From NCBI RefSeq assembly GCF_005938105.1, contig NZ_VCPE01000005.1:1-64000 (forward strand): a DNA stretch of 64,000 nt, in the 5' to 3' direction. Position 1 is the first letter of the stretch, and every line of letters begins with the position of its first letter. The notes beneath the pieces are model-generated. The model searched no databases, was not told the origin of the DNA, and saw only the letters and a list, made by a program, of their open reading frames with translations. This document shows positions 1 through 64,000 of the stretch, one piece after another. The position numbers were made by a program, and so were the translations under genes. The stretch comes from Brucella haematophila. GTDB lineage: Bacteria; Pseudomonadota; Alphaproteobacteria; Rhizobiales; Rhizobiaceae.

Positions 1-128
1 GCGCACGTTCTGCCGTCTCAAAGACTGGAGGCGTGTTGCAACACGATACGACAAGCTAATGATCAACTTCGCCGCAACATGCTATATTGCAGCAATAATG
101 ACTTGGTGGATCAATTGAGTCTGGAGCC
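1..128. other. Window edge, no gene recognised
   Basis: No open reading frame with a recognisable product is visible on either strand. An AT-rich stretch around 81-107 could belong to a promoter of a gene outside the window, but no clear -35/-10 pair with a following start codon can be shown. Confidence 0.5.
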
Positions 129-222
129 TAGAGCATTTGCAGCAAAACTGTGAAGCGCCTACGCGAGGAAATCAGTCCACTGGACTGATTTCTGATCCCG
201 CTTCGATGCGCAGGACAATGCG
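129..222. repeat. Palindromic intergenic repeat, third type
   Basis: Contains a perfect inverted repeat, 168-179 (GAAATCAGTCCA) against 181-192 (TGGACTGATTTC), with a one-base centre. It is flanked by an imperfect outer arm that begins at GAGCATTTGCAG (131) and is answered by GCTTCGATGCGCAGG around 200-214. It is non-coding and looks like the short mosaic palindromes scattered through Brucellaceae genomes. No second copy of this exact type was found in the window, so the family assignment is an inference. Confidence 0.5.
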
Positions 223-226
223 TTTA

Positions 227-257
227 AAAGGCCCGGTTGCGAGACCGGGCTTTTTCT
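227..257 (-). terminator. Rho-independent terminator, bidirectional
   Basis: Stem 227-237 pairs with 244-254 (core GCCCGGT/ACCGGGC) with A and T runs on both sides. It sits directly after the stop codon of the flavin oxidoreductase gene and would end its transcript. Confidence 0.75.
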
Positions 258-1303
258 TATGTCGCGGATGGCACGCCGAGCGCTTTGCGCACTTCTGGTG
301 CAACCCTGGTGCCGAACAGCTCAATCGATTTCATCGTATATTTATGCGGCAGATTGCCGAGCGCGGTCTGGAACAGAAAGCGGTCGTGCTTGAAGTAGCT
401 GTGCTGGGTCAGGATCTTGTCGATGACCTGCTGCGGACTGCCAACCAGAAGCGATCCACGCGGTTCACGCATGGCATCAAATTGCTCTCGTGTGGTCGGA
501 GGCCAGCCGCGTTCGCGGCCAAGCTTTGCCATGACATGGGAATAAGACGGATAGAATTCATCCGCCGCTTGTTGTGCGTTTTCAGCAACATAGCCGTGCG
601 AGTTGATTCCAACTTTGAGCTTTTCCGGCGCATGACCGGCTTTTGCTCCAGCCTCACGATAGAAATCGGTCAGTTGCGCAAACCGTTCCGGATAACCGCC
701 GATGATGGCAAGCGCCAATGGCAGTCCGAGCAGGGCAGCGCGACCGACCGAAGCGGGCGTGCCCCCGACTGCAAGCCATATGGGGAGTGCCTGCTGGATA
801 GCGCGCGGATAGACGCCACGCCCGTCAATGGCCGCCCGCGTTGTCCCGGTCCAGTTCACGCGTTCATTGTCGCGAATGGTCAGAAGCAGATCGAGCTTCT
901 CGGCAAAAAGCGTGTCGTAATCGTCGAGATTGTACCCGAAGAGCGGAAAGGATTCGATGAAGGAGCCGCGCCCGGCCATGATTTCAGCGCGCCCGTTCGA
1001 GATCAGGTCGAGCGTTGAAAACTGCTGATAAACGCGCACGGGATCGTCGGAGGAGAGAACAGTGACCGCGCTCGTCAGTCGTATGTTTTTTGTCCGCGAG
1101 GCTGCGGCGGCCAGAACAACTGCGGGTGCGGATACGGAATAATCGGGCCGATGGTGTTCGCCAAGGCCGAAGACATCAAGCCCCACCTGATCGGCCAGCT
1201 CGATCTCCTCGATCAGATTGCTGATACGCTGTTGCGGCGAGATGGGCTTGCCGGTTTCCAGGTCTGGGCCAAGATCGCCAAAGGTATAGATTCCCAGTTC
1301 CAT
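257..1303 (-). CDS. LLM-class flavin-dependent oxidoreductase (luciferase-like)
   Basis: A 348-residue protein starting [14 protein letters not shown]. The N-terminal beta strand, the [11 protein letters not shown] motif near residue 45-55 and the following [13 protein letters not shown] stretch are typical of the bacterial luciferase-like monooxygenase superfamily, which uses reduced FMN or F420 on small organic substrates. The family normally forms a TIM barrel of 330-360 residues, so length is full. An ATG five codons upstream is possible, but the chosen ATG begins the conserved first strand. It lies alone between terminators and its substrate cannot be read from the sequence. The large open frame on the opposite strand is a shadow. 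Confidence 0.9.
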
Positions 1304-1327
1304 GCGCTCTCCGCCCATTGTTCTTAA

Positions 1328-1361
1328 TCAATAAAGCCGGATGACATTTGCCACCCGGCTT
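1328..1361 (-). terminator. Terminator of the NAD(P)-binding oxidoreductase gene
   Basis: Arms 1334-1340 (AAGCCGG) and 1355-1361 (CCGGCTT) form a hairpin followed on the minus strand by TTTATT. It lies downstream of the gene ending at 1423 and upstream of the flavin oxidoreductase start. Confidence 0.55.
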
Positions 1362-1422
1362 CGATGGGAATGCAGTTCTCGATCTGCTTCGATAGGATCG
1401 AAACACGATCGAGATGCTACAA

Positions 1423-2064
1423 TCAATAGGCTGCCGTGAAGCGCTTGCCGATATGCTTGCCCTGTTCGGCTTCATCGACAATGGCTACGGCCAGATCGGC
1501 GACAGAAATAGCGCTTTCGCCCTTGTCGTTGAAAACCGGCTCGTCGCCGCCAAGACGATATTTGCCCGTGCGTTCACCAGGCTGAAGCATGATCGCGGGC
1601 GACACGAAAGTCCAGTCAAGGCCATCTTCCTTGCGCAGTTCGTTCAAGGCTTCACGGGCACCCAGCGCGCCTTCTTTCCATTCTGCGGGGAATTCAGCGG
1701 AATCGACCAGCTGCTGGCCGTTGATCGAAAGGCTGCCAGCGCCGCCAACAGCGATCAGGCGCTTGACGCCTGCCTTCTTGGCAGCCTCGTTGATCGAGCG
1801 GCTGCCCTTGATGTGGTTTTCACGAATATTTGCGTCGCCCCAGCCGGGATTGAAGGCGGAAATGATGATATCGTGTCCTTGAAGCTGCTTGGCCAGCGCG
1901 TCCGTGTCGTACACATCCGTCTTGACGGCGGTCACATTGGCAAGCTTTTCAACCTTTTCCGGGTGGCGAACCAGCGCTGTAACATGATGACCGCGCGATA
2001 CGGCTTCCTTCAGGATTGCCGCGCCAACAAAACCCGTCGCGCCGATGAGTGCGATTTTAGCCAT
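1423..2064 (-). CDS. NAD(P)-binding oxidoreductase, atypical SDR (NmrA/YwnB-like)
   Basis: A 213-residue Rossmann-fold protein. It starts MAKIALIGATGFVGAAI, with the GxxGxxG dinucleotide-binding loop at residues 8-14, followed by the basic VRHPEK segment that usually contacts NADP phosphate. The domain covers nearly the whole protein, as in YwnB and related NAD(P)H-binding enzymes or sensors. No classical YxxxK catalytic pair is obvious, which fits the atypical group. It is divergent from the HxlR-type regulator at 2355, a common arrangement in which the regulator controls a redox enzyme. That control is inferred. The substrate is unknown. Confidence 0.88.
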   Translation of the reverse strand: MAKIALIGATGFVGAAILKEAVSRGHHVTALVRHPEKVEKLANVTAVKTDVYDTDALAKQLQGHDIIISAFNPGWGDANIRENHIKGSRSINEAAKKAGVKRLIAVGGAGSLSINGQQLVDSAEFPAEWKEGALGAREALNELRKEDGLDWTFVSPAIMLQPGERTGKYRLGGDEPVFNDKGESAISVADLAVAIVDEAEQGKHIGKRFTAAY

Positions 2065-2122
2065 TCCAATTCCTTCCTTACGCTTTTATAGCCTTGCGGT
2101 TTAAGGTATGTTTCATAATCAG

Positions 2123-2137
2123 GTTATTTCTGGTAAC
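2123..2137. promoter_or_regulatory. Possible operator in the divergent promoter region
   Basis: GTTATTTCTGGTAAC is an imperfect inverted repeat (arms GTTA/TAAC) 58 bases upstream of the oxidoreductase start, within the 290-base gap shared with the HxlR regulator. HxlR regulators bind short AT-rich palindromes in such gaps. Assignment is by position and symmetry only. Confidence 0.25.
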
Positions 2138-2354
2138 TACATATGTCAGGCTTGTAGGCTTGTGAAGAACGCACTTTTACATGGGTAAGAAACATGGAAG
2201 TAACCGCCCAAAAGGCAAGGCGATGAGCACTGAGCACAATGCGCGTTAAGGGCGGCGTTTGCCAGATCGGGCGCTGAACCATGCCTGATCGTTGCAACCG
2301 GGAGGTAATAACGAAGCATCCGGTTTGATCCGATGAAGCGAGTATGTGATAAGA

Positions 2355-2774
2355 ATGACTATGACGATACCGACACGACCAGACGCCAAGACACCGCTAT
2401 TGTCTTCGACACCGGCCTTTGAGACGGACGGCAAGGGCTCTTGCCCGATCCGCGACGTGCTTGACCGGGTCGGCGATACGTGGAGCATTCTCGTTATCTT
2501 CAGCTTGCAAAGCGGTTCCATGCGTTTCAACGCCTTACGGCGTGAAATTGAAGGAATCTCGCAGCGCATGCTAACCGTCACGCTGCGCTCGCTTGAACGG
2601 GATGGGCTAGTGCTGCGCCATGTGCGCCCGACATCACCGCCGGAGGTGGAGTATTCACTGACCGAGCTTGGCCATTCGCTGGCGGGGCCTATCGACAGTC
2701 TCGGAAGATGGGCGGTTGCGAACCGAACGGCGTTACGCAGCGCTCGCTCCCGTTTTGATAGCGATCAGGAATAG
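2355..2774 (+). CDS. HxlR-family winged-helix transcriptional regulator
   Basis: A 139-residue protein with a complete HxlR domain (about residues 25-120). It includes the signature SCPIRDVLDRVGDTWSIL, the recognition region ISQRMLTVTLRSLERDGL and the wing EVEYSLTELG. The single cysteine in the SCPIRD motif is the position used as a thiol redox switch in YodB, HypR and QorR. Redox sensing here is an inference from that homology. GTG at 2346 and ATG at 2361 are alternative starts; no strong ribosome site decides between them. It is divergent from the oxidoreductase gene ending at 2064, its most likely target. Confidence 0.88.
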   Translation: MTMTIPTRPDAKTPLLSSTPAFETDGKGSCPIRDVLDRVGDTWSILVIFSLQSGSMRFNALRREIEGISQRMLTVTLRSLERDGLVLRHVRPTSPPEVEYSLTELGHSLAGPIDSLGRWAVANRTALRSARSRFDSDQE

Positions 2775-2837
2775 CGAGCTGGAACCGATCCTTATCCGAC
2801 ACGTTGGCCTTTGGGCGGCGTAACAGGAGAAGATTCC

Positions 2838-3035
2838 ATGCCTGCAAAATCTCAAGCCCAACAGAAAGCCGCTGGTGCCGCGCTTGCGGCGAAGCGCGGC
2901 GAGATCAAGGTCGGCGAGCTTTTCGGCGCATCGAAGGAAATGTATGAATCAATGACCGAGAAGGAACTGGAAGAATTTGCCGAGACCAAGCGCAAAGGCT
3001 TGCCTGAGCATGTCGACGACAAAAAGAGCACCTGA
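2838..3035 (+). CDS. Small DUF3008-family protein
   Basis: A 65-residue basic/acidic mixed protein starting MPAKSQAQQKAAGAALAAKR and ending in a charged tail. An AGGAGA site seven bases upstream supports this ATG over the longer frame. The order MPAKS, Ala/Lys-rich helix, GELFGASKEMYESMTEKELEEFA, then a lysine-rich end matches the DUF3008 family of short proteins common in Hyphomicrobiales. Their function is unknown. There is no signal peptide or membrane segment. The stop codon lies inside the following hairpin. Confidence 0.82.
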   Translation: MPAKSQAQQKAAGAALAAKRGEIKVGELFGASKEMYESMTEKELEEFAETKRKGLPEHVDDKKST

Positions 3036-3060
3036 TTTGTGATCAGGTGCTGCGTTCTTT
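3027..3060 (+). terminator. Terminator hairpin overlapping the DUF3008 stop codon
   Basis: Arms 3027-3036 (AGCACCTGAT) and 3042-3051 (ATCAGGTGCT) pair perfectly, with TTCTTT shortly after. Confidence 0.6.
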
Positions 3061-3079
3061 CTGGCAGTCGCCGCTGGGC

Positions 3080-3505
3080 TTACTCAGCGGCTTTGGTTTG
3101 AACCAGCTCGATGGCGGTCAGCTTGCCATTGGTGATGCCGCAACGCAGGTTGACGCCATCCCACTTATAGCCTGTGCTCTTGATGCGCGCTTCGCCCGGC
3201 ACGGAGATCACGGCTGAAACCTTGCGCGGGTCCTTGGTGCTGAACTTTGACGATGTATCATTGGTCGTTGCCGATGAAATATCATCCTTGGTAAAGCCGA
3301 GACGATCGTATTTCTTGTCCTTCTTCACCAGATCATAGCCGCTGGCCACGCAATCGGCGACTTGCGGCGAGGCGTGCTGGTCCTTGACCAAAGTCTGGTA
3401 ATTTCCGGTAAAATCTTTCGAGCGTTTCGGAACGGCATCCGCGTGGGCGGCGCTCGCAAAGCCGATTGCGCAAATGGTGGAAAGTATAATTTTAGTCAAT
3501 TGCAT
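3080..3505 (-). CDS. Secreted hypothetical protein with signal peptide
   Basis: A 141-residue protein not assigned to a family. The start MQLTKIILSTICAIGF is chosen because it gives a clean Sec signal peptide ending ASAAHA, three codons after an alternative ATG. The mature part is about 118 residues, Lys/Asp/Thr-rich, with two cysteines (VADCVASGYD and NLRCGITNGK) that could form one disulfide in the periplasm. The C-terminal TGYKWDGVNLRCGI segment looks like a small beta domain. No neighbour suggests a role. Confidence 0.7.
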   Translation of the reverse strand: MQLTKIILSTICAIGFASAAHADAVPKRSKDFTGNYQTLVKDQHASPQVADCVASGYDLVKKDKKYDRLGFTKDDISSATTNDTSSKFSTKDPRKVSAVISVPGEARIKSTGYKWDGVNLRCGITNGKLTAIELVQTKAAE

Positions 3506-3673
3506 GCCCCACATCCTTCTCGGAAACCGTGCAAAATAAGCAACAAGAGCGCTTCCAACGATTCTATCTCAAGCGGAACCGTTCTGGAATCGATAATACC
3601 GCATCAAAGTAGAAACCGGATTTGGATTTTTTTATGAATTCCGGGCGGTTAGGGTAAAACTCTCGTGACCGGC

Positions 3674-4744
3674 TCACTGGCATATGCGTGCTGTGCAGCT
3701 TTTGCCGTGACACCCCTGATCGAGATGCATGTTGGTGCGGTGCGCCGCATCGCCATCTGGGCCGATAACGGTCATGAAAAGCTTGCAGCCTGCGCCATGC
3801 ACAGCGCGCCAGAAGGCCTTTTCCTTGTCGGCTCCGTTCCAGCCGCTTTCCAGCTCCGTCTTGCTGCCGTCCGAGAACGTGAAGGACATGATGTCGAGCG
3901 CATTGCCAAAGGCATGTTCGGAGACGCGGCCTGTCGATGCGCCATTCACCTTGCGGCATTGATAATCAGAGCCGGTGCCGATTTGCGTAATCTTGATATC
4001 CTTGCCGTAAATATCGTGGGCAGCACTTTTGACGTCGTTGCTCCACTCGGCCAGTGTCACCGCCATGGCGCAGTTCGTCGTGACGGGATTGGCGAGCTTA
4101 AGCGGTTCCTCCTTGCCGATTGCCGTCAATGATAGCGGCGAATGGACACCGCATTGTGCGCCATCCTCAATGGGTGACAGGAGCTTGCCTTCGACATCGC
4201 CGGAAATGAGCGCAGGGCAGGCCACCTGATAGACTCGCTCGTCAGGGGTGGGTTTTGCGGGTTCTGGCTGTTTCGGCTCGGCATGTTCCGGCGGGGTTGG
4301 CTTTTCTGGCGGTACGATGGTGGTAGGCCGGGCCTCGTTTTTTTGTTCGGATTTCTCATCCGGCTTGGCTTCCGGGGTAGGCGTCGGCACTGGTGCGGCC
4401 TCGGGAATCTGTTCCGGTCTGGGGGCAGGCGTCGGAACGGGAACAACCACAGGCAATGCTGACTGGGATGCAGGCTTTTCCGGTGCTTTGCTTTCCATCC
4501 GGGTTACGGGCTGCTTGCTTTGCCGCTTCTTTTGCGGTTTCGCCGACGGGCGCTTGCGCTGCTGCTTTGCCTTTTGCGCGTCGCGTTTCAGGATTTTTTC
4601 GATGAATGTCTGCGCCTGGGCGGGTTGAGGATAAAAGACCGCCGCTCCAGCCGGAGCGAGTAAACCAAGGGTGAGAATTGCTGCAATCGAATCTTTGCGT
4701 GATAGGAAACGGGGCAGGACCAGCAACACCGATGAACACCTCAT
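3674..4744 (-). CDS. Extensin-like C-terminal domain protein, exported
   Basis: A 356-residue protein. Residues 1-45 hold a membrane/signal segment (AAILTLGLLAPAGAAV). Residues 50-165 are a Lys-rich then Pro/Glu-rich linker (repeated PVPTP, PEAKP, PEKPTPP) likely crossing the periplasm or wall. Residues 170-356 are the extensin-like domain, with six or more cysteines, SEHAFGNALDIMSF and NMHLDQGC. The fold resembles D-Ala-D-Ala peptidases of the VanY/MepA type; the His/Asp of SEHxxGxALDI and the late MHLD are probable metal ligands. Extensin-like proteins are frequent in rhizobial genomes, but the biochemical role is not established. Confidence 0.85.
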   Translation of the reverse strand: MRCSSVLLVLPRFLSRKDSIAAILTLGLLAPAGAAVFYPQPAQAQTFIEKILKRDAQKAKQQRKRPSAKPQKKRQSKQPVTRMESKAPEKPASQSALPVVVPVPTPAPRPEQIPEAAPVPTPTPEAKPDEKSEQKNEARPTTIVPPEKPTPPEHAEPKQPEPAKPTPDERVYQVACPALISGDVEGKLLSPIEDGAQCGVHSPLSLTAIGKEEPLKLANPVTTNCAMAVTLAEWSNDVKSAAHDIYGKDIKITQIGTGSDYQCRKVNGASTGRVSEHAFGNALDIMSFTFSDGSKTELESGWNGADKEKAFWRAVHGAGCKLFMTVIGPDGDAAHRTNMHLDQGCHGKSCTARICQ

Positions 4745-5072
4745 ATTCTACAGCCCCGACTGCATAATGCGGTAAAGAGAAGCCGCGTTCCTTCACGCTT
4801 GATGGCAATATGTTGCAAAGGACGGCAAAAAACGCTTTAAACGCCCGGTTATCAGGGCTTTGGCAAGCGTTCGAACTTGACAAGATGACATGCACATGAC
4901 TAAAAGCCCGCCATCGCTGGCGCTTTAACGCGCTGGCGTTTCATTTGACGTGTCCCGTGGATGGAGATCGCGCTCGCGCGCTTCATCCTGTCAGTCCTCG
5001 AAAACGGAGGGCAGAGGAGGGCGCGTTTCCTGTCTGCGCCGTATGGCGCACTAACTTTTTGAAGGAAATGCG
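4745..5072. other. Intergenic region, rpsD promoter and leader
   Basis: A 328-base gap between the divergent extensin-like gene and rpsD. No convincing gene is present. The 3' part has a GC-rich hairpin (CTGCGCCGTATGGCGCA, 5034-5050) just before the GAAGGAAATG start of rpsD and probably forms the mRNA leader. No promoter elements are clear enough to place. Confidence 0.5.
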
Positions 5073-5690
5073 ATGAGCAAGCGCGAATCCGCAAAGTATA
5101 AGATTGACCGCCGTCTCGGCGAAAACATCTGGGGTCGTCCGAAGTCCCCGGTTAACCGTCGTGAATATGGCCCGGGCCAGCACGGCCAGCGCCGCAAGGG
5201 CAAGCTTTCGGACTTCGGTGTGCAGTTGCGCGCCAAGCAGAAGCTCAAGGGTTTCTATGGCGATATCTCGGAAAAGCAGTTCCGCAAGACCTATGACGAA
5301 GCCGCTCGCCGCAAGGGCGACACGGGTGAAAACCTGATCGGTCTTCTCGAATCGCGTCTGGACGCTGTTGTGTACCGCGCAAAGTTCGTTCCGACGATCT
5401 TCGCTGCACGCCAGTTCATCAACCACGGTCACGTGAACGTGAACGGCCGTCGCGTCAACATCCAGTCCTTCCGCCTGAAGGCCGGTGACGTTGTTGAAGT
5501 TCGTGAAAAGTCGAAGCAGCTGGTTGTTGTTCTCGAAGCTGTTCAGCTCGCAGAACGCGATGTACCTGACTACATCGAAGCAGATCACAACAAGATGGTT
5601 GCGACCTACGCCCGCGTTCCGACCCTGACGGATGTGCCTTACGCTGTCCAGATGGAACCGAACCTCGTCGTCGAATTCTATTCGCGTTAA
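5073..5690 (+). CDS. rpsD: 30S ribosomal protein S4
   Basis: 205 residues, the usual length of bacterial S4. It starts [22 protein letters not shown] and has the S4 RNA-binding domain around residues 95-160 ([32 protein letters not shown]). S4 nucleates assembly of the 30S body by binding 16S rRNA. It stands alone, as in other Hyphomicrobiales, rather than in the alpha operon with rpoA. A GAAGGAA ribosome site precedes the ATG. It is followed by a strong terminator, so it is a single-gene transcript. Confidence 0.98.
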
Positions 5691-5728
5691 TCTGGTCGCC
5701 TTCGGGCGCCACTTATCGCAAAGAAATG

Positions 5729-5759
5729 GCCGCCCATGGTTTCCCCATGGGCGGCTTTT
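5729..5759 (+). terminator. rpsD terminator
   Basis: Perfect 11-bp stem 5729-5739 against 5745-5755 (GCCGCCCATGG/CCATGGGCGGC), five-base loop, then TTTTC. Confidence 0.85.
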
Positions 5760-5801
5760 CTGTATGTAAAGCGCAGTACGAGACAGCATCCGAGAAGAAC
5801 C

Positions 5802-6716
5802 ATGAACGCTTTCGATCTGAACATTGCGCCCGATAATTCGCCCGGTATATCGGAAGACACCAGCGGAGACGGTTGCCATGCGCTGTTTCGCGAAGTGCCC
5901 ACTTCAGTCGAATTCAACAAGCTGCGCAAGCGCCTTCTGCGTCTGACGCGTCAGGCTATCGAAGACTTTGCTATGGTGAAGCCCGGCGAGCGCTGGATGA
6001 TCTGTCTGTCCGGCGGCAAGGATTCCTACGGCCTGCTGGCGCTGCTGCTCGACCTCAAATGGCGCGGCCTGCTGCCGGTCGAGCTGTTGGCCGTCAATCT
6101 GGATCAGGGACAGCCGAATTTTCCAAAGCACATCCTGCCCGACTTCCTGAATCGCTATGGTATTGAGCACCGCATCGAATATCAGGACACCTATTCGATC
6201 GTGACGGAAAAGCTGCCGGAAACCAGCACCTATTGCTCGCTGTGTTCGCGCCTGCGTCGCGGTAATCTTTATCGCATCGCGCGTGAGGAAGGCTGCTCGG
6301 CTATCGTTCTGGGCCATCATCGGGAGGATATCCTAGAGACCTTCTTCATGAACCTGTTCCATGGCGGGCGTCTTGCCGCCATGCCGCCGAAGCTTCTGAA
6401 CGACGAAGGCGACCTAATGGTATTCCGTCCGCTGGCCTATGCTGCGGAAGACGATCTTGAGAAGTTTGCGACGGCCATGCAGTTTCCGATCATTCCATGC
6501 GACCTGTGCGGCAGCCAGGAAGGGCTTCAGCGCAACGCCATGAAGGCCATGCTCGCGGATATTGAAAAGCGCATGCCGGGCCGTAAGGACACGATGATCC
6601 GCGCCATGACCAATGTGCGCCCGAGCCACCTTCTGGACCGCAAGCTGTTCGATTTCGCAGGCCTGATGGCTGGCTCGCATGAGGAGAAGAGTGAGGGGAA
6701 TGAAAGTGCGCTTTGA
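5802..6716 (+). CDS. ttcA: tRNA 2-thiocytidine(32) synthetase TtcA
   Basis: A 304-residue PP-loop ATPase that thiolates cytidine 32 of tRNA using an Fe-S cluster. SGGKDS at residues 70-75 binds ATP. CSLC (C145, C148) with the later CDLC pair (C233, C236) are the cluster/active-site cysteines diagnostic of TtcA; the third conserved block [15 protein letters not shown] follows. The ATG starting [10 protein letters not shown] is chosen because upstream codons run back into the rpsD terminator. The 3' end overlaps the next gene by 17 bases, so the two are translationally linked. Confidence 0.96.
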
Positions 6717-7533
6717 TGAAGGCCAGATCGACTGGCTTGCCGATCTTTTGGCAGAGGCTGCCCAACAGGAAATCATGCCGCGTTTCCGCACGCTTGATGC
6801 GGACGATATCCGGCAGAAAACGTCTCCAGCTGATCTGGTAACGGAAGCCGACATCAATGCAGAGCGCTTTATCACCGCGAAGCTGAAAGATCGTTATCCC
6901 GATGCGATGATCGTGGGCGAGGAAGCCTGTTCCGATAATCCAGCCTTGCTCGATGGGCTCGGCGATGCCGATTTTGCCTTCACCATCGATCCGGTGGACG
7001 GCACATTCAATTTCGCATCCGGCGTACCGCTTTTCGGTGTGATGCTGGCCGTTGTGTCGAAAGGCGAGACCGTAGCGGGTATCATTCACGATCCGGTTGG
7101 CAATGACTGGATCATGGCGACAAAGGGTAGCGGTAGCTATGTTCGCCATGCCAGCGGCAGCACGCGAAAGGTGCGCGTTGCTGAACCTGCTGGTATCAAC
7201 CAGATGACAGGCTCGATTTCGTGGCAGTATACGGCTGAGCCGATTCGTTCCCGTCTGGCGCGCAATCACACGAAATTTCTGTCGCAGATCGGTTATCGCT
7301 GCGCGGCGCATGAATATCGTATTCTCGCGACCGGCGGTGCGCATTTCGCGGTCTATAACAAGCTTATGCCGTGGGATCATCTGCCCGGCGCGCTGATCCA
7401 CCAGGAAGCGGGCGGCTATCTCGCACGCTGGGATGGTAGTGATTATCTCCCGTCACATACCGGCGGAGGCATATTGGCTGCGCCGAGCAAGGAAAGCTGG
7501 CAGGCCATTCAGGCCACGCTCTGGGAAGAGTAA
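6700..7533 (+). CDS. Inositol monophosphatase family protein
   Basis: 277 residues with the metal-dependent phosphatase signature: GEEACSD (Glu ligand) near residue 70, then [12 protein letters not shown] near residues 94-105, and the C-terminal [15 protein letters not shown]. These give the two- or three-metal site of the IMPase/FBPase/CysQ superfamily. Substrate (inositol-1-phosphate, PAP or a sugar phosphate) cannot be told from the motifs. Start MKVRFDE overlaps the ttcA end; a GAGGGGA ribosome site lies inside ttcA. It is followed by a terminator, making a two-gene ttcA operon. Confidence 0.92.
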
Positions 7534-7539
7534 GCGCTA

Positions 7540-7567
7540 AAAAGCCCGGTTGAAACCGGGCTTTTTC
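7540..7567 (+). terminator. Terminator after the ttcA operon, bidirectional
   Basis: Stem 7543-7550 with 7555-7562 (AGCCCGGT/ACCGGGCT), TGAA loop, A-run before and T-run after. It can also end the minus-strand Lrp gene. Confidence 0.85.
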
Positions 7568-7585
7568 ATTTCAAGGTCTGGGAGG

Positions 7586-8065
7586 TCAGTTATTTTCCTT
7601 GTCCAGCACCATGTAGTCGAGCGGCAGTTCAGTCGTGTACTTGATCTGCTCCATCGCAAAGGATGACGACACGTCGCGGATTTCGATCTTGCTGATCAGT
7701 CGCTTGTAGAAGGCGTCATAGGCCGCAATATCCGGCACTGCGACGCGCAGAAGATAATCGACATCGCCGCTCATGCGGTAGAATTCGATAACCTCGGGGA
7801 ATTCCTGCACGACTTCCGAGAAGCGCTTGAGCCATTCATGGCTGTGCGAGCTGGTGCGCACCGACACGAAGACCGTTACGCGCGCATTGACGCGGATCGG
7901 GTCGAGGATCGCTACACGGCGCTTGATGACACCATCTTCTTCAAGCTTCTGGATACGACGCCAGCAAGGCGTTGTGGAAAGGCCAACCTTCTTGGCAACG
8001 TCTGCCACTGCCAATGTTGCGTCTTCCTGCAATAAGCGCAGTATTTTTCTGTCGAGCCTGTCCAT
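7586..8065 (-). CDS. Lrp/AsnC-family transcriptional regulator
   Basis: 159 residues, the family's standard size. The N-terminal helix-turn-helix is MDRLDRKILRLLQEDATLAV with VGLSTTPCWRRIQKLEEDG as recognition helix. The C-terminal RAM (ligand-binding/oligomerisation) domain includes VTVFVSVRTSSHSHEWL and RMSGDVDYLLRVAVPDI. Such proteins usually sense an amino acid and form octamers. The target is not evident: the upstream gene on the same strand is the UDG-family gene 128 bases away, and no amino-acid gene is adjacent. Confidence 0.94.
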   Translation of the reverse strand: MDRLDRKILRLLQEDATLAVADVAKKVGLSTTPCWRRIQKLEEDGVIKRRVAILDPIRVNARVTVFVSVRTSSHSHEWLKRFSEVVQEFPEVIEFYRMSGDVDYLLRVAVPDIAAYDAFYKRLISKIEIRDVSSSFAMEQIKYTTELPLDYMVLDKENN

Positions 8066-8193
8066 GCGTTTCCGTTCCCGGTTTTAGAAATCGTTTCCCG
8101 AACTTTGCGAGTGTGCGAAACGTCATACCTTATGATGTGCTATCGGCAGAAGTTACAGGAAAAATATTCTTATGAGAACCGATCTTGTAAAAT

Positions 8194-8859
8194 TTATTTA
8201 TCGTCGTTGATGAGGCTTCGGACTTTTGCCTGAACAATAGGCACAACCTCTTCATCGAACCATGGATTGCGCTTCAGCCAGCCACTGTTGCGCCAGGAAG
8301 GATGAGGGAGCGGCAGCACAATGCGTCCGGCCTTGTTGGGCGTTTCAATGAAGTGCCGCCAGTTCTTCACCGTTTCGGTCAGATTGCGCCCGCGATAGTC
8401 GGGAAGATGGTAGGCCAACGCATATTGCCCGACCACCAGAACGAACTCCAATTGTGGCATGGCTGCAAAGACACGGTCATGCCATGACATGCGGCATTCG
8501 CGGCGCGGGGGCAGGTCGCCGCCATGTCTGTCATAACCGGGAAAGCAGAAGCCCATGGGAACGATGGCAAACCGGGCCGGATTGTAGAACTCCTCGCGTG
8601 TTGTTCCAAGCCATTGCCGCAGGCGGTCGCCCGAAGGATCATTGAACGGCAGGGACGTATTATGCACACGGATACCCGGCGCCTGTCCGCATATGGCAAT
8701 GCGCGCCGTATTGGAGACAATACAGACCGGGTTAGGCTCATGCGGCAGCGGTGGCAGAAACAGTGGCTCATCACGGCAGATGCGACACGCCTTGATCGAC
8801 TGACTGAGCGTGTTGAGGTCTTCCATGAGGCTTCGCTCCGGATTTTGGGATGTCGTCAT
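8194..8859 (-). CDS. Uracil-DNA glycosylase family protein
   Basis: 221 residues. Motif A GQAPGIRVHNTSLPFND (residues 58 onward) and motif B LPLPHPSWRNSGW near the C-terminus are the two active-site blocks of the UDG fold (COG1573-like). FAIVPMGFCFPG is the buried central region. The pair C25/C28 (KACRICRD) may hold part of a metal site, but a full family-4 four-cysteine pattern is not evident. The start overlaps the upstream nuclease gene in an ATGA, implying coupled translation. An internal ATG at residue 12 is an alternative. A role in base excision or nucleic-acid processing is inferred from the fold. Confidence 0.88.
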   Translation of the reverse strand: MTTSQNPERSLMEDLNTLSQSIKACRICRDEPLFLPPLPHEPNPVCIVSNTARIAICGQAPGIRVHNTSLPFNDPSGDRLRQWLGTTREEFYNPARFAIVPMGFCFPGYDRHGGDLPPRRECRMSWHDRVFAAMPQLEFVLVVGQYALAYHLPDYRGRNLTETVKNWRHFIETPNKAGRIVLPLPHPSWRNSGWLKRNPWFDEEVVPIVQAKVRSLINDDK

Positions 8860-9536
8860 CGGAAATAATTGATGAGGGCAGTGATACGCTCTTTAATATA
8901 GTCGGTGAACGCGTTGATGCTATTGCGTCCAATCGTCTGCGTGTTTCCATGGTTCGTTTGCGCGTTCTCGCCCGCGCGCGGATTTTCCTTTCGCCATGAC
9001 GACGGCTTCTCGAAACGGCCAGCCCAGATACCGCGACCATTTCTGCGGGCGTCCGCTTCCTCGCGCTCATAATCGCCATAGGCAATCGCCCAACCCTGTT
9101 GGACCATCCAGCTATTCAGATCGGTTTCGCCGAGGTAACAACGCGCCAGATCGCGGCCATAGCGGTCAAAGCCCTCCGTCTCGCACCGAATCGGTGTTCT
9201 TCCGATTCTTGCCCGCAAGAAATTGCGAGCCTCCGTGCCGCAATCGTAATGAATACCGTTCCGCTCGCAGGTCTGCGCCATCTCCGGCGCATCGATGCCC
9301 TTCAGGCGAATATGCACCTTGTTTATAACCACCGTATCCCCATCTATCACATAGACGGGGCCGTCGCGCGTTTCGGTCGGGCGCTTTTCATTCGGCAGGT
9401 ATGAAATACCAACGATAATCGCGGAAAAGAACAATAAAGTCAGTATGATGCTGCGAAATCCTCCCATTCCGCTTCTGCGGTTGCCGGAGGTAAATCGCCT
9501 CTGCGGGCGCCTATAGGGGCGTCGGTATTTGCGCAT
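8856..9536 (-). CDS. Membrane-anchored thermonuclease (SNase-like) protein
   Basis: 226 residues. A basic N-terminus rich in RRPxR is followed by one membrane segment (about residues 28-47, SIILTLLFFSAIIVGISYL), then a staphylococcal-nuclease fold. Active-site elements are VIDGDTV, VHIRLKGIDAPE and the GFDRYGRDLARCYL block. These carry the calcium-binding aspartates and catalytic arginines. The tail (residues 165-226) is low in conservation. The orientation suggests a periplasmic nuclease held in the inner membrane. It forms a two-gene unit with the UDG-family gene through a 4-base overlap. Confidence 0.9.
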   Translation of the reverse strand: MRKYRRPYRRPQRRFTSGNRRSGMGGFRSIILTLLFFSAIIVGISYLPNEKRPTETRDGPVYVIDGDTVVINKVHIRLKGIDAPEMAQTCERNGIHYDCGTEARNFLRARIGRTPIRCETEGFDRYGRDLARCYLGETDLNSWMVQQGWAIAYGDYEREEADARRNGRGIWAGRFEKPSSWRKENPRAGENAQTNHGNTQTIGRNSINAFTDYIKERITALINYFR

Positions 9537-10020
9537 GTGGTCCCGGTTGGTTCCAATCGGTTGTGTGATAGCCGTTCTATTCTAAGCGTCCGCCAGACGG
9601 AAACAATCGCCATCGCTTTGTTCGATGGGTCGCACATTTCGATGAGCAACAACAGTGAGTTTGTTGTCAAACGGCAACAGTCTTTACCGTTACTTTAGGC
9701 TACAAAGAACTACGGTCATTTTTGCCTATTTCCCGCCACAAAGGGGCATCATCCGTCAAGGAAAGGCAGAAGCCGTCAAACAATCAGGAGCGAAGGCTCC
9801 CGCAGGATTAGGCAGGAATGAGCAAGAGCGCGTTGTTGCAGAGCAAACCGATTGCAAGCAAGGGAAACCTTGCCGACGCTGCTCCGATTCCTTCCAATGG
9901 TGGTAAGGCTTTTTTCGGCCAAGATCGGGTCTCAGTCTTGACGAAAAGCGTGGCTATTCTGCCCTCAATGAATTCTTTCTCCACGATTTGTGCCAACTAT
10001 TGTGAAAGACCGGCGTTGTG
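9537..10020. other. Intergenic region upstream of exoR
   Basis: About 480 bases between the divergent nuclease gene and exoR. It probably contains promoters for both, including the segment TTTAGGCTACAAAG around 9690-9710, though none can be assigned firmly. A 67-codon frame in its right half is listed separately. Confidence 0.5.
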
Positions 10021-10021
10021 A
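9818..10021 (+). CDS. Possible leader peptide ahead of exoR
   Basis: A 67-codon open frame starting MSKSALLQSKPIASKGN whose TGA stop overlaps the A of the exoR ATG (GTGATG at 10018-10023). This is the geometry of translational coupling. The ribosome site is poor: AGGA touches the ATG, and a second AGGA lies ten bases upstream. The amino-acid content is unremarkable and no family is recognised. It may be chance in a long leader. Confidence 0.25.
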   Translation: MSKSALLQSKPIASKGNLADAAPIPSNGGKAFFGQDRVSVLTKSVAILPSMNSFSTICANYCERPAL

Positions 10022-10812
10022 TGCGTAGTCGCAGTTTTTCATATCCTGTTATTGCCATGGCTGTTGGTTTGGTCATCGCCTGCAACAGTGCCTTTGCTTT
10101 TGATCTGAACGACGATTCTGAAAAGTCGCGCAGCCCGTTCGAACTCTTCAAGTTCGGCTTCTCCGCTTACAAGAACGGTCACAAGGACGAGGCGATCAAG
10201 GCGCTGCGTTATGCCGCCGAGCGCGGTCATCAGGGTGCAAAGTGGAAACTGGCCCGCATGTATGCCGATGGCGATGGCGTGGCGGAAAATGACTACGAAG
10301 CCTACAAGATTTTCGAAAAGATCGTGCGTGAGGGTTCCGAACCCGGTTCCGAGAACGATTCCTATGTGGCTGATGCGCTCGTTGCGCTCGCCGGATATGT
10401 GAAGCGCGGCATTCCGGGTACGCCGGTGCGTGCGGATATGGGGGTTGCCCGCGATCTTTATGTACAGGCCGCATCGAATTTCGGTGATTCTGCTGCCCAG
10501 TTCGAGCTTGGCAAGATGCTTCTGTCCGGTGAGGGCGGAGAGCGCAATTCGGTTCAGGCGGCGCGCTGGTTCCAGCTGGCTGCGAACAAGGGCAATGTCA
10601 GTGCTCAAGCCATGCTTGGAAACATGCTCTTTCAGGCTGGCAAGACCGTGCGCGGGCTGGCCTTCATGACGGCCGCTTCTGAACGTTGCGCAGCCGAGGA
10701 TTGCACCTGGATACGCGAAATGCAGGAACAGGCTTTCTCGATTGTCGGTGAAGCGGATCGCCGGAACGCTGTCGCTCTTGCCAGCGATATGACCACCAAG
10801 GGCTCGTTCTAA
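10021..10812 (+). CDS. exoR: Exopolysaccharide regulator ExoR, periplasmic Sel1-repeat protein
   Basis: 263 residues, close to Sinorhizobium ExoR (268). It has a Sec signal peptide (SYPVIAMAVGLVIACNSAFA), then SPFELFKFGFSAYKNGHKDEA and Sel1-like/TPR repeats (AAERGHQGAKWKLARMYADG, AASNFGDSAAQFELGKMLLS, AANKGNVSAQAMLGNMLF). In rhizobia and Agrobacterium, periplasmic ExoR binds the sensor ChvG/ExoS and keeps the ChvG-ChvI system off; acid-induced proteolysis relieves it. Brucella has the homologous BvrS-BvrR system. That the protein acts on it here is inference. GTG at 10018 is the alternative start. The gene converges on xthA with a 12-base gap. Confidence 0.9.
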   Translation: MRSRSFSYPVIAMAVGLVIACNSAFAFDLNDDSEKSRSPFELFKFGFSAYKNGHKDEAIKALRYAAERGHQGAKWKLARMYADGDGVAENDYEAYKIFEKIVREGSEPGSENDSYVADALVALAGYVKRGIPGTPVRADMGVARDLYVQAASNFGDSAAQFELGKMLLSGEGGERNSVQAARWFQLAANKGNVSAQAMLGNMLFQAGKTVRGLAFMTAASERCAAEDCTWIREMQEQAFSIVGEADRRNAVALASDMTTKGSF

Positions 10813-10824
10813 GCTTCTTTCGTC

Positions 10825-11607
10825 TTAAACCGACAACGTGACCGTTACCGGTACGTGATCAGACGGCTTTTCCCAGGCACGAACGTGCTTTTCAATATCA
10901 GTCGATACGAAACGGTTGGCCGCTTCTGGCGACAGCATCAGATGATCGATGCGGATGCCATTGTTTTTCTGCCAGGCGCCTGCCTGATAATCCCAGAATG
11001 AATAGATACCGTCATCGTCAGTCGCCGCGCGAATAGCGTCGGTGAAACCGAGATTTTCCAACTTGCGGAACGCCTGTCGGGACTGCGGCTGGAACAATGC
11101 GTCGCCAAGCCATGCCTGCGGGTTCTTCGCATCCTCAGGTTCGGGGATGACGTTGTAGTCGCCAGCCAGCACAAGCGGCTCCTCAAGCGCCAGACGTTCT
11201 TTCGCCCAGGCTTCCAGACGCTGCATCCAGGAGAGCTTGTAGGGAAATTTCTCTGTATCGATCGGGTTGCCGTTCGGCAGATAGAGCGACACGACGCGGA
11301 TGACGCCTTTATCGGTCGAGTAAACGCCCTCGATGAAGCGCGCCTGTTCGTCGCTGTCGTCGCCGGGCAGGCCGCGATTGATCTCGTCGGGTGACTTCTT
11401 GGAAAGAAGCGCGACGCCGTTGAAGCCTTTCTGGCCATGGGTCTCGACGTGATAGCCAAGCGCCTCAAGCTCAAGGCGGGGGAACTGCTCATCCACCGAC
11501 TTGATTTCCTGCAAGCAGGCGATATCCGGCGAAGACTCCTTCAACCAATGCTGAAGGTTCTCGATGCGGGCCTTGACGCCGTTGATGTTCCACGTAGCGA
11601 TCTTCAT
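10825..11607 (-). CDS. xthA: Exodeoxyribonuclease III
   Basis: 260 residues of the EEP (exonuclease-endonuclease-phosphatase) superfamily. It starts MKIATWNINGVKARIEN and has the catalytic CLQEIKS glutamate near residue 36, LAGDYNVIPEP with its Asp/Asn, and the terminal SDHVPVTVTL histidine. It cleaves abasic sites in base-excision repair and degrades duplex 3' ends. It is a single gene convergent with exoR. Confidence 0.95.
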   Translation of the reverse strand: MKIATWNINGVKARIENLQHWLKESSPDIACLQEIKSVDEQFPRLELEALGYHVETHGQKGFNGVALLSKKSPDEINRGLPGDDSDEQARFIEGVYSTDKGVIRVVSLYLPNGNPIDTEKFPYKLSWMQRLEAWAKERLALEEPLVLAGDYNVIPEPEDAKNPQAWLGDALFQPQSRQAFRKLENLGFTDAIRAATDDDGIYSFWDYQAGAWQKNNGIRIDHLMLSPEAANRFVSTDIEKHVRAWEKPSDHVPVTVTLSV

Positions 11608-11763
11608 GGCTCAATGATTAGGCGCTTGAGCGGGTGAGGGCAAGCATGGCGCTGGCCTCATCACAGAAATTGCAGCTTGGCGCATATTTCGATGCTGCGC
11701 GCATTTGTATTGCCGCCCTTGCGTTCCTATCTCGGACTCATTGGAGCCAGACAGGAGATGACA

Positions 11764-12471
11764 ATGTTCGACGCCAAGAAACTTCTCGACCAGTTTTTGG
11801 GATCGCAGGTACCAGGCATGTCGGGGAGTGTGAAGGATAAAGCCGGGCAGGTCGGTGATCTCGCCAAGAAGAACCCGCTTGCCACCGGCGCTATCGCTGC
11901 CGCAGTTCTTGGCACCAAGACGGGTCGCAAGCTGGCCGGTAATGTCGCCACCGTTGGCGGCATCGCAGCCATCGCCGGTCTGGGCTACCTGGCCTACAAG
12001 AACTACAAGTCCGGCCAGTCGCCGCAAACAGCGGAACAGCCGGTCGCCAGGGAGCCGGAGCTTCTTCCGCCTCCACCTGCCGATTCGCCCTTCCACCCGC
12101 AGTCACCGGCCATGAGCAACAGTTTCGCCCTGACGCTGATCCAGGCGATGATCGCCGCAGCCAAGGCAGATGGCCATATCGATGATGCGGAACGCGCGCG
12201 CATCATGGAGAAGCTTCAGATTTCCGGCCTTGATGACGAGGCCGAATCTTTCTTCCAGAAAGAACTGGCAGAGCCGGTCGATCTCGACGCGCTGGTTGCC
12301 GCCGCGCAGACGGAAGAGCAGAAGGTGGAGCTTTACACTGCTTCGCGTCTGGCCATTGATCCTGACACCCGGGCGGAGCGCGGTTATCTCGATATGCTGG
12401 CCGGGCGTCTCGGCCTGCCGGATGCGCTGGTGGACCATATCGATACCACGGTCGCTTCAGTCAAAGTCTGA
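11764..12471 (+). CDS. TerB/DUF533-family protein
   Basis: 235 residues. The N-terminal 40 residues (MFDAKKLLDQFLGSQVPG) are amphipathic. A Gly/Ala-rich hydrophobic stretch (NVATVGGIAAIAGLGYLAY, about 62-80) is a possible membrane or hairpin segment. A Pro-rich linker precedes a TerB-like helical domain (about 120-232) with IQAMIAAAKADGHIDDAERARI. This Asp-containing helix is the usual metal-binding region of TerB folds. The family is widespread but of unknown function. An AGGAG site six bases from this ATG favours it over ATG 11758. Confidence 0.85.
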   Translation: MFDAKKLLDQFLGSQVPGMSGSVKDKAGQVGDLAKKNPLATGAIAAAVLGTKTGRKLAGNVATVGGIAAIAGLGYLAYKNYKSGQSPQTAEQPVAREPELLPPPPADSPFHPQSPAMSNSFALTLIQAMIAAAKADGHIDDAERARIMEKLQISGLDDEAESFFQKELAEPVDLDALVAAAQTEEQKVELYTASRLAIDPDTRAERGYLDMLAGRLGLPDALVDHIDTTVASVKV

Positions 12472-12478
12472 TAAAACA

Positions 12479-12508
12479 AAACCGGCTGCCATGAGGCAGC
12501 CGGTCTAT
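12479..12508 (+). terminator. Terminator between the TerB-like gene and erpA, bidirectional
   Basis: Stem 12481-12490 with 12495-12504 (ACCGGCTGCC/GGCAGCCGGT), ATGA loop, A-rich and T-rich flanks. It serves both converging genes. Confidence 0.8.
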
Positions 12509-12533
12509 TTCAATGCCGTACGTTTCGGTTCGC

Positions 12534-12860
12534 TTAAATTGCGAAGCTCGTGCCGCAGCCGCAAGACGCAGTCGCGTTCGGGTTGCGGATCTGGAACGAC
12601 TGTCCCATCAGATCGTCAACGAAATCGATTTCCGATCCATCCATGTATGGAACCGAGATCGAATCAATCAGAACTTTCGCCCCGAGCTTTTCGATGACGA
12701 TATCGTCATCTGTCTGTTCGTCGACAAGATCGTATTTGTAGGAAAACCCGGAGCAGCCGCCACCTTCGACAGAAACGCGAAGCGCGGTCTTGTCCGGTTC
12801 GGAATTGAGAATTTTAGCGATCCGCTTTGCGGCGGAATCGGAAACGGTAATGCCTGTCAT
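12534..12860 (-). CDS. erpA: Iron-sulfur cluster insertion protein ErpA (A-type carrier)
   Basis: 108 residues with the three invariant cysteines of HesB/IscA proteins: C36 in GGGCSGFSY and C100/C102 in SCGCGTSF. Such carriers pass Fe-S clusters to apo-enzymes, and the name follows the convention for this single alphaproteobacterial A-type protein next to dgt. Choosing ErpA over SufA or IscA rests on neighbourhood, not on sequence alone. It is divergent from dgt. Confidence 0.92.
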   Translation of the reverse strand: MTGITVSDSAAKRIAKILNSEPDKTALRVSVEGGGCSGFSYKYDLVDEQTDDDIVIEKLGAKVLIDSISVPYMDGSEIDFVDDLMGQSFQIRNPNATASCGCGTSFAI

Positions 12861-13024
12861 CGGTCTCGTCCGTTTGCAGTTGCTGGGCCAGAGCGGGATT
12901 TTCCCCGGCTGCCCGTTATCGCAGACTTGCCTTCATATTCCTCTGATAGCTATGAACGCTACCTATAGAAGTCAATGTCAGCATGAACATAGTGTAATCA
13001 TATTACAGTGAAGGATGCATCGCA

Positions 13025-14233
13025 ATGTCGCTGGAAGGAATAGGCTTCGGTTATCGTGAGCGCGCGCCCTATGCCTGCGATCCGATCTCAAGCCGTGGGC
13101 GGCTGGTGCCGGAACCGGAAAGCCCGACGCGCACCCCGTTTCAGCGCGACCGCGACCGCATCATCCATTCCACAGCGTTCCGCCGTCTGAAACACAAGAC
13201 GCAGGTTTTCATCGCGCATGAGGGCGACCATTACCGCACGCGATTGACGCATACGATTGAAGTGGCGCAGATTGCGCGCGCGCTGGCCCGTGCGCTGCGG
13301 CTGGATGAAGATCTCGCCGAAGCCGTCGCGCTGGTGCATGATTTTGGTCACACGCCTTTTGGCCATACCGGCGAGGACGCGCTCAACGAACGCATGAAGG
13401 ATTATGGCGGCTTTGATCACAATGCCCAGTCGCTCCGCATCGTCACCAAGCTTGAACATCGTTATGCGGATTTCGACGGTCTCAATCTGTCCTGGGAAAC
13501 GCTGGAAGGGCTGGTGAAGCACAATGGTCCGCTGGTCGGGCCGTATGCGGTACATTCGGATGAGCCGGTGCCGCAGCCCATCCTCGACTTCAACGAACGC
13601 TACGATCTGGAACTGGGGCGCTTTGCCAGTCTGGAGGCGCAATGCGCGGCGATTGCCGACGACATTGCCTATAACGCCCATGACATTGATGATGGCCTGC
13701 GTGCGGGCCTGCTGACGCTTGAGGCGCTGGATGAAGTGCCCCTGACCAAGCGGCTGCTCGATGTGGTGCGCGGGCGCTATCCCAATCTTGATGCCGTGCG
13801 CACCGGCCATGAACTGGTGCGCAGGCAGATCACCATCATGGTCGAAGATGTTATCGCCGAAGCCCAGCGCCGTCTGGCCGAGGCTCGGCCGCAAAGCATT
13901 GCCGATATCCATGACCAGTCGCAGTCGCTGGTGGCGTTTTCGCCCACGATGCGCGACGAGGAAAAGGTGCTGAAGCGGTTTCTGTTCAAAAACCTCTATT
14001 TCCATAACAGCGTGGTGCTGCGCCGACAGGCGGCAGACAAGATTGTGCAGGACCTGTTCGACGCCTGTTTTGCTGATCCGTCGATCATGCCGCCCGAGTG
14101 GCAATCGGGCTGTGAAACGCTGGATATCCCGTCGCGTGCGCGCCGCGTGGCCGACTATCTGGCGGGTATGACTGATAATTTTGCCGTGCGCGAACACCGA
14201 CGATTGTTTGACCATACCCCCGATTTAGCTTAA
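13025..14233 (+). CDS. dgt: Deoxyguanosinetriphosphate triphosphohydrolase-like protein
   Basis: 402 residues with an HD domain: H76 (THTIEVAQ), H105-D106 ([18 protein letters not shown]) and a distal Asp ([14 protein letters not shown]). This is the metal-dependent dNTPase core. The N-terminal [28 protein letters not shown] block, which contacts nucleotide, is intact. It converts dGTP (or other dNTPs) to nucleoside and triphosphate. The shorter alphaproteobacterial form may differ in specificity from E. coli Dgt. It is followed by argS, the usual order in the group. Confidence 0.93.
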
Positions 14234-14354
14234 TCGGAGCCAAACGAAGTGATTGCGAGGCTGAAAGGCCGTCTGCAACACAACTATCTAATAGAACGAG
14301 CCGACTCTGGAATACGCAGTCAAAATTCCAGACGAAAGCCTGACAGGACAGACC

Positions 14355-16112
14355 ATGAATATCTTCGCAGATTTCGACGCACGTATCAAAAAGACGTTGC
14401 AAGATATTGATCTGAAACCGAAAGATGGCGGTGAACTCGATCTTTCGCGCGTTGGTGTCGAGCCCCCGCGCGATGCGACCCATGGCGATATCGCAACCAA
14501 TGCGGCCATGGTTCTTTCCAAGGCTGTCGGTCAGAACCCGCGCGAACTTGCGGTGCGTATCGCCGAAGCCTTGAAGAGTGACGATGATGTCGAAACAGTC
14601 GATGTTGCCGGTCCGGGCTTCATCAATCTGCGTCTGAAGGCCAGCTACTGGCAGCGCGAGCTTGCCGCGATGCTGAATGAAGGCACGGATTTCGGTCGTT
14701 CCAAGCTTGGCGCGGGCAACAAGGTCAATGTCGAATATGTTTCGGCCAATCCGACCGGCCCGATGCATGTCGGTCACTGCCGCGGCGCCGTTGTTGGTGA
14801 TGTGCTGGCCAACCTGCTGAAATTCGCAGGCTACGACGTCGTCAAGGAATATTACATCAACGATGCGGGCTCGCAGATCGATGTGCTCGCAAGCTCCGTC
14901 ATGCTGCGTTATCGCGAAGCGCTGGGCGAAATTATCGGTGAAATCCCGGCTGGCCTCTATCCGGGCGACTATCTCGTGCCGGTGGGGCAGGCGCTCGCCA
15001 AGGAATATGGCACGAAGCTTCTGGAAATGCCGGAAGCTGAAGCGATGGCTATCGTCAAGGAAACCACCATCAAGGCTATGATGGCGATGATCCGCGCCGA
15101 TCTCGAAGCGCTGAACGTCCATCACGATGTGTTCTATTCCGAACGTCAGCTGCATGCCGATCATGCCCGTGCGATTCGCAATGCAATCAACGATCTGACG
15201 CTGAAGGGCCATGTCTATAAGGGCAAGATTCCTCCCCCGAAGGGCCAGCTGCCGGAAGATTGGGAAGATCGCGAACAGACCCTGTTCCGCTCGACGGAAG
15301 TGGGTGACGATATCGATCGTCCTCTGATGAAGTCTGACGGTGCATTCACCTATTTTGCGGCCGACGTTGCCTATTTCAAGGACAAGTACGACCGCGGCTT
15401 CAACGAGATGATTTACGTGCTGGGCGCCGATCATGGTGGTTATGTGAAGCGTCTTGAAGCCGTCGCACGCGCTGTCTCGGATGGCAAGGCCAAGCTCACC
15501 GTGCTGCTCTGCCAGCTGGTAAAGCTCTTCCGCGACGGCGAGCCGGTGCGTATGTCGAAGCGTTCGGGCGAATTCATCACATTGCGCGATGTGGTCGACG
15601 AAGTGGGCCGCGATCCGGTGCGTTTCATGATGCTTTACCGGAAAAACGATGCGCCGCTCGATTTCGATTTTGCGAAAGTCACCGAACAGTCCAAGGACAA
15701 TCCGGTGTTCTACGTGCAGTACGCTTCTGCGCGTTCGCACTCGGTTTTCCGTCAGGCTGCCGACCAGCTGGGTCTTACCGATCTGGATCGTGTCGCTATG
15801 GCCGCACAGTTCGACAAGCTGACCGACGAGAGCGAAATTGCACTGGTTCGCAAGCTTGCAGAATATCCGCGTCTGATCGAAGCGGCGGCGATCCATCAGG
15901 AGCCGCATCGTCTTGCTTTTTACCTGTTTGACCTTGCCAGCGCGTTCCATTCGCAATGGAATAAGGGCACAGAGAACCCGGACTTACGTTTTATTAAGGT
16001 TAACGATCCAGACTTGTCTCTAGCCAGGCTAGGGCTGGTACAGGTTGTTTCCGATGTTCTGACGTCCGGATTGACGATCATCGGGGCTGATGCTCCGACG
16101 GAAATGCGCTAG
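14355..16112 (+). CDS. argS: Arginyl-tRNA synthetase
   Basis: 585 residues, class I synthetase. The N-terminal tRNA-binding domain is followed by the HIGH-like HVGH in [15 protein letters not shown] (about residues 132-145). The KMSKS-like loop is RMSKRSGE (about 399-406). The C-terminal anticodon-binding helical domain ends [17 protein letters not shown]. It charges tRNA-Arg. The long open frame on the opposite strand is a codon-bias shadow. Confidence 0.97.
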
Positions 16113-16185
16113 GATTGATCGACTGACTGGGAGCTTGTTAAGTCAAGCGAAGCTCTCAAAAGCAGCAGATCAAGTCTAAAAAGAG

Positions 16186-16231
16186 AAGACCGGGATGAAC
16201 CGAAGGTGTTGGTTTATCCCGTTCTGGTCTT
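16186..16231 (+). terminator. Hairpin after argS, possible terminator
   Basis: GGGATGAACC (16192-16201) pairs with GGTTTATCCC (16211-16220), extended by AAGACC/GGTCTT outer arms with a bulge. Only a short T run follows, so termination is uncertain. Confidence 0.4.
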
Positions 16232-16333
16232 TCGGCGCAGGAAACTACCGTCAACTTTTGCCCACATTGCCTCGCTAATAAGCAATGTAAAGTGACGTCT
16301 TGCGGCGTCCAGGGTTTGAGTTAGGAACACACC

Positions 16334-19300
16334 ATGACGGACAGCAGTGCAAATCCCCGTAATTACGGCGAGCGTCCGCTGCACGAAGACGATCCGCTGA
16401 TGGAACTGTCGCGAATCGTGGACTTTGGCACGCCTCAAGGTGATCATTCCGCTTGGAACGAGCGCCAATCTCATGACCGGCCCGAGCCTGACTTTGATTC
16501 GGCGCTTGACCTTGAACGCGAGCTTCTCGGCGGTTTCGACGATTATGCGCAGCCAGCAAGCCACAGCCAGCCTGTCGAGCCTGAGCCGGAAGTCGCTCAG
16601 GATCAGCGCTATAGCGAGCAGTATTATCGCGGCGCAGAACCGCTGGTGCACGAAGAGGACCTTGCTTCTGCTCTGGAAGAAGAACTCGACCTGCATCTGG
16701 ACAATGGAACATCCGTTCCTGCGCCCGAGCTGGACGACTTCGAAGACGTCGAACGCACCGAGCCTGTTCAGCAGTTCGACTATGCTGATTATTCGAGCGC
16801 ACGCGATTCGTATGGTGACCCTTACGCGGCAGCGCAAAGCTCGGCTTATGACAATCACGAATCGCCGGATAGCGCGCAGGGCGGCCATGCAGCCGACCAT
16901 GGCGCATACGATCCGACGATCTATCAGCCGGCTATCGAGCCGCACGAAGAATCCTATCTGACGCAGACCGCGCAAAGCCGTGACTGGAATGTGCAGGCCG
17001 TTGAGCCTGCAACGCCGTCTTATGGCGCCGAGCCTGCACATCAGTCCATGTCACTTGAGGACGAGCTGGAAAACTTGCTGTTCGGTGACGAGCCGCAGCC
17101 AGCTTCCGCGAACGACAGCGCCTATGGCTATCAGCCGGAGCCGGTATCCTATGCGCCACAGGCCGCTGCCTACGAACCCGAACAGGCCGTATCCTACGCG
17201 AGTGCATCGGACCATGCCTATGCGGCAGAGGAAGAGCCTGAGCCGGCATTTGACGATTTCCAGCTGGATGAACTGCATCTGGACGAGCAAGCCTTTGAAC
17301 AGCCGCACCAGCCTGTAGAAGCTGCTGCGCCTGCTCAGGAAGCGGTCGCTCGGACAGAACCATCCGGCTATCCCTATTACACTCGTGGCAATTTCGCTTC
17401 AGGCGTTGTCGCGCAGATTCCAACAGCAACCGCCCAGGCTGCGAGTGAGGCGGAAGCGCCTTACGCTGCTTCCAGCGCGTTCGTTGGTTCGGAACAGGCT
17501 TCGAACGAAGTTGCAGCGCAGGACGACGACTTCTCCTTCGACGATGATTTCTCATTTGATGCCGCTGCATTTTCCGCAACGACAGCAGCGGAAGGCACGG
17601 ACGACGATCTGTCGGATCTCGATGAGCTGAGCCTGAGCGAAGACGACTTCGGTTTCGAGCCTTCCGGTGATTACTCCGAATCGGAAGTCCTCAAGGCGAC
17701 CGACGAAGAGTTGCTTGGCGGCGATGATTTCTTCAACGAAGACGATCTCGACCTGCATGATGACAACAGTGCAGCCATAGCTGCGCCTGCCTACGCTCAT
17801 GCGGTGCTTTCAGATGAGGATTATCGCCCGACCACATCGATGCCGCATTTTGCAACTGCTCAGCAGGCTGCCAGTGCACCCGCACCAGACGTGGAAACGC
17901 TGAGCGTTGCCGAAAACAAGGTTGAGCAGACGCATTCCCTCGATCTGCCGGAAGTCAATTACGGTGAAGAGGAAACCGCTGCCGGTCGTGGCGATCTCGA
18001 AGCTGAATTTGCCGAGGTCTTCAACACAGTCGGCGTCGATGAGCTGAACACGCCATCGGAAGCGCAGAGCGAAGCCGACAAGGCCTTCGAAGATATCTTC
18101 CGTGAAAGCGCATCCAGCTATCTGCCGAATGCCGGTGTTGCCGCAGGTGCCACCGCGGCGGGCCTTGGTGCAGCCGTTGCCGCTGCTGCAACCTCCTATG
18201 GTCGCCCGCAGCCGCGCCAGACTGGCGATTATAATGCGGGCGAGCAGGCCGGCAGCGAAGATGATTTCTACAATCATTGGGCTGCCCAGGGCGCGCAGAC
18301 CGTCGAAGGCGGCGATTATGGCGCGCGTGCCGCCATGCAGCCGGAAGACGATCTTGGCAAAGCGTCGGAAGCCTATCGCAATCGCCCGGTTCGCGGTCGT
18401 CGCGGCCTGATTCTGGCCAGTGTTGCCGGTGCTGTCGTATTGCTTGGCGGTATCGGTTATCACTTCATGGGCGGCGGTTCGCAGGAGCCGGTCGTCATTC
18501 ATGCCGACAACCAGCCGATCAAGATGCAGCCGGAAAACCCCGGCGGCGCGACAGTCCCGAATCAGGACAAGGCGGTCTATGACCGTGTCGCCGGTACGTT
18601 GCCGAACAATCCGGAACAGAAGTCACTGATCACCTCGGGTGAAGAGCCAGTCGATATTTCCGGCACGGACGACAATGAAGCCATGTCCGATACGCCGGAT
18701 TCGTCGGCCGAAAATGGTCAGGCCAATACGGTTGCTCAGAATGGACAGAACGCGCAGGAAAGTGCGCCTTTGATCCAGCCGCGCGAAGTTGAAACCATGA
18801 TTGTTCGCCCGGATGGCACGATCATGCAGCCGGAACGCGCTCCGGAACCGGCTGCGCCGCAGACGGCCAACAACGCTGCGGCGCAGCCATCCGCTCCGGC
18901 TGGTGGTGATGAAATCGCGGCAATCGCTTCGGGTAGTGCTTTGCCAGCACCTTCCGCAACTGCACCGCAGGCCCAGCAGCCAGCAGCACAAGCGCCTGTC
19001 GCTCAGGCACCGGCTGCGGAAACGCCGCGCCTTCCGGCACGTGCTCCGGTTGTTCCTTCGCGTCCGGCTGAACAGCCGGTAAACATAGTCGGCAACGTTC
19101 CGCAGCGTACGCAGACCGCAGCGCCTGCTGCTGCTGCTCCGGCTGCCAATCAGCAGGTTGCATCGGCTGCCGGTGGAGCGGCAGGTGCAGGTGGATATTT
19201 CATCCAGATTGCATCGCAGCCTTCCGCTGAACTGGCGCAGAAGTCCTATGCCAACATGGCGCAGAAATATGCCAATGTGATCGGCGGACGCGGCGTGGAT

Positions 19301-19432
19301 ATCAAGCGCGCTGACATTCCGGGCAAGGGCACATATTACCGTGTCCGCGTTCAGGCTGGTTCGCGTGACGACGCCAATGCGCTGTGCGGTCGCTTGAAGT
19401 CGGCTGGTGGCAGCTGCCTTGTAACGCGCTGA
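16334..19432 (+). CDS. Giant SPOR-domain protein with acidic cytoplasmic region
   Basis: 1032 residues. Residues 1-685 are highly acidic and low in complexity (many E, D, Q, A, Y; repeated EPEP, DDDFSFDDDFSFDAA, EDDFGFEPSGD). One membrane segment follows at about 692-712 (GLILASVAGAVVLLGGIGYHFM). Then comes a roughly 240-residue Pro/Ala/Gln-rich periplasmic linker and a C-terminal SPOR domain (about 950-1032, GGYFIQIASQPSAELAQ to GGSCLVTR). SPOR domains bind denuded glycan strands at septa, so a cell-division or envelope role is likely. The gene sits between argS and nagZ, the conserved alphaproteobacterial position. It ends in a terminator. Confidence 0.9.
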   Translation: MTDSSANPRNYGERPLHEDDPLMELSRIVDFGTPQGDHSAWNERQSHDRPEPDFDSALDLERELLGGFDDYAQPASHSQPVEPEPEVAQDQRYSEQYYRGAEPLVHEEDLASALEEELDLHLDNGTSVPAPELDDFEDVERTEPVQQFDYADYSSARDSYGDPYAAAQSSAYDNHESPDSAQGGHAADHGAYDPTIYQPAIEPHEESYLTQTAQSRDWNVQAVEPATPSYGAEPAHQSMSLEDELENLLFGDEPQPASANDSAYGYQPEPVSYAPQAAAYEPEQAVSYASASDHAYAAEEEPEPAFDDFQLDELHLDEQAFEQPHQPVEAAAPAQEAVARTEPSGYPYYTRGNFASGVVAQIPTATAQAASEAEAPYAASSAFVGSEQASNEVAAQDDDFSFDDDFSFDAAAFSATTAAEGTDDDLSDLDELSLSEDDFGFEPSGDYSESEVLKATDEELLGGDDFFNEDDLDLHDDNSAAIAAPAYAHAVLSDEDYRPTTSMPHFATAQQAASAPAPDVETLSVAENKVEQTHSLDLPEVNYGEEETAAGRGDLEAEFAEVFNTVGVDELNTPSEAQSEADKAFEDIFRESASSYLPNAGVAAGATAAGLGAAVAAAATSYGRPQPRQTGDYNAGEQAGSEDDFYNHWAAQGAQTVEGGDYGARAAMQPEDDLGKASEAYRNRPVRGRRGLILASVAGAVVLLGGIGYHFMGGGSQEPVVIHADNQPIKMQPENPGGATVPNQDKAVYDRVAGTLPNNPEQKSLITSGEEPVDISGTDDNEAMSDTPDSSAENGQANTVAQNGQNAQESAPLIQPREVETMIVRPDGTIMQPERAPEPAAPQTANNAAAQPSAPAGGDEIAAIASGSALPAPSATAPQAQQPAAQAPVAQAPAAETPRLPARAPVVPSRPAEQPVNIVGNVPQRTQTAAPAAAAPAANQQVASAAGGAAGAGGYFIQIASQPSAELAQKSYANMAQKYANVIGGRGVDIKRADIPGKGTYYRVRVQAGSRDDANALCGRLKSAGGSCLVTR

Positions 19433-19454
19433 GCCATAACAACAGACTTAGAAC

Positions 19455-19478
19455 AGGGCGGCTTGAGCCGCCCTTTTC
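19455..19478 (+). terminator. Terminator after the SPOR gene
   Basis: Stem 19455-19463 with 19466-19474 (AGGGCGGCT/AGCCGCCCT) followed by TTTTC. The loop is only TG if fully paired, so the closing pairs are probably open. Confidence 0.75.
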
Positions 19479-19552
19479 ATATGCACTATCGAGCGCATGG
19501 AATTTTCGTTAGAACAGTTCTCTAAGTTGCGGAAAATACGAGGGATATTCGC

Positions 19553-20572
19553 ATGAAACAGTGCAAGGCATGGATTGCCGGTGTGTCGGGTACGAAGCTT
19601 ACGCCGGATGAGGTTGCCTTTTTCCGCGATGAAAGGCCTTGGGGCTTCATTCTGTTCGCCCGCAATGTCGAAAGTCTTGAACAGGTTGCAGAGTTGACCG
19701 CGCATATGCGCGATGTGACGGGCCGCGATCAGACGCCGGTTTTCATCGATCAGGAAGGCGGGCGCGTGCAGCGTCTGCGTCCGCCGCTAGTGCCGAATTA
19801 TCCATCCGCTGGAGAAATTGGCGCGATCTTTGCACGCGACCGCGAAGCGGGCCTGCGTGCCGCATGGCTGCATGCTCGTTTGCATGCCTTCGATCTGCTG
19901 AAGGTCGGCGTCACCTCCGACTGCTTACCGGTTCTCGATGTGCCCGTCGAGGGCGCGCATGATGTGATTGGCGCACGCGCTTATTCCAAGAACCCGCATG
20001 CGGTTGCCGAGATGGGCCGTGCCGCTGCCGAGGGCCTGCTGGCGGGCGGTGTGTTGCCGGTGATGAAACACATGCCGGGCCATGGCCGCGCCTTCGCGGA
20101 TACCCATAAGGAACTGGCCCGTGTAAGCGCGCCGCTGAGCGAATTGCTGGCGCATGATTTCGTGCCGTTCAAGGCGCTGAATGATTTGCCCATGGCCATG
20201 ACGGCGCATGTCGTTTTCGATGCGCTGGACCCAAAGCGTCCGTCCACTTTGTCGCCGACCGTGATCAACACGATCATTCGTGAAGTGATTCAGTTCGACG
20301 GTCTGATCATGAGCGACGATATTTCGATGAAGGCGCTTTCGGGTGAACTGGGCGACATTGCCGACGGAATCATCGGTGCGGGCTGCGACATCGTTCTTTA
20401 TTGCGCAGGCGTGATGGAAGAGCTGGTGCAGGTTGCTGCCCGCGTGCCAGTGCTCGAAGGCAAATCGAAGCGCCGCGCCGATCTGGCCGAAGTCTATGCA
20501 GGTGATCCGGACCTTTCGGATGAGGCTGAACTGCGCGCCGAATTCAATGGCATGTTCGAAGCGATAGCGTAA
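19553..20572 (+). CDS. nagZ: Beta-N-acetylhexosaminidase NagZ
   Basis: 339 residues, glycoside hydrolase family 3. The signature KHMPGHGRAFADTHKEL (about 172-188) carries the mobile-loop His general acid/base. MSDDISMKAL (about 252-261) carries the nucleophilic Asp. It removes GlcNAc from muropeptides in the cytoplasm during peptidoglycan recycling. There is no signal peptide, as expected. It precedes scpA by about 90 bases in a conserved nagZ-scpA-scpB-tat order. Confidence 0.94.
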   Translation: MKQCKAWIAGVSGTKLTPDEVAFFRDERPWGFILFARNVESLEQVAELTAHMRDVTGRDQTPVFIDQEGGRVQRLRPPLVPNYPSAGEIGAIFARDREAGLRAAWLHARLHAFDLLKVGVTSDCLPVLDVPVEGAHDVIGARAYSKNPHAVAEMGRAAAEGLLAGGVLPVMKHMPGHGRAFADTHKELARVSAPLSELLAHDFVPFKALNDLPMAMTAHVVFDALDPKRPSTLSPTVINTIIREVIQFDGLIMSDDISMKALSGELGDIADGIIGAGCDIVLYCAGVMEELVQVAARVPVLEGKSKRRADLAEVYAGDPDLSDEAELRAEFNGMFEAIA

Positions 20573-20659
20573 TCGTTAAAACTTGGTAAACTAGAGTTAT
20601 GCGTTGCCCGGCTTGTCCGGGCCGCGTGAGTGACGACTGCGCATCGAAGGGTTAGCGGC

Positions 20660-21514
20660 TTGGCAGCATCGGGAACCAACACAGACGGAAAAGACGGCAC
20701 GCTCGTGCCGATGGATTCGCTGTGGCAAAGCGATGCCGAAAGAGCTTTAAGCGAGCCATCATTGCTGATTGACGTGCAGGGTTTTGAAGGCCCGCTCGAT
20801 CTTCTTCTGCATCTGGCACGCAACCAGCGTGTCGATCTGGCGCGTATTTCCGTTCTGGCGCTGGCCGAGCAATATCTCGAATTCGTCGAGCGAGCCAGGG
20901 CAGTCCGGCTCGAGCTTGCCGCCGATTATCTGGTGATGGCGGCGTGGCTCGCTTACCTCAAATCCAAGCTGCTTATTCCCAAGCAGCAGGGTGACGATGG
21001 CGAGACCGGCGAGGAACTTGCAGCATCCTTGCAATTCCGCCTGAAAAGGCTGGAAGCAATGCGCGATGCCGCAGCCGCTCTGGTCAATCGCAACCGGCTG
21101 GGGCGCGATGTCTTTGCACGCGGCATGCCGGAAGTGGTGATGGTCGACCGCGCCAGCCAGTTTTCCGCAACACTCTACGATCTTCTGACGGCCTATGCCT
21201 CGCAGCGCCAGCGGCAGGCGGTGTCTCATGTTCAGATTACCAAGCGCTCCGTTTGGTCACTGCAGGAGGCGCGGGTCGCACTGGTGCGTCTGATGGGCGG
21301 TGATATCGAAGACTGGATTTCGCTCGACCGTTTTCTGATCGACTATGCGCTGTCGCCGCAGGAGAGGGCTTCGGCGCTGGCAAGCTCGTTCGCCGCCAGT
21401 CTGGAACTGGTACGGGAGGGCAAGCTGGAAGTCCGCCAGAATGCGCCATTCGAGCCGATTTATATGCGGGCCAAGCCCGGTTTAAGCGAATTTGACGAGG
21501 ACGAGGATGTCTGA
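20660..21514 (+). CDS. scpA: Segregation and condensation protein A
   Basis: About 284 residues of the ScpA/kleisin family. The N-terminal domain that binds the SMC neck is FEGPLDLLLHLARNQRVDLA. A helical middle (LAADYLVMAAWLAYLKSKLLIP) and the winged-helix C-terminus follow. It bridges the SMC heads in the condensin complex. The start is uncertain: TTG 20660 has an AAGGG site eight bases upstream and is used here; GTG 20630 and ATG 20711 are alternatives. It overlaps scpB by 8 bases. Confidence 0.92.
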   Translation: MAASGTNTDGKDGTLVPMDSLWQSDAERALSEPSLLIDVQGFEGPLDLLLHLARNQRVDLARISVLALAEQYLEFVERARAVRLELAADYLVMAAWLAYLKSKLLIPKQQGDDGETGEELAASLQFRLKRLEAMRDAAAALVNRNRLGRDVFARGMPEVVMVDRASQFSATLYDLLTAYASQRQRQAVSHVQITKRSVWSLQEARVALVRLMGGDIEDWISLDRFLIDYALSPQERASALASSFAASLELVREGKLEVRQNAPFEPIYMRAKPGLSEFDEDEDV

Positions 21515-22223
21515 GGCGGAACGCCAGCTGGCGGAATTCGATATGGATGATGAATTTGAGGAAGCACAGCTTCCGGCAAGTGGGCTGGCTGATCTGGCCC
21601 GCATTGTCGAAGCAATCATTTTTGCTTCCGCTGAACCGGTGTCTGAGCGCGCACTTCAGGAGCGTTTGCCGCCCAGGGCCGAGCTTGCGCCGATTTTGCA
21701 GCATCTCCAGAAGGTTTATGAGTCGCGCGGCGTGCATCTCGTGCAGGTCGGCGCCGCCTGGGCGTTCCGCACCGCGCCGGATCTGGCCTTCCTGATGAGC
21801 CGCGAGGCGGTGCAGCAGCGCAAGCTGTCGCGCGCCGCAATGGAAGTGCTGGCGATCATTGCCTATCACCAGCCAGTCACACGCGCTGAACTGGAAGACA
21901 TTCGTGGCGTCGAAACCTCCAAAGGCACGCTCGATGTGCTGATGGAAACGGGCTGGATCAAGCTGCGCGGACGTCGCCGCACGCCGGGCCGTCCGGTGAC
22001 ATATGGCACGACGGAATCGTTCCTCGACCATTTTGGACTGCCGGAAATCCGCGATCTTCCGGGGCTGGAAGAATTGCGCGGGGCAGGGCTTCTGTCCGCC
22101 CGCATGCCTTCAAGCTTTGCTGTTCCGGTGCCGAATATCGACCCGGATGAACTGACGGATGACGAAGAGCCGCTTGAGGATATCGATCTCGAAGACCTTG
22201 GTTTGCTGGCCCCCAAGGGATAA
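21507..22223 (+). CDS. scpB: Segregation and condensation protein B
   Basis: 238 residues. It has two winged-helix domains (IVEAIIFASAEPVSERALQE; AAMEVLAIIAYHQPVTRAELEDIRGV, with GWIKLRGRRRTPGRPVTYGTT). The acidic tail ends DDEEPLEDIDLEDLGLLAPKG. The ScpB dimer binds ScpA in the SMC complex. The ATG lies inside the scpA 3' end behind GACGAGG, so translation is coupled. Confidence 0.94.
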   Translation: MSEAERQLAEFDMDDEFEEAQLPASGLADLARIVEAIIFASAEPVSERALQERLPPRAELAPILQHLQKVYESRGVHLVQVGAAWAFRTAPDLAFLMSREAVQQRKLSRAAMEVLAIIAYHQPVTRAELEDIRGVETSKGTLDVLMETGWIKLRGRRRTPGRPVTYGTTESFLDHFGLPEIRDLPGLEELRGAGLLSARMPSSFAVPVPNIDPDELTDDEEPLEDIDLEDLGLLAPKG

Positions 22224-22406
22224 GTCAGCGATCGACTTTCCTATGATCCACAATTTGCTGCACATAAAGAGGACACATGCGACGAATAAAATCGTCACAT
22301 CTGCCTTCACAGCTATACTTCCGTTTGAAAGATTGCTTGAAAGCGCTTAAATCACTATCGACATTGCAGGAACAGGCTGCGCTTAAGCGGCGATGAGAGG
22401 AATGAA

Positions 22407-22637
22407 ATGGGTAGCTTTTCCATCTGGCACTGGCTGATCGTTCTAGCGGTTGTGCTGCTTCTTTTTGGCCGCGGCAAGATTCCCGAGCTGATGGGTGATG
22501 TTGCCAAGGGCATCAAGAACTTCAAGCAGGGCATGAACGACGAAGACGCCGCCAAGGACGCCCGGGACGACGGTCGCACGATCGACGCCAAGGCGGAAGA
22601 AACCGTCAACGACGTCAAGAAAACCACCAAGTCCTGA
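22407..22637 (+). CDS. tatA: Sec-independent translocase protein TatA
   Basis: 76 residues: one N-terminal membrane helix ([15 protein letters not shown]), the [21 protein letters not shown] amphipathic helix with the conserved Phe-Gly hinge, and a charged tail. TatA oligomers form the pore of the twin-arginine pathway. GAGAGGA lies seven bases upstream. It is the first gene of tatABC. Confidence 0.95.
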
Positions 22638-22751
22638 TCTATCGGATCAAGAATGCTGCGTGTCAAAACGGATACGCAGCATGTTTGCCATCTGTAATAG
22701 TGCGGTTTTCCGCCGAAAGACGGGACACGCGCGCAGTGCGCGGGGTATAAA

Positions 22752-23438
22752 ATGCTCGATGTCGGTTGGTCTGAATTGCTGGTCATTGCGATCGTGATGA
22801 TCGTTGTCGTCGGCCCCAAGGATTTGCCGAAGATGCTTAGAGCCTTCGGTAAGGCGACTGCGCGCATGCGCGCCACAGCCAATGAGTTTCGCAACCAGTT
22901 CAACGAAGCCTTGAAAGAGGCGGAGCTGGAAGACGTCAAGAATATCATCGACGAAACGCGCAAGCTCGATCCGCGCTCCAAGCTTACGCAGGTTTTCGAT
23001 CCGATTCGAAGTGCAGGTGAAGACCTGAAGTCGAGCATCAAATCCTCGACCTCCATGTCTCCGGCGACACCCGATACGGTTGCAGAAGTGACCACGCCGG
23101 TCGACGCAAGCGGAACGCCTGTTCCTGTAGCAGCGCCTGCTCAGGCTGAAGCTGTTGCAGAAAAGCCTGCAAAGGCCCCACGCGCTCCACGCAAGACAGC
23201 AGCAAAAGCAGCGCCTAAAGCTGCTGTGGCGAAGGCCGAACCCGCTGCGCCGAAGGCTGTAAAGGCCGCGACGGCAAAGCCTGCTGCCGCCAAAACGGCT
23301 GCTCCCAAAACGGTTGCGGCAAAACCCGCACCGAAGAAAGTTGCTCCGGTTAAAACAGCGGACGCATCCAAGCCAGCTGCCGACAAGGCGGTTGCTCCTG
23401 CCAAGAAGACCACCAAGAAGACAGGAACCAAAGCGTGA
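22752..23438 (+). CDS. tatB: Sec-independent translocase protein TatB
   Basis: 228 residues. MLDVGWSELLVIAIVMIVVVGPKDLP is a TatB-type membrane helix, with Glu at the position typical of TatB. An amphipathic helix (LRAFGKATARMRATANEFRNQF) follows. The C-terminal 110 residues are a Lys/Ala/Pro-rich low-complexity tail (repeats of KAAPKAA, AKPAA, KTA) much longer than in E. coli (171 total). TatB with TatC forms the substrate receptor. It overlaps tatC in GTGA. Confidence 0.94.
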   Translation: MLDVGWSELLVIAIVMIVVVGPKDLPKMLRAFGKATARMRATANEFRNQFNEALKEAELEDVKNIIDETRKLDPRSKLTQVFDPIRSAGEDLKSSIKSSTSMSPATPDTVAEVTTPVDASGTPVPVAAPAQAEAVAEKPAKAPRAPRKTAAKAAPKAAVAKAEPAAPKAVKAATAKPAAAKTAAPKTVAAKPAPKKVAPVKTADASKPAADKAVAPAKKTTKKTGTKA

Positions 23439-24259
23439 CCCGTGACGAGGATGAAATCGAGCAGAGCTCAGCGCCCTTGCTTGAACACCTGATCGAACTG
23501 CGCCGCCGCCTTATCTGGGCAATCCTGGCATTTTTCGTGGCATTTGCAGTTTGCTTCGCATTCGCAAAGCACCTTTTCAATCTGCTTGTCGTGCCCTACC
23601 AGTGGGCGATCGACTGGGCAGGTATGGATCGTTCCAAGGCGGAGCTGATCTATACCGCGCCGCAGGAGTTCTTCTTCACGCAGGTGAAGGTGGCGATGTT
23701 CGGCGGTATCGTGCTCGCTTTCCCGATCATTGCAGCACAGATCTACAAGTTCGTCGCGCCGGGGCTCTATAAGCATGAGCGTATGGCATTTCTGCCGTTC
23801 CTCATCGCATCGCCGATCTTGTTCCTGCTCGGCGGCGCGCTCGTCTATTTCTTCTTCACCCCGATGGTAATGTGGTTCTTTCTGGCCATGCAGCAGTCGG
23901 GTGGCGGCGGCGAAGTGCAGATTTCGCTTTTGCCGAAGGTGTCCGAATATCTGAGCCTCATCATGACGCTCATTTTCGCTTTCGGTCTGGTTTTCCAGTT
24001 GCCGGTCGTCACAAGCCTCATGGCGCGTGTTGGTCTCGTGACTTCGGCTGGCCTGAAGGACAAGCGTAAATATGCGATTGTGATTGCCTTCATCGTGGCG
24101 GCTGTTCTGACACCGCCCGATCCAGCGAGCCAGATCGGTCTTGCCTTGCCGACGATCCTTCTCTACGAGATTTCCATTATCGTGGCTCGTATGATCGAGA
24201 AGAAGCGCGACGAAGCAGAGAACGCAAAAGACGCTGAAAACGACACTTCTTCCTCCTGA
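23435..24259 (+). CDS. tatC: Sec-independent translocase protein TatC
   Basis: 274 residues with six membrane segments (e.g. [57 protein letters not shown]). The N-terminal [13 protein letters not shown] motif recognises the twin-arginine signal, and the conserved periplasmic loop [14 protein letters not shown] is present. It starts with GTG overlapping the tatB stop. The C-terminal tail is charged. Confidence 0.96.
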
Positions 24260-24333
24260 TCGTAAACTACGATTTCCGCTGGCCGCAGTCTTTGCGGCCC
24301 GCTTCTGTTCAATTTCACGAAACGGCTTTTCCC

Positions 24334-25617
24334 ATGCTCGACATCAAATGGATTCGCGAAAACCCTGAAGACCTCGACAAGGCGCTTGCAAAGCGCGGGG
24401 CAGGGCCGCTCTCGTCCGAACTGATCGCGCTCGACGAAAAGCGCCGTGAAAATGTCGGCAAGGTTCAGGCTGCGCAGGAACGCCGCAATGCTGCTTCGAA
24501 GGAAATCGGCAAGGCGATGGCTGAAAAAGATGCCGCCACCGCCGACAAGCTGAAAGCGGAAGTCAGCGAACTCAAGAATTTTCTTGCTGAGGCCGAGGAA
24601 GAAGAGCGTCGTCTGGTCAAGGAATTGAACGACGCGCTGTCGACTATTCCGAATGTTCCGCTTGGCGATGTGCCGCTTGGCAAGGACGAAGCCGATAATG
24701 TCGAGGTTCGTCGCGTCGGCAATCAGCGCAACTTCTCTTTCCAACCGAAAGAGCATTATGAGTTGGGCGAAGCGCTCGGCATGATGGATTTCGAACGCGC
24801 GGCAAAAATCGCCGGTGCGCGCTTCACCATCCTGAAGGGCGGTCTGGCGCGTCTGGAACGTGCGCTCGGCCAGTTCATGCTTGATCTGCACACGACCCAG
24901 CACGGCTATACCGAAACCATGCCGCCGCTGATGGTGCGCGACGAGGCTGTTTATGGCACCGGCCAGTTGCCGAAATTCTCGGAAGACCTGTTCCGCACCA
25001 CCGACGGCCGTTGGCTGATTCCGACGGCGGAAGTGCCGCTGACTAATCTGGTTGCGGATGAAATCGTCGATGTGAAGACCCTGCCGCAGCGCTATACGGC
25101 GCTGACGCCTTGCTTCCGTTCGGAAGCGGGTTCCGCCGGTCGTGATACACGCGGCATGCTGCGCCAGCACCAGTTCCTGAAAGTGGAAATGGTGTCGATC
25201 ACCGATGCAGATAGCTCGGTTGCCGAACATGAACGCATGACGGCTTGCGCCGAAGAAGTGCTGAAGCGTCTTGAACTGCCGTTCCGCACTGTCGTGCTCT
25301 GCACTGGCGATATGGGCTTTGGCGCGCAGAAGACCTATGACATCGAAGTCTGGCTGCCGGGCCAGAACACCTATCGCGAAATCTCCAGCTGCTCGGTCTG
25401 CGGTGATTTCCAGGGTCGCCGCATGAACTCCCGCTATCGTCCGGAAGGCGAGAAGTCGACGCGCTTCGTCCACACCCTCAACGGGTCCGGCGTTGCCGTC
25501 GGTCGTGCGCTCATCGCTGTCATGGAAAATTACCAGCAGGAAGATGGCAGCATTCATATTCCTGAAGCATTGCAGCCATACATGGGCGGCCTCACGCGCA
25601 TTGAAAAGGCTGCGTGA
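24334..25617 (+). CDS. serS: Seryl-tRNA synthetase
   Basis: 427 residues, class II. The N-terminal coiled-coil arm (about 30-105) binds the tRNA-Ser variable arm. Motif 2 is in [20 protein letters not shown] and motif 3 in [37 protein letters not shown] is the canonical start; an in-frame upstream codon run is not conserved. It lies 75 bases after tatC and directly before surE. Confidence 0.97.
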
Positions 25618-25652
25618 TTCAGGATTTCAACAATTAGGACAGGAGTGAAGAC

Positions 25653-26420
25653 GTGCGAATTTTGCTGACGAACGATGATGGTATCCACGCTGAAGGCCTC
25701 GCAGTTCTGGAGCGAATCGCACGACAGCTCTCGGACGATGTCTGGGTTGTTGCACCGGAAACCGACCAGAGTGGCCTTGCACATTCGCTGACCCTGTCGG
25801 AACCGCTGCGTCTGCGGCAGATCGACGACACCCATTTCGCACTGCGCGGCACGCCGACCGATTGTGTCATCATGGGTGTCCGTCACGTTCTGCCGGGCGC
25901 GCCGGACCTCATCCTGTCCGGCGTCAACTCCGGTGCGAATATTGCCGACGACGTGACCTATTCAGGCACTGTGGCCGGTGCGATGGAAGGCACGCTGCTC
26001 GGCATCCGCTCCATCGCCCTGTCGCAGGAATATGATTACGAAGGCGACCGCCGGATCGTTCCGTGGGAGACGGCTGAAACGCACGCACCGGATCTCATCC
26101 GCAAGCTGGTCGCTGCCGGTTGGCCGGAAGGCGTTCTGTTGAACCTCAATTTCCCGAATTGTGGTGCCGATGAAGTGCAGGGCACCCGCGTGACGGCACA
26201 GGGCAAGCTTAGCCACGATGCGCGTCTTGACGAGCGCCGCGACGGTCGCGGATTCCCGTATTTCTGGCTGCGTTTCGGTCGTGGCAAGGCCCCGGTCGCC
26301 GACGACAGCGATCTTGCAGCCATCCGTTCGGACTGCATCTCGGTCACGCCGTTGCACCTTGATCTCACCGCGCATAAGGTTCGTGCAGAACTGAGCGCTG
26401 CGCTTGGTCTTGAAGCTTGA
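25653..26420 (+). CDS. surE: 5'/3'-nucleotidase SurE
   Basis: 255 residues. The metal site is at the N-terminus ([17 protein letters not shown]8-D9), with the Ser of the [11 protein letters not shown] loop and the Asn of [22 protein letters not shown]. It dephosphorylates nucleoside monophosphates and short polyphosphates. The gene is GTG-initiated after an AGGAG site. Its end overlaps the ribosome-site region of pcm, the classical surE-pcm pair. Confidence 0.96.
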
Positions 26421-26433
26421 AGCGGGGGGAAGC

Positions 26434-27102
26434 ATGAGGCAGGCAACGTCTGAGCGGCCAAGGCTTTCGGACCGGGAAGGATTTGCATCCTTCGTCTTGC
26501 GCATGCGCGCGCGTGGCATTGATGATCCGCGCCTCTTTGCAGCCATTGAAGCAACACCACGCCAGAGCTTTCTTGCTTCGGCGTGGTCGCATCTGGCCTA
26601 TAGCACCCGCACAGCGCCGCTCGATTGCGGCGAATATATCGAAGGCATTGACGATCAGGCGCGTGTGCTGGCGGCGCTCAAGCTGGAGCCGGGTCATCGC
26701 GTGCTGGAAATCGGCACCGGTTCGGGCTTTACCGCCGCTGTCATGTCGTCGTTATCGGGCCGCGTGACGACGGTGGAACGTTATCGCAAACTTTGCGACC
26801 ACGCCTTGCAGCAGTTCGTTTCGCTCAAGCGCGAAAACATCATGGTCAAGCATGCCGATGGACGCCACGGCATGCCGGGCGGGCCGTTCGACCGAATCAT
26901 TCTCTGGCTGGCTTGCGAAGAAGTGCCGCGCCATTTTGTGGAGCTTCTCGCAACACACGGTGTACTCATCGCGCCGATCGGTCCCGGCGACGGCGAACAG
27001 ATCATGACGCGAATCTCGAAGGTCGGCAGTCGCTTCGAGCAGGAAAGCCTGATGGTTGTCCGCTATCAGCCCTTCATCGAAGGCGTTTCTTCGGTTCTTT
27101 AG
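26434..27102 (+). CDS. pcm: Protein-L-isoaspartate O-methyltransferase
   Basis: 222 residues. The SAM-binding loop LEIGTGSGF is at residues 91-99, preceded by the PCMT block TPRQSFLASAWSHLAYST. It methylates isoaspartyl residues to start repair of aged proteins. The active-site segment reads LDCGEYIEG where many PCMTs have a GQTIS-type loop, so a specialised subgroup is possible. The TAG stop is the first part of a palindromic repeat. An AGCGGGGGGA ribosome site precedes this ATG. Confidence 0.87.
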   Translation: MRQATSERPRLSDREGFASFVLRMRARGIDDPRLFAAIEATPRQSFLASAWSHLAYSTRTAPLDCGEYIEGIDDQARVLAALKLEPGHRVLEIGTGSGFTAAVMSSLSGRVTTVERYRKLCDHALQQFVSLKRENIMVKHADGRHGMPGGPFDRIILWLACEEVPRHFVELLATHGVLIAPIGPGDGEQIMTRISKVGSRFEQESLMVVRYQPFIEGVSSVL

Positions 27103-27200
27103 AGCACATCCCGAAAAGTGTGAAACGGTTTTCGGATGAGATGTGCGTTTCAATAAACATTTAGAGCGCCGATCTGATTGAATCAGATCGGCGCTCTAAA
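27101..27200. repeat. Composite palindromic repeat, family 2, copy 1
   Basis: Two adjacent hairpins. The left one spans about 27104-27147 (GCACATC...GATGTGC with CCGAAAA/TTTTCGG inner arms). The right one is a perfect 19-bp inverted repeat, 27161-27179 with 27181-27199, beginning TTAGAGCGCCGATCTGATT. The pcm stop codon TAG (27100-27102) overlaps the element. The right arm AATCAGATCGGCGCTCTAA recurs exactly at 36183-36222. Confidence 0.8.
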
Positions 27201-27385
27201 TCGCCATTTTCCCAAACTATAGTGCCATCCATTCCGGTTTTCGTCGGAAGGGTGGCTGCGCGCCAATGTTCGCTTATGGTGTTTAATTGGTGAATCTTTT
27301 TTCAAAGTTGGGTCGTTCTTAACCAGCGAGTAACATTAACGCGCTTTAATCGTCTTACTGAGTTTCGAGTATGGACGAGTTGAAC

Positions 27386-28720
27386 ATGCGTTTCCCAATT
27401 TTGCAGCATACGTCCGAACGTCTCCTGCGGAATGTCGCAATCGTTCTGATTGCCGGCTTTGGAGCCGGGTGCAGTTCCGATACGATGCGTTTCACCGACG
27501 GCATCTTTACCGGTTCGACGTCCAATCAGCGCGTTGCGCAACAGCCCACAGGCGATGTTTATGCGTCAGCCCCAATAGCGCCGGCCCCGCGGGTTTCCAG
27601 CGGAACGGTACAACGTAATTCGCTGCCGGCGCCATCAGCCGTATCTTCCGCCCCAATGGCGGCACCCGTTGCGGCAGCACGACAGTCGGTTCAGGCCCCT
27701 GTCGCTGCAGCCTCCACGCAGATGCAGAATCAGGTTGGTCAGGCTCACACTATGGCCTCCAACCAGGTCAATGGTGCAGAGACCCGCGTGGCAAGTGCTG
27801 CGACCACGACCCACAACGCCGTGAACGGTACTGTTAACGGCGCGAAGGAAAAGGTTCTGGGTCAGCTTCCGGCAACGCCGGGGCAGGGTGCTCCGCGTCC
27901 GATGGACAACAACATCGCCGTTGTCCCGGCAGCCCCTTCGGTCAACGGCAAGAAGTCATCTGCCGCTACCGATATGGCTTCCGCAGGCGCAAACACCGCA
28001 ACACCTCCTGCGCCAAAGGGCGGCTATACGGTTCAGAGCGGTGATTCGCTGTTCTCTATCGCACAGAAGCACAATGTTCCGGTTGAAGATCTGAAGCGGG
28101 CCAATGGCCTGTCCAACGGCGCTATCCGGGTCGGTCAGACACTGGTAATCCCTGCCGCAGGTGCTGCTGCTGTAACGCAAGTTGCCGCTGTCACGCCGCA
28201 GCCAGCCAGCCCGGCCAAGGCCGCAGCTGCTGCAAACGATGCGGATGCCGGAAGTGTGAAGCCTTATACGCCGCCGCAGGCGAGCAACAAGGTGATCGAA
28301 GATGCGGAGAAGGATCAGGCCGCAGCGCCTTCCTCCACCGGTATCTCTCAGATGCGCTGGCCGGTTCGCGGTCGCATTCTGGCCAGCTTCGGTCAGCGTG
28401 ATGGCACTGCGGTCAGCGACGGCATCGACATCATGGTTCCGGAAGGAACGTCGGTTAAGGCCGCTGAAAACGGCGTCGTCATCTATGCTGGCGATGGCCT
28501 GAAGGAATTCGGCCAGACGGTTCTGATCCGCCACGACAACGGGCTGGTCACGGTTTACGGCCATAACAGCCAGATACTGGTGCAGCGCGGCCAGAAGGTT
28601 CGCCGTGGCGAAGATATCGCCAAGTCGGGCATGAGCGGCAACGCGAAGTCGCCGAAGCTGCACTTCGAGGTGCGCAAGAATTCCTCGCCGGTCAATCCTT
28701 CCAAATATCTGGAAAGCTGA
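27386..28720 (+). CDS. nlpD: NlpD-like LysM/LytM lipoprotein with degenerate peptidase site
   Basis: 444 residues. A lipoprotein-type signal has C29 (AGFGAGCSS). Residues 35-210 are Ala/Pro/Gln-rich linker. LysM is at about 214-257 (YTVQSGDSLFSIAQKHNVP). A LytM/M23 domain is at about 324-440. In active M23 enzymes the zinc site needs HxxxD and HxH. Here these read SDGID (His replaced) and KLHFEVR (first His replaced), while YGH is kept. Loss of ligands is typical of NlpD/EnvC, which activate amidases rather than cut peptides. An amidase gene lies at 54225. The gene follows surE-pcm as in many proteobacteria and ends in a terminator. Confidence 0.88.
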   Translation: MRFPILQHTSERLLRNVAIVLIAGFGAGCSSDTMRFTDGIFTGSTSNQRVAQQPTGDVYASAPIAPAPRVSSGTVQRNSLPAPSAVSSAPMAAPVAAARQSVQAPVAAASTQMQNQVGQAHTMASNQVNGAETRVASAATTTHNAVNGTVNGAKEKVLGQLPATPGQGAPRPMDNNIAVVPAAPSVNGKKSSAATDMASAGANTATPPAPKGGYTVQSGDSLFSIAQKHNVPVEDLKRANGLSNGAIRVGQTLVIPAAGAAAVTQVAAVTPQPASPAKAAAAANDADAGSVKPYTPPQASNKVIEDAEKDQAAAPSSTGISQMRWPVRGRILASFGQRDGTAVSDGIDIMVPEGTSVKAAENGVVIYAGDGLKEFGQTVLIRHDNGLVTVYGHNSQILVQRGQKVRRGEDIAKSGMSGNAKSPKLHFEVRKNSSPVNPSKYLES

Positions 28721-28741
28721 TCCGGGCAGGGCAAGACAAAC

Positions 28742-28771
28742 AAAAAGGCGGGCTGAAAAGCCCGCCTTTTT
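28742..28771 (+). terminator. Terminator after nlpD, bidirectional
   Basis: Perfect 13-bp stem 28742-28754 with 28759-28771 (core AGGCGGGCT/AGCCCGCCT), GAAA loop, terminal T5. It also ends the minus-strand DUF815 gene. Confidence 0.9.
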
Positions 28772-28786
28772 GCTTATGCGCGTTTT

Positions 28787-29650
28787 TTACATGGCCACGC
28801 CAAGGCGTCCGGCAAGGTCTTGAACATATTGCCATGCCACACGACCGGAGCGATTGCCGCGCGTGGTCGACCATTCGAGAGCTTCTGCGTGAAGCTTGGC
28901 CTTGTCGTAACTCAGTTTGAAATGGGCCGCATAGCCATCGACCATTGCGAGATAGTCGTCCTGGCTGCATTTGTGGAAGCCGAGCCACAGACCGAAACGA
29001 TCCGACAGCGATACTTTTTCCTCGATGGCTTCAGAAGGGTTGATCGCGGTGGAGCGCTCGTTGTCGATCATGTCTCGCGGCATGAGATGGCGGCGGTTCG
29101 ACGTGGCGTAGAAGATCACATTGCCCGGACGACCTTCAACGCCGCCTTCGAGTGCGGCCTTCAGCGACTTATATGACGTGTCGTCATGGTCGAAGGAAAG
29201 GTCGTCGCAAAACAGGATAAAGCGGTAAGCCGTATCCTTGATCATGTTCATCAGGGTCGGCAGGCTGTCGATATCCTCGCGGTGGATTTCAATCAGCTTG
29301 AGCGGCTTCTGGGAGGCCAGTTCGGCATTGACGCTGGCCTGCGCGGCCTTCACCAGCGAGGATTTGCCCATGCCGCGTGCGCCCCACAGCAGAACATTGT
29401 TTGCCGGATAGCCATTTGCGAAGCGACGGGTATTGTCTACGAGCTGATCACGCACCAAATCTACGCCACGGATCAGGGAGATATCCACGCGGTTCACTCG
29501 GCTAACCGGATCAAGCGTCAGTCGTTCCGGCGCCCAGACAAAACAGTCTGCGGCGTCGAGGTCTGGCGTTTTGGCTTCTGGTGGCGCGATACGTTCGAGC
29601 GCGGCGATCAAACGGTCCAGTTTCTGGCTGAGTATGTTTTCGGTCGTCAT
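28787..29650 (-). CDS. DUF815 AAA-type ATPase
   Basis: 287 residues. Walker A GARGMGKSS is at 90-98 and Walker B FILFCDDLSF at about 144-153, followed by the DUF815 hallmark DTSYKSLKAALEGGVEGRP and a sensor segment YATSNRRHLMP. The family is widespread in proteobacteria; the function is not established. Its ATG lies only about 10 bases from the edge of a palindromic repeat, and its AGGGG ribosome site straddles that edge, so its promoter must lie in or beyond the repeat. Confidence 0.9.
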   Translation of the reverse strand: MTTENILSQKLDRLIAALERIAPPEAKTPDLDAADCFVWAPERLTLDPVSRVNRVDISLIRGVDLVRDQLVDNTRRFANGYPANNVLLWGARGMGKSSLVKAAQASVNAELASQKPLKLIEIHREDIDSLPTLMNMIKDTAYRFILFCDDLSFDHDDTSYKSLKAALEGGVEGRPGNVIFYATSNRRHLMPRDMIDNERSTAINPSEAIEEKVSLSDRFGLWLGFHKCSQDDYLAMVDGYAAHFKLSYDKAKLHAEALEWSTTRGNRSGRVAWQYVQDLAGRLGVAM

Positions 29651-29659
29651 TTCATGCCC

Positions 29660-29828
29660 CTAGTGGTCTTATTCCGACATTTGCGTCCCAGTGTTACAAT
29701 CGGTCCCAGCGAATGTCAGAATCGAAAAGATCACCAGATGCTGTAAGACTCTAGTGGATTTTTCCAATTTGACGTTTGAACAAGCGTTTTTGACAAACGG
29801 AGTTCAAAGGCCAAATTCAATCCACTCG
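29660..29828. repeat. Composite palindromic repeat, family 1, copy A
   Basis: Two hairpin units. Unit 1, 29660-29737, begins CTAGTGGTCTTATTCCGACA and is partly decayed. Unit 2, 29751-29828, begins CTAGTGGATTTTTCCAATTT with inner arm TTTGACGTTTGAA answered by TTCAAAGGCCAAATTCAATC. Order, spacing and sequence match copy B at 35472-35637. The element lies between the DUF815 start and yajC. It may correspond to the Bru-RS-type palindromes of Brucella; this is inferred. Confidence 0.8.
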
Positions 29829-29973
29829 TCGTCGGCGAACGGCTTAACATGCCACAGCGGAGGCGAAAAGTGTGCGACCTTGGCGCAGGCGGGATGATCG
29901 CCGGTTGCAATTGGCGCGCCAACCATTGTAATGCCCTTAACAAATTGTCTTTGAGACTTCAGAGGAGTTCCTA

Positions 29974-30318
29974 ATGTTCGTAACACCGGCTTTCGCTCAA
30001 GCACCTGGCGGCGGCGCTTTTGGCCCAGACATGCTGATGAGCATTCTGCCGTTCATCCTGATCTTCGTCATCATGTACTTCCTCATCATCCGCCCACAGC
30101 GGACCCAGATGAAGAAGCGTCAGGAAATGCTGACCGCAGTTCGCCGTGGCGATACGGTTGTGACCGGCGGCGGCATCGTCGGCAAGGTGCAGAAAGTCGT
30201 CGACGACAATGAAGTCGAAGTCGAAATCGCCGAAGGCGTTCGCATCAAGGTTCTGCGCAGCACGCTGATGGATGTGCGCGTCAAGGGCGAACCAGTCGCC
30301 GATAATAAGAACAAATAA
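29974..30318 (+). CDS. yajC: Preprotein translocase subunit YajC
   Basis: 114 residues with one membrane helix (MSILPFILIFVIMYFLIIRP, about 22-41) and the YajC core QRTQMKKRQEMLTAVRRGDTVVTGGGIVGKV. It is an accessory subunit of the SecDF-YajC complex in the inner membrane. An AGAGGAG site precedes the ATG. It lies 180 bases before secDF, with a hairpin between them. Confidence 0.95.
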   Translation: MFVTPAFAQAPGGGAFGPDMLMSILPFILIFVIMYFLIIRPQRTQMKKRQEMLTAVRRGDTVVTGGGIVGKVQKVVDDNEVEVEIAEGVRIKVLRSTLMDVRVKGEPVADNKNK

Positions 30319-30336
30319 TCTCTTTTTGAGATGAAA

Positions 30337-30370
30337 CGGGCTCCGGTAAGTTTTTTCTAACCGGAGCCCG
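30337..30370 (+). terminator. Hairpin between yajC and secDF
   Basis: Perfect 11-bp stem 30337-30347 with 30360-30370 (CGGGCTCCGGT/ACCGGAGCCCG). The T-run is inside the loop rather than after the stem, so it may attenuate or stabilise a transcript rather than end it. Confidence 0.45.
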
Positions 30371-30497
30371 TGCAATATTCGGTCGGCGCGACCTTCATAA
30401 GCGCGCTTACCTCAAGGCCGGAGAGCGGTGCGCATTCGCACCCCGGCATGCTCTGTCCAGGCCAAAACGGGCCAAGCTGAAACGGAATTGCTGCTCT

Positions 30498-32774
30498 ATG
30501 CTCTATTTTTCACGCTGGAAATCGGCCCTGATCTGGTTGGCGGTACTCGTCAGCTTCGTCATCGCTTCCCCTAATTTTTTCTCGCGTGAAACGCTGGCAA
30601 ATCTGCCCGGTTTCCTGCCGAAGAAACAGGTCGCGCTCGGGCTTGATCTTTCCGGCGGCTCCCGCCTTGTTCTGCAAGTTCAAAATGCGGGCAAGAACGA
30701 CCTGGAACGCAGCGCGGAGATCATGCGGCAGCGCCTGGAGGAGCTGGGTTACGGTAATCCCGTTGTGGAAACCGAAGCGCGCAACCAGATTCGCGTTGAA
30801 GTGCCCGGCCTTTACGATGCGCAGCTTCTGAAAGATATTCTGAGCATTCGCGGCGATCTTTCGTTCCACGCTGTGGATGATTCCGTTTCGCCGGACGACG
30901 CCATTCGCGGCACACCGCCAGCGGATAGCGAAATCGTTTATTCCTATGACGATCCGCCGGTCGGCTATCTCGTCAAGAAACAACCAATTCTCACCGGCGC
31001 AAACATCACCGACGCGAAGGCAACGCTTTCTTCCGATGATAATGAGCCGGTTATCACCCTGACCCTTGATGATGCAGGCCGCAAAGGTCTGGCTGCCTTG
31101 ACCGCCAATGCGACGGGCAAGAGCTTTGCCATTGTGGTCGATAATCAGGTCGTGTCTGCGCCGGTCATCAGCGAGCCGCTCGACACAAACGAGTTACAGA
31201 TTTCCGGCGCCTTCGATTTGCAGGCCGCCAATAATATGGCCGTTGTTCTGCGATCCGGCACATTGCCGCAAGCTGTGACCGTGCTGGAAGAGCGCACCAT
31301 TGCATCTGCGCTTGGCGAGGATTATGCCAGCGCTGCCGTGACGGCAGCGCTTCTGGCCGCACTTCTCGTCGGCCTGTTCATGGTGCTGTCCTACGGCATT
31401 CTGGGCGTCATCGCGATGGTGGCGCTTGTGGTCAACATCATCATCCTGACTGCGGTTATGTCGCTGATCGGCGCTTCGATCAGCCTTGCCAGCGTTGCAG
31501 GTCTGGTGCTGATCATCGGCATGGCGGTCGATGCGAATATTCTGATCTACGAACGCGTGCGTGAAGATCGCCGCAAGGGCTATTCCGTCGTGCAGGCGAT
31601 GGAATCCGGCTTCTACCGTGCGCTGTCGACCATCGTTGACGCCAATCTGACGACGTTGATTGCCGCATTGGTTCTGTTCCTGCTGGGCTCCGGCACGGTG
31701 CATGGCTTTGCCCTGACCGTTGCTGTTGGTATCGGCACGACGCTGTTCACCACGCTCACCTTCACCCGTCTGCTGATCGCCCAATGGGTGCGTACGGCGA
31801 AGCCGAAGGAAGTGCCGAAGCGCCGTCTCAAGCTTGTGCCGACGGTGACGCATATTCCATTCATGCGCCTGCAGTTCATTACGCTTGGCATTTCGGTGCT
31901 GGCCTGCGCGATCGTGGTGGCGCTGTTTGTGAATATTGGCTTCAACTACGGCATTGATTTCCGTGGTGGCTCGATGGTCGAGCTTCAGGCGCGCAGCGGC
32001 GACGCCAATATTGAAGACATTCAAGACCGTCTTTCCGAACTGAATATCGATAGCGCCCGCGTTCTACCTGCCAAATCGCCGCGTTCGGCGCTTGTGATTA
32101 TCGGCAGCCAGGAAGTTGGTGACGATGCCGAACAGACGGTCGCCGTGAAGCTGCGCGGTGAATTCGAACAGGATTACTCCTTCCAGCGCGTCGAGGTGGT
32201 CGGCCCGACCGTTTCCGAACAGCTGTCCCATGCCGGTATTCTGGCCGTTGTCCTGTCATTGATCGGCATTTTCATCTATGTCTGGGTCCGCTTCCGCTGG
32301 CAGCTGGCACTCGGCGCGGTGCTTTCGACATTGCACGACGTGGTTATTCTCGCGGGCATGTTCATCGTCTTCCGGATGGAATTCAATCTCTGGAGCGTTG
32401 CGGCGATCCTGACGATCATCGGTTATTCGCTGAACGATACGGTGGTGATCTATGACCGCGTTCGCGAAAATCTGCGTCGCTATAGCAGCGCGCCGCTGCC
32501 TGCGATCATCGATGCTTCGATCAACCAGACCTTGTCGCGTACCTTGCTGACGTCCTTTGTAACGTTCCTTGCGCATATTCCGCTTTACGCCTTCGGCGGC
32601 GCCGATATCCGCATGTTTGCGCTGGCGCTGAGTGTGGGCATTATCGTGGCGAGCTATTCGTCGATCTTCATCGCCGCACCGCTGCTGGTTCAGTTCGGAC
32701 TGAAGCCGCGCGGTCCCGAGCAGGATGAGGAAATGGGCGACGAACTGGCGCAGTCGCTGAATCTGGAAAGCTGA
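30498..32774 (+). CDS. secDF: Fused protein-export membrane protein SecDF
   Basis: 758 residues. The SecD half (about 1-440) has the first membrane helix, [16 protein letters not shown], a P1 periplasmic domain (shorter than in E. coli SecD) and the [19 protein letters not shown] helix. The SecF half (about 450-758) restarts with a membrane helix and [15 protein letters not shown], and has [19 protein letters not shown]. The SecD/SecF fusion is known in several bacterial groups. It uses the proton gradient to help pull secreted proteins out of SecYEG. Genes 32777 and 33172 follow within a few bases and are probably cotranscribed. Confidence 0.96.
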
Positions 32775-32776
32775 GC

Positions 32777-33166
32777 ATGGCCAAGGGAATAGAAATACGC
32801 GAAGCGCATTTTCCGGGGCGCGCCCCGATTGACGCTTACGGCGATGGCGGTTTTCGCTTTGCCGAAATGTCGCATCGCGGTTCGATCCTGTGTCTGCCGT
32901 CCGGGATTCACGGCTGGAAGCCTGAAACGCCGCCCGTGCTGTCACGCGCCGATCTGGAGCTTATTCTGGAGCAGGCCTCTGATATCGAGATTCTGCTGGT
33001 TGGAACCGGTATGGATTTGCGGCGTATTCCGGAAGATGTGCGCGCCATTTTGCGGGAACACCGCATTTCGTCCGATCCGATGAGCACAGGCGCTGCCGTG
33101 CGGACCTATAATGTGCTCCTCGCGGAAGATCGCGCGGTCGCGGCGGCGCTTATTGCAGTAGAATAA
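32777..33166 (+). CDS. Mth938-domain (DUF498) protein, NDUFAF3-like
   Basis: 129 residues, a complete Mth938-like domain: RAPIDAYGDGGFRFAEMSHRGSILCLPSGI, then EILLVGTGMDLRRIPEDV and RTYNVLLAEDRAVAAALIAVE. Human NDUFAF3, a complex I assembly factor, has this domain. Starting two bases after the secDF stop, it is very likely cotranscribed with secDF. A role in membrane-arm assembly of respiratory complex I is inferred from homology and from the next gene. Confidence 0.88.
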   Translation: MAKGIEIREAHFPGRAPIDAYGDGGFRFAEMSHRGSILCLPSGIHGWKPETPPVLSRADLELILEQASDIEILLVGTGMDLRRIPEDVRAILREHRISSDPMSTGAAVRTYNVLLAEDRAVAAALIAVE

Positions 33167-33171
33167 CGATC

Positions 33172-34005
33172 ATGAACCAGAATGAGGCACATTGCCTGGC
33201 CCTTCTTCGTGAGGCTGACCGGGACCGTTACCTGTCGGTGCTCTATGCGCCGGAGGATAAACGCGGCGGTCTGGCGGCTCTTTATGCCTTCAATGCGGAA
33301 GTGGCGCGCATTCGCGACCTCGTTCATGAGCCATTGCCGGGTGAAGTGCGACTGCAATGGTGGCGTGATCTGATCAATGGCGAGGCGAGGGGCAGTGCCG
33401 AGGCGCATCCCGTTGCCGCTGCTCTGGTCGAAACGATCAATAAATACGAGCTTCCGCGCACCGCTTTCGACAATTATTGCGAAGCGCGCATCTTCGATCT
33501 CTATGACGATCCGATGCCGAGCCGTAACGATCTTGAGGGCTATTGCGGCGAGACCGCATCGGCAATCATTCAGTTAGCCGGCTTTATTCTGGATCGCGAT
33601 GCGGCGCAGGCACATAGTGAAACGGCCGGCCATGCAGGTGTTGCTCAGGCAGTAACCGGCCTGCTGCGTCTTCTGCCGACCCATCGTCGACGCGGCCAGC
33701 TCTATGTTCCGGCTGACATGCTGGCTTCGGTTGGCGTGACGCGGGAGGCATTTTTGGGCAGCGACGATCCGTCGGCCTGCGAGCGCGTGGTCAGCGTGAT
33801 GCTGGCGCTGGCGCGTGAACATCTGGCGATTTTCGATAAAGCAAACGCGGCATTGCCCAAAAGCCTCGCGCCGGCATTCTTGCCGATGGCCATTGTACCC
33901 GCTTATCTGAAAGCGATTGAACGCCTTGGCGGCAAGGCGGCGGAACGGACAGCCGATATTTCGGCTATCCGTAAGCAGTGGCTGATGTTTCGCGCCAATT
34001 TCTGA
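33172..34005 (+). CDS. Squalene/phytoene synthase-family protein without Asp motifs, NDUFAF6-like
   Basis: 277 residues with the all-alpha isoprenoid synthase fold (LYAFNAEVARIRDLVHEP, YCEARIFDLYDDPMPSRND, YCGETASAIIQLAG, RGQLYVPADML). The first Asp-rich site, which binds substrate magnesium in true synthases, reads AEVARIRD. The second, normally NILRDxxED, reads GLLRLLPTHRRR. Losing both argues against squalene or phytoene synthesis and matches NDUFAF6, a complex I assembly factor. It follows the Mth938 gene by five bases and converges on trmFO with three bases between stops. Confidence 0.87.
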   Translation: MNQNEAHCLALLREADRDRYLSVLYAPEDKRGGLAALYAFNAEVARIRDLVHEPLPGEVRLQWWRDLINGEARGSAEAHPVAAALVETINKYELPRTAFDNYCEARIFDLYDDPMPSRNDLEGYCGETASAIIQLAGFILDRDAAQAHSETAGHAGVAQAVTGLLRLLPTHRRRGQLYVPADMLASVGVTREAFLGSDDPSACERVVSVMLALAREHLAIFDKANAALPKSLAPAFLPMAIVPAYLKAIERLGGKAAERTADISAIRKQWLMFRANF

Positions 34006-34008
34006 CCG

Positions 34009-35427
34009 TCAGGCCAGTTGTTCCAACCATTTCCTGAAATCCGCAAGAGCGCGAGCGGATAGCGCACGCTTCTTGGCAATGGTCTTTTCCTTGCCACGCA
34101 GGCGCTTGCCTTCTTCCTTCGGAACTTCGACCGGCGGAAACAGTCCAAAATTGACATTCATCGGCTGGAACGACCGTTTGCCGGGTTCCGCATCGTCGGC
34201 GACGATGTGGCCGCCTGTGATGTGCCCAAGCAACGCGCCAAAGGCGGTCGTTGGCGGCGGCGGCACGGCTGCATTGCCCAGTTGCTCCGCCGCAGTGAAC
34301 CGACCGGCGAGAAGACCGATGGCCGACGATTCGACATAGCCTTCGCAACCCGTCACCTGACCGGCAAACCGCAAGGTCGGGCGCGACTTCAGGCGCAGCA
34401 CACTGTCGAGCAGCACGGGCGAATTGAGGTAAGTGTTGCGATGCAAACCGCCGAGACGCGCGAATTCGGCATTTTCCAATCCGGGAATCATCTTGAAGAT
34501 GCCCGTCTGCGAGCCGTATTTCAGCTTCGTCTGGAAACCGACCATGTTGTAGAGCGTGCCCAGTGCATTGTCCTGACGCAATTGCACGACTGCATAGGCC
34601 TTGACGGTCGGGTTATGCGCGTTGGTCAAGCCCATCGGCTTCATCGGGCCGTGGCGCAGCGTTTCGGGTCCGCGTTCCGCCATGACTTCAATCGGCAGGC
34701 AGCCATCGAAATAGGGCGTGCCTTCCCATTCCTTGAATTCCGTCTTGTCGCCTTCGACAAGCGCCGCCACGAACGCCTCATACTGCTCCTTGTCCATAGG
34801 GCAGTTGATATAGTCCTTGCCAGTGCCGCCGGGACCGACCTTGTCGTAACGCGACTGGAACCAGCAGACGTCCATATTGATCGAATCGAAATGCACGATA
34901 GGCGCAATCGCATCGAAGAAGGCGAGCGCGTCGGCATCTGTTTCCGCAGCGATGGCTTCGGCCAGCGACGGCGCGGTCAGGGGGCCGGTGGCAACGATTG
35001 TCGTGCCCCATTCTGCTGGCGGCAGGCCAGTGACTTCCTCACGCTGGATGGTGATCAGCGGATGAGCCTCAAGCTTTTCGGTCACGGCTTGCGCAAATCC
35101 CTCGCGATCCACGGCAAGCGCGCCGCCCGCCGGAACCTGATGCGCATCTGCGCAGGCCATGATGAGTGAACCCGCAAGGCGCATTTCGGCATGCAGAACG
35201 CCGACAGCGTTGGTTTCGGCATCGTCGGAGCGGAACGAATTGGAGCAGACGAGTTCTGCCAGCTGCTCGGTCTTGTGCGCATCGGTGCCGCGTACGGGGC
35301 GCATTTCATGCAGCACGACAGGAATGCCTGCCTGCGCAATCTGCCAGGCAGCTTCGGAGCCAGCGAGACCGCCGCCAACGACGTGAATGGGGGTGAGATC
35401 GGATGTGTTTGGCGATGTGTTTGTCAT
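34009..35427 (-). CDS. trmFO: Folate-dependent tRNA m5U54 methyltransferase TrmFO
   Basis: 472 residues. The N-terminal FAD-binding motif is [17 protein letters not shown], followed by the diagnostic [26 protein letters not shown]. The central [15 protein letters not shown] and the C-terminal NFGLFPP end the family core. It methylates U54 of tRNA using methylene-tetrahydrofolate. In-frame ATGs at 35439 and 35463 are alternatives; the chosen one lies closest to the conserved Rossmann start. The upstream region contains a composite palindrome beginning at 35472. Confidence 0.95.
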
Positions 35428-35471
35428 GGCCCTTCCCATATCGCCTTTGCGGGCGGCCATCAATGGGCGAG

Positions 35472-35637
35472 CTAGTGGTCTGATTCCAACATTTGCATCC
35501 CTCGGTTCAAGCGCCGAGCAAATGTTGGAATCATAAAGACCACTAGCAAGTATATGTATCTAGCGGATTTTTCGAATTTGACGTTTGAAACAGCATATGT
35601 GTCAGTCGGGATTCAAACGTCAAATTCAATCCACTAG
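35472..35637. repeat. Composite palindromic repeat, family 1, copy B
   Basis: Unit 1 (35472-35546) is a near-perfect inverted repeat: CTAGTGGTCTGATTCCAACA against a 3' arm GTTGGAATCATAAAGACCAC, both ending in CTAG. Unit 2 (35560-35637) pairs CGAATTTGACGTTTGAA with TTCAAACGTCAAATTCAATC, again closed by CTAG. The same two units in the same order occur at 29660-29828. It lies between the trmFO start and the terminator of the DUF1127 small-RNA locus. Confidence 0.85.
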
Positions 35638-35640
35638 GCC

Positions 35641-35687
35641 CCAAAAAACAAATGGCATCCGTCGCGGGAGGAAGTGCGACGGATGCC
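35641..35687 (-). terminator. Intrinsic terminator of the DUF1127/small-RNA transcript
   Basis: On the minus strand a perfect 12-bp stem (35687-35676 with 35665-35654, GGCATCCGTCGC/GCGACGGATGCC) encloses the loop ACTTCCTCCC and is followed by ATTTGTTTTTT. Nothing comparable lies further upstream, so a transcript starting before the DUF1127 gene would run to here. Confidence 0.85.
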
Positions 35688-35726
35688 ATATGGAAAGACC
35701 GGATTGGGAGGAGGAGAACCGGTCTT
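35647..35726 (-). ncRNA. Cuckoo/CcsR-type small RNA, distal pair of CCUCCUCCC hairpins
   Basis: Two hairpins on the minus strand. The first has stem 35726-35719 with 35702-35695 (AAGACCGG/CCGGTCTT) and its loop contains CCTCCTCCC (35714-35706). The second is the terminator hairpin with loop CTTCCTCCC (35674-35666). Hairpins with an anti-Shine-Dalgarno CCUCCUCCC loop downstream of a DUF1127 gene define the cuckoo RNA family (CcsR1-4 in Rhodobacter), which are Hfq-associated stress sRNAs. Boundaries of the mature RNA are inferred. Confidence 0.75.
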
Positions 35727-35732
35727 GTTATC

Positions 35733-35799
35733 GCAAAGCCTGGGAGGAGGATGGCTTGGCGATGAACCAAGGCTGGTGGGAGGAGGATCCAGTCCTGGT
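35733..35799 (-). ncRNA. Cuckoo/CcsR-type small RNA, proximal pair of CCUCCUCCC hairpins
   Basis: Two hairpins on the minus strand. Stem 35799-35789 with 35776-35766 (one A-C mismatch, one G-U) has loop motif CCTCCTCCC at 35786-35778. Stem 35760-35753 with 35740-35733 (one mismatch) has the motif at 35750-35742. With the next pair, motif starts fall about every 36-40 bases, so the locus looks like two tandem two-hairpin RNAs processed from a DUF1127 transcript. Processing sites are not visible. Confidence 0.72.
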
Positions 35800-35897
35800 G
35801 GTATTCACGGCTCGAAACTTCAATCTGAAATTTTCATCGAAAGGCGTTCAGCGTAAAGCAATCGTCGCGAACAGCTTTTCGGTCTTCAGCTTGATGC

Positions 35898-36044
35898 TTA
35901 GCGAGCCTTGCTCTGACGAGCGACATAAGGGATGTCGGCGCGGGAGATGCCGAGATCGTTCAGTTCGCGAGTCGAAAGCTGGTTCAGTTCGCTAACGGTT
36001 TCACGGTAACGACGCCAGTTGTTGTAAGAGCGAAACAGGTTCAT
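35898..36044 (-). CDS. DUF1127 small basic protein (CcaF1-like)
   Basis: 48 residues, starting MNLFRSYNNWRRYRETVSEL and continuing LSTRELNDLGISRADIPYVA. The motif Y-x-x-W-x-x-YRxTxxELxxLSxRELxDLGIxRxxI is the DUF1127 consensus. AAGGA lies eight bases upstream of the ATG. In Rhodobacter the homologue CcaF1 is cotranscribed with the CcsR sRNAs and is an RNA-binding protein influencing RNA turnover; DUF1127 proteins in Agrobacterium and Brucella affect phosphate, fucose or stress phenotypes. The hairpin array begins 99 bases past the stop on the same strand. Confidence 0.93.
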   Translation of the reverse strand: MNLFRSYNNWRRYRETVSELNQLSTRELNDLGISRADIPYVARQSKAR

Positions 36045-36107
36045 GGTCTTAATCCTTCAATGTGCGATGGTATCGCTTGGGTTCAATTCATCTCTTTTGT
36101 TGCCCAT

Positions 36108-36137
36108 GATATAAGCTATTGTTTTTGCAAGTTGCAG
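36108..36137 (-). promoter_or_regulatory. Candidate promoter of the DUF1127/small-RNA locus
   Basis: On the minus strand CTGCAA (36137-36132) and TATATC (36113-36108) are separated by 18 bases and lie about 64 bases upstream of the ATG. An overlapping TTGCAA (36130-36125) is too close for a standard spacer. Whether RpoD or an RpoH-type sigma factor reads it cannot be decided. Confidence 0.35.
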
Positions 36138-36182
36138 AGCCGACTTTGCATAGCTGCTCTGCGGATGCTGCAAGACGGTTCC

Positions 36183-36281
36183 AGAGCGCGTTTCGATCTG
36201 AACAAATCAGATCGGCGCTCTAACCGTTTCTGTTTGAAGCATAATCTTCTCGACCTCGTTTCACTCCGGTCGGATTATGCT
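36183..36281. repeat. Composite palindromic repeat, family 2, copy 2
   Basis: Left hairpin 36183-36221 (AGAGCGC...GATCTGA with TCAGATC...GCGCTCT), whose right arm is identical over 19 bases to the one at 27181-27199. Right hairpin 36238-36281 pairs AGCATAATC with GATTATGCT and CGACC with GGTCG. It is non-coding and lies between the divergent DUF1127 and DUF2157 genes. Confidence 0.75.
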
Positions 36282-36421
36282 TTAAATCGATTGGACTGTT
36301 CCGGCACAAAATTGCCGCAATGCGATTTGATCGCTTGGTTTGCTGGTTGCGAAGTTTCTTATATGTTCTCAGCCGGTTGCGGTTGTGACCGTCATTTCAG
36401 TTCGTTGACCCGGGAGTCATT

Positions 36422-37558
36422 TTGTCTTTTTCAATCTCAGTGGAGCGCCTGATTGAGCGCTGGCAGCAGGAAGGCCTGATCGATGCAGTTACCGCGTCGC
36501 GCCTGAATGCGGATCTTGAAAAACGAGCCACGGGTTTCAGCCTCGGTGCAGTGCTCGCCACGCTTGGCGGCCTGCTTCTTGGTGCCGCCGTCATTATGCT
36601 GGTTGCCGCCAATTGGCAGGATATGCCGCGCCTGATGCGGATCGGGCTGGTGCTTGCACTCATCTGGATTGGCTATCTTGGCGGCGCATGGCGGCAGGCA
36701 AAGGGCGACAAGGTGTTCTCGTCCGCTCTTTATGTCGTCGGTGCTGCGTCCTTCGGCGCAGGAATCGCGCTTGTCGGGCAGATGTATCACGTGTCCGGCG
36801 ATGTTCATTCCGCCGCCGTCTACTGGACCCTGGGTGTGCTTGCATCTGCGTTTCTGCTGCGTGCGCCGGTTCTGGCCGCTTTTGGGGCGGGCGTTGCGTG
36901 CTTCTATCTTTCAACATTCGTGTTTGACGGCACACCGGCGGACAATGCCGATTTGGCCTATCGCTGGATTGGTCCGCTTCTGCTGCTGGTCGGCGTCGGT
37001 GCAGCGCTCCTCACGCGCTCGCGCCATGCGGCTCATCTCTGGGCGCTGTTCGCGATTGGCTGGGCCTTGCTGGTTTATGCCAAGAATGAAAACGATGTGG
37101 TGTTGTGTCTTATGATTGCGGTCGGCATCGCTTTCATGCTGGCGGACGCGTTCGCGCATGACACGATGGAGCGGCTCACACGCTTTGCGCAGCCGCTGGC
37201 ATCCTATGGTCTGATGCTGGCGCTGCTATCGCTCGGCATTCTGCAACTCAATCATATGTTCTCGTCTTCGGGCGGCTCTGCCTCCTTCGATCAGGACGTG
37301 CTTTATAGTATGCTGATCCTTGGCCTATCGATTGGCGCTATCGCATTGTGCGGTCGCGACAATGGCGGATTGCGCTCCATTGCCTATGCGGCGTTTTCAT
37401 TTCAGGTGCTGTATCTGGCATTCACAACCGTGGGCACGATGATCGGCACATCCGGCTTCTTCCTGACAGCGGGTGTTCTCGTGCTGCTTCTGGCGGCCTT
37501 TGTCCGCCGTATGGAACGACGGTTCGGTAAAAAGCGCGAAGCAGGGAGCCAGTCATGA
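36422..37558 (+). CDS. DUF2157 multi-pass membrane protein
   Basis: 378 residues. About 65 cytoplasmic residues (VERLIERWQQEGLIDAVTAS, the DUF2157 N-terminal helical region) are followed by roughly ten membrane helices (e.g. GAVLATLGGLLLGAAVIMLV, FLTAGVLVLLLAAFVRRM). The start is TTG: a GGGAG site is five bases upstream and no ATG exists nearby in frame; GTG 36440 is possible. The end overlaps the next gene in ATGA. The family's function is unknown, but pairing with a GDYXXLXY protein is common. Confidence 0.87.
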   Translation: MSFSISVERLIERWQQEGLIDAVTASRLNADLEKRATGFSLGAVLATLGGLLLGAAVIMLVAANWQDMPRLMRIGLVLALIWIGYLGGAWRQAKGDKVFSSALYVVGAASFGAGIALVGQMYHVSGDVHSAAVYWTLGVLASAFLLRAPVLAAFGAGVACFYLSTFVFDGTPADNADLAYRWIGPLLLLVGVGAALLTRSRHAAHLWALFAIGWALLVYAKNENDVVLCLMIAVGIAFMLADAFAHDTMERLTRFAQPLASYGLMLALLSLGILQLNHMFSSSGGSASFDQDVLYSMLILGLSIGAIALCGRDNGGLRSIAYAAFSFQVLYLAFTTVGTMIGTSGFFLTAGVLVLLLAAFVRRMERRFGKKREAGSQS

Positions 37559-38118
37559 GCAGGAAGTGGCTTTATATAGGTGCTGCCGTCTCCGCCTTGC
37601 TGCAAAGCGGCATTCTTTATGCGGGTATCGAACAGCGCGCATCCATATTGCGCTCAGGCCATGAAATCGTGTTGCAGACCGAGCCGGTCGATCCACGCGA
37701 TCTGATGCGCGGCGATTACGTCATTCTCGGCTACGAGATTTCCAGTGTCATGGGCAAGGAGGTGCAGGGCAAACCTTCTGGCGAACCGCGAACTGTCTAT
37801 GTGGCCCTGAAGCCGGATGCAGACAGGCTGTGGCATTTCTCGCGGGCGGCGCTCAGCCCTTTCACGGATCTCGCGCCGAATGAGGTGCAGATTCGCGGTC
37901 AGTCGACTTACCCGGTTTCTGGCTATCCTGATCAGACCATTCGCCTCAATTTCGGCATCGAACGCTTTTATGTTCCGGAAGGACAGGGGCGCGATATCGA
38001 AATCGGACAACGCGAAAGCCGGATTTCTGTTGTCGTTGCCGTCGATGATAGCGGTACGGCGGTCATCAAGGCTTTGCGGGACGAAGGTCGGCAACTCTAT
38101 GAAGAACCGCTCTATTGA
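37555..38118 (+). CDS. GDYXXLXY-domain membrane-anchored protein
   Basis: 187 residues. One N-terminal membrane segment (WLYIGAAVSALLQSGILYAG) is followed by an exported domain with the defining motif RGDYVILGY at 52-60 and a distal FGIERFYVPEGQGRDIE. It overlaps the DUF2157 gene by 4 bases, so the two are coupled and probably form one membrane complex. Function unknown. Confidence 0.88.
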   Translation: MSRKWLYIGAAVSALLQSGILYAGIEQRASILRSGHEIVLQTEPVDPRDLMRGDYVILGYEISSVMGKEVQGKPSGEPRTVYVALKPDADRLWHFSRAALSPFTDLAPNEVQIRGQSTYPVSGYPDQTIRLNFGIERFYVPEGQGRDIEIGQRESRISVVVAVDDSGTAVIKALRDEGRQLYEEPLY

Positions 38119-38386
38119 TCAGGGTTTCCGGCTGTTCCGGCAGTCTTATTCGGCTACATCAAGCTGAAGTTTATCTCAGGCTTGGCATGCGCGGAATGAT
38201 CGCTATATAGAGGGGCAGAGTGCCGGAAGTGTTTCGTCTTGCCAAACCCGGAAAATCTATACCGGGAAGGCGGCTTTTTTCCTTTGAACCGGGAAAATTG
38301 GATGATATAGAGACGCGCGCTTTCGAGGGCAGTTCAAGATCTGAGACGAATTTGGTGCGTTCTAAAGAATGCGCTTCGGTTCAGAA

Positions 38387-38469
38387 GCGGATATGGCGAA
38401 ATTGGTAGACGCACCAGATTTAGGTTCTGGCGGGAGACCGTGGGGGTTCGAGTCCCTCTATCCGCACCA
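38387..38469 (+). tRNA. tRNA-Leu (anticodon UAG)
   Basis: Acceptor arms GCGGATA (38387-38393) and TATCCGC (38459-38465), then A and an encoded CCA. The anticodon stem CCAGA/TCTGG encloses loop TTTAGGT with TAG at 38421-38423, reading CUA. The long variable arm (CGGGAGACCGT) is that of a class II tRNA-Leu, and the T-loop GTTCGAGTC is intact. Confidence 0.97.
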
Positions 38470-38573
38470 ACTGCCAATAAGGCCAAAGAATTTCTCTCCC
38501 GCGTCTAGAGGCCCAGCGTCTAGAGCAAGGTGCCGGAAACGGCGGGATAATGACAAGAAGTGAAGGTTTGAAC

Positions 38574-40004
38574 ATGCAGGTTACCGAAACGCTCAATGAA
38601 GGGCTGAAGCGCGAGATTAAAGTCGTGGTTCCGGCCGGAGATCTCGAAGCCAAGCTCGCTGAGCGGCTCGATACCGCGCGCGGCCGCGCGAAGATCAATG
38701 GTTTCCGTCCGGGCAAGGTGCCTGCCGGTCACCTGCGCAAGATGTATGGCCGTTCGTTCATGGCCGAGATCGTCAATGAAATCCTGAGCGATTCGTCGCG
38801 TTCGGTTCTCGCAGACCGTAACGAAAAGTCGGCTACCCAGCCTGAAGTCATCATGTCGGAAGACGAAAAAGAGGCCGAAAAGGTTCTCGACGGTAAGGCC
38901 GATTTCGTTTTCTCGCTGAACTACGAAGTTCTGCCGGCTATCGACGTCAAGGATTTCTCCAAGATCGCCGTGACCCGTGAAGTCGTCGAAATCTCGGAAG
39001 AAGAAGTTGACGAACAGGTCAAGCGCATCGCTTCCTCGACCCGTACCTTCGAAACCAAGAAGGGCAAGGCCGAAAACGAAGATCGCGTGACGATCGACTA
39101 TCTCGGTAAGCTCGACGGCGAGCCGTTTGACGGCGGTGCAGACAACGACGCTCAGCTCGTTCTGGGTTCGGGCCAGTTCATTCCGGGCTTTGAAGAGCAG
39201 CTCGTTGGCGTCAAGGCTGGCGACGAAAAGGTCATCAATGTGACCTTCCCGGCTGAATACGGCGCAGCGCACCTTGCAGGCAAGGAAGCTACCTTCGACA
39301 TCAAGGTCAAGGAAGTTGCCAAGCCGAACGAACTGGAACTCAACGACGAAACCGCTACCAAGCTTGGCATTGAGTCGCTTGAGCGTCTGCGTCAGGTTGT
39401 TCGCGAACAGATCGAAAGCCAGTACGGCCAGATCACCCGCCAGAAGGTAAAGCGTCAGATTCTCGACGCTCTGGATGGCGATTATCAGTTCGAAACCCCG
39501 CAGAAGCTGGTTGACGCTGAATTCAACAACATCTGGCAGCAGATCAACTTCGACCTGCAGCAGGCTGGCCGTACCTTCGAAGACGAAGAAACCACGGAAG
39601 AAGCCGCTCGCGAAGAATATCGCAAGCTCGCAGAACGCCGCGTGCGTCTCGGCCTCGTTCTTTCCGAAATCGGCGAGAAGGCTGGCGTTGAAGTTTCTGA
39701 AGAAGAACTGCAGCGCGCTGTTTACGACCAGGTTCGCCGTTATCCGGGCCAGGAAAAGGAAATCTACGACTTCCTGCGCAAGACGCCGGATGCCGTTGCT
39801 AACCTCCGCGCTCCGATCTTCGAAGAAAAGGTCGTTGACCATCTGCTCGCCAACATCAACGTGACCGACAAGAAGGTCTCGAAGGAAGAGCTGACGGCTG
39901 AAGACGAAGACGGTTCGGAAGCAAAGCCTGCAAAGAAGGCTGCGCCGAAGAAGAAGGCCGCTCCGAAGAAGAAGGCCGACGAAGACAAGTCCGAAGAGGC
40001 TTAA
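38574..40004 (+). CDS. tig: Trigger factor (ribosome-associated peptidyl-prolyl isomerase)
   Basis: 476 residues. The N-terminal ribosome-binding domain has the signature region [17 protein letters not shown]. An FKBP-type PPIase domain lies at about 160-245 ([18 protein letters not shown]). The C-terminal chaperone arms are long and helical. The last 30 residues are a Lys/Ala-rich tail (KKAAPKKK repeats) beyond the E. coli end. [15 protein letters not shown] is the canonical start; an earlier ATG eight codons upstream is not conserved. It has its own terminator. Confidence 0.96.
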
Positions 40005-40031
40005 TCTTCTCTGTCTAGCGAATTTGGAACT

Positions 40032-40054
40032 GGCCGCGCATTGCGCGGCCTTTT
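40032..40054 (+). terminator. tig terminator
   Basis: Stem 40032-40039 with 40043-40050 (GGCCGCGC/GCGCGGCC), then TTTT. Confidence 0.8.
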
Positions 40055-40160
40055 CCGTTCAACCCACGGATAAACGGCTGAAAAGCTTGCATCCATGGGG
40101 GCTTTGCTCTAGCCAGTAATCAATCCGTTTTTAGCTCAATCAGAATATTTGCGAGCCAGC

Positions 40161-41663
40161 ATGTCCCTTATTGATACGCGCATACCGGAACCGAAACGCT
40201 TCATCTCCGGCGCCACTGGCGACTGGGAAGTCGTCATCGGCATGGAAGTCCATGCGCAGGTCACGTCCGAGTCGAAGCTGTTCTCGGGCGCTTCCACTTC
40301 GTTCGGCGCCGATCCGAACGCCAATGTGTCTCTGGTGGATGCCGCCATGCCGGGCATGCTGCCGGTCATCAACCTGGAATGCGTCAAGCAGGCTGTCCGC
40401 ACCGGCATCGGCCTCAATGCCCAGATCAATCTGAAGTCGGTCTTTGATCGCAAGAACTACTTCTACCCCGATCTGCCGCAGGGCTATCAGATTTCGCAGT
40501 TCAAGCAGCCGATTGTCGGCGAGGGCAAGATCATGATTTCGGTCGGCCCCGACAATAAGGGCCAGTTCGAAGATGTGGAAATCGGTATTGAGCGCCTGCA
40601 TCTGGAGCAGGACGCGGGCAAGTCGATGCATGATCAGCATCCGACCATGTCCTATGTCGACCTGAACCGCTCTGGCGTGGCGCTGATGGAAATCGTCTCC
40701 AAGCCTGATCTGCGCTCGTCGGATGAGGCGCGCGCCTATCTGACCAAGCTGCGCACGATTGTTCGCTATCTCGGCACCTGCGACGGCAATATGGACGAAG
40801 GCTCGATGCGCGCCGACGTCAATGTTTCCGTGCGTCGTCCGGGCGGTGAATTCGGCACGCGTTGCGAAATCAAGAACGTCAACTCGATCCGCTTCGTCGG
40901 TCAGGCCATCGAATATGAAGCGCGCCGTCAGATCGGCATTCTGGAAGATGGTGGTTCCATCGATCAGGAAACGCGCCTGTTCGATCCTGTGAAGGGCGAA
41001 ACCCGTTCGATGCGCTCCAAGGAAGAAGCGCATGATTACCGCTATTTCCCGGATCCTGACCTGCTGCCGCTCGAATTCGATCAGGCATTTGTGGATGCGC
41101 TGGCTGCTGAATTGCCGGAATTGCCGGATGAAAAGAAGCAGCGTCTGGTCGAGAAACAGGGTATTTCGATTTACGACGCCTCTATCCTAGTCACGGAAAA
41201 GGCGATTGCCGACTATTACGAATCTGTTGCTGCTGGTCGCGATGGCAAAGCTGCAGCCAATTGGGTCATCAACGATCTGCTCGGCGCGCTCAACAAGGCG
41301 GGCAAGAGCATCGAGGATTCGCCGGTCAGCCCTGAACAGCTTGGCGCAGTGATTGACCTCATCAAGGATGGTACGATTTCCGGCAAGATCGCCAAGGACC
41401 TGTTCGAAATCGTCTGGAACGAAGGCGGAGACCCGAAGAAGCTCGTTGAAGAACGCGGCATGAAGCAGGTCACCGACACTGGCGCCATCGAAAAGGCTGT
41501 CGATAACATCATTGCCGCCAACCCTGAGAAGGTTGAACAGGCCAAGGCCAAGCCGACGCTGGCTGGCTGGTTTGTCGGTCAGGTCATGAGGGCCACGGGC
41601 GGCAAGGCCAACCCGCAGGCTGTGAACGATCTGGTCAAGGCCAAACTCGGGATTGAAGAGTAA
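40161..41663 (+). CDS. gatB: Asp-tRNA(Asn)/Glu-tRNA(Gln) amidotransferase subunit B
   Basis: 500 residues. It opens with [20 protein letters not shown], the GatB hallmark, and has the kinase-domain motif [16 protein letters not shown], the EQDAGK segment and a C-terminal YqeY-like tail domain ([13 protein letters not shown]). GatCAB converts misacylated Glu-tRNA-Gln or Asp-tRNA-Asn to the correct form. GatB stands apart from gatCA, which are not in the window. The stop overlaps the next ATG (TAATG). Confidence 0.96.
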
Positions 41664-42166
41664 TGTGGGTTCGAAGCGCCACCGAGGCTGATCTGAAGGC
41701 AGTTCACGAACTGCTGGTATCGACCTGGCATGCGACTTTCGACGACATTCTGGGCCGGGAGATGGTCAACGCCGTCACCGGCCAGTGGCATAGCGTTGCC
41801 GCGCTGAAAGCCAATCTGCGCAAGCCTTATTCGGAATTCATCGTCGCCGATAACGGCGAGGGTGGTATCGATGGCATGGCTTTCGCTAGCCAGTCCGAGG
41901 AAGGCAAGGCATCGCTGCATCAGCTCTATGTACGTCCAGATGTACAGGTTCAGGGTGTGGGTACGATGCTGCTCGCGGAAATCGAGATGGCTTTTCCTGA
42001 TGTGCGCGCAATCAAGCTCGAAGTGATCGAGAAGAACGCCAAGGCGGTGAAGTTTTACGAGCGCAAGGGCTATGCCACGGTCGGTCGTAACGAGGACTGG
42101 GGTGATCCGAATTGCAAGGAACCGGTTCTCGTGATGGAAAAGTCGCTCGACGGCTGGAGCATGTGA
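41663..42166 (+). CDS. GNAT-family N-acetyltransferase
   Basis: 167 residues. The acetyl-CoA-binding motif A is in LYVRPDVQVQGVGTMLLAEIE (Q/R-x-x-G-x-G/A pattern) and motif B in IKLEVIEKNAKAVKFYERKGYATVG. The substrate is unknown. The start overlaps the gatB stop by one base, so translation is coupled. Confidence 0.9.
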   Translation: MWVRSATEADLKAVHELLVSTWHATFDDILGREMVNAVTGQWHSVAALKANLRKPYSEFIVADNGEGGIDGMAFASQSEEGKASLHQLYVRPDVQVQGVGTMLLAEIEMAFPDVRAIKLEVIEKNAKAVKFYERKGYATVGRNEDWGDPNCKEPVLVMEKSLDGWSM

Positions 42167-42335
42167 AGCGCGTCTTGCCCAAGCGAAAAGCCGAAAGCTG
42201 ACGTGTTTTAGCCTCTTCATACTCTTGTGACAGCGGCAACTTGACCCTTGCCTTGATCGGGCGATAGGGCCATAAGCAAGGACAAAGCGACAGTTTCGTC
42301 TGTCCGCGATGATGATGGATCTGGAAAAGGCCATG

Positions 42336-42743
42336 ATGAAATTTCTTACGCAAGTCTTCACCTGGTGGAATGGTCAGACGCTCGGCACACGTTTGCACAC
42401 ATGGCGCAAAGGCGAGCGCGTCGGTGAAGACGAGTTCGGCAACATCTACTATCAGGGTGGCAAGGACTCCGAAGGTCGCACACGTCGCTGGGTCATTTTC
42501 AATGGCTATGCGGAAGCGAGCGCAATTCCCGCAGGCTGGCACGGCTGGATGCATCATCGCGTCGATACGCCGCCAAGCAAGGAAGACTACAAGCCACGCG
42601 ACTGGCAGAAGCCGCATTTGCAGAACCTGACGGGTTCGCCGCTGGCTTATCGTCCCAAGGGCTCGATTGCCCGTCCGGGTACGGAACAGGCCGAACGTCC
42701 GCGCGTGACGGGCGAATATGATGCCTGGACACCGGGCAACTGA
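42336..42743 (+). CDS. NDUFA12-type NADH:ubiquinone oxidoreductase subunit
   Basis: 135 residues of the B17.2/NDUFA12 family: FFTWWNG-like N-terminus (TWWNGQTLGTRLHTWRKGER), then VGEDEFGNIYYQGGKD and EASAIPAGWHGWMHH. This is an accessory subunit of alphaproteobacterial and mitochondrial complex I, bound near the peripheral-membrane arm junction. Start MKFLTQVF is chosen because several upstream in-frame ATGs lack conserved sequence. A terminator follows. Confidence 0.93.
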   Translation: MKFLTQVFTWWNGQTLGTRLHTWRKGERVGEDEFGNIYYQGGKDSEGRTRRWVIFNGYAEASAIPAGWHGWMHHRVDTPPSKEDYKPRDWQKPHLQNLTGSPLAYRPKGSIARPGTEQAERPRVTGEYDAWTPGN

Positions 42744-42759
42744 GATTGAACAAGTTTAC

Positions 42760-42790
42760 AATCCGGCGTGATTTTCACGCCGGATTTTCT
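42760..42790 (+). terminator. Terminator after the NDUFA12-like gene
   Basis: Stem 42760-42770 with 42776-42786 (AATCCGGCGTG/CACGCCGGATT) followed by TTCTT. Confidence 0.75.
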
Positions 42791-42940
42791 TATTTCCCGC
42801 CATGTTTTGGCTGTTTCGACTTAAAAGGCCGGGATAGACGGGTGGCGAAGGTCTGTTCCGGCCATTGCAGCTTGCAGCAGGGCAACGAATCGTCACATTT
42901 CGAGCCTAGGAACGATTCCAGTTCATTTGATCAATCTTTG

Positions 42941-43414
42941 ATGCGGGTTTCCGTTTTGACGAAGCATTCCCCCGGCACAGCTGGCAACGGAAAAGACAAA
43001 ATCAAGAAGGCTGCACATGTGGCCCTGATTTCGCTTTTTGCGGCTGTAGGCAGCTTGCATGCAGCTCAGGCAGAACGTGTTTCCAATCCGGTCGCGGAGT
43101 TTTCGGGACTGGACAAGATCACGGGCCGCATCACGACTTTTGACGTCTATATCAACGAGACGGTTCAGTTCGGCGCGCTGCAGGTGACGCCGAAGGTTTG
43201 CTATTCCCGCACTGAGAATGAAGCGCCGCGCACCGACAGTTTTGTCGAGGTTGAGGAAATTACGCTGGATCGCAAGATTCGCCGTATCTTCACCGGCTGG
43301 ATGTTTGCTGACAGCCCGGGTCTCAACGCTGTTGAGCATCCGATCTATGACGTGTGGCTGAAAGACTGCAAGCAGAAGTCCGACGTTCCGGCACCGGCTG
43401 CACAGCAGAACTGA
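42941..43414 (+). CDS. DUF2155 exported protein
   Basis: 157 residues. A signal peptide (VALISLFAAVGSLHAAQA) leads into the DUF2155 domain: ITTFDVYINETVQFGALQVTPKVCYSR, then FTGWMFADSPGLNAVEHPIYDVWLKDC. The two cysteines may pair in the periplasm. The family is alphaproteobacterial and uncharacterised. ATG 42941 gives the best signal peptide; longer frames upstream read non-conserved sequence. It converges on aat. Confidence 0.88.
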   Translation: MRVSVLTKHSPGTAGNGKDKIKKAAHVALISLFAAVGSLHAAQAERVSNPVAEFSGLDKITGRITTFDVYINETVQFGALQVTPKVCYSRTENEAPRTDSFVEVEEITLDRKIRRIFTGWMFADSPGLNAVEHPIYDVWLKDCKQKSDVPAPAAQQN

Positions 43415-43435
43415 TTCCAACTTTTTCCGGTCAAG

Positions 43436-44050
43436 TTAGAAACGGGCAATGCTCTCAAGGGCTTGCTCAAGAATTTTTTCGTATTTCTTGCGGGGAACTT
43501 CGATTGCACCGAACCGCTCTAGATGCGGCGTGGTGAATTGGGTATCGAGCAGCAGGAAGCCTTGTTTGACGAGATGCTGCACCAGAAAAGCGAGACAGAC
43601 TTTTGAAGCATCGCGCTTGCGCGTGAACATGCTCTCGCCGAAAAAGGCTCTGCCGAGCGTTACGCCATAAAGGCCGCCGACCAGCTTGCCCTCGTGCCAT
43701 GCCTCGACCGTATGGCAATGTCCGATTTCAAACAGTTTGCCATAAGCTTCGCGGATTGGACCATTGATCCATGTGCGCGCGCGTTCGCCGGCGCCACTGG
43801 CACATCCGTCGATGACGCCCTCGAAATCGCTGTCGAGCCTGATATCGAAAATGCCCTGCCGAATGGTCTTTTGCAGGCTGCGGGGGATATGAAATCCATC
43901 CAGCGGTATGACACCGCGTTTTTCAGGGCGTACCCAGAAGACCTCTGGATCATCCGCCTCTTCGGCCATCGGGAAAACCCCGGTGGCGTAAGCGCGCAGG
44001 AGCAATTCCGGTTCGATTGTATAGTCGTCCGGTTTTGCTCCTGCTGTCAC
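43436..44050 (-). CDS. aat: Leucyl/phenylalanyl-tRNA-protein transferase
   Basis: 204 residues. Family blocks are [23 protein letters not shown] and [25 protein letters not shown], with [19 protein letters not shown] at the end. It adds Leu or Phe to N-terminal Arg/Lys of proteins, marking them for ClpAP degradation (N-degron pathway). It is the last gene of the aroQ-accB-accC-aat run, four bases after accC. Confidence 0.95.
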
Positions 44051-44054
44051 TTAT

Positions 44055-45413
44055 TTAAGCGCCTTCGCTCTCGGACTGGCTGGCCAGATATTTTTCCAGC
44101 CAGTGGATATCATAGGCACCATTGGCGATGTCCTGATTTCCGATCAGCTCCTGGAACAGGGGCAGGGTCGTCTTGACGCCATCCACCACAAATTCATCCA
44201 GCGCGCGACGCAGACGCATCATGCATTCAACGCGGTTGCGTCCGTGCACGATGAGCTTGCCGATGAGGCTGTCGTAATATGGTGGAATGCGGTAGCCGGA
44301 ATAAACGCCGGAATCCACACGGATACCGAGGCCACCGGGCGTATGGTAGTGGGTGATGAGCCCCGGTGACGGCGTGAAGTTACGCGGGTCTTCCGCATTG
44401 ATGCGGCATTCAATGGCGTGGCCAGAGAAACGCACGTCCTTCTGCTTCACCGAAAGGCCGAGACCCGCAGCAACGCGAATCTGCTCATGCACGAGATCGA
44501 TGCCGGTGATGGCTTCCGTGACCGGATGTTCCACCTGCAGACGGGTGTTCATTTCAATGAAATAGAACTCGCCGTTTTCATAGAGGAATTCGATCGTGCC
44601 TGCGCCGCGATAGCCAAGCTCAGCAACGGCGTTGGCGCAGATCATGCCAATCTTGTCCCGTGCTTCCGCGTTGAGAGCCGGAGAGTTGGCTTCTTCCCAG
44701 ACCTTCTGGTGACGGCGCTGCAAGGAGCAGTCGCGTTCGCCCAGATGGATCGCGTTGCCCGCACCGTCGCCCATGACCTGAACTTCGATGTGACGCGGCT
44801 TTTCGAGATACTTCTCGATATAAACGGCATCATCACCGAAAGCGGCAGCTGCTTCAGAACGTGCGGTTGCAAGAGCAATCGACAGGTCTTCCTCAGTGCG
44901 CGCCACTTTCATGCCGCGACCGCCACCACCGGCCGAAGCCTTGATGATGACCGGGAAGCCGATTTCCTTCGCCACGCGTGCCGCTTCAACATCGTCGGTG
45001 ATGCCGCCATCCGAACCGGGAACGACCGGAATGCCGAGGCGCTTGGCTGTGCGCTTGGCTTCGATCTTGTCACCCATGATGCGGATATGGGAGGCGGTGG
45101 GGCCGATGAAGGTGATGTTGTGTGCTTCGAGAATTTCCGCGAACTTGGCGTTCTCGGACAGGAAGCCGTAGCCCGGATGGATCGCGTCGGCGCCGGTGAT
45201 CTCGCAGGCAGCAACGATCTGATGAATGTTCAGATAGCTGTCGCGCGATGGCGGCGGGCCGATACAAACACTTTCATCTGCCAGACGGACATGCATCGCG
45301 TCGGCATCTGCCGTGGAGTGAACGGCGACCGTCTTGATGCCCAGTTCCTTACAGGCTCTGAGCACGCGAAGAGCGATTTCGCCACGATTGGCTATGAGGA
45401 TCTTTTGAAACAT
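44055..45413 (-). CDS. accC: Acetyl-CoA carboxylase biotin carboxylase subunit
   Basis: 452 residues. The N-terminal fold starts [20 protein letters not shown]. The ATP-grasp domain has [16 protein letters not shown] and the [13 protein letters not shown] block. [16 protein letters not shown] holds catalytic metal-binding residues. It carboxylates biotin on AccB in the first step of fatty-acid synthesis. The start follows the family; the frame is open 16 codons further. It lies 62 bases after accB. Confidence 0.97.
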
Positions 45414-45475
45414 GCGCTTGCTGCCAGTTCCCGTTTCGTGAAGTGAAGACGCGTCAAACAAGGGTTGAACGACGC

Positions 45476-45946
45476 TTATTCGATCACGACGAGAGGTTCG
45501 TTGTATTCAACCGGCTGGGCGTCCTCGATCAGAATAGCCTTGACCGTACCAGCGCGCGGGGCGGGGATCTGGTTCATGGTCTTCATGGCTTCGATGATGA
45601 GGAGGGTCTGGCCTTCCTTCACCTGCGTGCCGACTTCGATGAAGTTGCGTGCGCCCGGTGCCGGAGCAAGATATGCGGTGCCAACCATCGGCGACAGAAC
45701 GGCGTTCTTTGCCAGTTCAGCTTTGGTCGGCTCGGCTGCTGCCGGAGCGGCGGCGGCAGGTGCTGCTGCTGCGACCGGTGCTGCGGCCGGATAGACGGTC
45801 GCTGCGGCCTGAACCGTTACATTGCGCGAAACGCGGATGCGCAAATCGCCATGTTCGATTTCGATATCGGTGAGGTCGGTATCGTTGAGGATATCCGCCA
45901 GATCGCGGATGGTTTCTTTGTCGATGACAGTGTTTTTGCTGGACAT
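45476..45946 (-). CDS. accB: Biotin carboxyl carrier protein of acetyl-CoA carboxylase
   Basis: 156 residues. The N-terminal dimerisation part ([20 protein letters not shown]) is joined by an Ala/Pro-rich linker to the biotinyl domain. The target lysine lies in [13 protein letters not shown] (the common version reads EAMKMMN). It carries the biotin that AccC carboxylates. It begins one base after the aroQ stop, so the two are cotranscribed. Confidence 0.95.
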
Positions 45947-45947
45947 A

Positions 45948-46421
45948 TCAGGCCCCTTTTACGCTTTGCCCGTTGTGTTCTTGTTCTTTGGCAATTGCCG
46001 CGAGCGCGCGTAGGCCGAGCAGATACCCTTCCGCGCCAAAGCCGCAAATGACGCCTTTGGCGACTGCGGATACATAAGAGTGATGCCGGAAAGCCTCACG
46101 CGTATGAATGTTCGAAAGATGCACTTCCACAACCGTGACCTTCGCTGAGCGGATCGCGTCGTGAATGGCAATTGAAGTGTGGCTGTAGGCTGCCGGATTG
46201 ATCAGGACATAGGCGTCTTTCTCGCCCGCTTCCTGAATCCAGGTGACCAGATCGCCTTCATAGTTGGACTGGCGAAAATCAACTTCGAGATCAAGAGAAC
46301 CGGCTTCGCGCTTGCAGGCCGCTTCAATGTCGGCGAGCGTCGCAACGCCATAAATTCCCGGTTCACGCTTTCCCAGAAGATTGAGATTGGGACCGTTTAG
46401 AACAAAAACCGTCTTTGTCAT
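45948..46421 (-). CDS. aroQ: 3-dehydroquinate dehydratase, type II
   Basis: 157 residues. [20 protein letters not shown] carries the catalytic Arg/Tyr loop, [15 protein letters not shown] the substrate site, and [19 protein letters not shown] with [12 protein letters not shown] completes the fold. It is the third step of the shikimate pathway, a dodecamer in the family. ATG 46421 ([10 protein letters not shown]) is the family start; 56 codons of open frame upstream are not conserved. Linkage to accBC is usual in Hyphomicrobiales. Confidence 0.96.
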
Positions 46422-46637
46422 TTGTGTCCGCGCCAAATCCTTTGCAACCGATATCGTGTTACCACGAAAATTTAGTAACACTTCGCTTTCCATATAGAGA
46501 GCTTGGATGCAAGCCGAAACCCTATAATTCAGTGCAGATGTTATGCCTGACCGGTTTTTCCCGCTATTCTTTGCGAGATGCACCGGCATTGCGGCATTTT
46601 TTCTTCAAGCGCCGGTAATCACCGGTTTTTGATAAGT

Positions 46638-46681
46638 CTGTGCCCGATAGGCTTTCAGTCAAGAAAGCCTATCGGGCACAG
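46638..46681 (-). terminator. Long hairpin between dsbA-like gene and aroQ
   Basis: Perfect 18-bp stem 46638-46655 with 46664-46681 (core GTGCCCGATAGGC), 8-base loop, starting about 11 bases past the dsbA-like stop. The tract after the stem is ACTTATCAAAAA on the minus strand, so it is not a textbook T-run terminator. It may end or protect the upstream transcript. Confidence 0.55.
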
Positions 46682-46691
46682 GGTGTCATTT

Positions 46692-47492
46692 TCACTTCTT
46701 GGCGGCAGTGCGTGCGGCGGCGATTCTCTCGATAAGACCGTCGGCGCCGATGGCGCCCGGCACCAGCTCGTTGCCGATGATATAGGACGGCGTGCCGGTG
46801 ATGTTGAGCTGCGTTGCCAGCTGATAAGTGTCCTGGAAAGCGCCTGTGATCGCCGGGTCCTTCATCTTTTCACGAAGTGCGGCTTCGTCAGCGCCAAGCT
46901 TGACGGCATCTGCAATGGCGGATGCTTCTGTGGCGCGTTCCTGTGCGCCGAGCAGGACACTATGAAACTCGGCATATTTTTCCGGCATCAGCGCCTTGAA
47001 GGCCTGCGCAACGATATGCGCCTTCACCGAATCCGGGCCGAGGATCGGGAATTCCTTCATGACAAAACGAACATTCGGATCGTTTTTCAGGATGGCCTGC
47101 ATGTCGGGCAGGGCGCGTTTGCAATAGCCGCAATTGTAATCGAAGAATTCGTAAACGGTCACATCGCCGTTCGGATTGCCGAAAACGGCGTCATGCTGTG
47201 GATTGTAAAGTGCGCTCTGATTGGCGGTCAGAACCTTTTTGACCTGTTCCTGGGCTTCATGCGCCTGCTTGGTTTCCAGCGCGCTCTGCACTTCCAGCAT
47301 CAGTTCAGGATTCTGGAGAAGATAGTTACGCACCACATTTTCAATAGCCTGCTGGTTCAGCGGTGCTTCAGCCGTCGTTGCGGCTGCGACCGGCGCAGCC
47401 GGATGGCGCGACAGACCTGCGCCATAACCAAGAGCCAGCGCGGCCAAACCGACAATGCCGCTCGCCAGCGTGATGGAAACTGCATTCTTCAT
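46692..47492 (-). CDS. DsbA-family thiol:disulfide oxidoreductase
   Basis: 266 residues. An N-terminal signal anchor (SITLASGIVGLAALALGYGAGL) is followed by a helical segment at 45-95 and a thioredoxin-like domain with the active site C121-G-Y-C124 (FFDYNCGYCKRALPD). The cis-Pro loop is TGTPSYIIG. It resembles Com1/ScsC-type periplasmic DsbA relatives, which have an N-terminal oligomerisation helix. Whether it oxidises or isomerises disulfides cannot be told. It lies 61 bases after the M48 protease gene. Confidence 0.92.
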   Translation of the reverse strand: MKNAVSITLASGIVGLAALALGYGAGLSRHPAAPVAAATTAEAPLNQQAIENVVRNYLLQNPELMLEVQSALETKQAHEAQEQVKKVLTANQSALYNPQHDAVFGNPNGDVTVYEFFDYNCGYCKRALPDMQAILKNDPNVRFVMKEFPILGPDSVKAHIVAQAFKALMPEKYAEFHSVLLGAQERATEASAIADAVKLGADEAALREKMKDPAITGAFQDTYQLATQLNITGTPSYIIGNELVPGAIGADGLIERIAAARTAAKK

Positions 47493-47553
47493 CGTGAAAT
47501 TCCAATCCGTTTAAAAATACGCCCTGGTCGATCTGGAAGGCTGATGCCGGGCG

Positions 47554-48963
47554 TTATTTGCTTTTCTTCGTACTGATAATGTCCTGCGCGCGCAACCAGT
47601 CGGGGGTTCCGGATTTCAGTTGCTTCTGTGCGCGGATCGCGAATATCTGGGCATCCTGAAGTTTGCCCGAATAGAAGTTCATGTCGGCAGTCGCAAGGTC
47701 TGCGAGACCCATGTTGCCCTGTTGGCCATAGGCTTGCGCGAGATATCCATAGCCGCCCGGGAATTCCGGATCGGAAGCGATGCCTGCTTTGATCTCCTTG
47801 ATTGCCGTCGGCATGTTTGCCTTTGTGCCCGTCAGCATGAGTGCACGCCCATAGCTCATACGCAGCAGCGGAGATTTTCGCGGATCGAGCGATACGGCAG
47901 TCTGGAAAGCCTTTGCGGCGCCTGCAGCATCATTCGCCTTGATGAGAACCTCGCCACGCATTTCGTAGAAATAAGGATTCTTTGGCTGTTCCTTGATCAG
48001 GGCATCGAATTTTGGCTGGGCAGAACGCGCCGAGCCGTTCAGATAGGTGGTGATCGCACTGCCATAGCGCGCGGGAAGTCCGCCTGGATTGCCCCGGAAC
48101 ATACGCTGCAACTCACCCATATTGCCCGAATAGGCAGCGATCTTGGCGCGCGCCATATCATGGCGCAATTGCAGGGCAGGCGAATCCGTCTTATTGAAAT
48201 TAGGGCTCTTCCTGGCCAGTTCTTCCAGATTGGCGATACGTTCGCGTGGAAGCGGATGGCTGATGCGATATTGATCGATCTGCGTGCCCGACAAGGAGAG
48301 GGCGGAGGCAAAACGCTGGAACGTGTCCAACATGCCCTTGGATGATTGCCCGGTCGCGTTGAGATAGTTGACCGCCATACGGTCGGCAGTCATTTCCTCG
48401 GTGCGCTGATAGCTGAGCAAACTGCGCATCGCCATTTCGGCGCTGCCGAGTGCGATGCCGCCACCGGCACCGGCTGCTGAACCACTGCCGGCTGCCGCGC
48501 CTGCAACACCGGCACCCACGCCAAGCAGCATGCCGATCACCGCCATGGTCCGCGCACGGCTCAACTGTTCACGCAGGCGATCCTGATGCCCGCCTGCCAG
48601 ATGGCCCGCCTCATGCGCGATCACGCCGATGATCTCATTGGGCGTATCGGCCTGCATGATGGCGCCCGTGTTGATGAAAATGCGTCGACCATCGACGAAA
48701 GCGTTGAAGCTTTGCGAATTGACAAGGATGACGCGCACGCCACGGCTGGAAAGACCAGCGGCCTTCAGGATCGGTGCTGCATAATCTGCGACCAGCGCCT
48801 CGATTTCCGCGTCGCGCACAATTGGTACGCCGCGCGACTGGGCGGAGGCGGGGATAACGCCCGTAACCGCCACGGCAAGGGCCGAAAGTGCCGCCACGGA
48901 ACGGCGAAAGAATCTTCCAAAGGATAAGGTCCCGGTCGGGAACGGCGCGATCAATGCTGCCAT
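47554..48963 (-). CDS. M48-family metalloprotease with TPR tail (BepA-like)
   Basis: 469 residues. A signal segment (ALSALAVAVTGVIPASAQ) leads to the zinc site HEAGH at 117-121 (GVIAHEAGHLAGGH), with a downstream Glu (EEMTADRMAVNYL). A Gly/Ala-rich membrane-associating stretch sits at about 140-168. The C-terminal half holds TPR-like helices (NPYFYEMRGEVLIKANDAAGA, FPGGYGYLAQAYGQQGN). In E. coli BepA (YfgC) of this layout acts in outer-membrane protein assembly quality control. A similar role is inferred. It is the first gene of the minus-strand run with the DsbA-like gene. Confidence 0.9.
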   Translation of the reverse strand: MAALIAPFPTGTLSFGRFFRRSVAALSALAVAVTGVIPASAQSRGVPIVRDAEIEALVADYAAPILKAAGLSSRGVRVILVNSQSFNAFVDGRRIFINTGAIMQADTPNEIIGVIAHEAGHLAGGHQDRLREQLSRARTMAVIGMLLGVGAGVAGAAAGSGSAAGAGGGIALGSAEMAMRSLLSYQRTEEMTADRMAVNYLNATGQSSKGMLDTFQRFASALSLSGTQIDQYRISHPLPRERIANLEELARKSPNFNKTDSPALQLRHDMARAKIAAYSGNMGELQRMFRGNPGGLPARYGSAITTYLNGSARSAQPKFDALIKEQPKNPYFYEMRGEVLIKANDAAGAAKAFQTAVSLDPRKSPLLRMSYGRALMLTGTKANMPTAIKEIKAGIASDPEFPGGYGYLAQAYGQQGNMGLADLATADMNFYSGKLQDAQIFAIRAQKQLKSGTPDWLRAQDIISTKKSK

Positions 48964-49359
48964 AATGGTCGTCGTCCTCCTCTTAGTTTCCGCGAATCTC
49001 GCAGTGGTTCGCTTATCGTATCGGCAAAAGGGTTCCAGTTCAGGACCTTATAGCCGTCTGGTTGCAATTTAAACGGCATATGGACAAGGCAGCATGATCT
49101 TAAAAAGCCGGATATTGGCAGTGCAATCTCTGCCGACTTTCACATCGGGTCAATTCCGATATTGTTGCCATCAACCTTTAGACCCCAATGCGCGTGAAGG
49201 CCGCGCTACAGGCGTCCTTTACAAGCAATCATCCAGAACATTGCACCCAATTTCCTAAAAGCGCTGTTGCTTTACCAATCCGGCGTTTATACGGCGGTGA
49301 TAATATGTTCTGTCCATGCGGCGCTCCAGTGGGGCGCTTGCAGTGTTCTGGAGGTAAAG
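48964..49359. other. Intergenic region between divergent M48 and aminotransferase genes
   Basis: About 400 bases. No conserved gene or strong repeat is visible. It should contain both divergent promoters, but no motif is clear enough to call. Confidence 0.5.
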
Positions 49360-50523
49360 TTGATCAGTCTTTCAAGTCGCAGTGCGGTAGAGCCATTTCA
49401 CGCCATGGATGTTCTGGCAGAGGCAAACCGCCGCCGCGCCGCAGGCCATCCGATTATTTCCATGGCAGTGGGCCAGCCCGCAGATCCGGCGCCGCAGATC
49501 GTGCGACAGGCGGCCGAGCAGGCACTGAAAGACGGACGCATTGGCTATACCGACGCTCTTGGGCTGGTTGAACTGCGTGAGGCAATTGCCGCGCATTATG
49601 CCGATCATTACGGCGTGTCCGTTTCGGCGGATCGAATAGCCGTGACGACTGGTTCTTCGGCAGCCTTCAATCTGGCTTTCGTGGTCTATTTCGATCCGGG
49701 GGACCGCGTGGCGATCACGCGCCCCGGCTATCCGGCCTATCGCAATATTCTGACGGCGCTTGGGCTGGAAGTGGTGGAAATACCAACAGGAAACGGCACG
49801 TCGGCGGCTCTGACTGCCGATGCGTTGGCCGCTGCCCACGCCGAAAAGCCATTGAAGGGTGTACTGTTTGCAAGCCCGGCCAATCCAACGGGCGCAGTGA
49901 TTGCCAAGCCTGAACTGAAGGCGATCATCGATACGGCCCGTTCGCTCGGTATTCGCGTGATTTCGGACGAAATCTATCACCGGCTTTCCTATGAAACCGA
50001 TGATGTGACGGCGCTCGAAATCGCCGATGATGTCACGATCATCAATTCCTTCTCGAAATATTATTGCATGACGGGTTGGCGCATCGGCTGGATGGTTTTG
50101 CCGGAGGGCGATGTTCGCGCCATCGAACGGCTGAGCCAAAGCCTTTATATTTCCGCGCCCGAACTTTCGCAGCGTGCGGCCATCGAGGCTTTCCAGGCCA
50201 CAGCCGAGCTGGAACGGATCAAGGATCGCTATCGTCAGAACCGCGCAATCCTGCTTGAACATCTGCCACGCATGGGCCTGAAACTGGCAGCACCTATGGA
50301 TGGCGCGTTCTACGCCTATTGCGATGTTTCGCGCTTCACCAACGATAGCATGGAATTCGCACGCAAGATGATTGCAGAGATCAATATCGCTGCAACGCCG
50401 GGCCGTGATTTTGACCCGCTGGATGGCCACCGCACCATGCGCTTTTCCTATGCTGGAAAAGTCGAGGAGATGCAGGAGGCTGTTCGCCGTCTGGAAGACT
50501 GGCTTCCGCAACAGTCAGCCTGA
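49360..50523 (+). CDS. Class I/II pyridoxal-phosphate aminotransferase
   Basis: 387 residues. The start is TTG: TGGAGG lies five bases upstream and the family begins near RSAVEPFHAMDVLAEANRR; earlier frame codons look non-conserved. Key residues are the substrate loop ISMAVGQPADPAP, the PLP phosphate site TGSSAAFNLAF, SPANPTGAVI, SDEIYHRLSY (Asp and Tyr to PLP) and the Schiff-base lysine in SFSKYYCMTGWRIGW (about residue 233). It is like aspartate/alanine aminotransferases; exact substrates are undetermined. Confidence 0.92.
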   Translation: MISLSSRSAVEPFHAMDVLAEANRRRAAGHPIISMAVGQPADPAPQIVRQAAEQALKDGRIGYTDALGLVELREAIAAHYADHYGVSVSADRIAVTTGSSAAFNLAFVVYFDPGDRVAITRPGYPAYRNILTALGLEVVEIPTGNGTSAALTADALAAAHAEKPLKGVLFASPANPTGAVIAKPELKAIIDTARSLGIRVISDEIYHRLSYETDDVTALEIADDVTIINSFSKYYCMTGWRIGWMVLPEGDVRAIERLSQSLYISAPELSQRAAIEAFQATAELERIKDRYRQNRAILLEHLPRMGLKLAAPMDGAFYAYCDVSRFTNDSMEFARKMIAEINIAATPGRDFDPLDGHRTMRFSYAGKVEEMQEAVRRLEDWLPQQSA

Positions 50524-50535
50524 TTAAGCGGACCA

Positions 50536-50570
50536 ACAAAAAAACCGGCGTTTCCGCCGGTTTTTTATTT
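50536..50570 (+). terminator. Terminator after the aminotransferase, bidirectional
   Basis: Stem 50543-50550 with 50555-50562 (AACCGGCG/CGCCGGTT), A7 before and T6 after. It also ends the minus-strand rne transcript. Confidence 0.88.
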
Positions 50571-50587
50571 GTGCAATTGGGCAGGGC

Positions 50588-53410
50588 TTAGAAGAAACCC
50601 TTCTTTTGCCACCAGCCGCCGCGCTTCGGCTTCTGCTCGTCGCTATCGCTCGACGTGACGACAGGTTCGGTCTGCTTGGCCGGTTCTTCGATCACAGCCA
50701 CTTCGGCTTCAGCCTCAACGGCAACAGCTTCTTCGACCTCGGCAACGGGCTTGGCCGCTGCCTTACGCGTGCGGCGCTTCGGCTTTTCAGCTTCGACAGC
50801 TTCAGGCGCTTCTACGGCTTCCGGTTCGGTTGCAGCGTCATCAGCCTTTTTGCGAGACCGGGTGTTCTTCCGGGCTGGCTTGGCTGGCGCTTCTTCAACC
50901 TCCGCTGCCACAACTTCTTCTGCAGCTTCCTCAGTTTTTGCAGACTTGCGGGCACGCGGCTTGCGGACAGTCTTCGCTGGCTTTTCAGCTTCAACCGGGG
51001 CTTCGGCAGCTTCCGTTGCGACGGCAACTGCTTCCACAACCTCAACGATTTCGGCCTTGGCAGCCACGACTTCGGCAGTGGCGGCTTCAATAGCGGCTTC
51101 GACCTTCACAGGCAGAACAGGCGTGTAGCCGACGAATTCCGGATCCGGAACCTTGCGACCGCGCACTTCGTCTTCACGACGGTTCTTGCGTCCGCCACGA
51201 CGGCCACGACGACGCTTCTTGCGGCGATCATCGTCGCTCAATGCGGCATCCGAACGGGCTTCAGAAGCCTCGTCGCCATCTTCCGCATCGTCATCCGCTT
51301 CATCAGAAGCAGCATCGTCCTGAGCGGTCTGTTCGCGGCTATCGCGATCCTTTCCGCCACGACGACGGCGACGACGGCGACGCTTGCGATCGCCTTCTTC
51401 GCTGCGTTCTTCACGGGCCGGTGCTTCGGCCTTGACGTCTTCTTCTTCCTCGTCTTCCTCAACCGGAATTTCAGGATCTTCGAAGTCGTCTTCAATATAA
51501 GCCATCGGCTGGACAGGCGGCTGCGTCACCGGACGGGTGGACGGCGCGCCCTTGTCGATAGCGAAATGCTGGTGACCGACACTTTCGTCGGCGTCGATGC
51601 TGATGGCAACGCCGAAACGGCCCTCGAGATCGGCAAGCAACTGACGCTTGTGGTTCAGCACATAAAGGGCCGAAGCCGCTGGCGTGCGAACATTGATGTC
51701 AAAGCCTGAATGGCGCAGCAGATAATCTTCGATGCCGCGAATGATGTGCAGCGCCATCGAAGAATCTGAGCGGACATGTCCGGTGCCGCCGCAATGCTGG
51801 CAGACCTGCATCGTGCTTTCGAGCACGGATGCACGGATGCGCTGGCGCGACATTTCAAGAAGGCCGAAATGCGAGATACGACCAACCTGAATGCGGGCGC
51901 GGTCGTCCTTCAGGCAGTCCTTCATCTTCTTTTCGACAGCGCGGTTATTGCGCTTTTCTTCCATGTCGATGAAGTCGACGACGATCAAACCGGCAAGGTC
52001 GCGCAGACGCAGCTGGCGCGCCACTTCCTCGGCTGCCTCCAGATTGGTCTGGAGCGCGGTGTCTTCGATGGAATGTTCGCGTGTCGAACGACCGGAGTTG
52101 ACGTCGATGGCAACCAGCGCTTCCGTCTGGTTGATGATCAGATAGCCACCCGATTTCAACGTCACCTGCGGCAACAGCATGCGGTCGAGCTGGGCTTCGA
52201 CGCCATTGCGGGTGAAGATCGGCACCTGTTCGCGGTATGGCTGAACCACCTTGGCATGGCTCGGCATGAGCATGCGCATGAAATCCTTGGCCTCGCGATA
52301 GCCGTTCTCGCCGGAAACGAGGATTTCCGTGATGTCCTTGTTATAAAGGTCGCGGATCGAGCGCTTGATCAGGCTGCCTTCTTCATAGACGAGGGAAGGC
52401 GCCGTCGACTGCAAGGTCAGCGTGCGGACATTTTCCCAAAGGCGCATCAGATATTCGTAGTCGCGCTTGACTTCCGCCTTGGTGCGATTGGCGCCAGCGG
52501 TACGCAGGATCACGCCCATGCCCTGCGGCACTTCGAGTTCCTTGACGATTTCCTTCAGGCGCTTGCGGTCCTGTGGCTGGGTGATTTTGCGCGAAATGCC
52601 GCCGCCACGCGCGGTGTTCGGCATCAAAACCGAATAGCGACCGGCCAGCGACAGATAGGTGGTGAGAGCTGCGCCCTTGTTGCCGCGCTCTTCCTTGACC
52701 ACCTGCACCAGCAGAATCTGGCGGCGCTTGATCACTTCCTGAATGTTGTATTGGCGGCGATGGGTGCGGGTATGCGTCGGCAGTTCTTCCAGCGCATCTT
52801 CCGAACCGACCGATTCGACCATGTCTTCTTCATGTTCGATATCGTCTTCGTCGCCATTGTCGACGGCTTCGGAAATCACGTCGCCCTTATGCGACAGGGC
52901 GCTTGCGGGCGTTCCCGGCACATAGTTTGCGAAGCCAGGGCCGACAGGCTCTGCTGCAGGCAGGCCGTTATCCGAGGTGCTGGCCTGCGCCTTGTTCTGG
53001 TTGTCGCGACCGCCGCGGCGGCGATTACGACGCGAGCGGTCGTTCGACCGTTCACCCGAGCGCTCGCCAGACCGTTCGCTCTTGGCGCGCGGCTCGTCGT
53101 CATCGTCGTCTTCGGCGCGCTGCGCCTTGGCTTCCGCTTCGAGCAGAGCCAGACGGTCGGCGACCGGAATCTGATAATAATCGGGATGGATTTCCGAAAA
53201 GGCGAGGAAACCATGACGGTTGCCGCCATATTCCACAAACGCAGCCTGAAGCGAAGGTTCGACGCGCGTGACCCGCGCGAGGTAAATATTGCCTTTCAGC
53301 TGCTTCTTGTGTTCCGACTCGAAGTCGAATTCTTCAATCTTGTTGCCGCGCGTGACGATGACGCGGGTTTCCTCCGGGTGGGAGGCATCGATGAGCATTT
53401 TGTTGGACAT
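50588..53410 (-). CDS. rne: Ribonuclease E
   Basis: 940 residues. The S1 domain is near residues 37-120 (KGNIYLARVTRVEPSLQAAFVEYGG) with an acidic/Arg-rich insertion (SERSGERSGERSNDRSRRNRRR) before the catalytic core. The core has EALVAIDVNSG and IVVDFIDMEEKRNN with magnesium-binding Asp residues. The Zn-link CQHCGGTGH sets tetramer geometry. The C-terminal 400 residues are disordered, Glu/Ala-rich and Arg-rich, and end RGGWWQKKGFF. This matches the C-terminal GWW peptide that binds PNPase in Caulobacter RNase E. The start follows GGAAAGACAAT; longer frames upstream are non-conserved. Confidence 0.95.
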   Translation of the reverse strand: MSNKMLIDASHPEETRVIVTRGNKIEEFDFESEHKKQLKGNIYLARVTRVEPSLQAAFVEYGGNRHGFLAFSEIHPDYYQIPVADRLALLEAEAKAQRAEDDDDDEPRAKSERSGERSGERSNDRSRRNRRRGGRDNQNKAQASTSDNGLPAAEPVGPGFANYVPGTPASALSHKGDVISEAVDNGDEDDIEHEEDMVESVGSEDALEELPTHTRTHRRQYNIQEVIKRRQILLVQVVKEERGNKGAALTTYLSLAGRYSVLMPNTARGGGISRKITQPQDRKRLKEIVKELEVPQGMGVILRTAGANRTKAEVKRDYEYLMRLWENVRTLTLQSTAPSLVYEEGSLIKRSIRDLYNKDITEILVSGENGYREAKDFMRMLMPSHAKVVQPYREQVPIFTRNGVEAQLDRMLLPQVTLKSGGYLIINQTEALVAIDVNSGRSTREHSIEDTALQTNLEAAEEVARQLRLRDLAGLIVVDFIDMEEKRNNRAVEKKMKDCLKDDRARIQVGRISHFGLLEMSRQRIRASVLESTMQVCQHCGGTGHVRSDSSMALHIIRGIEDYLLRHSGFDINVRTPAASALYVLNHKRQLLADLEGRFGVAISIDADESVGHQHFAIDKGAPSTRPVTQPPVQPMAYIEDDFEDPEIPVEEDEEEEDVKAEAPAREERSEEGDRKRRRRRRRRGGKDRDSREQTAQDDAASDEADDDAEDGDEASEARSDAALSDDDRRKKRRRGRRGGRKNRREDEVRGRKVPDPEFVGYTPVLPVKVEAAIEAATAEVVAAKAEIVEVVEAVAVATEAAEAPVEAEKPAKTVRKPRARKSAKTEEAAEEVVAAEVEEAPAKPARKNTRSRKKADDAATEPEAVEAPEAVEAEKPKRRTRKAAAKPVAEVEEAVAVEAEAEVAVIEEPAKQTEPVVTSSDSDEQKPKRGGWWQKKGFF

Positions 53411-53424
53411 TATTGTCTTTCCTG

Positions 53425-53455
53425 CCGGCGCGAAGACGCAAAACACGTGCGCCGG
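53425..53455 (-). promoter_or_regulatory. Hairpin in the rne leader just upstream of the ribosome site
   Basis: Arms CCGGCGC (53425-53431) and GCGCCGG (53449-53455) can pair about 14 bases before the rne ATG. RNase E messages in other bacteria are autoregulated through leader hairpins; such a role here is inferred only from position. Confidence 0.35.
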
Positions 53456-54215
53456 ACGAAGCCCTGAAGGCTGCCGACCTAACCGTATTGCATCTGCCGG
53501 ATGGTTCTGGGTTCGCCGGAACATAAGCTGTTGCCTGTACGCGCGACGGCCTCGTGGCGATCACGGTCTTCAGGCTTGCAATGGTCAGTCTTACTAGACC
53601 CATAGCTGTTCCGAACGAAACGACCTCAATATATGACCCGGAGACCGGGCCGATTTCGTTGCTCTTCTCGAGCGTTAAAGCGCCGTGCGTCCATCTGGGC
53701 GCACAAGGACACCTTAAATTCTCAAATCCACGCACCGTTCTATCCTGAAGCCAGACCCGGCTTTAAGCTCGATGCGGTGGCGACAGCGCGTAACAATGCG
53801 CAATCGACCAATCAAAAGTGGAGGGCGGGGGAGCCACATCTCCACTGAATTCTGTTCCGGCTACCGGGACTGTGAGCGCATAAACCACTGTTCTCGCTCT
53901 CGTTCTCTCCGGTCATATTCAAAAACCGGCAAACGATTCTGACAGCTAACCCGTAACCTGCATTAGCTTTTATGGCGTCGGATGCATGATGACAAGTACG
54001 AATATCAGTTGACATCCGCATCGCAATTTCGTCGTAACCCGAGTGTAGGTGATATTCGCGGCTCAATTGCGGCTGGAAATCCTTCGTTAACCGTAGTTCT
54101 GTACGACAGTTTGAAGAGTTGCGTGCAGCGGGTCGGATGGACAATCGCGCATTGAGGCGCACATAAAACGCGCTGGCATCGCTATTTGGTGTCACCAATT
54201 CAATTTTAGTCGATC
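53456..54215. other. Long intergenic region between divergent rne and amiC
   Basis: About 760 bases without a convincing gene. It holds the probable long rne leader (left part), a hairpin GTGGAG/CTCCAC (53818-53845) and the amiC promoter somewhere to the right. Small open frames in it have no ribosome sites or conserved look. Confidence 0.5.
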
Positions 54216-54224
54216 GTGTGGCGA

Positions 54225-55484
54225 ATGCATTTTCGAAACGGTGAAAAAGCAACGACAATCTCTTCGGGCGTGCGGCAATGGCTCGCGCTTGCAATGTTTT
54301 TCTTTGTTGGTCTCTTTCACATCGGTGCCGCTCTGGCAGCCGAGCAGAACGACAAACCGCTCACGGCACTCACCTTTCGCATGGCTGGCGATGATCTGCG
54401 CACCCGCATCGTCGTGATGTTCGATCGTGAGCCGACGCTGACCACGCGTCTCTTCGACAATCCGCATCGTCTGGTGATTGAGCTGCCGGAAACCCGTTTC
54501 GGTTTCGACGAAAAGAGCGTCGAACCCCGTGGTCTTGTTTCCCATGTCCGCTATGGATTGGCCGGGAAGGGGCGTTCGCGCCTCATTTTGACCTTGCGCG
54601 GCCCCTTCAAGGTTGAAGACCTACGCGTTTTGAAAAATGAAAGCGCATCGGGCTATCGTCTCGTTGCGGATATTGTCGCAACTTCCGACCGCGAATTCAC
54701 GGCGCAACTGCAAGGGCGCTCTGAAATCACCAGTTCCACCGAGCGCAAGTCGACGACAGCTCCAGACGCGGGCAAAAACGAGCCTCGCCCCTTCACGGTG
54801 ATGATTGATCCGGGGCATGGCGGCATCGACAGCGGTGCCGAGAGCCTGAGCGGCATCAAGGAAAAAGACCTGACGCTGGCCTTCGGTATCGAATTGCGTG
54901 ACCGGCTGGCGCAGGAAAAGAATATTCAGGTCCTGATGACCCGTGACGATGATACCTATCTTCGTCTTTCCGAACGTGTTCGCATTGCGCGCCAGCATGA
55001 GGCCGATCTGTTCATCTCCATCCATGCGGATACGATCAACCAAAACGATATTCGCGGCGCGACGGTTTATACCATTTCGGACAAGGCATCGGATGCCGTG
55101 GCGCGCGCAATGGCGGAGCGTGAAAACAAATCCGACAATCTAGGGGGCGCTGCGCCGGATGAAATGCCGGAAGTTGCCGATATCCTGCTCGATCTCACGC
55201 GGCGCGAGACCCATACATTCTCGCTGAGCTTTGCGGAAAAAGTGATCACACATTTGCAGGGGCAGGTGAATCTCATCAACAACCCGCATCGTTTCGCAGG
55301 GTTTCAGGTCCTGCGCGCGCCGGACGTGCCTTCGGTGCTGATCGAGATAGGCTATCTGTCCAATGCAGAAGACGAAAAACTGATAAGCAATCCGGAATGG
55401 CGCAAAAAATTAGCTGACCGTCTTGCATTAGCAATTAAGTCGTTCGAAACATTACGGCGACCGGCTATTGTAACGAAAGGTTGA
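54225..55484 (+). CDS. amiC: N-acetylmuramoyl-L-alanine amidase AmiC
   Basis: 419 residues. A signal peptide (QWLALAMFFFVGLFHIGAALA) is followed by an AMIN domain (about 40-150, LTALTFRMAGDDLRTRIVVMF), which targets septal peptidoglycan. The Amidase_3 domain has H198 in VMIDPGHGGIDSGAES, the IHADTIN zinc His and the catalytic E374 in LIEIGYLSNAEDE. It cuts the amide between MurNAc and the stem peptide at division. GTG 54216 is an alternative start. Such amidases need LytM activators; a candidate is the NlpD-like gene at 27386. Confidence 0.94.
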   Translation: MHFRNGEKATTISSGVRQWLALAMFFFVGLFHIGAALAAEQNDKPLTALTFRMAGDDLRTRIVVMFDREPTLTTRLFDNPHRLVIELPETRFGFDEKSVEPRGLVSHVRYGLAGKGRSRLILTLRGPFKVEDLRVLKNESASGYRLVADIVATSDREFTAQLQGRSEITSSTERKSTTAPDAGKNEPRPFTVMIDPGHGGIDSGAESLSGIKEKDLTLAFGIELRDRLAQEKNIQVLMTRDDDTYLRLSERVRIARQHEADLFISIHADTINQNDIRGATVYTISDKASDAVARAMAERENKSDNLGGAAPDEMPEVADILLDLTRRETHTFSLSFAEKVITHLQGQVNLINNPHRFAGFQVLRAPDVPSVLIEIGYLSNAEDEKLISNPEWRKKLADRLALAIKSFETLRRPAIVTKG

Positions 55485-55705
55485 TGGTCACCATAACGAT
55501 GCACGCATGCAACAGTTTGTCGTATTTTTGTACGGGGATCGAGCGTAATGGCGTTAATTCTGTTAAAACCGACAAACGATCTTGCGTTTGACGCATTTGG
55601 TGGTCACTAAGCCTTAGTATCATGAGACCTTGCGAGGCTCGTGGGTTGGCGGTTGGCGCTTTGACGCTTATCATGGGACTAATCTGACGGCAGGATTCTG
55701 CGAAT

Positions 55706-58162
55706 ATGGTAAGGCTTATCGGATATTTCTTCGGAATTGGAACGGTGCTGTTGCTCCTGGTGGCAGGCGGCGTTGCCCTTTACGTGGGAAGCCTTTCCAA
55801 GGATTTGCCCGATTATGAGGTGCTCGCGAAGTACGAGCCCCCGGTGATGACCCGCGTTCACGCGTCGGATGGTAGCCTGATGGCAGAATTCGCACGCGAA
55901 CGCCGTATGTATCTGCCGATCCAGGCTGTGCCGAACCGGGTCAAGGCTGCATTCATCTCCGCCGAAGACAAGACCTTCTACGAGCATCATGGCCTCGATT
56001 TCGGTGGTCTGGCACGTGCTGTTCTCACCAACGTCAAGAATATGGGCTCAGGTCGTCGTCCGATGGGCGCGTCGACTATCACGCAGCAGGTGGCGAAGAA
56101 CTTCCTGCTGTCCTCGACCCAGACCTATGACCGCAAGATTCGCGAAGCTATCCTGGCCATGCGTATCGAGCAGGCCTATTCGAAGGATCGCATTCTCGAA
56201 CTTTACCTGAATGAAATTTTCTTTGGCCTCGGTTCTTACGGTATTGCCAGCGCAGCACTGACTTATTTCGACAAGTCGGTTGGCGAGCTGAACATCGCTG
56301 AAAGCGCATACCTCGCTGCGCTCCCGAAAGGCCCGAACAATTATCATCCCTTCCGTCAGCCAGCTCGCGCTCTGGAGCGCCGCAACTGGGTGATCGATCG
56401 TATGGCCGAAAACGGCTACATCACGACGGCGGAAGCGGAAGACGCCAAGAAGCAGCCGCTCGGCGTCACTTCGCGCAGCGATACAAACTACGTCTTCGCA
56501 TCGGAATATTTCACTGAAGAAGTGCGTCGCCAGATCATTCAGAAATATGGTGTCGATGCCCTTTATGAAGGTGGACTGTCCGTCCGCACGACGCTGAACC
56601 CGACCTTGCAGGCCGAAGCGCGCAAGTCGCTGCAATCAGCGCTGCTGCGCTATGATGAAGCGCGCGGCTGGCGCGGTCCGCTGAAGAATGTCGAACTCGG
56701 CAATGACTGGGGCACGGCCTTTGGCGACATGCAGTCCTATTCGGATGTTCCGGAATGGCAGCTCGCCATTGTGCTCAATGTTTCCGCAGCAGGCGCCGAT
56801 ATCGGCCTTCAACCGCAAATCGAAGCGACCGGATCGCGCAGCAAGGAACGCAAGCGCGCCTTTATCTCTGCCGATGACATGAAGTGGGCAATGCGCGTCA
56901 CCAATATTGCTGGAAAACGCAGCAGCGCGAAGTCGCCTGAGGGTGTGCTCAACACCGGCGACATCATCTATGTGGCGAAAGAAGGCAACGGTTACCGGTT
57001 GCAGCAGCCGCCGAAGCTTGAAGGCGCGCTTGTCGCCATGGACCCGCATACGGGCCGCGTTCTGTCGATGGTCGGCGGCTTCTCCTATGCGGAGTCGGAA
57101 TTCAACCGCGCCACGCAGGCCTATCGCCAGCCGGGTTCGTCGTTCAAGCCGTTCGTCTATTCGGCAGCACTCGATAATGGTTATACGCCGGCATCCGTGG
57201 TTCTCGACGGTCCGCTGGAAGTTAACCAGGGCGGCTCGCTCGGCGTCTGGGCTCCGAAGAACTATTCGGGCAAGTTCGCCGGTCCGTCTACGCTTCGCTA
57301 CGGTATCGAGCAGTCGCGTAACGTCATGACCGTGCGTCTGGCGCAGGATATGGGCATGAAGCTCGTCGCTGAATATGCCGAACGGTTCGGCGTTTACGAC
57401 AAGATGCTGCCGGTTCTCTCCATGTCGCTCGGTGCTGGTGAAACCACCGTGCTGCGCATGGTGACGGCCTATTCGGTTATCGCCAATGGCGGCCAGAGCA
57501 TCACTCCGTCGATGATCGACCGCATTCAGGACCGCTACGGCAAGACCGTGTTCAAGCATGATGCGCGTCAGTGCGAAGGTTGCAATGCGCAGGATTGGGC
57601 CAATCAGGAAGAACCGACCCTGATCGACAATCGCGATCAGGTGCTGGATCCGATGACCGCCTATCAGATCACATCGATGATGGAAGGCGTTGTTCAGCGC
57701 GGTACGGCACAGATTCTGAAAAGCCTTGACCGTCCGCTGGCTGGCAAGACCGGCACGTCCAATGACGAAAAGGATGCGTGGTTCGTCGGCTTTACGCCTG
57801 ACCTCGTGGTTGGCGTCTTCATGGGTTACGACACGCCGACATCGCTCGGACGCGGCGGCACCGGTGGTGGCCTTGCTGCGCCTGTGTTCAAGTCGTTCAT
57901 GGAACAGGCTCTGGCCGGAACGCCCAAGGTGGACTTCCGCGTGCCGGAAGGCATGACGCTGATTGCGATCAACCGCAAGACCGGCATGCGCACCAATGAG
58001 GGCGATCCGAACCTCATCATGGAAGCATTCAAGCCGGGCACAGGCCCGTCTGACAGCTATTCGGTCATCGGTATGGATTCGTTCCGCGAAGGCTCGCCTG
58101 TCGCACCGCAATCCCCGCAGGCCACGCGCGCGATCAGCTCCGGTTCCGGCGGACTTTACTGA
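55706..58162 (+). CDS. mrcA: Penicillin-binding protein 1A, bifunctional
   Basis: 818 residues. The N-terminal membrane anchor (FFGIGTVLLLLVAGGVALYV) is followed by a GT51 glycosyltransferase with the catalytic EDKTFYEHHGLDFGG (about 91-105) and GASTITQQVAKN. An OB-like insert follows. The transpeptidase domain has the SxxK nucleophile S478-S-F-K481 (RQPGSSFKPFVY), a SRN-type motif in GIEQSRNVMTV and KTGT at 681-684. It polymerises and crosslinks peptidoglycan. It lies 221 bases after amiC. Confidence 0.96.
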   Translation: MVRLIGYFFGIGTVLLLLVAGGVALYVGSLSKDLPDYEVLAKYEPPVMTRVHASDGSLMAEFARERRMYLPIQAVPNRVKAAFISAEDKTFYEHHGLDFGGLARAVLTNVKNMGSGRRPMGASTITQQVAKNFLLSSTQTYDRKIREAILAMRIEQAYSKDRILELYLNEIFFGLGSYGIASAALTYFDKSVGELNIAESAYLAALPKGPNNYHPFRQPARALERRNWVIDRMAENGYITTAEAEDAKKQPLGVTSRSDTNYVFASEYFTEEVRRQIIQKYGVDALYEGGLSVRTTLNPTLQAEARKSLQSALLRYDEARGWRGPLKNVELGNDWGTAFGDMQSYSDVPEWQLAIVLNVSAAGADIGLQPQIEATGSRSKERKRAFISADDMKWAMRVTNIAGKRSSAKSPEGVLNTGDIIYVAKEGNGYRLQQPPKLEGALVAMDPHTGRVLSMVGGFSYAESEFNRATQAYRQPGSSFKPFVYSAALDNGYTPASVVLDGPLEVNQGGSLGVWAPKNYSGKFAGPSTLRYGIEQSRNVMTVRLAQDMGMKLVAEYAERFGVYDKMLPVLSMSLGAGETTVLRMVTAYSVIANGGQSITPSMIDRIQDRYGKTVFKHDARQCEGCNAQDWANQEEPTLIDNRDQVLDPMTAYQITSMMEGVVQRGTAQILKSLDRPLAGKTGTSNDEKDAWFVGFTPDLVVGVFMGYDTPTSLGRGGTGGGLAAPVFKSFMEQALAGTPKVDFRVPEGMTLIAINRKTGMRTNEGDPNLIMEAFKPGTGPSDSYSVIGMDSFREGSPVAPQSPQATRAISSGSGGLY

Positions 58163-58318
58163 TTGGAATAAAGGGCTTTTCCCTTTACACGGCGGGGCGT
58201 CGTCACTATGGTCCGCGGCGCTTGGACAGACTGTCCGATGCTGGAAATGACGAGCCGGGCTTTGCGTTCGGCTTGGTTTTCCCACCGAAATACGAATTAC
58301 TGAAGGAACGATTTGCCC

Positions 58319-59447
58319 ATGCGCGCGGAAATCGAGACGCTGGTTGACGAAATCAAGCAGGCCATAAGCCTGCTGAGGAGGCATCTTTGACTGGGATCAG
58401 GCGATAAAACGTCTCGGCTATCTCAATCAGAGAGCCGAAGATCCCACACTTTGGAATGATGCCCAGGAAGCCCAGAAGCTGATGCGTGAGCGCCAGCAGC
58501 TGGAAGACAGCATTAACGGCATCAATCAGCTTACCCAGACATTGAACGACAGTATCGAACTCATTGCCATGGGCGAAGAGGAAGGCGACAAGTCGATCAT
58601 CGAGGATGCGGAAAAGACTATCCGCGAACTCAAGGTCGAGATTGATCGTCGCCAAATCGACATGCTTCTGTCAGGCGAAGCCGATGCAAACGACACCTAT
58701 GTCGAAGTGCATGCCGGTGCCGGCGGTACGGAAAGCCAGGACTGGGCGTCGATGCTGCTGCGCATGTATACGCGCTGGGCGGAACGCAACGGCCGCAAGG
58801 TCGAGGTGATGGAAGTGCACGAAGGCGAAGAAGCGGGCATCAAGTCTGCGACCATTCTCGTCAAGGGACACAACTCATACGGCATGATGAAGACCGAATC
58901 AGGCGTTCATCGTCTGGTCCGCATCTCGCCTTATGACTCCAACGCCCGCCGCCATACGTCCTTCGCCAGCATCTGGGTCTATCCCGTCATCGATGACAAC
59001 ATCGATGTGCAGGTGACGGAAGCTGACGTTCGCATCGATACCTATCGTGCATCGGGTGCGGGTGGACAGCACGTCAACACGACTGACTCTGCTGTGCGTA
59101 TCACGCATATCGCGACCGGTATTGTGGTGCAGTGTCAGGCGGAACGTTCGCAGCACAAGAACCGTGAAAAAGCATGGTCCATGCTGCGCGCGCGTTTGTA
59201 CGAGGAAGAGCTGAAGAAGCGCGAAGAAGCGACCGACGCAGCCAATGCCACCAAGACCGAAATCGGCTGGGGGCATCAGATTCGGTCCTACGTTCTGCAG
59301 CCATACCAGTTGGTGAAAGATCTGCGCACCGGCGTTGAAAGCACCAATCCGCAGGAAGTGCTGGACGGCGCGGTAACACCTTTCATGGAAGCGGCGCTAG
59401 CCCATCGTATTCAGGGCGGTGGCGAGATGATTGACGATATCGACTGA
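58319..59447 (+). CDS. prfB: Peptide chain release factor 2, with programmed +1 frameshift
   Basis: 375 residues after frameshift. The first 23 codons from ATG 58319 (MRAEIETLVDEIKQAISLLR) end at CTT followed by an in-frame TGA (58388-58390). An internal AGGAGG (58376-58381) lies three bases before CTT, the same geometry as the E. coli site (AGGGGG-TAT-CTT-TGA-C). Slipping one base gives LDWDQAIKRLGYLNQRAEDP and continues to 59447 with the GGQ loop SGAGGQHVNTTDSAVRI. RF2 thus controls its own synthesis through UGA termination. Annotation from a single frame would miss the N-terminus. Confidence 0.95.
58376..58391 (+). promoter_or_regulatory. prfB recoding site (Shine-Dalgarno-like stimulator plus CTT-TGA-C)
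   Basis: AGGAGG at 58376-58381, spacer CAT, slip codon CTT 58385-58387, stop TGA 58388-58390 followed by C. All elements of the canonical RF2 frameshift signal are present. Confidence 0.93.
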
Positions 59448-59469
59448 TATCGCGTCAAATTCTGCGAAT

Positions 59470-59500
59470 AAAAAACCCGGCCTCAACGCCGGGTTTTTTA
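59470..59500 (+). terminator. prfB terminator, bidirectional
   Basis: AAACCCGGC/GCCGGGTTT hairpin, 59473-59481 with 59488-59496, CTCAAC loop, A and T runs outside. It also ends the minus-strand M23 gene. Confidence 0.88.
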
Positions 59501-59509
59501 TGCCTGTTG

Positions 59510-60853
59510 TTAGAGAAGCGGCTCTATCTGCTTGCCAGCTTTCAGAAAATTGACCGGGTTGACCGGGCGACCGTTCTCGCGAACTTCATAGTGAAGGTGA
59601 CTACCGGTCGAGCGCCCGGTGCTGCCTGCCTGTCCGACGACCGTTCCGCGGGCAATTTTCTGGCCATCGTGGACGAGAACCTGCGACAGATGCGCAAAGC
59701 GCGTGGCAAAGCCATTGCCGTGGTCGATCTCGACCATATTGCCATAGCCGCCGAAACGTCCGGCCTTTGTGATTGTTCCTGCCGCCGTGGCTCTCACCGT
59801 CTGGCCATAGGCTGCGCGAAAATCGATGCCCGAATGAAAGGCTGCGCTGCCGAAAAACGGATCGCTGCGATATCCGAAGAGGCTCGTCACCGGCATTCCG
59901 GGGGCAGGGTTTGCCAGCGGCATTGCCTTGATCTGTTTGCGAACGCTGTCGAGCCGCTCCAGCGCGCTGTCGAGATTGCGAATCTGCATGTCGAAATCGT
60001 TGATGACTGTGCCTGGCGCGGAAATCGGGATCAGCGGACCACCCATGGCGGAATGCGCACTGTCTGACGTTTCGATGCGCAGACCGGCGGAATTCAGCGT
60101 ATCGACTATGGTGTCTGCTTTTTCAGAAGCCGCATCGGCCAGATTGCGCACCTTGCCATTCTGCTCGCTTTCAATGCGATGCAGGGTCTGGTTGATGGTG
60201 GCGAGCAGCTTGTCGGAGGTTTCGATTGTGGATTCACCCGACATGCCGCCAGCAAGACGCAAGCCCAGCGGCCCCGCATCGGCGCGACGCTCCGGCTTGA
60301 TGTCTTTGGGCACTGGCCCGGTTATGATTGGATCGATGCCGGGAAAGTCCCGTCCGCCAATCGCTTCGTCCGGGATAAGCTGGCTGTGTTCTTCGGCGAA
60401 GGGGGCTGCCTGTGACGGCATATCCGGCATGGGTTGCAGCTTCGAGGCGCGTTCCAGCAAAGGCGCAAGCTTGCCGTCGCGCGCGCTCAGCGTCTGCTGG
60501 CGCTGCATCAGCTCGGCGAGCTTGTTTTCCATGACTTGCTGATCGAGCATCTGACGGCTTGTGATGCGGTCCACTTCCGTGCGCAGCAAGGAAATGCGGT
60601 CTTCATAAAGCTGCTGATTGCGGGCCTGCCGGGCAATACCCGAACTGATCAGATCATCGCGCAGCACAAGATAGGCAGTTGAACCGAGATAGGCGGCTGA
60701 AAGCGCCAGAAAAGCAGCGCCGCCTGCGATGGCCATCCATGGGCGAAAGGTAAAATGGCTGATTTTCTCGCCGCGAGCGATAATGACGACGGGCGGCTCC
60801 TTGCGTTCGCCGAAGACTGTCTTTCCCGTTGTTTTCGCCCGCTTATTTGTCAT
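59510..60853 (-). CDS. M23-family peptidoglycan endopeptidase, membrane-anchored
   Basis: 447 residues. One membrane helix (MAIAGGAAFLALSAAYLGST, about 40-60) and a coiled-coil (about 65-125, NQQLYEDRISLLRTEVDRI, LAELMQRQQTL) precede a linker. The C-terminal LytM/M23 domain (about 325-435) has FHSGIDFRAAYG (HxxxD) and SHLHYEVRENG (HxH). The zinc ligands are intact, unlike the NlpD-like protein at 27386, so this one should cut peptide crosslinks. It is convergent with prfB. Confidence 0.92.
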   Translation of the reverse strand: MTNKRAKTTGKTVFGERKEPPVVIIARGEKISHFTFRPWMAIAGGAAFLALSAAYLGSTAYLVLRDDLISSGIARQARNQQLYEDRISLLRTEVDRITSRQMLDQQVMENKLAELMQRQQTLSARDGKLAPLLERASKLQPMPDMPSQAAPFAEEHSQLIPDEAIGGRDFPGIDPIITGPVPKDIKPERRADAGPLGLRLAGGMSGESTIETSDKLLATINQTLHRIESEQNGKVRNLADAASEKADTIVDTLNSAGLRIETSDSAHSAMGGPLIPISAPGTVINDFDMQIRNLDSALERLDSVRKQIKAMPLANPAPGMPVTSLFGYRSDPFFGSAAFHSGIDFRAAYGQTVRATAAGTITKAGRFGGYGNMVEIDHGNGFATRFAHLSQVLVHDGQKIARGTVVGQAGSTGRSTGSHLHYEVRENGRPVNPVNFLKAGKQIEPLL

Positions 60854-61042
60854 GGCACCCGCATGCCCCTCATTAGAGCAGCCCGGAACCTGAATTCAGC
60901 TGGTGAATGAAGGTAAGGACCGCAGAAGTTTGGCGGAACGTTTCAGAAAACGCACCGATTCCCTAGGTTTGATTACAACTTATTAGGGTTAACAAAGCTT
61001 TGCATTTGTGGCTTGCGCCAGCCATGCGGGCCAGAAATGGCC

Positions 61043-61870
61043 TCAGATCGAAACTGGAGACAAAGTGCGATAGAAGGACGGCGTGAGGCCAGCTTCGGCA
61101 CGCGCCAGATCGTTGAATGGCGGCTTGAGATCGCCACGAAAATTCGTTCGCACCAGTTCCTGAAAACGGGCGACAGGGTCGATGCGATTACGCGCGCAGA
61201 AAAAGCGAAACCATTTTGCACCCACCGCAACATGGGTCTTCTCATCGTTGTAGATGACATCCAGTATCGCCGCTGTCTGGTGGTCGCCGGTTTCGATCAT
61301 CTTTTCCAGAAGCGAAGGTGTTAGATCAAGGCCGCGTGCTTCCAGTATAAGCGGAACGACGGCCAGCCGCGCCTCCAGATCATTGCGCGTCTGATGCGCC
61401 GACTGCCACAGTCCGTCATGGGCGGGCATGTCACCATAATCCGCGCCAAGGTCATTCAGGCGATTGCGCAGCAGCGTGAAATGGCGGGCTTCGTCATCGG
61501 CGACCTTCATCCAGCCATCGAAAAAGCTGCGCGGAATGGGTTTGGCGGCAAAGCGCGCCACAATATCCAGTGCCAGATCAATGGCATTCAGCTCAATATG
61601 TGCGAGCGCGTGCATCAGCGCGATACGGCCATGTTCTGAATGGAGCGAGCGCTTCTTCATCATGCGCGGCGGCACAAGTTCCGGCTTGTCCGGACGTCCC
61701 GGGCGATCCGGTAAGGGCGGATCTAGCGGGCTGCGTACCGAAAGCGTGCGTCCAAACCAGCGCGCAGCCGTTTCGCGCGTGAGGCGCACTTTTTCATTCA
61801 GATCGGCAGCGGCAATGGCACGAATGGCATTGCCGCGCAGCGTTTGTTCTGGGGATTTTGTCTCACGCAT
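61043..61870 (-). CDS. DUF455 ferritin-like protein
   Basis: 275 residues. The ferritin-like four-helix core carries the metal ligands HIELNAIDLALDIVARF (Glu), KVADDEARHFTLL (Glu, His) and NDEKTHVAVGAKWF (Glu, His), a di-iron or manganese-type set. The N-terminal 80 residues are specific to the family (RSPLDPPLPDRPGRPDKPEL). Function unknown; oxidation or tRNA-hydroxylase-like chemistry is possible by fold. It lies 17 bases after bcp on the same strand, so the two are probably cotranscribed. Confidence 0.87.
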   Translation of the reverse strand: MRETKSPEQTLRGNAIRAIAAADLNEKVRLTRETAARWFGRTLSVRSPLDPPLPDRPGRPDKPELVPPRMMKKRSLHSEHGRIALMHALAHIELNAIDLALDIVARFAAKPIPRSFFDGWMKVADDEARHFTLLRNRLNDLGADYGDMPAHDGLWQSAHQTRNDLEARLAVVPLILEARGLDLTPSLLEKMIETGDHQTAAILDVIYNDEKTHVAVGAKWFRFFCARNRIDPVARFQELVRTNFRGDLKPPFNDLARAEAGLTPSFYRTLSPVSI

Positions 61871-61887
61871 CTGAAGTAGAAGCCGCT

Positions 61888-62364
61888 TTAAAGCTTGCGC
61901 GCCGCTTCGAGGACCTCTTCAGCGTGACCGGCAACTTTCACCTTGTTCCAGACACGCGCGATGTGACCGGCAGCATCGATCAGAAAGGTTGTGCGCTCGA
62001 CGCCCATATATTTACGGCCATACATGCTTTTCTCAACCCATACGCCATAGGCTTCAAGCGCGGTACGCTCTTCGTCTGCGACGAGATCGACGGTCAGATC
62101 ATGCTTTTTGCGAAACTTGGCATGTTTCGTGGCGCTGTCTGGCGACAGGCCGATCACGCGTGCGCCGATCTTATCGAATTCCGGCTTCAACTGTGAAAAG
62201 GCAATCGCTTCCTTGGTGCAGCCGGACGTGTCATCCTTGGGGTAAAAATACAGGACGACAGGCTTGCCTTTCAGCGATGACAGGGTGAGTTGGCCGCCGC
62301 CCGAAAGTCCATCTGACGGCAAGCTGAAATCCGGTGCCGTTTCGCCAACTTGGGGATGAGCCAT
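61888..62364 (-). CDS. bcp: Peroxiredoxin, Bcp/PrxQ type, single cysteine
   Basis: 158 residues. The thioredoxin-fold peroxidatic site is in YFYPKDDTSGCTKEAIAFSQ. In Bcp proteins the resolving cysteine often lies five residues later (CTxxAC); here that place is Ile and no other Cys exists in the protein. It would therefore act as a 1-Cys enzyme reduced by an external thiol. It detoxifies hydroperoxides in the cytoplasm. It is the first gene of a pair with the DUF455 gene. Confidence 0.94.
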   Translation of the reverse strand: MAHPQVGETAPDFSLPSDGLSGGGQLTLSSLKGKPVVLYFYPKDDTSGCTKEAIAFSQLKPEFDKIGARVIGLSPDSATKHAKFRKKHDLTVDLVADEERTALEAYGVWVEKSMYGRKYMGVERTTFLIDAAGHIARVWNKVKVAGHAEEVLEAARKL

Positions 62365-62620
62365 ATCTGTGCCTTTCTTTTATGGATTAGCATGGAAATC
62401 ACCTGTTACAGTCCGAGCTATCGCATTCGAGTGACGCTTGTGCAACCATGGAAACCGCATCGTTTCGCAGATTGGCGAAATGTCGGAAAATGGACGCAAG
62501 CGAGAACCGCAGGCACCGTCTCAGATGGAAAGGGTGAGTAAAATCAATTCCATACGATTGTTCCATGATTCACTTTATGAAACAAACGTCGATTGCAGCA
62601 CTTGATATCCGGCTGGGTTA

Positions 62621-64000
62621 TTGACAGAGAAACCGAAACGAATCCGCTTCAGTAAGCGGGAAATGGACAGAATCGAGCGTCTGGCCGCTGATGGTACGGA
62701 TGGTCTCGCAGACGGCCCGCCGCGCTCGGGACGATCTTTTATTTCGCGTTGTTCCCATGCTTTCGTTTCGATTTGCATTCTGCTTGTTCTGGTTGGCGGT
62801 GCTGGTTTTCTCATTCTCCGTGGTGGTGTGAACAGCGAGCTTTTGCGCAATGAGGCGCAGAAAGCTTTGATCGGGGTGCTGGGCGATGGCGCAACGGCAT
62901 CGATTGGCAGCGCCGCATTGTCGCTTGATCAGGACAGCCATGTTGCGATGGAAGCACGCGATGTTTCTGTGGCTGACCCCAAGCAAGGCGTTGAAATAAA
63001 AGGTATCCGTTCCGTGCGCCTTGGTCTGGCGCCCTTGCCGCTGCTGACCGGCTCGGTTCGTGTGGCGCAGCTCGAGGTCGAGGGCGTGACTTTCGATATG
63101 CCCGAAGCGAAGGGCGACGGTTTCTGGAAATCCCTGCCATATGATGAGCGCGGCATCGTCGATTTCGATGCGGTGTCCGAACAGATTTTCGCGGCGATGC
63201 GCAGGAGTGTGGAGCTTCTGCGCCAGCAGGACACGCGTGCCATCAGCATTTTCAATAGCACGATCCGCTTTAAGGCGGGCGACGGGCAACAGTCCGTCAA
63301 TATCCAGAGCGCGCGACTGGTCGAAGATCAGGGAAAGATCGCCATTACGGGTGATCTGCTCTGGCAGGGCAAGAGAATAGCGATTGACGGCAAGATTGAT
63401 CGCAATGTGGCGGATAACAGCCTTCAAGGCTTTACGCTCAATATCAATGATATTCCCGTGACGCTTGGATCGCCACCGGAAGTAACGCCCGTCATGGTGA
63501 ACAACAGGATCAACCCGGCGCATTTTGAGCTGGACGGACAGGCCAAAGTTGCGCTTTCCGGTACGGCGGCGACATCTGATCAGCCGGAACGCCTCGGCGT
63601 CGATCTGGGTGTCGATGGTATCGATATGCAGATGGGTCGGGTCGAGGATATTCGCGGGCACGCGTTGTTAAGCCTTGAGCATCAGGTTGGCAGCCGCAAG
63701 ATCGAGATCAAGCAGTCACAACTGCAACTGGGCGGGCTGCAAGTGCAGTTCAACGGCGCATTCGGACCGGAGCCGGAAGATGCGGGCAATCAGGACGGCC
63801 CGGCCTATCGTTTCGAGGTTCTGACCAGTTCTGCCACAAGCATGCCTGCTGAATCGACCGAACAGCCGCTTTCTTTTGCGACCCGCATATCTGGTCGTTT
63901 TCTCGCCAACCAGTTGCGAGTGCAGTTCGCCAATCTCGATGTGCAGACCGAGAATGGCCAGCTTTACGGGCAGGGCGGCATGGCCTTTGGCAACGGCTCG
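62621..64000 (+). CDS. AsmA-like/DUF3971 (YhdP-type) protein, 5' part, cut by the window end
   Basis: At least 460 residues with no stop before the end. A TTG start gives MTEKPKRIRFSKREMDRIER; ATG 62663 (MDRIERLAADGTDG) is an alternative without the KPKRIRFSKRE segment. A membrane helix at about 49-67 (AFVSICILLVLVGGAGFLIL) is followed by long beta-rich repeats (RSVRLGLAPLPLLTGSVRVAQ, SARLVEDQGKIAITGDL, LQLGGLQVQFNGAFGP). This is the layout of DUF3971/AsmA-family bridge-like proteins that span the periplasm and are implicated in phospholipid transport to the outer membrane. The function is inferred. It is divergent from bcp. Confidence 0.8.
   Translation, partial: MTEKPKRIRFSKREMDRIERLAADGTDGLADGPPRSGRSFISRCSHAFVSICILLVLVGGAGFLILRGGVNSELLRNEAQKALIGVLGDGATASIGSAALSLDQDSHVAMEARDVSVADPKQGVEIKGIRSVRLGLAPLPLLTGSVRVAQLEVEGVTFDMPEAKGDGFWKSLPYDERGIVDFDAVSEQIFAAMRRSVELLRQQDTRAISIFNSTIRFKAGDGQQSVNIQSARLVEDQGKIAITGDLLWQGKRIAIDGKIDRNVADNSLQGFTLNINDIPVTLGSPPEVTPVMVNNRINPAHFELDGQAKVALSGTAATSDQPERLGVDLGVDGIDMQMGRVEDIRGHALLSLEHQVGSRKIEIKQSQLQLGGLQVQFNGAFGPEPEDAGNQDGPAYRFEVLTSSATSMPAESTEQPLSFATRISGRFLANQLRVQFANLDVQTENGQLYGQGGMAFGNGS

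What the first reader, a model, noticed from the sequence alone, without database searches (positions are those of the whole stretch)
35641..36137. DUF1127 gene with four anti-Shine-Dalgarno hairpins: a cuckoo/CcsR small-RNA locus
Seen: on the minus strand a 48-codon DUF1127 gene is followed within 100 bases by four hairpins whose loops carry CCTCCTCCC (three exact at 35786-35778, 35750-35742 and 35714-35706; one CTTCCTCCC at 35674-35666), spaced every 36-40 bases. The last forms a perfect 12-bp stem with a T-run. Established: cuckoo RNAs, including Rhodobacter CcsR1-4, are Hfq-dependent stress sRNAs with this loop motif, cotranscribed with a DUF1127 protein (CcaF1). Inference: this is a tandem pair of such RNAs made by processing one transcript, able to bind ribosome sites of target mRNAs. 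No annotation relying on ORFs would show it, and the DUF1127 gene itself is too short for common cut-offs. The paired, decaying loop motifs suggest duplication.
Basis: partly seen in the sequence, partly recalled or inferred. Interest (0 to 1): 0.85.

Follow-up and report, generated by a model that had tools for sequence, protein, structure and literature searches.

The report
Cuckoo small RNA after DUF1127 gene

Summary
On the minus strand a 48-codon DUF1127 gene (35898-36044) is followed by four hairpins (35652-35799) with anti-Shine-Dalgarno loops, the last terminator-like. Hairpins 2-4 fully match Rfam ar14 (93.6 bits, cut-off 58.8). Gene and array recur in 35 of 35 genomes searched of the genus (own included); 18 of 38 stem pairs show double compensatory changes. 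DUF1127 beside such RNAs is published (CIN1 locus), and four-hairpin CCUCCUCCC RNAs were described in 2011: a new member of a known kind. Corrections: one ar14 unit plus an extra 5' hairpin, not a tandem pair; the changed base of loop four is absent from the four closest copies; Hfq-dependence cannot be assumed. Upstream lies a box 2-3 mismatches from the reported VtlR-binding motif in 35 of 35 copies, 31 nt before TATA in 34 of 35, and likewise in 34 of 36 paralogous loci. This suggests LysR-type VtlR/LsrB control, not RpoH. Start sites complementary to the loops over 8 nt are rich in ABC-transporter genes (11 of 24; control 0 of 20; post hoc). Transcription, processing, regulator binding and targets are untested.

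The parts
35898..36044 (-). DUF1127 gene, 48 aa
   Evidence: PF06568 E 5e-17; against the window copy dN 0.018-0.097 and dS 0.57-1.5 for the compared copies other than the closest ones (identical sequences and L074, of other length, left out)
35766..35799 (-). hairpin 1 (extra 5' hairpin, loop CCTCCTCCC 35778-35786)
   Evidence: 6 of 10 stem pairs with double changes (helix 1)
35730..35763 (-). hairpin 2 (first ar14 hairpin, loop CCTCCTCCC 35742-35750)
   Evidence: 5 of 8 pairs with double changes (helices 2-3)
35695..35726 (-). hairpin 3 (second ar14 hairpin, loop CCTCCTCCC 35706-35714)
   Evidence: 1 of 7 pairs with a double change, 100% of cells paired (helix 4)
35643..35689 (-). hairpin 4 with T-run: intrinsic-terminator-like, loop CTTCCTCCC 35666-35674
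   Evidence: 14-bp stem; 6 of 13 pairs with double changes (helix 5); T-run read
35650..35767 (-). Rfam ar14 (RF02344) match, model 1-123 of 123
   Evidence: 93.6 bits, gathering 58.8
36147..36161 (-). VtlR/LsrB-type box CAGAGCAGCTATGCA
   Evidence: 12 of 15 identical to the reported Brucella VtlR motif (motif: PMC12595884; comparison)
36109..36138 (-). predicted sigma-70-type core promoter: TCTGCAA-N17-TTATAT
   Evidence: read from upstream sequences of loci A and B; box-to-TATA distance constant; inference
34009..35463 (-). trmFO-type gene (GIDA family), same strand, downstream: conserved neighbour
   Evidence: PF01134; arrays before trmFO in other genera
35470..35640 (.). dispersed palindromic repeat between array and trmFO; not part of the RNA
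   Evidence: inverted arms

Best explanation
A two-product operon. A LysR-type activator (VtlR/LsrB) binds the box at 36147-36161 and switches on one transcript starting near 36102 and ending at hairpin 4. Its first part is translated into the 48-aa DUF1127 protein; its 3' part is cut out as an ar14/cuckoo small RNA with four hairpins. The exposed CUCCUCCC loops pair with G-rich Shine-Dalgarno sites and block translation of mRNAs, above all those of ABC-transporter solute-binding proteins. Shown here: gene, predicted fold, covariation, family match, conserved box and linkage, enrichment of candidate sites. Inferred: transcription start, cotranscription, processing, VtlR binding, target repression.
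For: RNA: Rfam ar14; fold z -6; 34 distinct copies, 98.6% of cells paired, 18 of 38 pairs with double changes, 88 such cells against 29 in shuffles, 0 of 500 shuffles reach any of five measures; sliding the partners leaves 30-39% paired. Loops 99-100% unpaired in the predicted full transcript. One transcript: in 12 of 35 copies the first loop lies 27-31 nt after the stop codon, leaving no intergenic room for a promoter of its own. Control: box within 3 mismatches in 35 of 35 locus-A and 28 of 36 locus-B upstream regions, 0 of 34 control stretches; 31 nt to TATA in 34 of 35 and 34 of 36; CAGCYATGCRAA-N29-33-TATA occurs at 2 places in the 5.5-Mb genome, loci A and B, reversed control 0 (the pattern was written after seeing both loci); a 301-aa LysR-type gene sits next to trxB, the setting and length given for VtlR in PMC12595884. 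The motif is 1 mismatch off upstream of an AbcR RNA and of a third DUF1127 gene of this genome. In trmFO loci of other genera a box within 3 mismatches lies upstream of 34 of 91 DUF1127 matches against 2 of 91 control stretches. Targets: 24 GGGAGGAG-N3-9-ATG sites against 3 for the reversed pattern; 22 of the 24 frames were long enough to scan, and 9 are solute-binding proteins and 2 ABC ATPases, against 0 of 20 TAAGGAGA control sites, 19 of them scanned (Fisher p 0.0018 for 9 of 24 and 0.0003 for 11 of 24). Published parallel: LsrB activates NfeR1 (ar14) in S. meliloti, and most NfeR1 target candidates encode ABC transport systems (PMC10746234).
Against: No transcript data were seen. For the window alone the box is 3 mismatches off, reached in 23 of 1000 shuffles; locus B's 4 mismatches in this genome are reached in 178 of 1000. 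Three further ar14 copies exist in the genome, two of them without a good box (L003, L005), and all share the loop, so candidate targets cannot be given to this RNA. Box and array do not coincide strictly in other genera: 26 of 51 DUF1127 matches with at least two loops have the box, and 8 of 40 without. The site control was chosen after the first list was seen and differs in more than complementarity; 3 of the 24 sites look like chance or internal sites (22-aa, 4-aa and 81-aa frames). Hairpin 3 shows little covariation. The DUF1127 protein may do the main work by itself (PhoR contact in Agrobacterium, PMC12501420).
Confidence: 0.75

Rival explanations
1. A CcsR-like locus proper: RpoH-driven, cut into several two-hairpin RNAs with help of the DUF1127 protein and Hfq.
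For: Same gene order, DUF1127 then hairpins with anti-SD loops; in R. sphaeroides CcaF1 and RNase E take part in processing the transcript (PMC10253847, passages). CTTGCA-N14-TATCAT upstream could be read as an RpoH-like site (my reading, consensus recalled).
Against: The ar14 model covers hairpins 2-4 as one unit; locus B has just three; the clearest conserved upstream element is the LysR-type box; the CTTGC of the possible RpoH site is found in 6 of 35 copies, CCTGC in 11 and AGTAGC in 10. NfeR1 is called Hfq-independent.
Confidence: 0.12
2. The hairpins act only in cis: a structured 3' end that stabilises or terminates the DUF1127 mRNA, without trans targets.
For: Hairpin 4 looks like a plain terminator; the first loop found lies within 217 nt of the gene in all 35 copies.
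Against: Loop columns are nearly invariant while stems vary; three ar14 copies of this genome have no adjacent DUF1127 gene (L002, L003, L005); NfeR1 acts in trans through these loops (PMC10746234).
Confidence: 0.08
3. The RNA is a buffer or binding partner for the DUF1127 protein rather than an mRNA-binding RNA.
For: CcaF1 is reported as RNA-binding and affects CcsR levels (PMC10253847).
Against: Would not explain near-invariant CCUCCUCCC loops with varying stems; [quoted passage not shown]
Confidence: 0.05

Closest known systems
ar14 (Rfam RF02344), incl. NfeR1 of Sinorhizobium meliloti
   Same: three hairpins with CCUCCUCCC loops, several copies per genome, LysR (LsrB)-type box upstream, -10 like the reported CTATAT, ABC-transporter candidates
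   Different: an added 5' hairpin; sits behind a DUF1127 gene; loop 4 is CUUCCUCCC; NfeR1 is described with its own promoter
CIN1 locus / cuckoo RNA family (Reinkensmeier and Giegerich 2015; paper not held, known from PMC10253847 and recall)
   Same: short DUF1127 gene with anti-Shine-Dalgarno hairpin RNA
   Different: none found; whether that paper mentions a LysR-type box or trmFO could not be checked
RFM SmelA099, four-hairpin CCUCCUCCC RNAs (PMC3927594, passages)
   Same: four consecutive hairpins, same loop motif
   Different: sequence membership not tested; genomic context not given in the passages read
ccaF1-CcsR1-4 of Rhodobacter sphaeroides
   Same: DUF1127 gene plus anti-SD RNAs in one operon
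   Different: there four homologous RNAs and an RpoHI/RpoHII promoter; here one ar14 unit plus a hairpin and a LysR-type box
VtlR-activated DUF1127 genes of Brucella (BAB1_0914, BAB2_0512, BAB2_0574)
   Same: short DUF1127 gene with VtlR-type motif
   Different: in the passages read they are described as small-protein genes, without mention of an RNA array; orthology to loci A and B was not tested

Membership tests
ar14 (RF02344) | covariance-model score above the gathering cut-off | tested here: met
   93.6 against 58.8 bits, full length
ar14 (RF02344) | three hairpins, each with CCUCCUCCC loop | tested here: met
   hairpins 2-4; the last loop has one substitution in this genome; four closest copies have it intact
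CIN1 locus / cuckoo RNA | short DUF1127 gene directly upstream on the same strand | tested here: met
   in 35 of 35 copies
CIN1 locus / cuckoo RNA | two to four adjacent hairpins with the loop motif | tested here: met
   four; definition from PMC3927594 passages and recall of the 2015 abstract
CIN1 locus / cuckoo RNA | cotranscription and processing | not testable with these tools
   indirect: 27-31 nt from stop codon to first loop in 12 of 35 copies
CcsR1-4 (Rhodobacter) | several homologous tandem RNAs | tested here: not met
   one ar14 unit plus one hairpin of other stem sequence
CcsR1-4 (Rhodobacter) | RpoHI/RpoHII promoter | tested here: inconclusive
   conserved element is a LysR-type box with TATA; no RpoH profile was run
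CcsR1-4 (Rhodobacter) | Hfq binding, RNase E/CcaF1 processing | not testable with these tools
   needs experiments
VtlR/LsrB regulon | match to the reported 15-bp VtlR motif in the promoter | tested here: met
   3 mismatches in the window (23 of 1000 shuffles do as well), 2-3 in 35 of 35 copies
VtlR/LsrB regulon | a VtlR gene in the genome | tested here: met
   301-aa LysR-type gene beside trxB; identity by context and length only
VtlR/LsrB regulon | loss of expression without VtlR | not testable with these tools
   reported for three DUF1127 genes of B. melitensis, about 17- to 100-fold (PMC12595884)

The most novel reading that the evidence does not exclude
The DUF1127 'genes' that VtlR controls most strongly in Brucella and relatives are in fact dual transcripts, and two of them (loci A and B) release ar14 anti-Shine-Dalgarno RNAs. 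VtlR would then be a master switch for a whole set of anti-SD RNAs (AbcR, ar14 at A, B and perhaps C1:316821) that jointly silence solute uptake, and part of what has been ascribed to the small proteins would be RNA work. The address box-DUF1127-array-trmFO is old in the order, while the number of loops there grows and shrinks (2 to 11).
Probability: 0.45. Interest if true: 0.6.

Novelty: new member of a known kind. Interest (0 to 1): 0.4.

Why it matters
The kind is known, so the find itself is modest. It matters because it would join three topics that I saw treated apart in the passages read: VtlR and its DUF1127 small proteins, ar14/cuckoo RNAs, and CcaF1-type loci. If the DUF1127 transcripts carry an RNA regulator, deletions and complementations of these small genes need to be read again, and array size at a fixed address (2 to 11 loops) gives a natural series to test why such RNAs repeat their pairing site.

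Tried and rejected
Tandem duplication within the window: rejected on comparing hairpins of loci A and B by eye and the loops of other copies. True tandem copies exist elsewhere: 5.8 copies of a 137-bp unit in L224, three ar14 matches in L213 and four in L243. RpoH promoter: considered on reading, not conserved; no RpoH profile was run. Independent promoter for the RNA: judged unlikely from short gene-to-loop distances; one inside the gene is not excluded. Protein coding of the array: the ORFs over it were not pursued. The third DUF1127 gene with a good box (L009) has no array within the stretch looked at. Plasmid searches gave related DUF1127 genes (305 records); no record covered 80% of the 521-base locus (0 of 92). 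Not read because not held: Reinkensmeier and Giegerich 2015, Gruetzner 2021.

Row handling: alignment A1 has 34 of the 35 locus-A copies (L053, identical to L052, left out). 'Copies' of locus A are the best DNA matches; trmFO linkage was not checked for each. Locus B set: 36 loci chosen rows, two copies for three genomes, not exhaustive (the G004 copy, L040, was not put in). One search used 29 of the 30 loci returned (own L118 left out), i.e. best matches from 29 of 85 matching genomes; 91 matches, several per locus; those with under 250 nt upstream were dropped and not counted; its control is one fixed stretch per locus (3000-3250), in most loci inside trmFO, repeated for each match. Control start sites: 20 of 21 fetched (limit of 20 regions per call).

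Full report
What was checked. Both are there. Three exact CCTCCTCCC sites against 0.32 expected in shuffles of the window, all in 81 nt and each in a predicted hairpin loop, are not chance. The fold of the 191-nt stretch is 6 standard deviations better than its shuffles.

What it is. Rfam's ar14 model matches 35650-35767 over its full length with 93.6 bits (gathering score 58.8). ar14 has three hairpins (PMC10746234, passage); the match covers hairpins 2, 3 and 4. Hairpin 1 lies 5' of it. The genome has five ar14 copies and seven DUF1127 matches over the Pfam cut-off. Two of the ar14 copies sit right behind a DUF1127 gene: the window (locus A) and C34 (locus B). Locus B has three hairpins whose stems resemble hairpins 2-4 of locus A by eye. 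So locus A is an ar14 unit with one added hairpin, not two two-hairpin units.

Conservation. A DNA match to the locus was found in 35 of 35 genomes of the genus, own included. In all 35 a DUF1127 frame of 47-48 codons precedes the array, with at least two strict loop motifs. The gene evolves as a protein gene: dN 0.018-0.097 against dS 0.57-1.5 for the compared copies other than the closest. The first strict loop motif lies 27 to 217 nt after the stop codon while hairpins stay. On 34 distinct sequences 98.6% of cells pair, 18 of 38 pairs carry double changes, and none of 500 shuffles reaches any of the five measures; sliding the partner by 1-3 columns leaves 30-39% paired. The structure was derived from this alignment, which favours it somewhat, and related sequences can beat shuffles without structure; still, double changes are spread over hairpins 1, 2 and 4. 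Hairpin 3 has only 1 of 7. In hairpin 1 one pair is broken in 9 of 34 copies. Not every copy keeps every loop: L071 and L076 have lost the loop-4 motif and L077 that of loop 3. In the window loop 4 is CTTCCTCCC, while its closest copies L044-L047 have CCTCCTCCC.

Distribution. Of 150 genomes drawn from the order, 85 have a DUF1127 match. Of the 29 best loci looked at, 14 have at least two anti-SD sites within 400 nt downstream; none of the 29 has any on the opposite strand there. With the downstream neighbour trmFO as anchor in named genomes, 39 of 80 loci have at least three anti-SD sites in the 1500 nt before the trmFO match, against 0 of 80 on the opposite strand; in 38 of them three fall within 130 nt; 62 of 80 have a DUF1127 match nearby. 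These include Brucella, Mesorhizobium, Aminobacter, Aurantimonas, Sinorhizobium, Kaistia and Roseibium. Rfam ar14 was found in 11 of 12 such loci scanned (L224 did not reach the cut-off). Numbers vary: one to four ar14 matches per locus, and in L224 a 137-bp unit in 5.8 copies. Named relatives of the window's TrmFO (Brucella rhizosphaerae 88% over its full length, Ochrobactrum sp. CGA5 92% over residues 19-480) suggest Brucella in the wide sense, including Ochrobactrum.

Control of the locus. The upstream regions of A and B share CAGCTATGCAAA followed by TATA, with 31 nt between in 34 of 35 A copies and 34 of 36 B copies. The pattern CAGCYATGCRAA-N29-33-TATA has exactly these two places in the genome, and none when reversed; since it was written from these loci, only its absence elsewhere is informative. 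PMC12595884 (passages) gives CAATGCAGCCATGCA as the VtlR motif and reports that VtlR activates abcR2 and three DUF1127 genes. Within 3 mismatches it is found upstream of 35 of 35 A copies (at -111 to -118 from the start codon) and 28 of 36 B copies; none of 34 control stretches downstream came closer than 4 mismatches. For the window copy alone, 23 of 1000 shuffles do as well; for B in this genome (4 mismatches) 178 of 1000. In the same genome an AbcR RNA (L148) and a third DUF1127 gene (L009) have it with 1 mismatch, and a third ar14 (L002) with 3, the AbcR and L002 sites in inverse orientation; ar14 copies L003 and L005 and AbcR L149 do not have it. A 301-aa LysR-type gene lies beside trxB, as VtlR does. 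In other genera 34 of 91 DUF1127 upstream regions have the box against 2 of 91 control stretches; of the 51 with at least two loops downstream 26 have it, of the other 40 eight. In S. meliloti the VtlR orthologue LsrB was shown by others to bind and activate the promoter of NfeR1, an ar14 RNA, and is said to co-activate AbcR1 (PMC10746234, section 5 and passages). The LsrB motif given there, TGCA-N6-GCAT, is not what the window has; the generic T-N11-A rule quoted there is met by some B boxes and, with G for T, by A boxes (my reading). VtlR binds the promoter of atu1667, the Agrobacterium orthologue of BAB1_0914 and BAB2_0512 (PMC7486931, sections 9 and 10). That locus A or B corresponds to those genes is likely but was not tested.

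How it likely works. One transcript from about 36102 to 35643 gives the DUF1127 protein and, by cutting of its 3' part, the RNA. In the predicted full transcript the four loops are 99-100% unpaired. They can pair with GGGAGGAG. In this genome 24 such octamers lie 3-9 nt before an ATG, against 3 for the reversed pattern. Of the 24, two frames were too short to scan; by Pfam 9 start a solute-binding protein and 2 an ABC ATPase. Of 20 start sites with TAAGGAGA, one too short to scan, none does (one of 21 sites was not fetched). Fisher p is 0.0018 and 0.0003, with the caution that the comparison was set up after the first list had been seen. This agrees with the published statement that most NfeR1 target candidates encode ABC transport systems. 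Because five ar14 copies share the loop motif, and AbcR RNAs are said to have similar ones, the sites cannot be given to this copy.

Comparison with known kinds. DUF1127 genes with CcsR-like RNAs are said to be frequent in alphaproteobacteria and were named the CIN1 locus (PMC10253847). RNAs of two, three and four CCUCCUCCC hairpins were described in 2011; the passage lists Brucellaceae among the families of a group of models that includes the three- and four-hairpin ones (PMC3927594, passages). Promoters of NfeR1 homologues, Brucella included, have been aligned by others (PMC10746234). So the finding is a member of a known kind. I did not find a paper that links the VtlR-controlled DUF1127 genes with an ar14 RNA: searches (listings; of the listed papers I read passages or sections of nine and none in whole), the passages of PMC12595884, and a review of Brucella small RNAs in which cuckoo, ar14, CcsR and Shine-Dalgarno do not occur (PMC9751625, term search). 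The library is limited to open-licence papers, and the two papers most likely to bear on it were not held, so this is weak evidence of absence.

Verdict.

Noticed in passing
window 35470-35640: A palindromic element between the array and trmFO is a dispersed repeat: 26 matches at 17 distinct places in this genome (several match themselves inverted), 11 of them nearly full length at 93% identity or more, the window's own included; a 76% copy lies at window 29660-29826.
   Followed up: partly
L047, spacer between DUF1127 stop and first hairpin: In one close relative about 105 bases are inserted in the spacer and fold strongly; parts match window 128-157 and 27100-27132, so it looks like another small dispersed repeat that the array tolerated.
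   Followed up: partly
L224 1581-2377: Aurantimonas: 5.8 tandem copies of a 137-bp unit with anti-SD hairpins between DUF1127 and trmFO, 92% matches, a recent expansion.
   Followed up: partly
L009 (C2:144252): A third DUF1127 gene has a VtlR-type box 1 mismatch from the reported motif but no anti-SD array behind it.
   Followed up: no
L002 (C1:316821-316943): An ar14 RNA without adjacent DUF1127 has the box in inverse orientation close upstream; a second ar14 (L005) with similar stems by eye lies 23 kb away.
   Followed up: partly
L131: A distant DUF1127 locus carries two groups of three anti-SD sites, with CAGCTATGC upstream.
   Followed up: no
L113 1090-1173 minus: A glycine riboswitch (RF00504) lies near locus B, beside what I read as glycine-cleavage genes; ordinary.
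   Followed up: no
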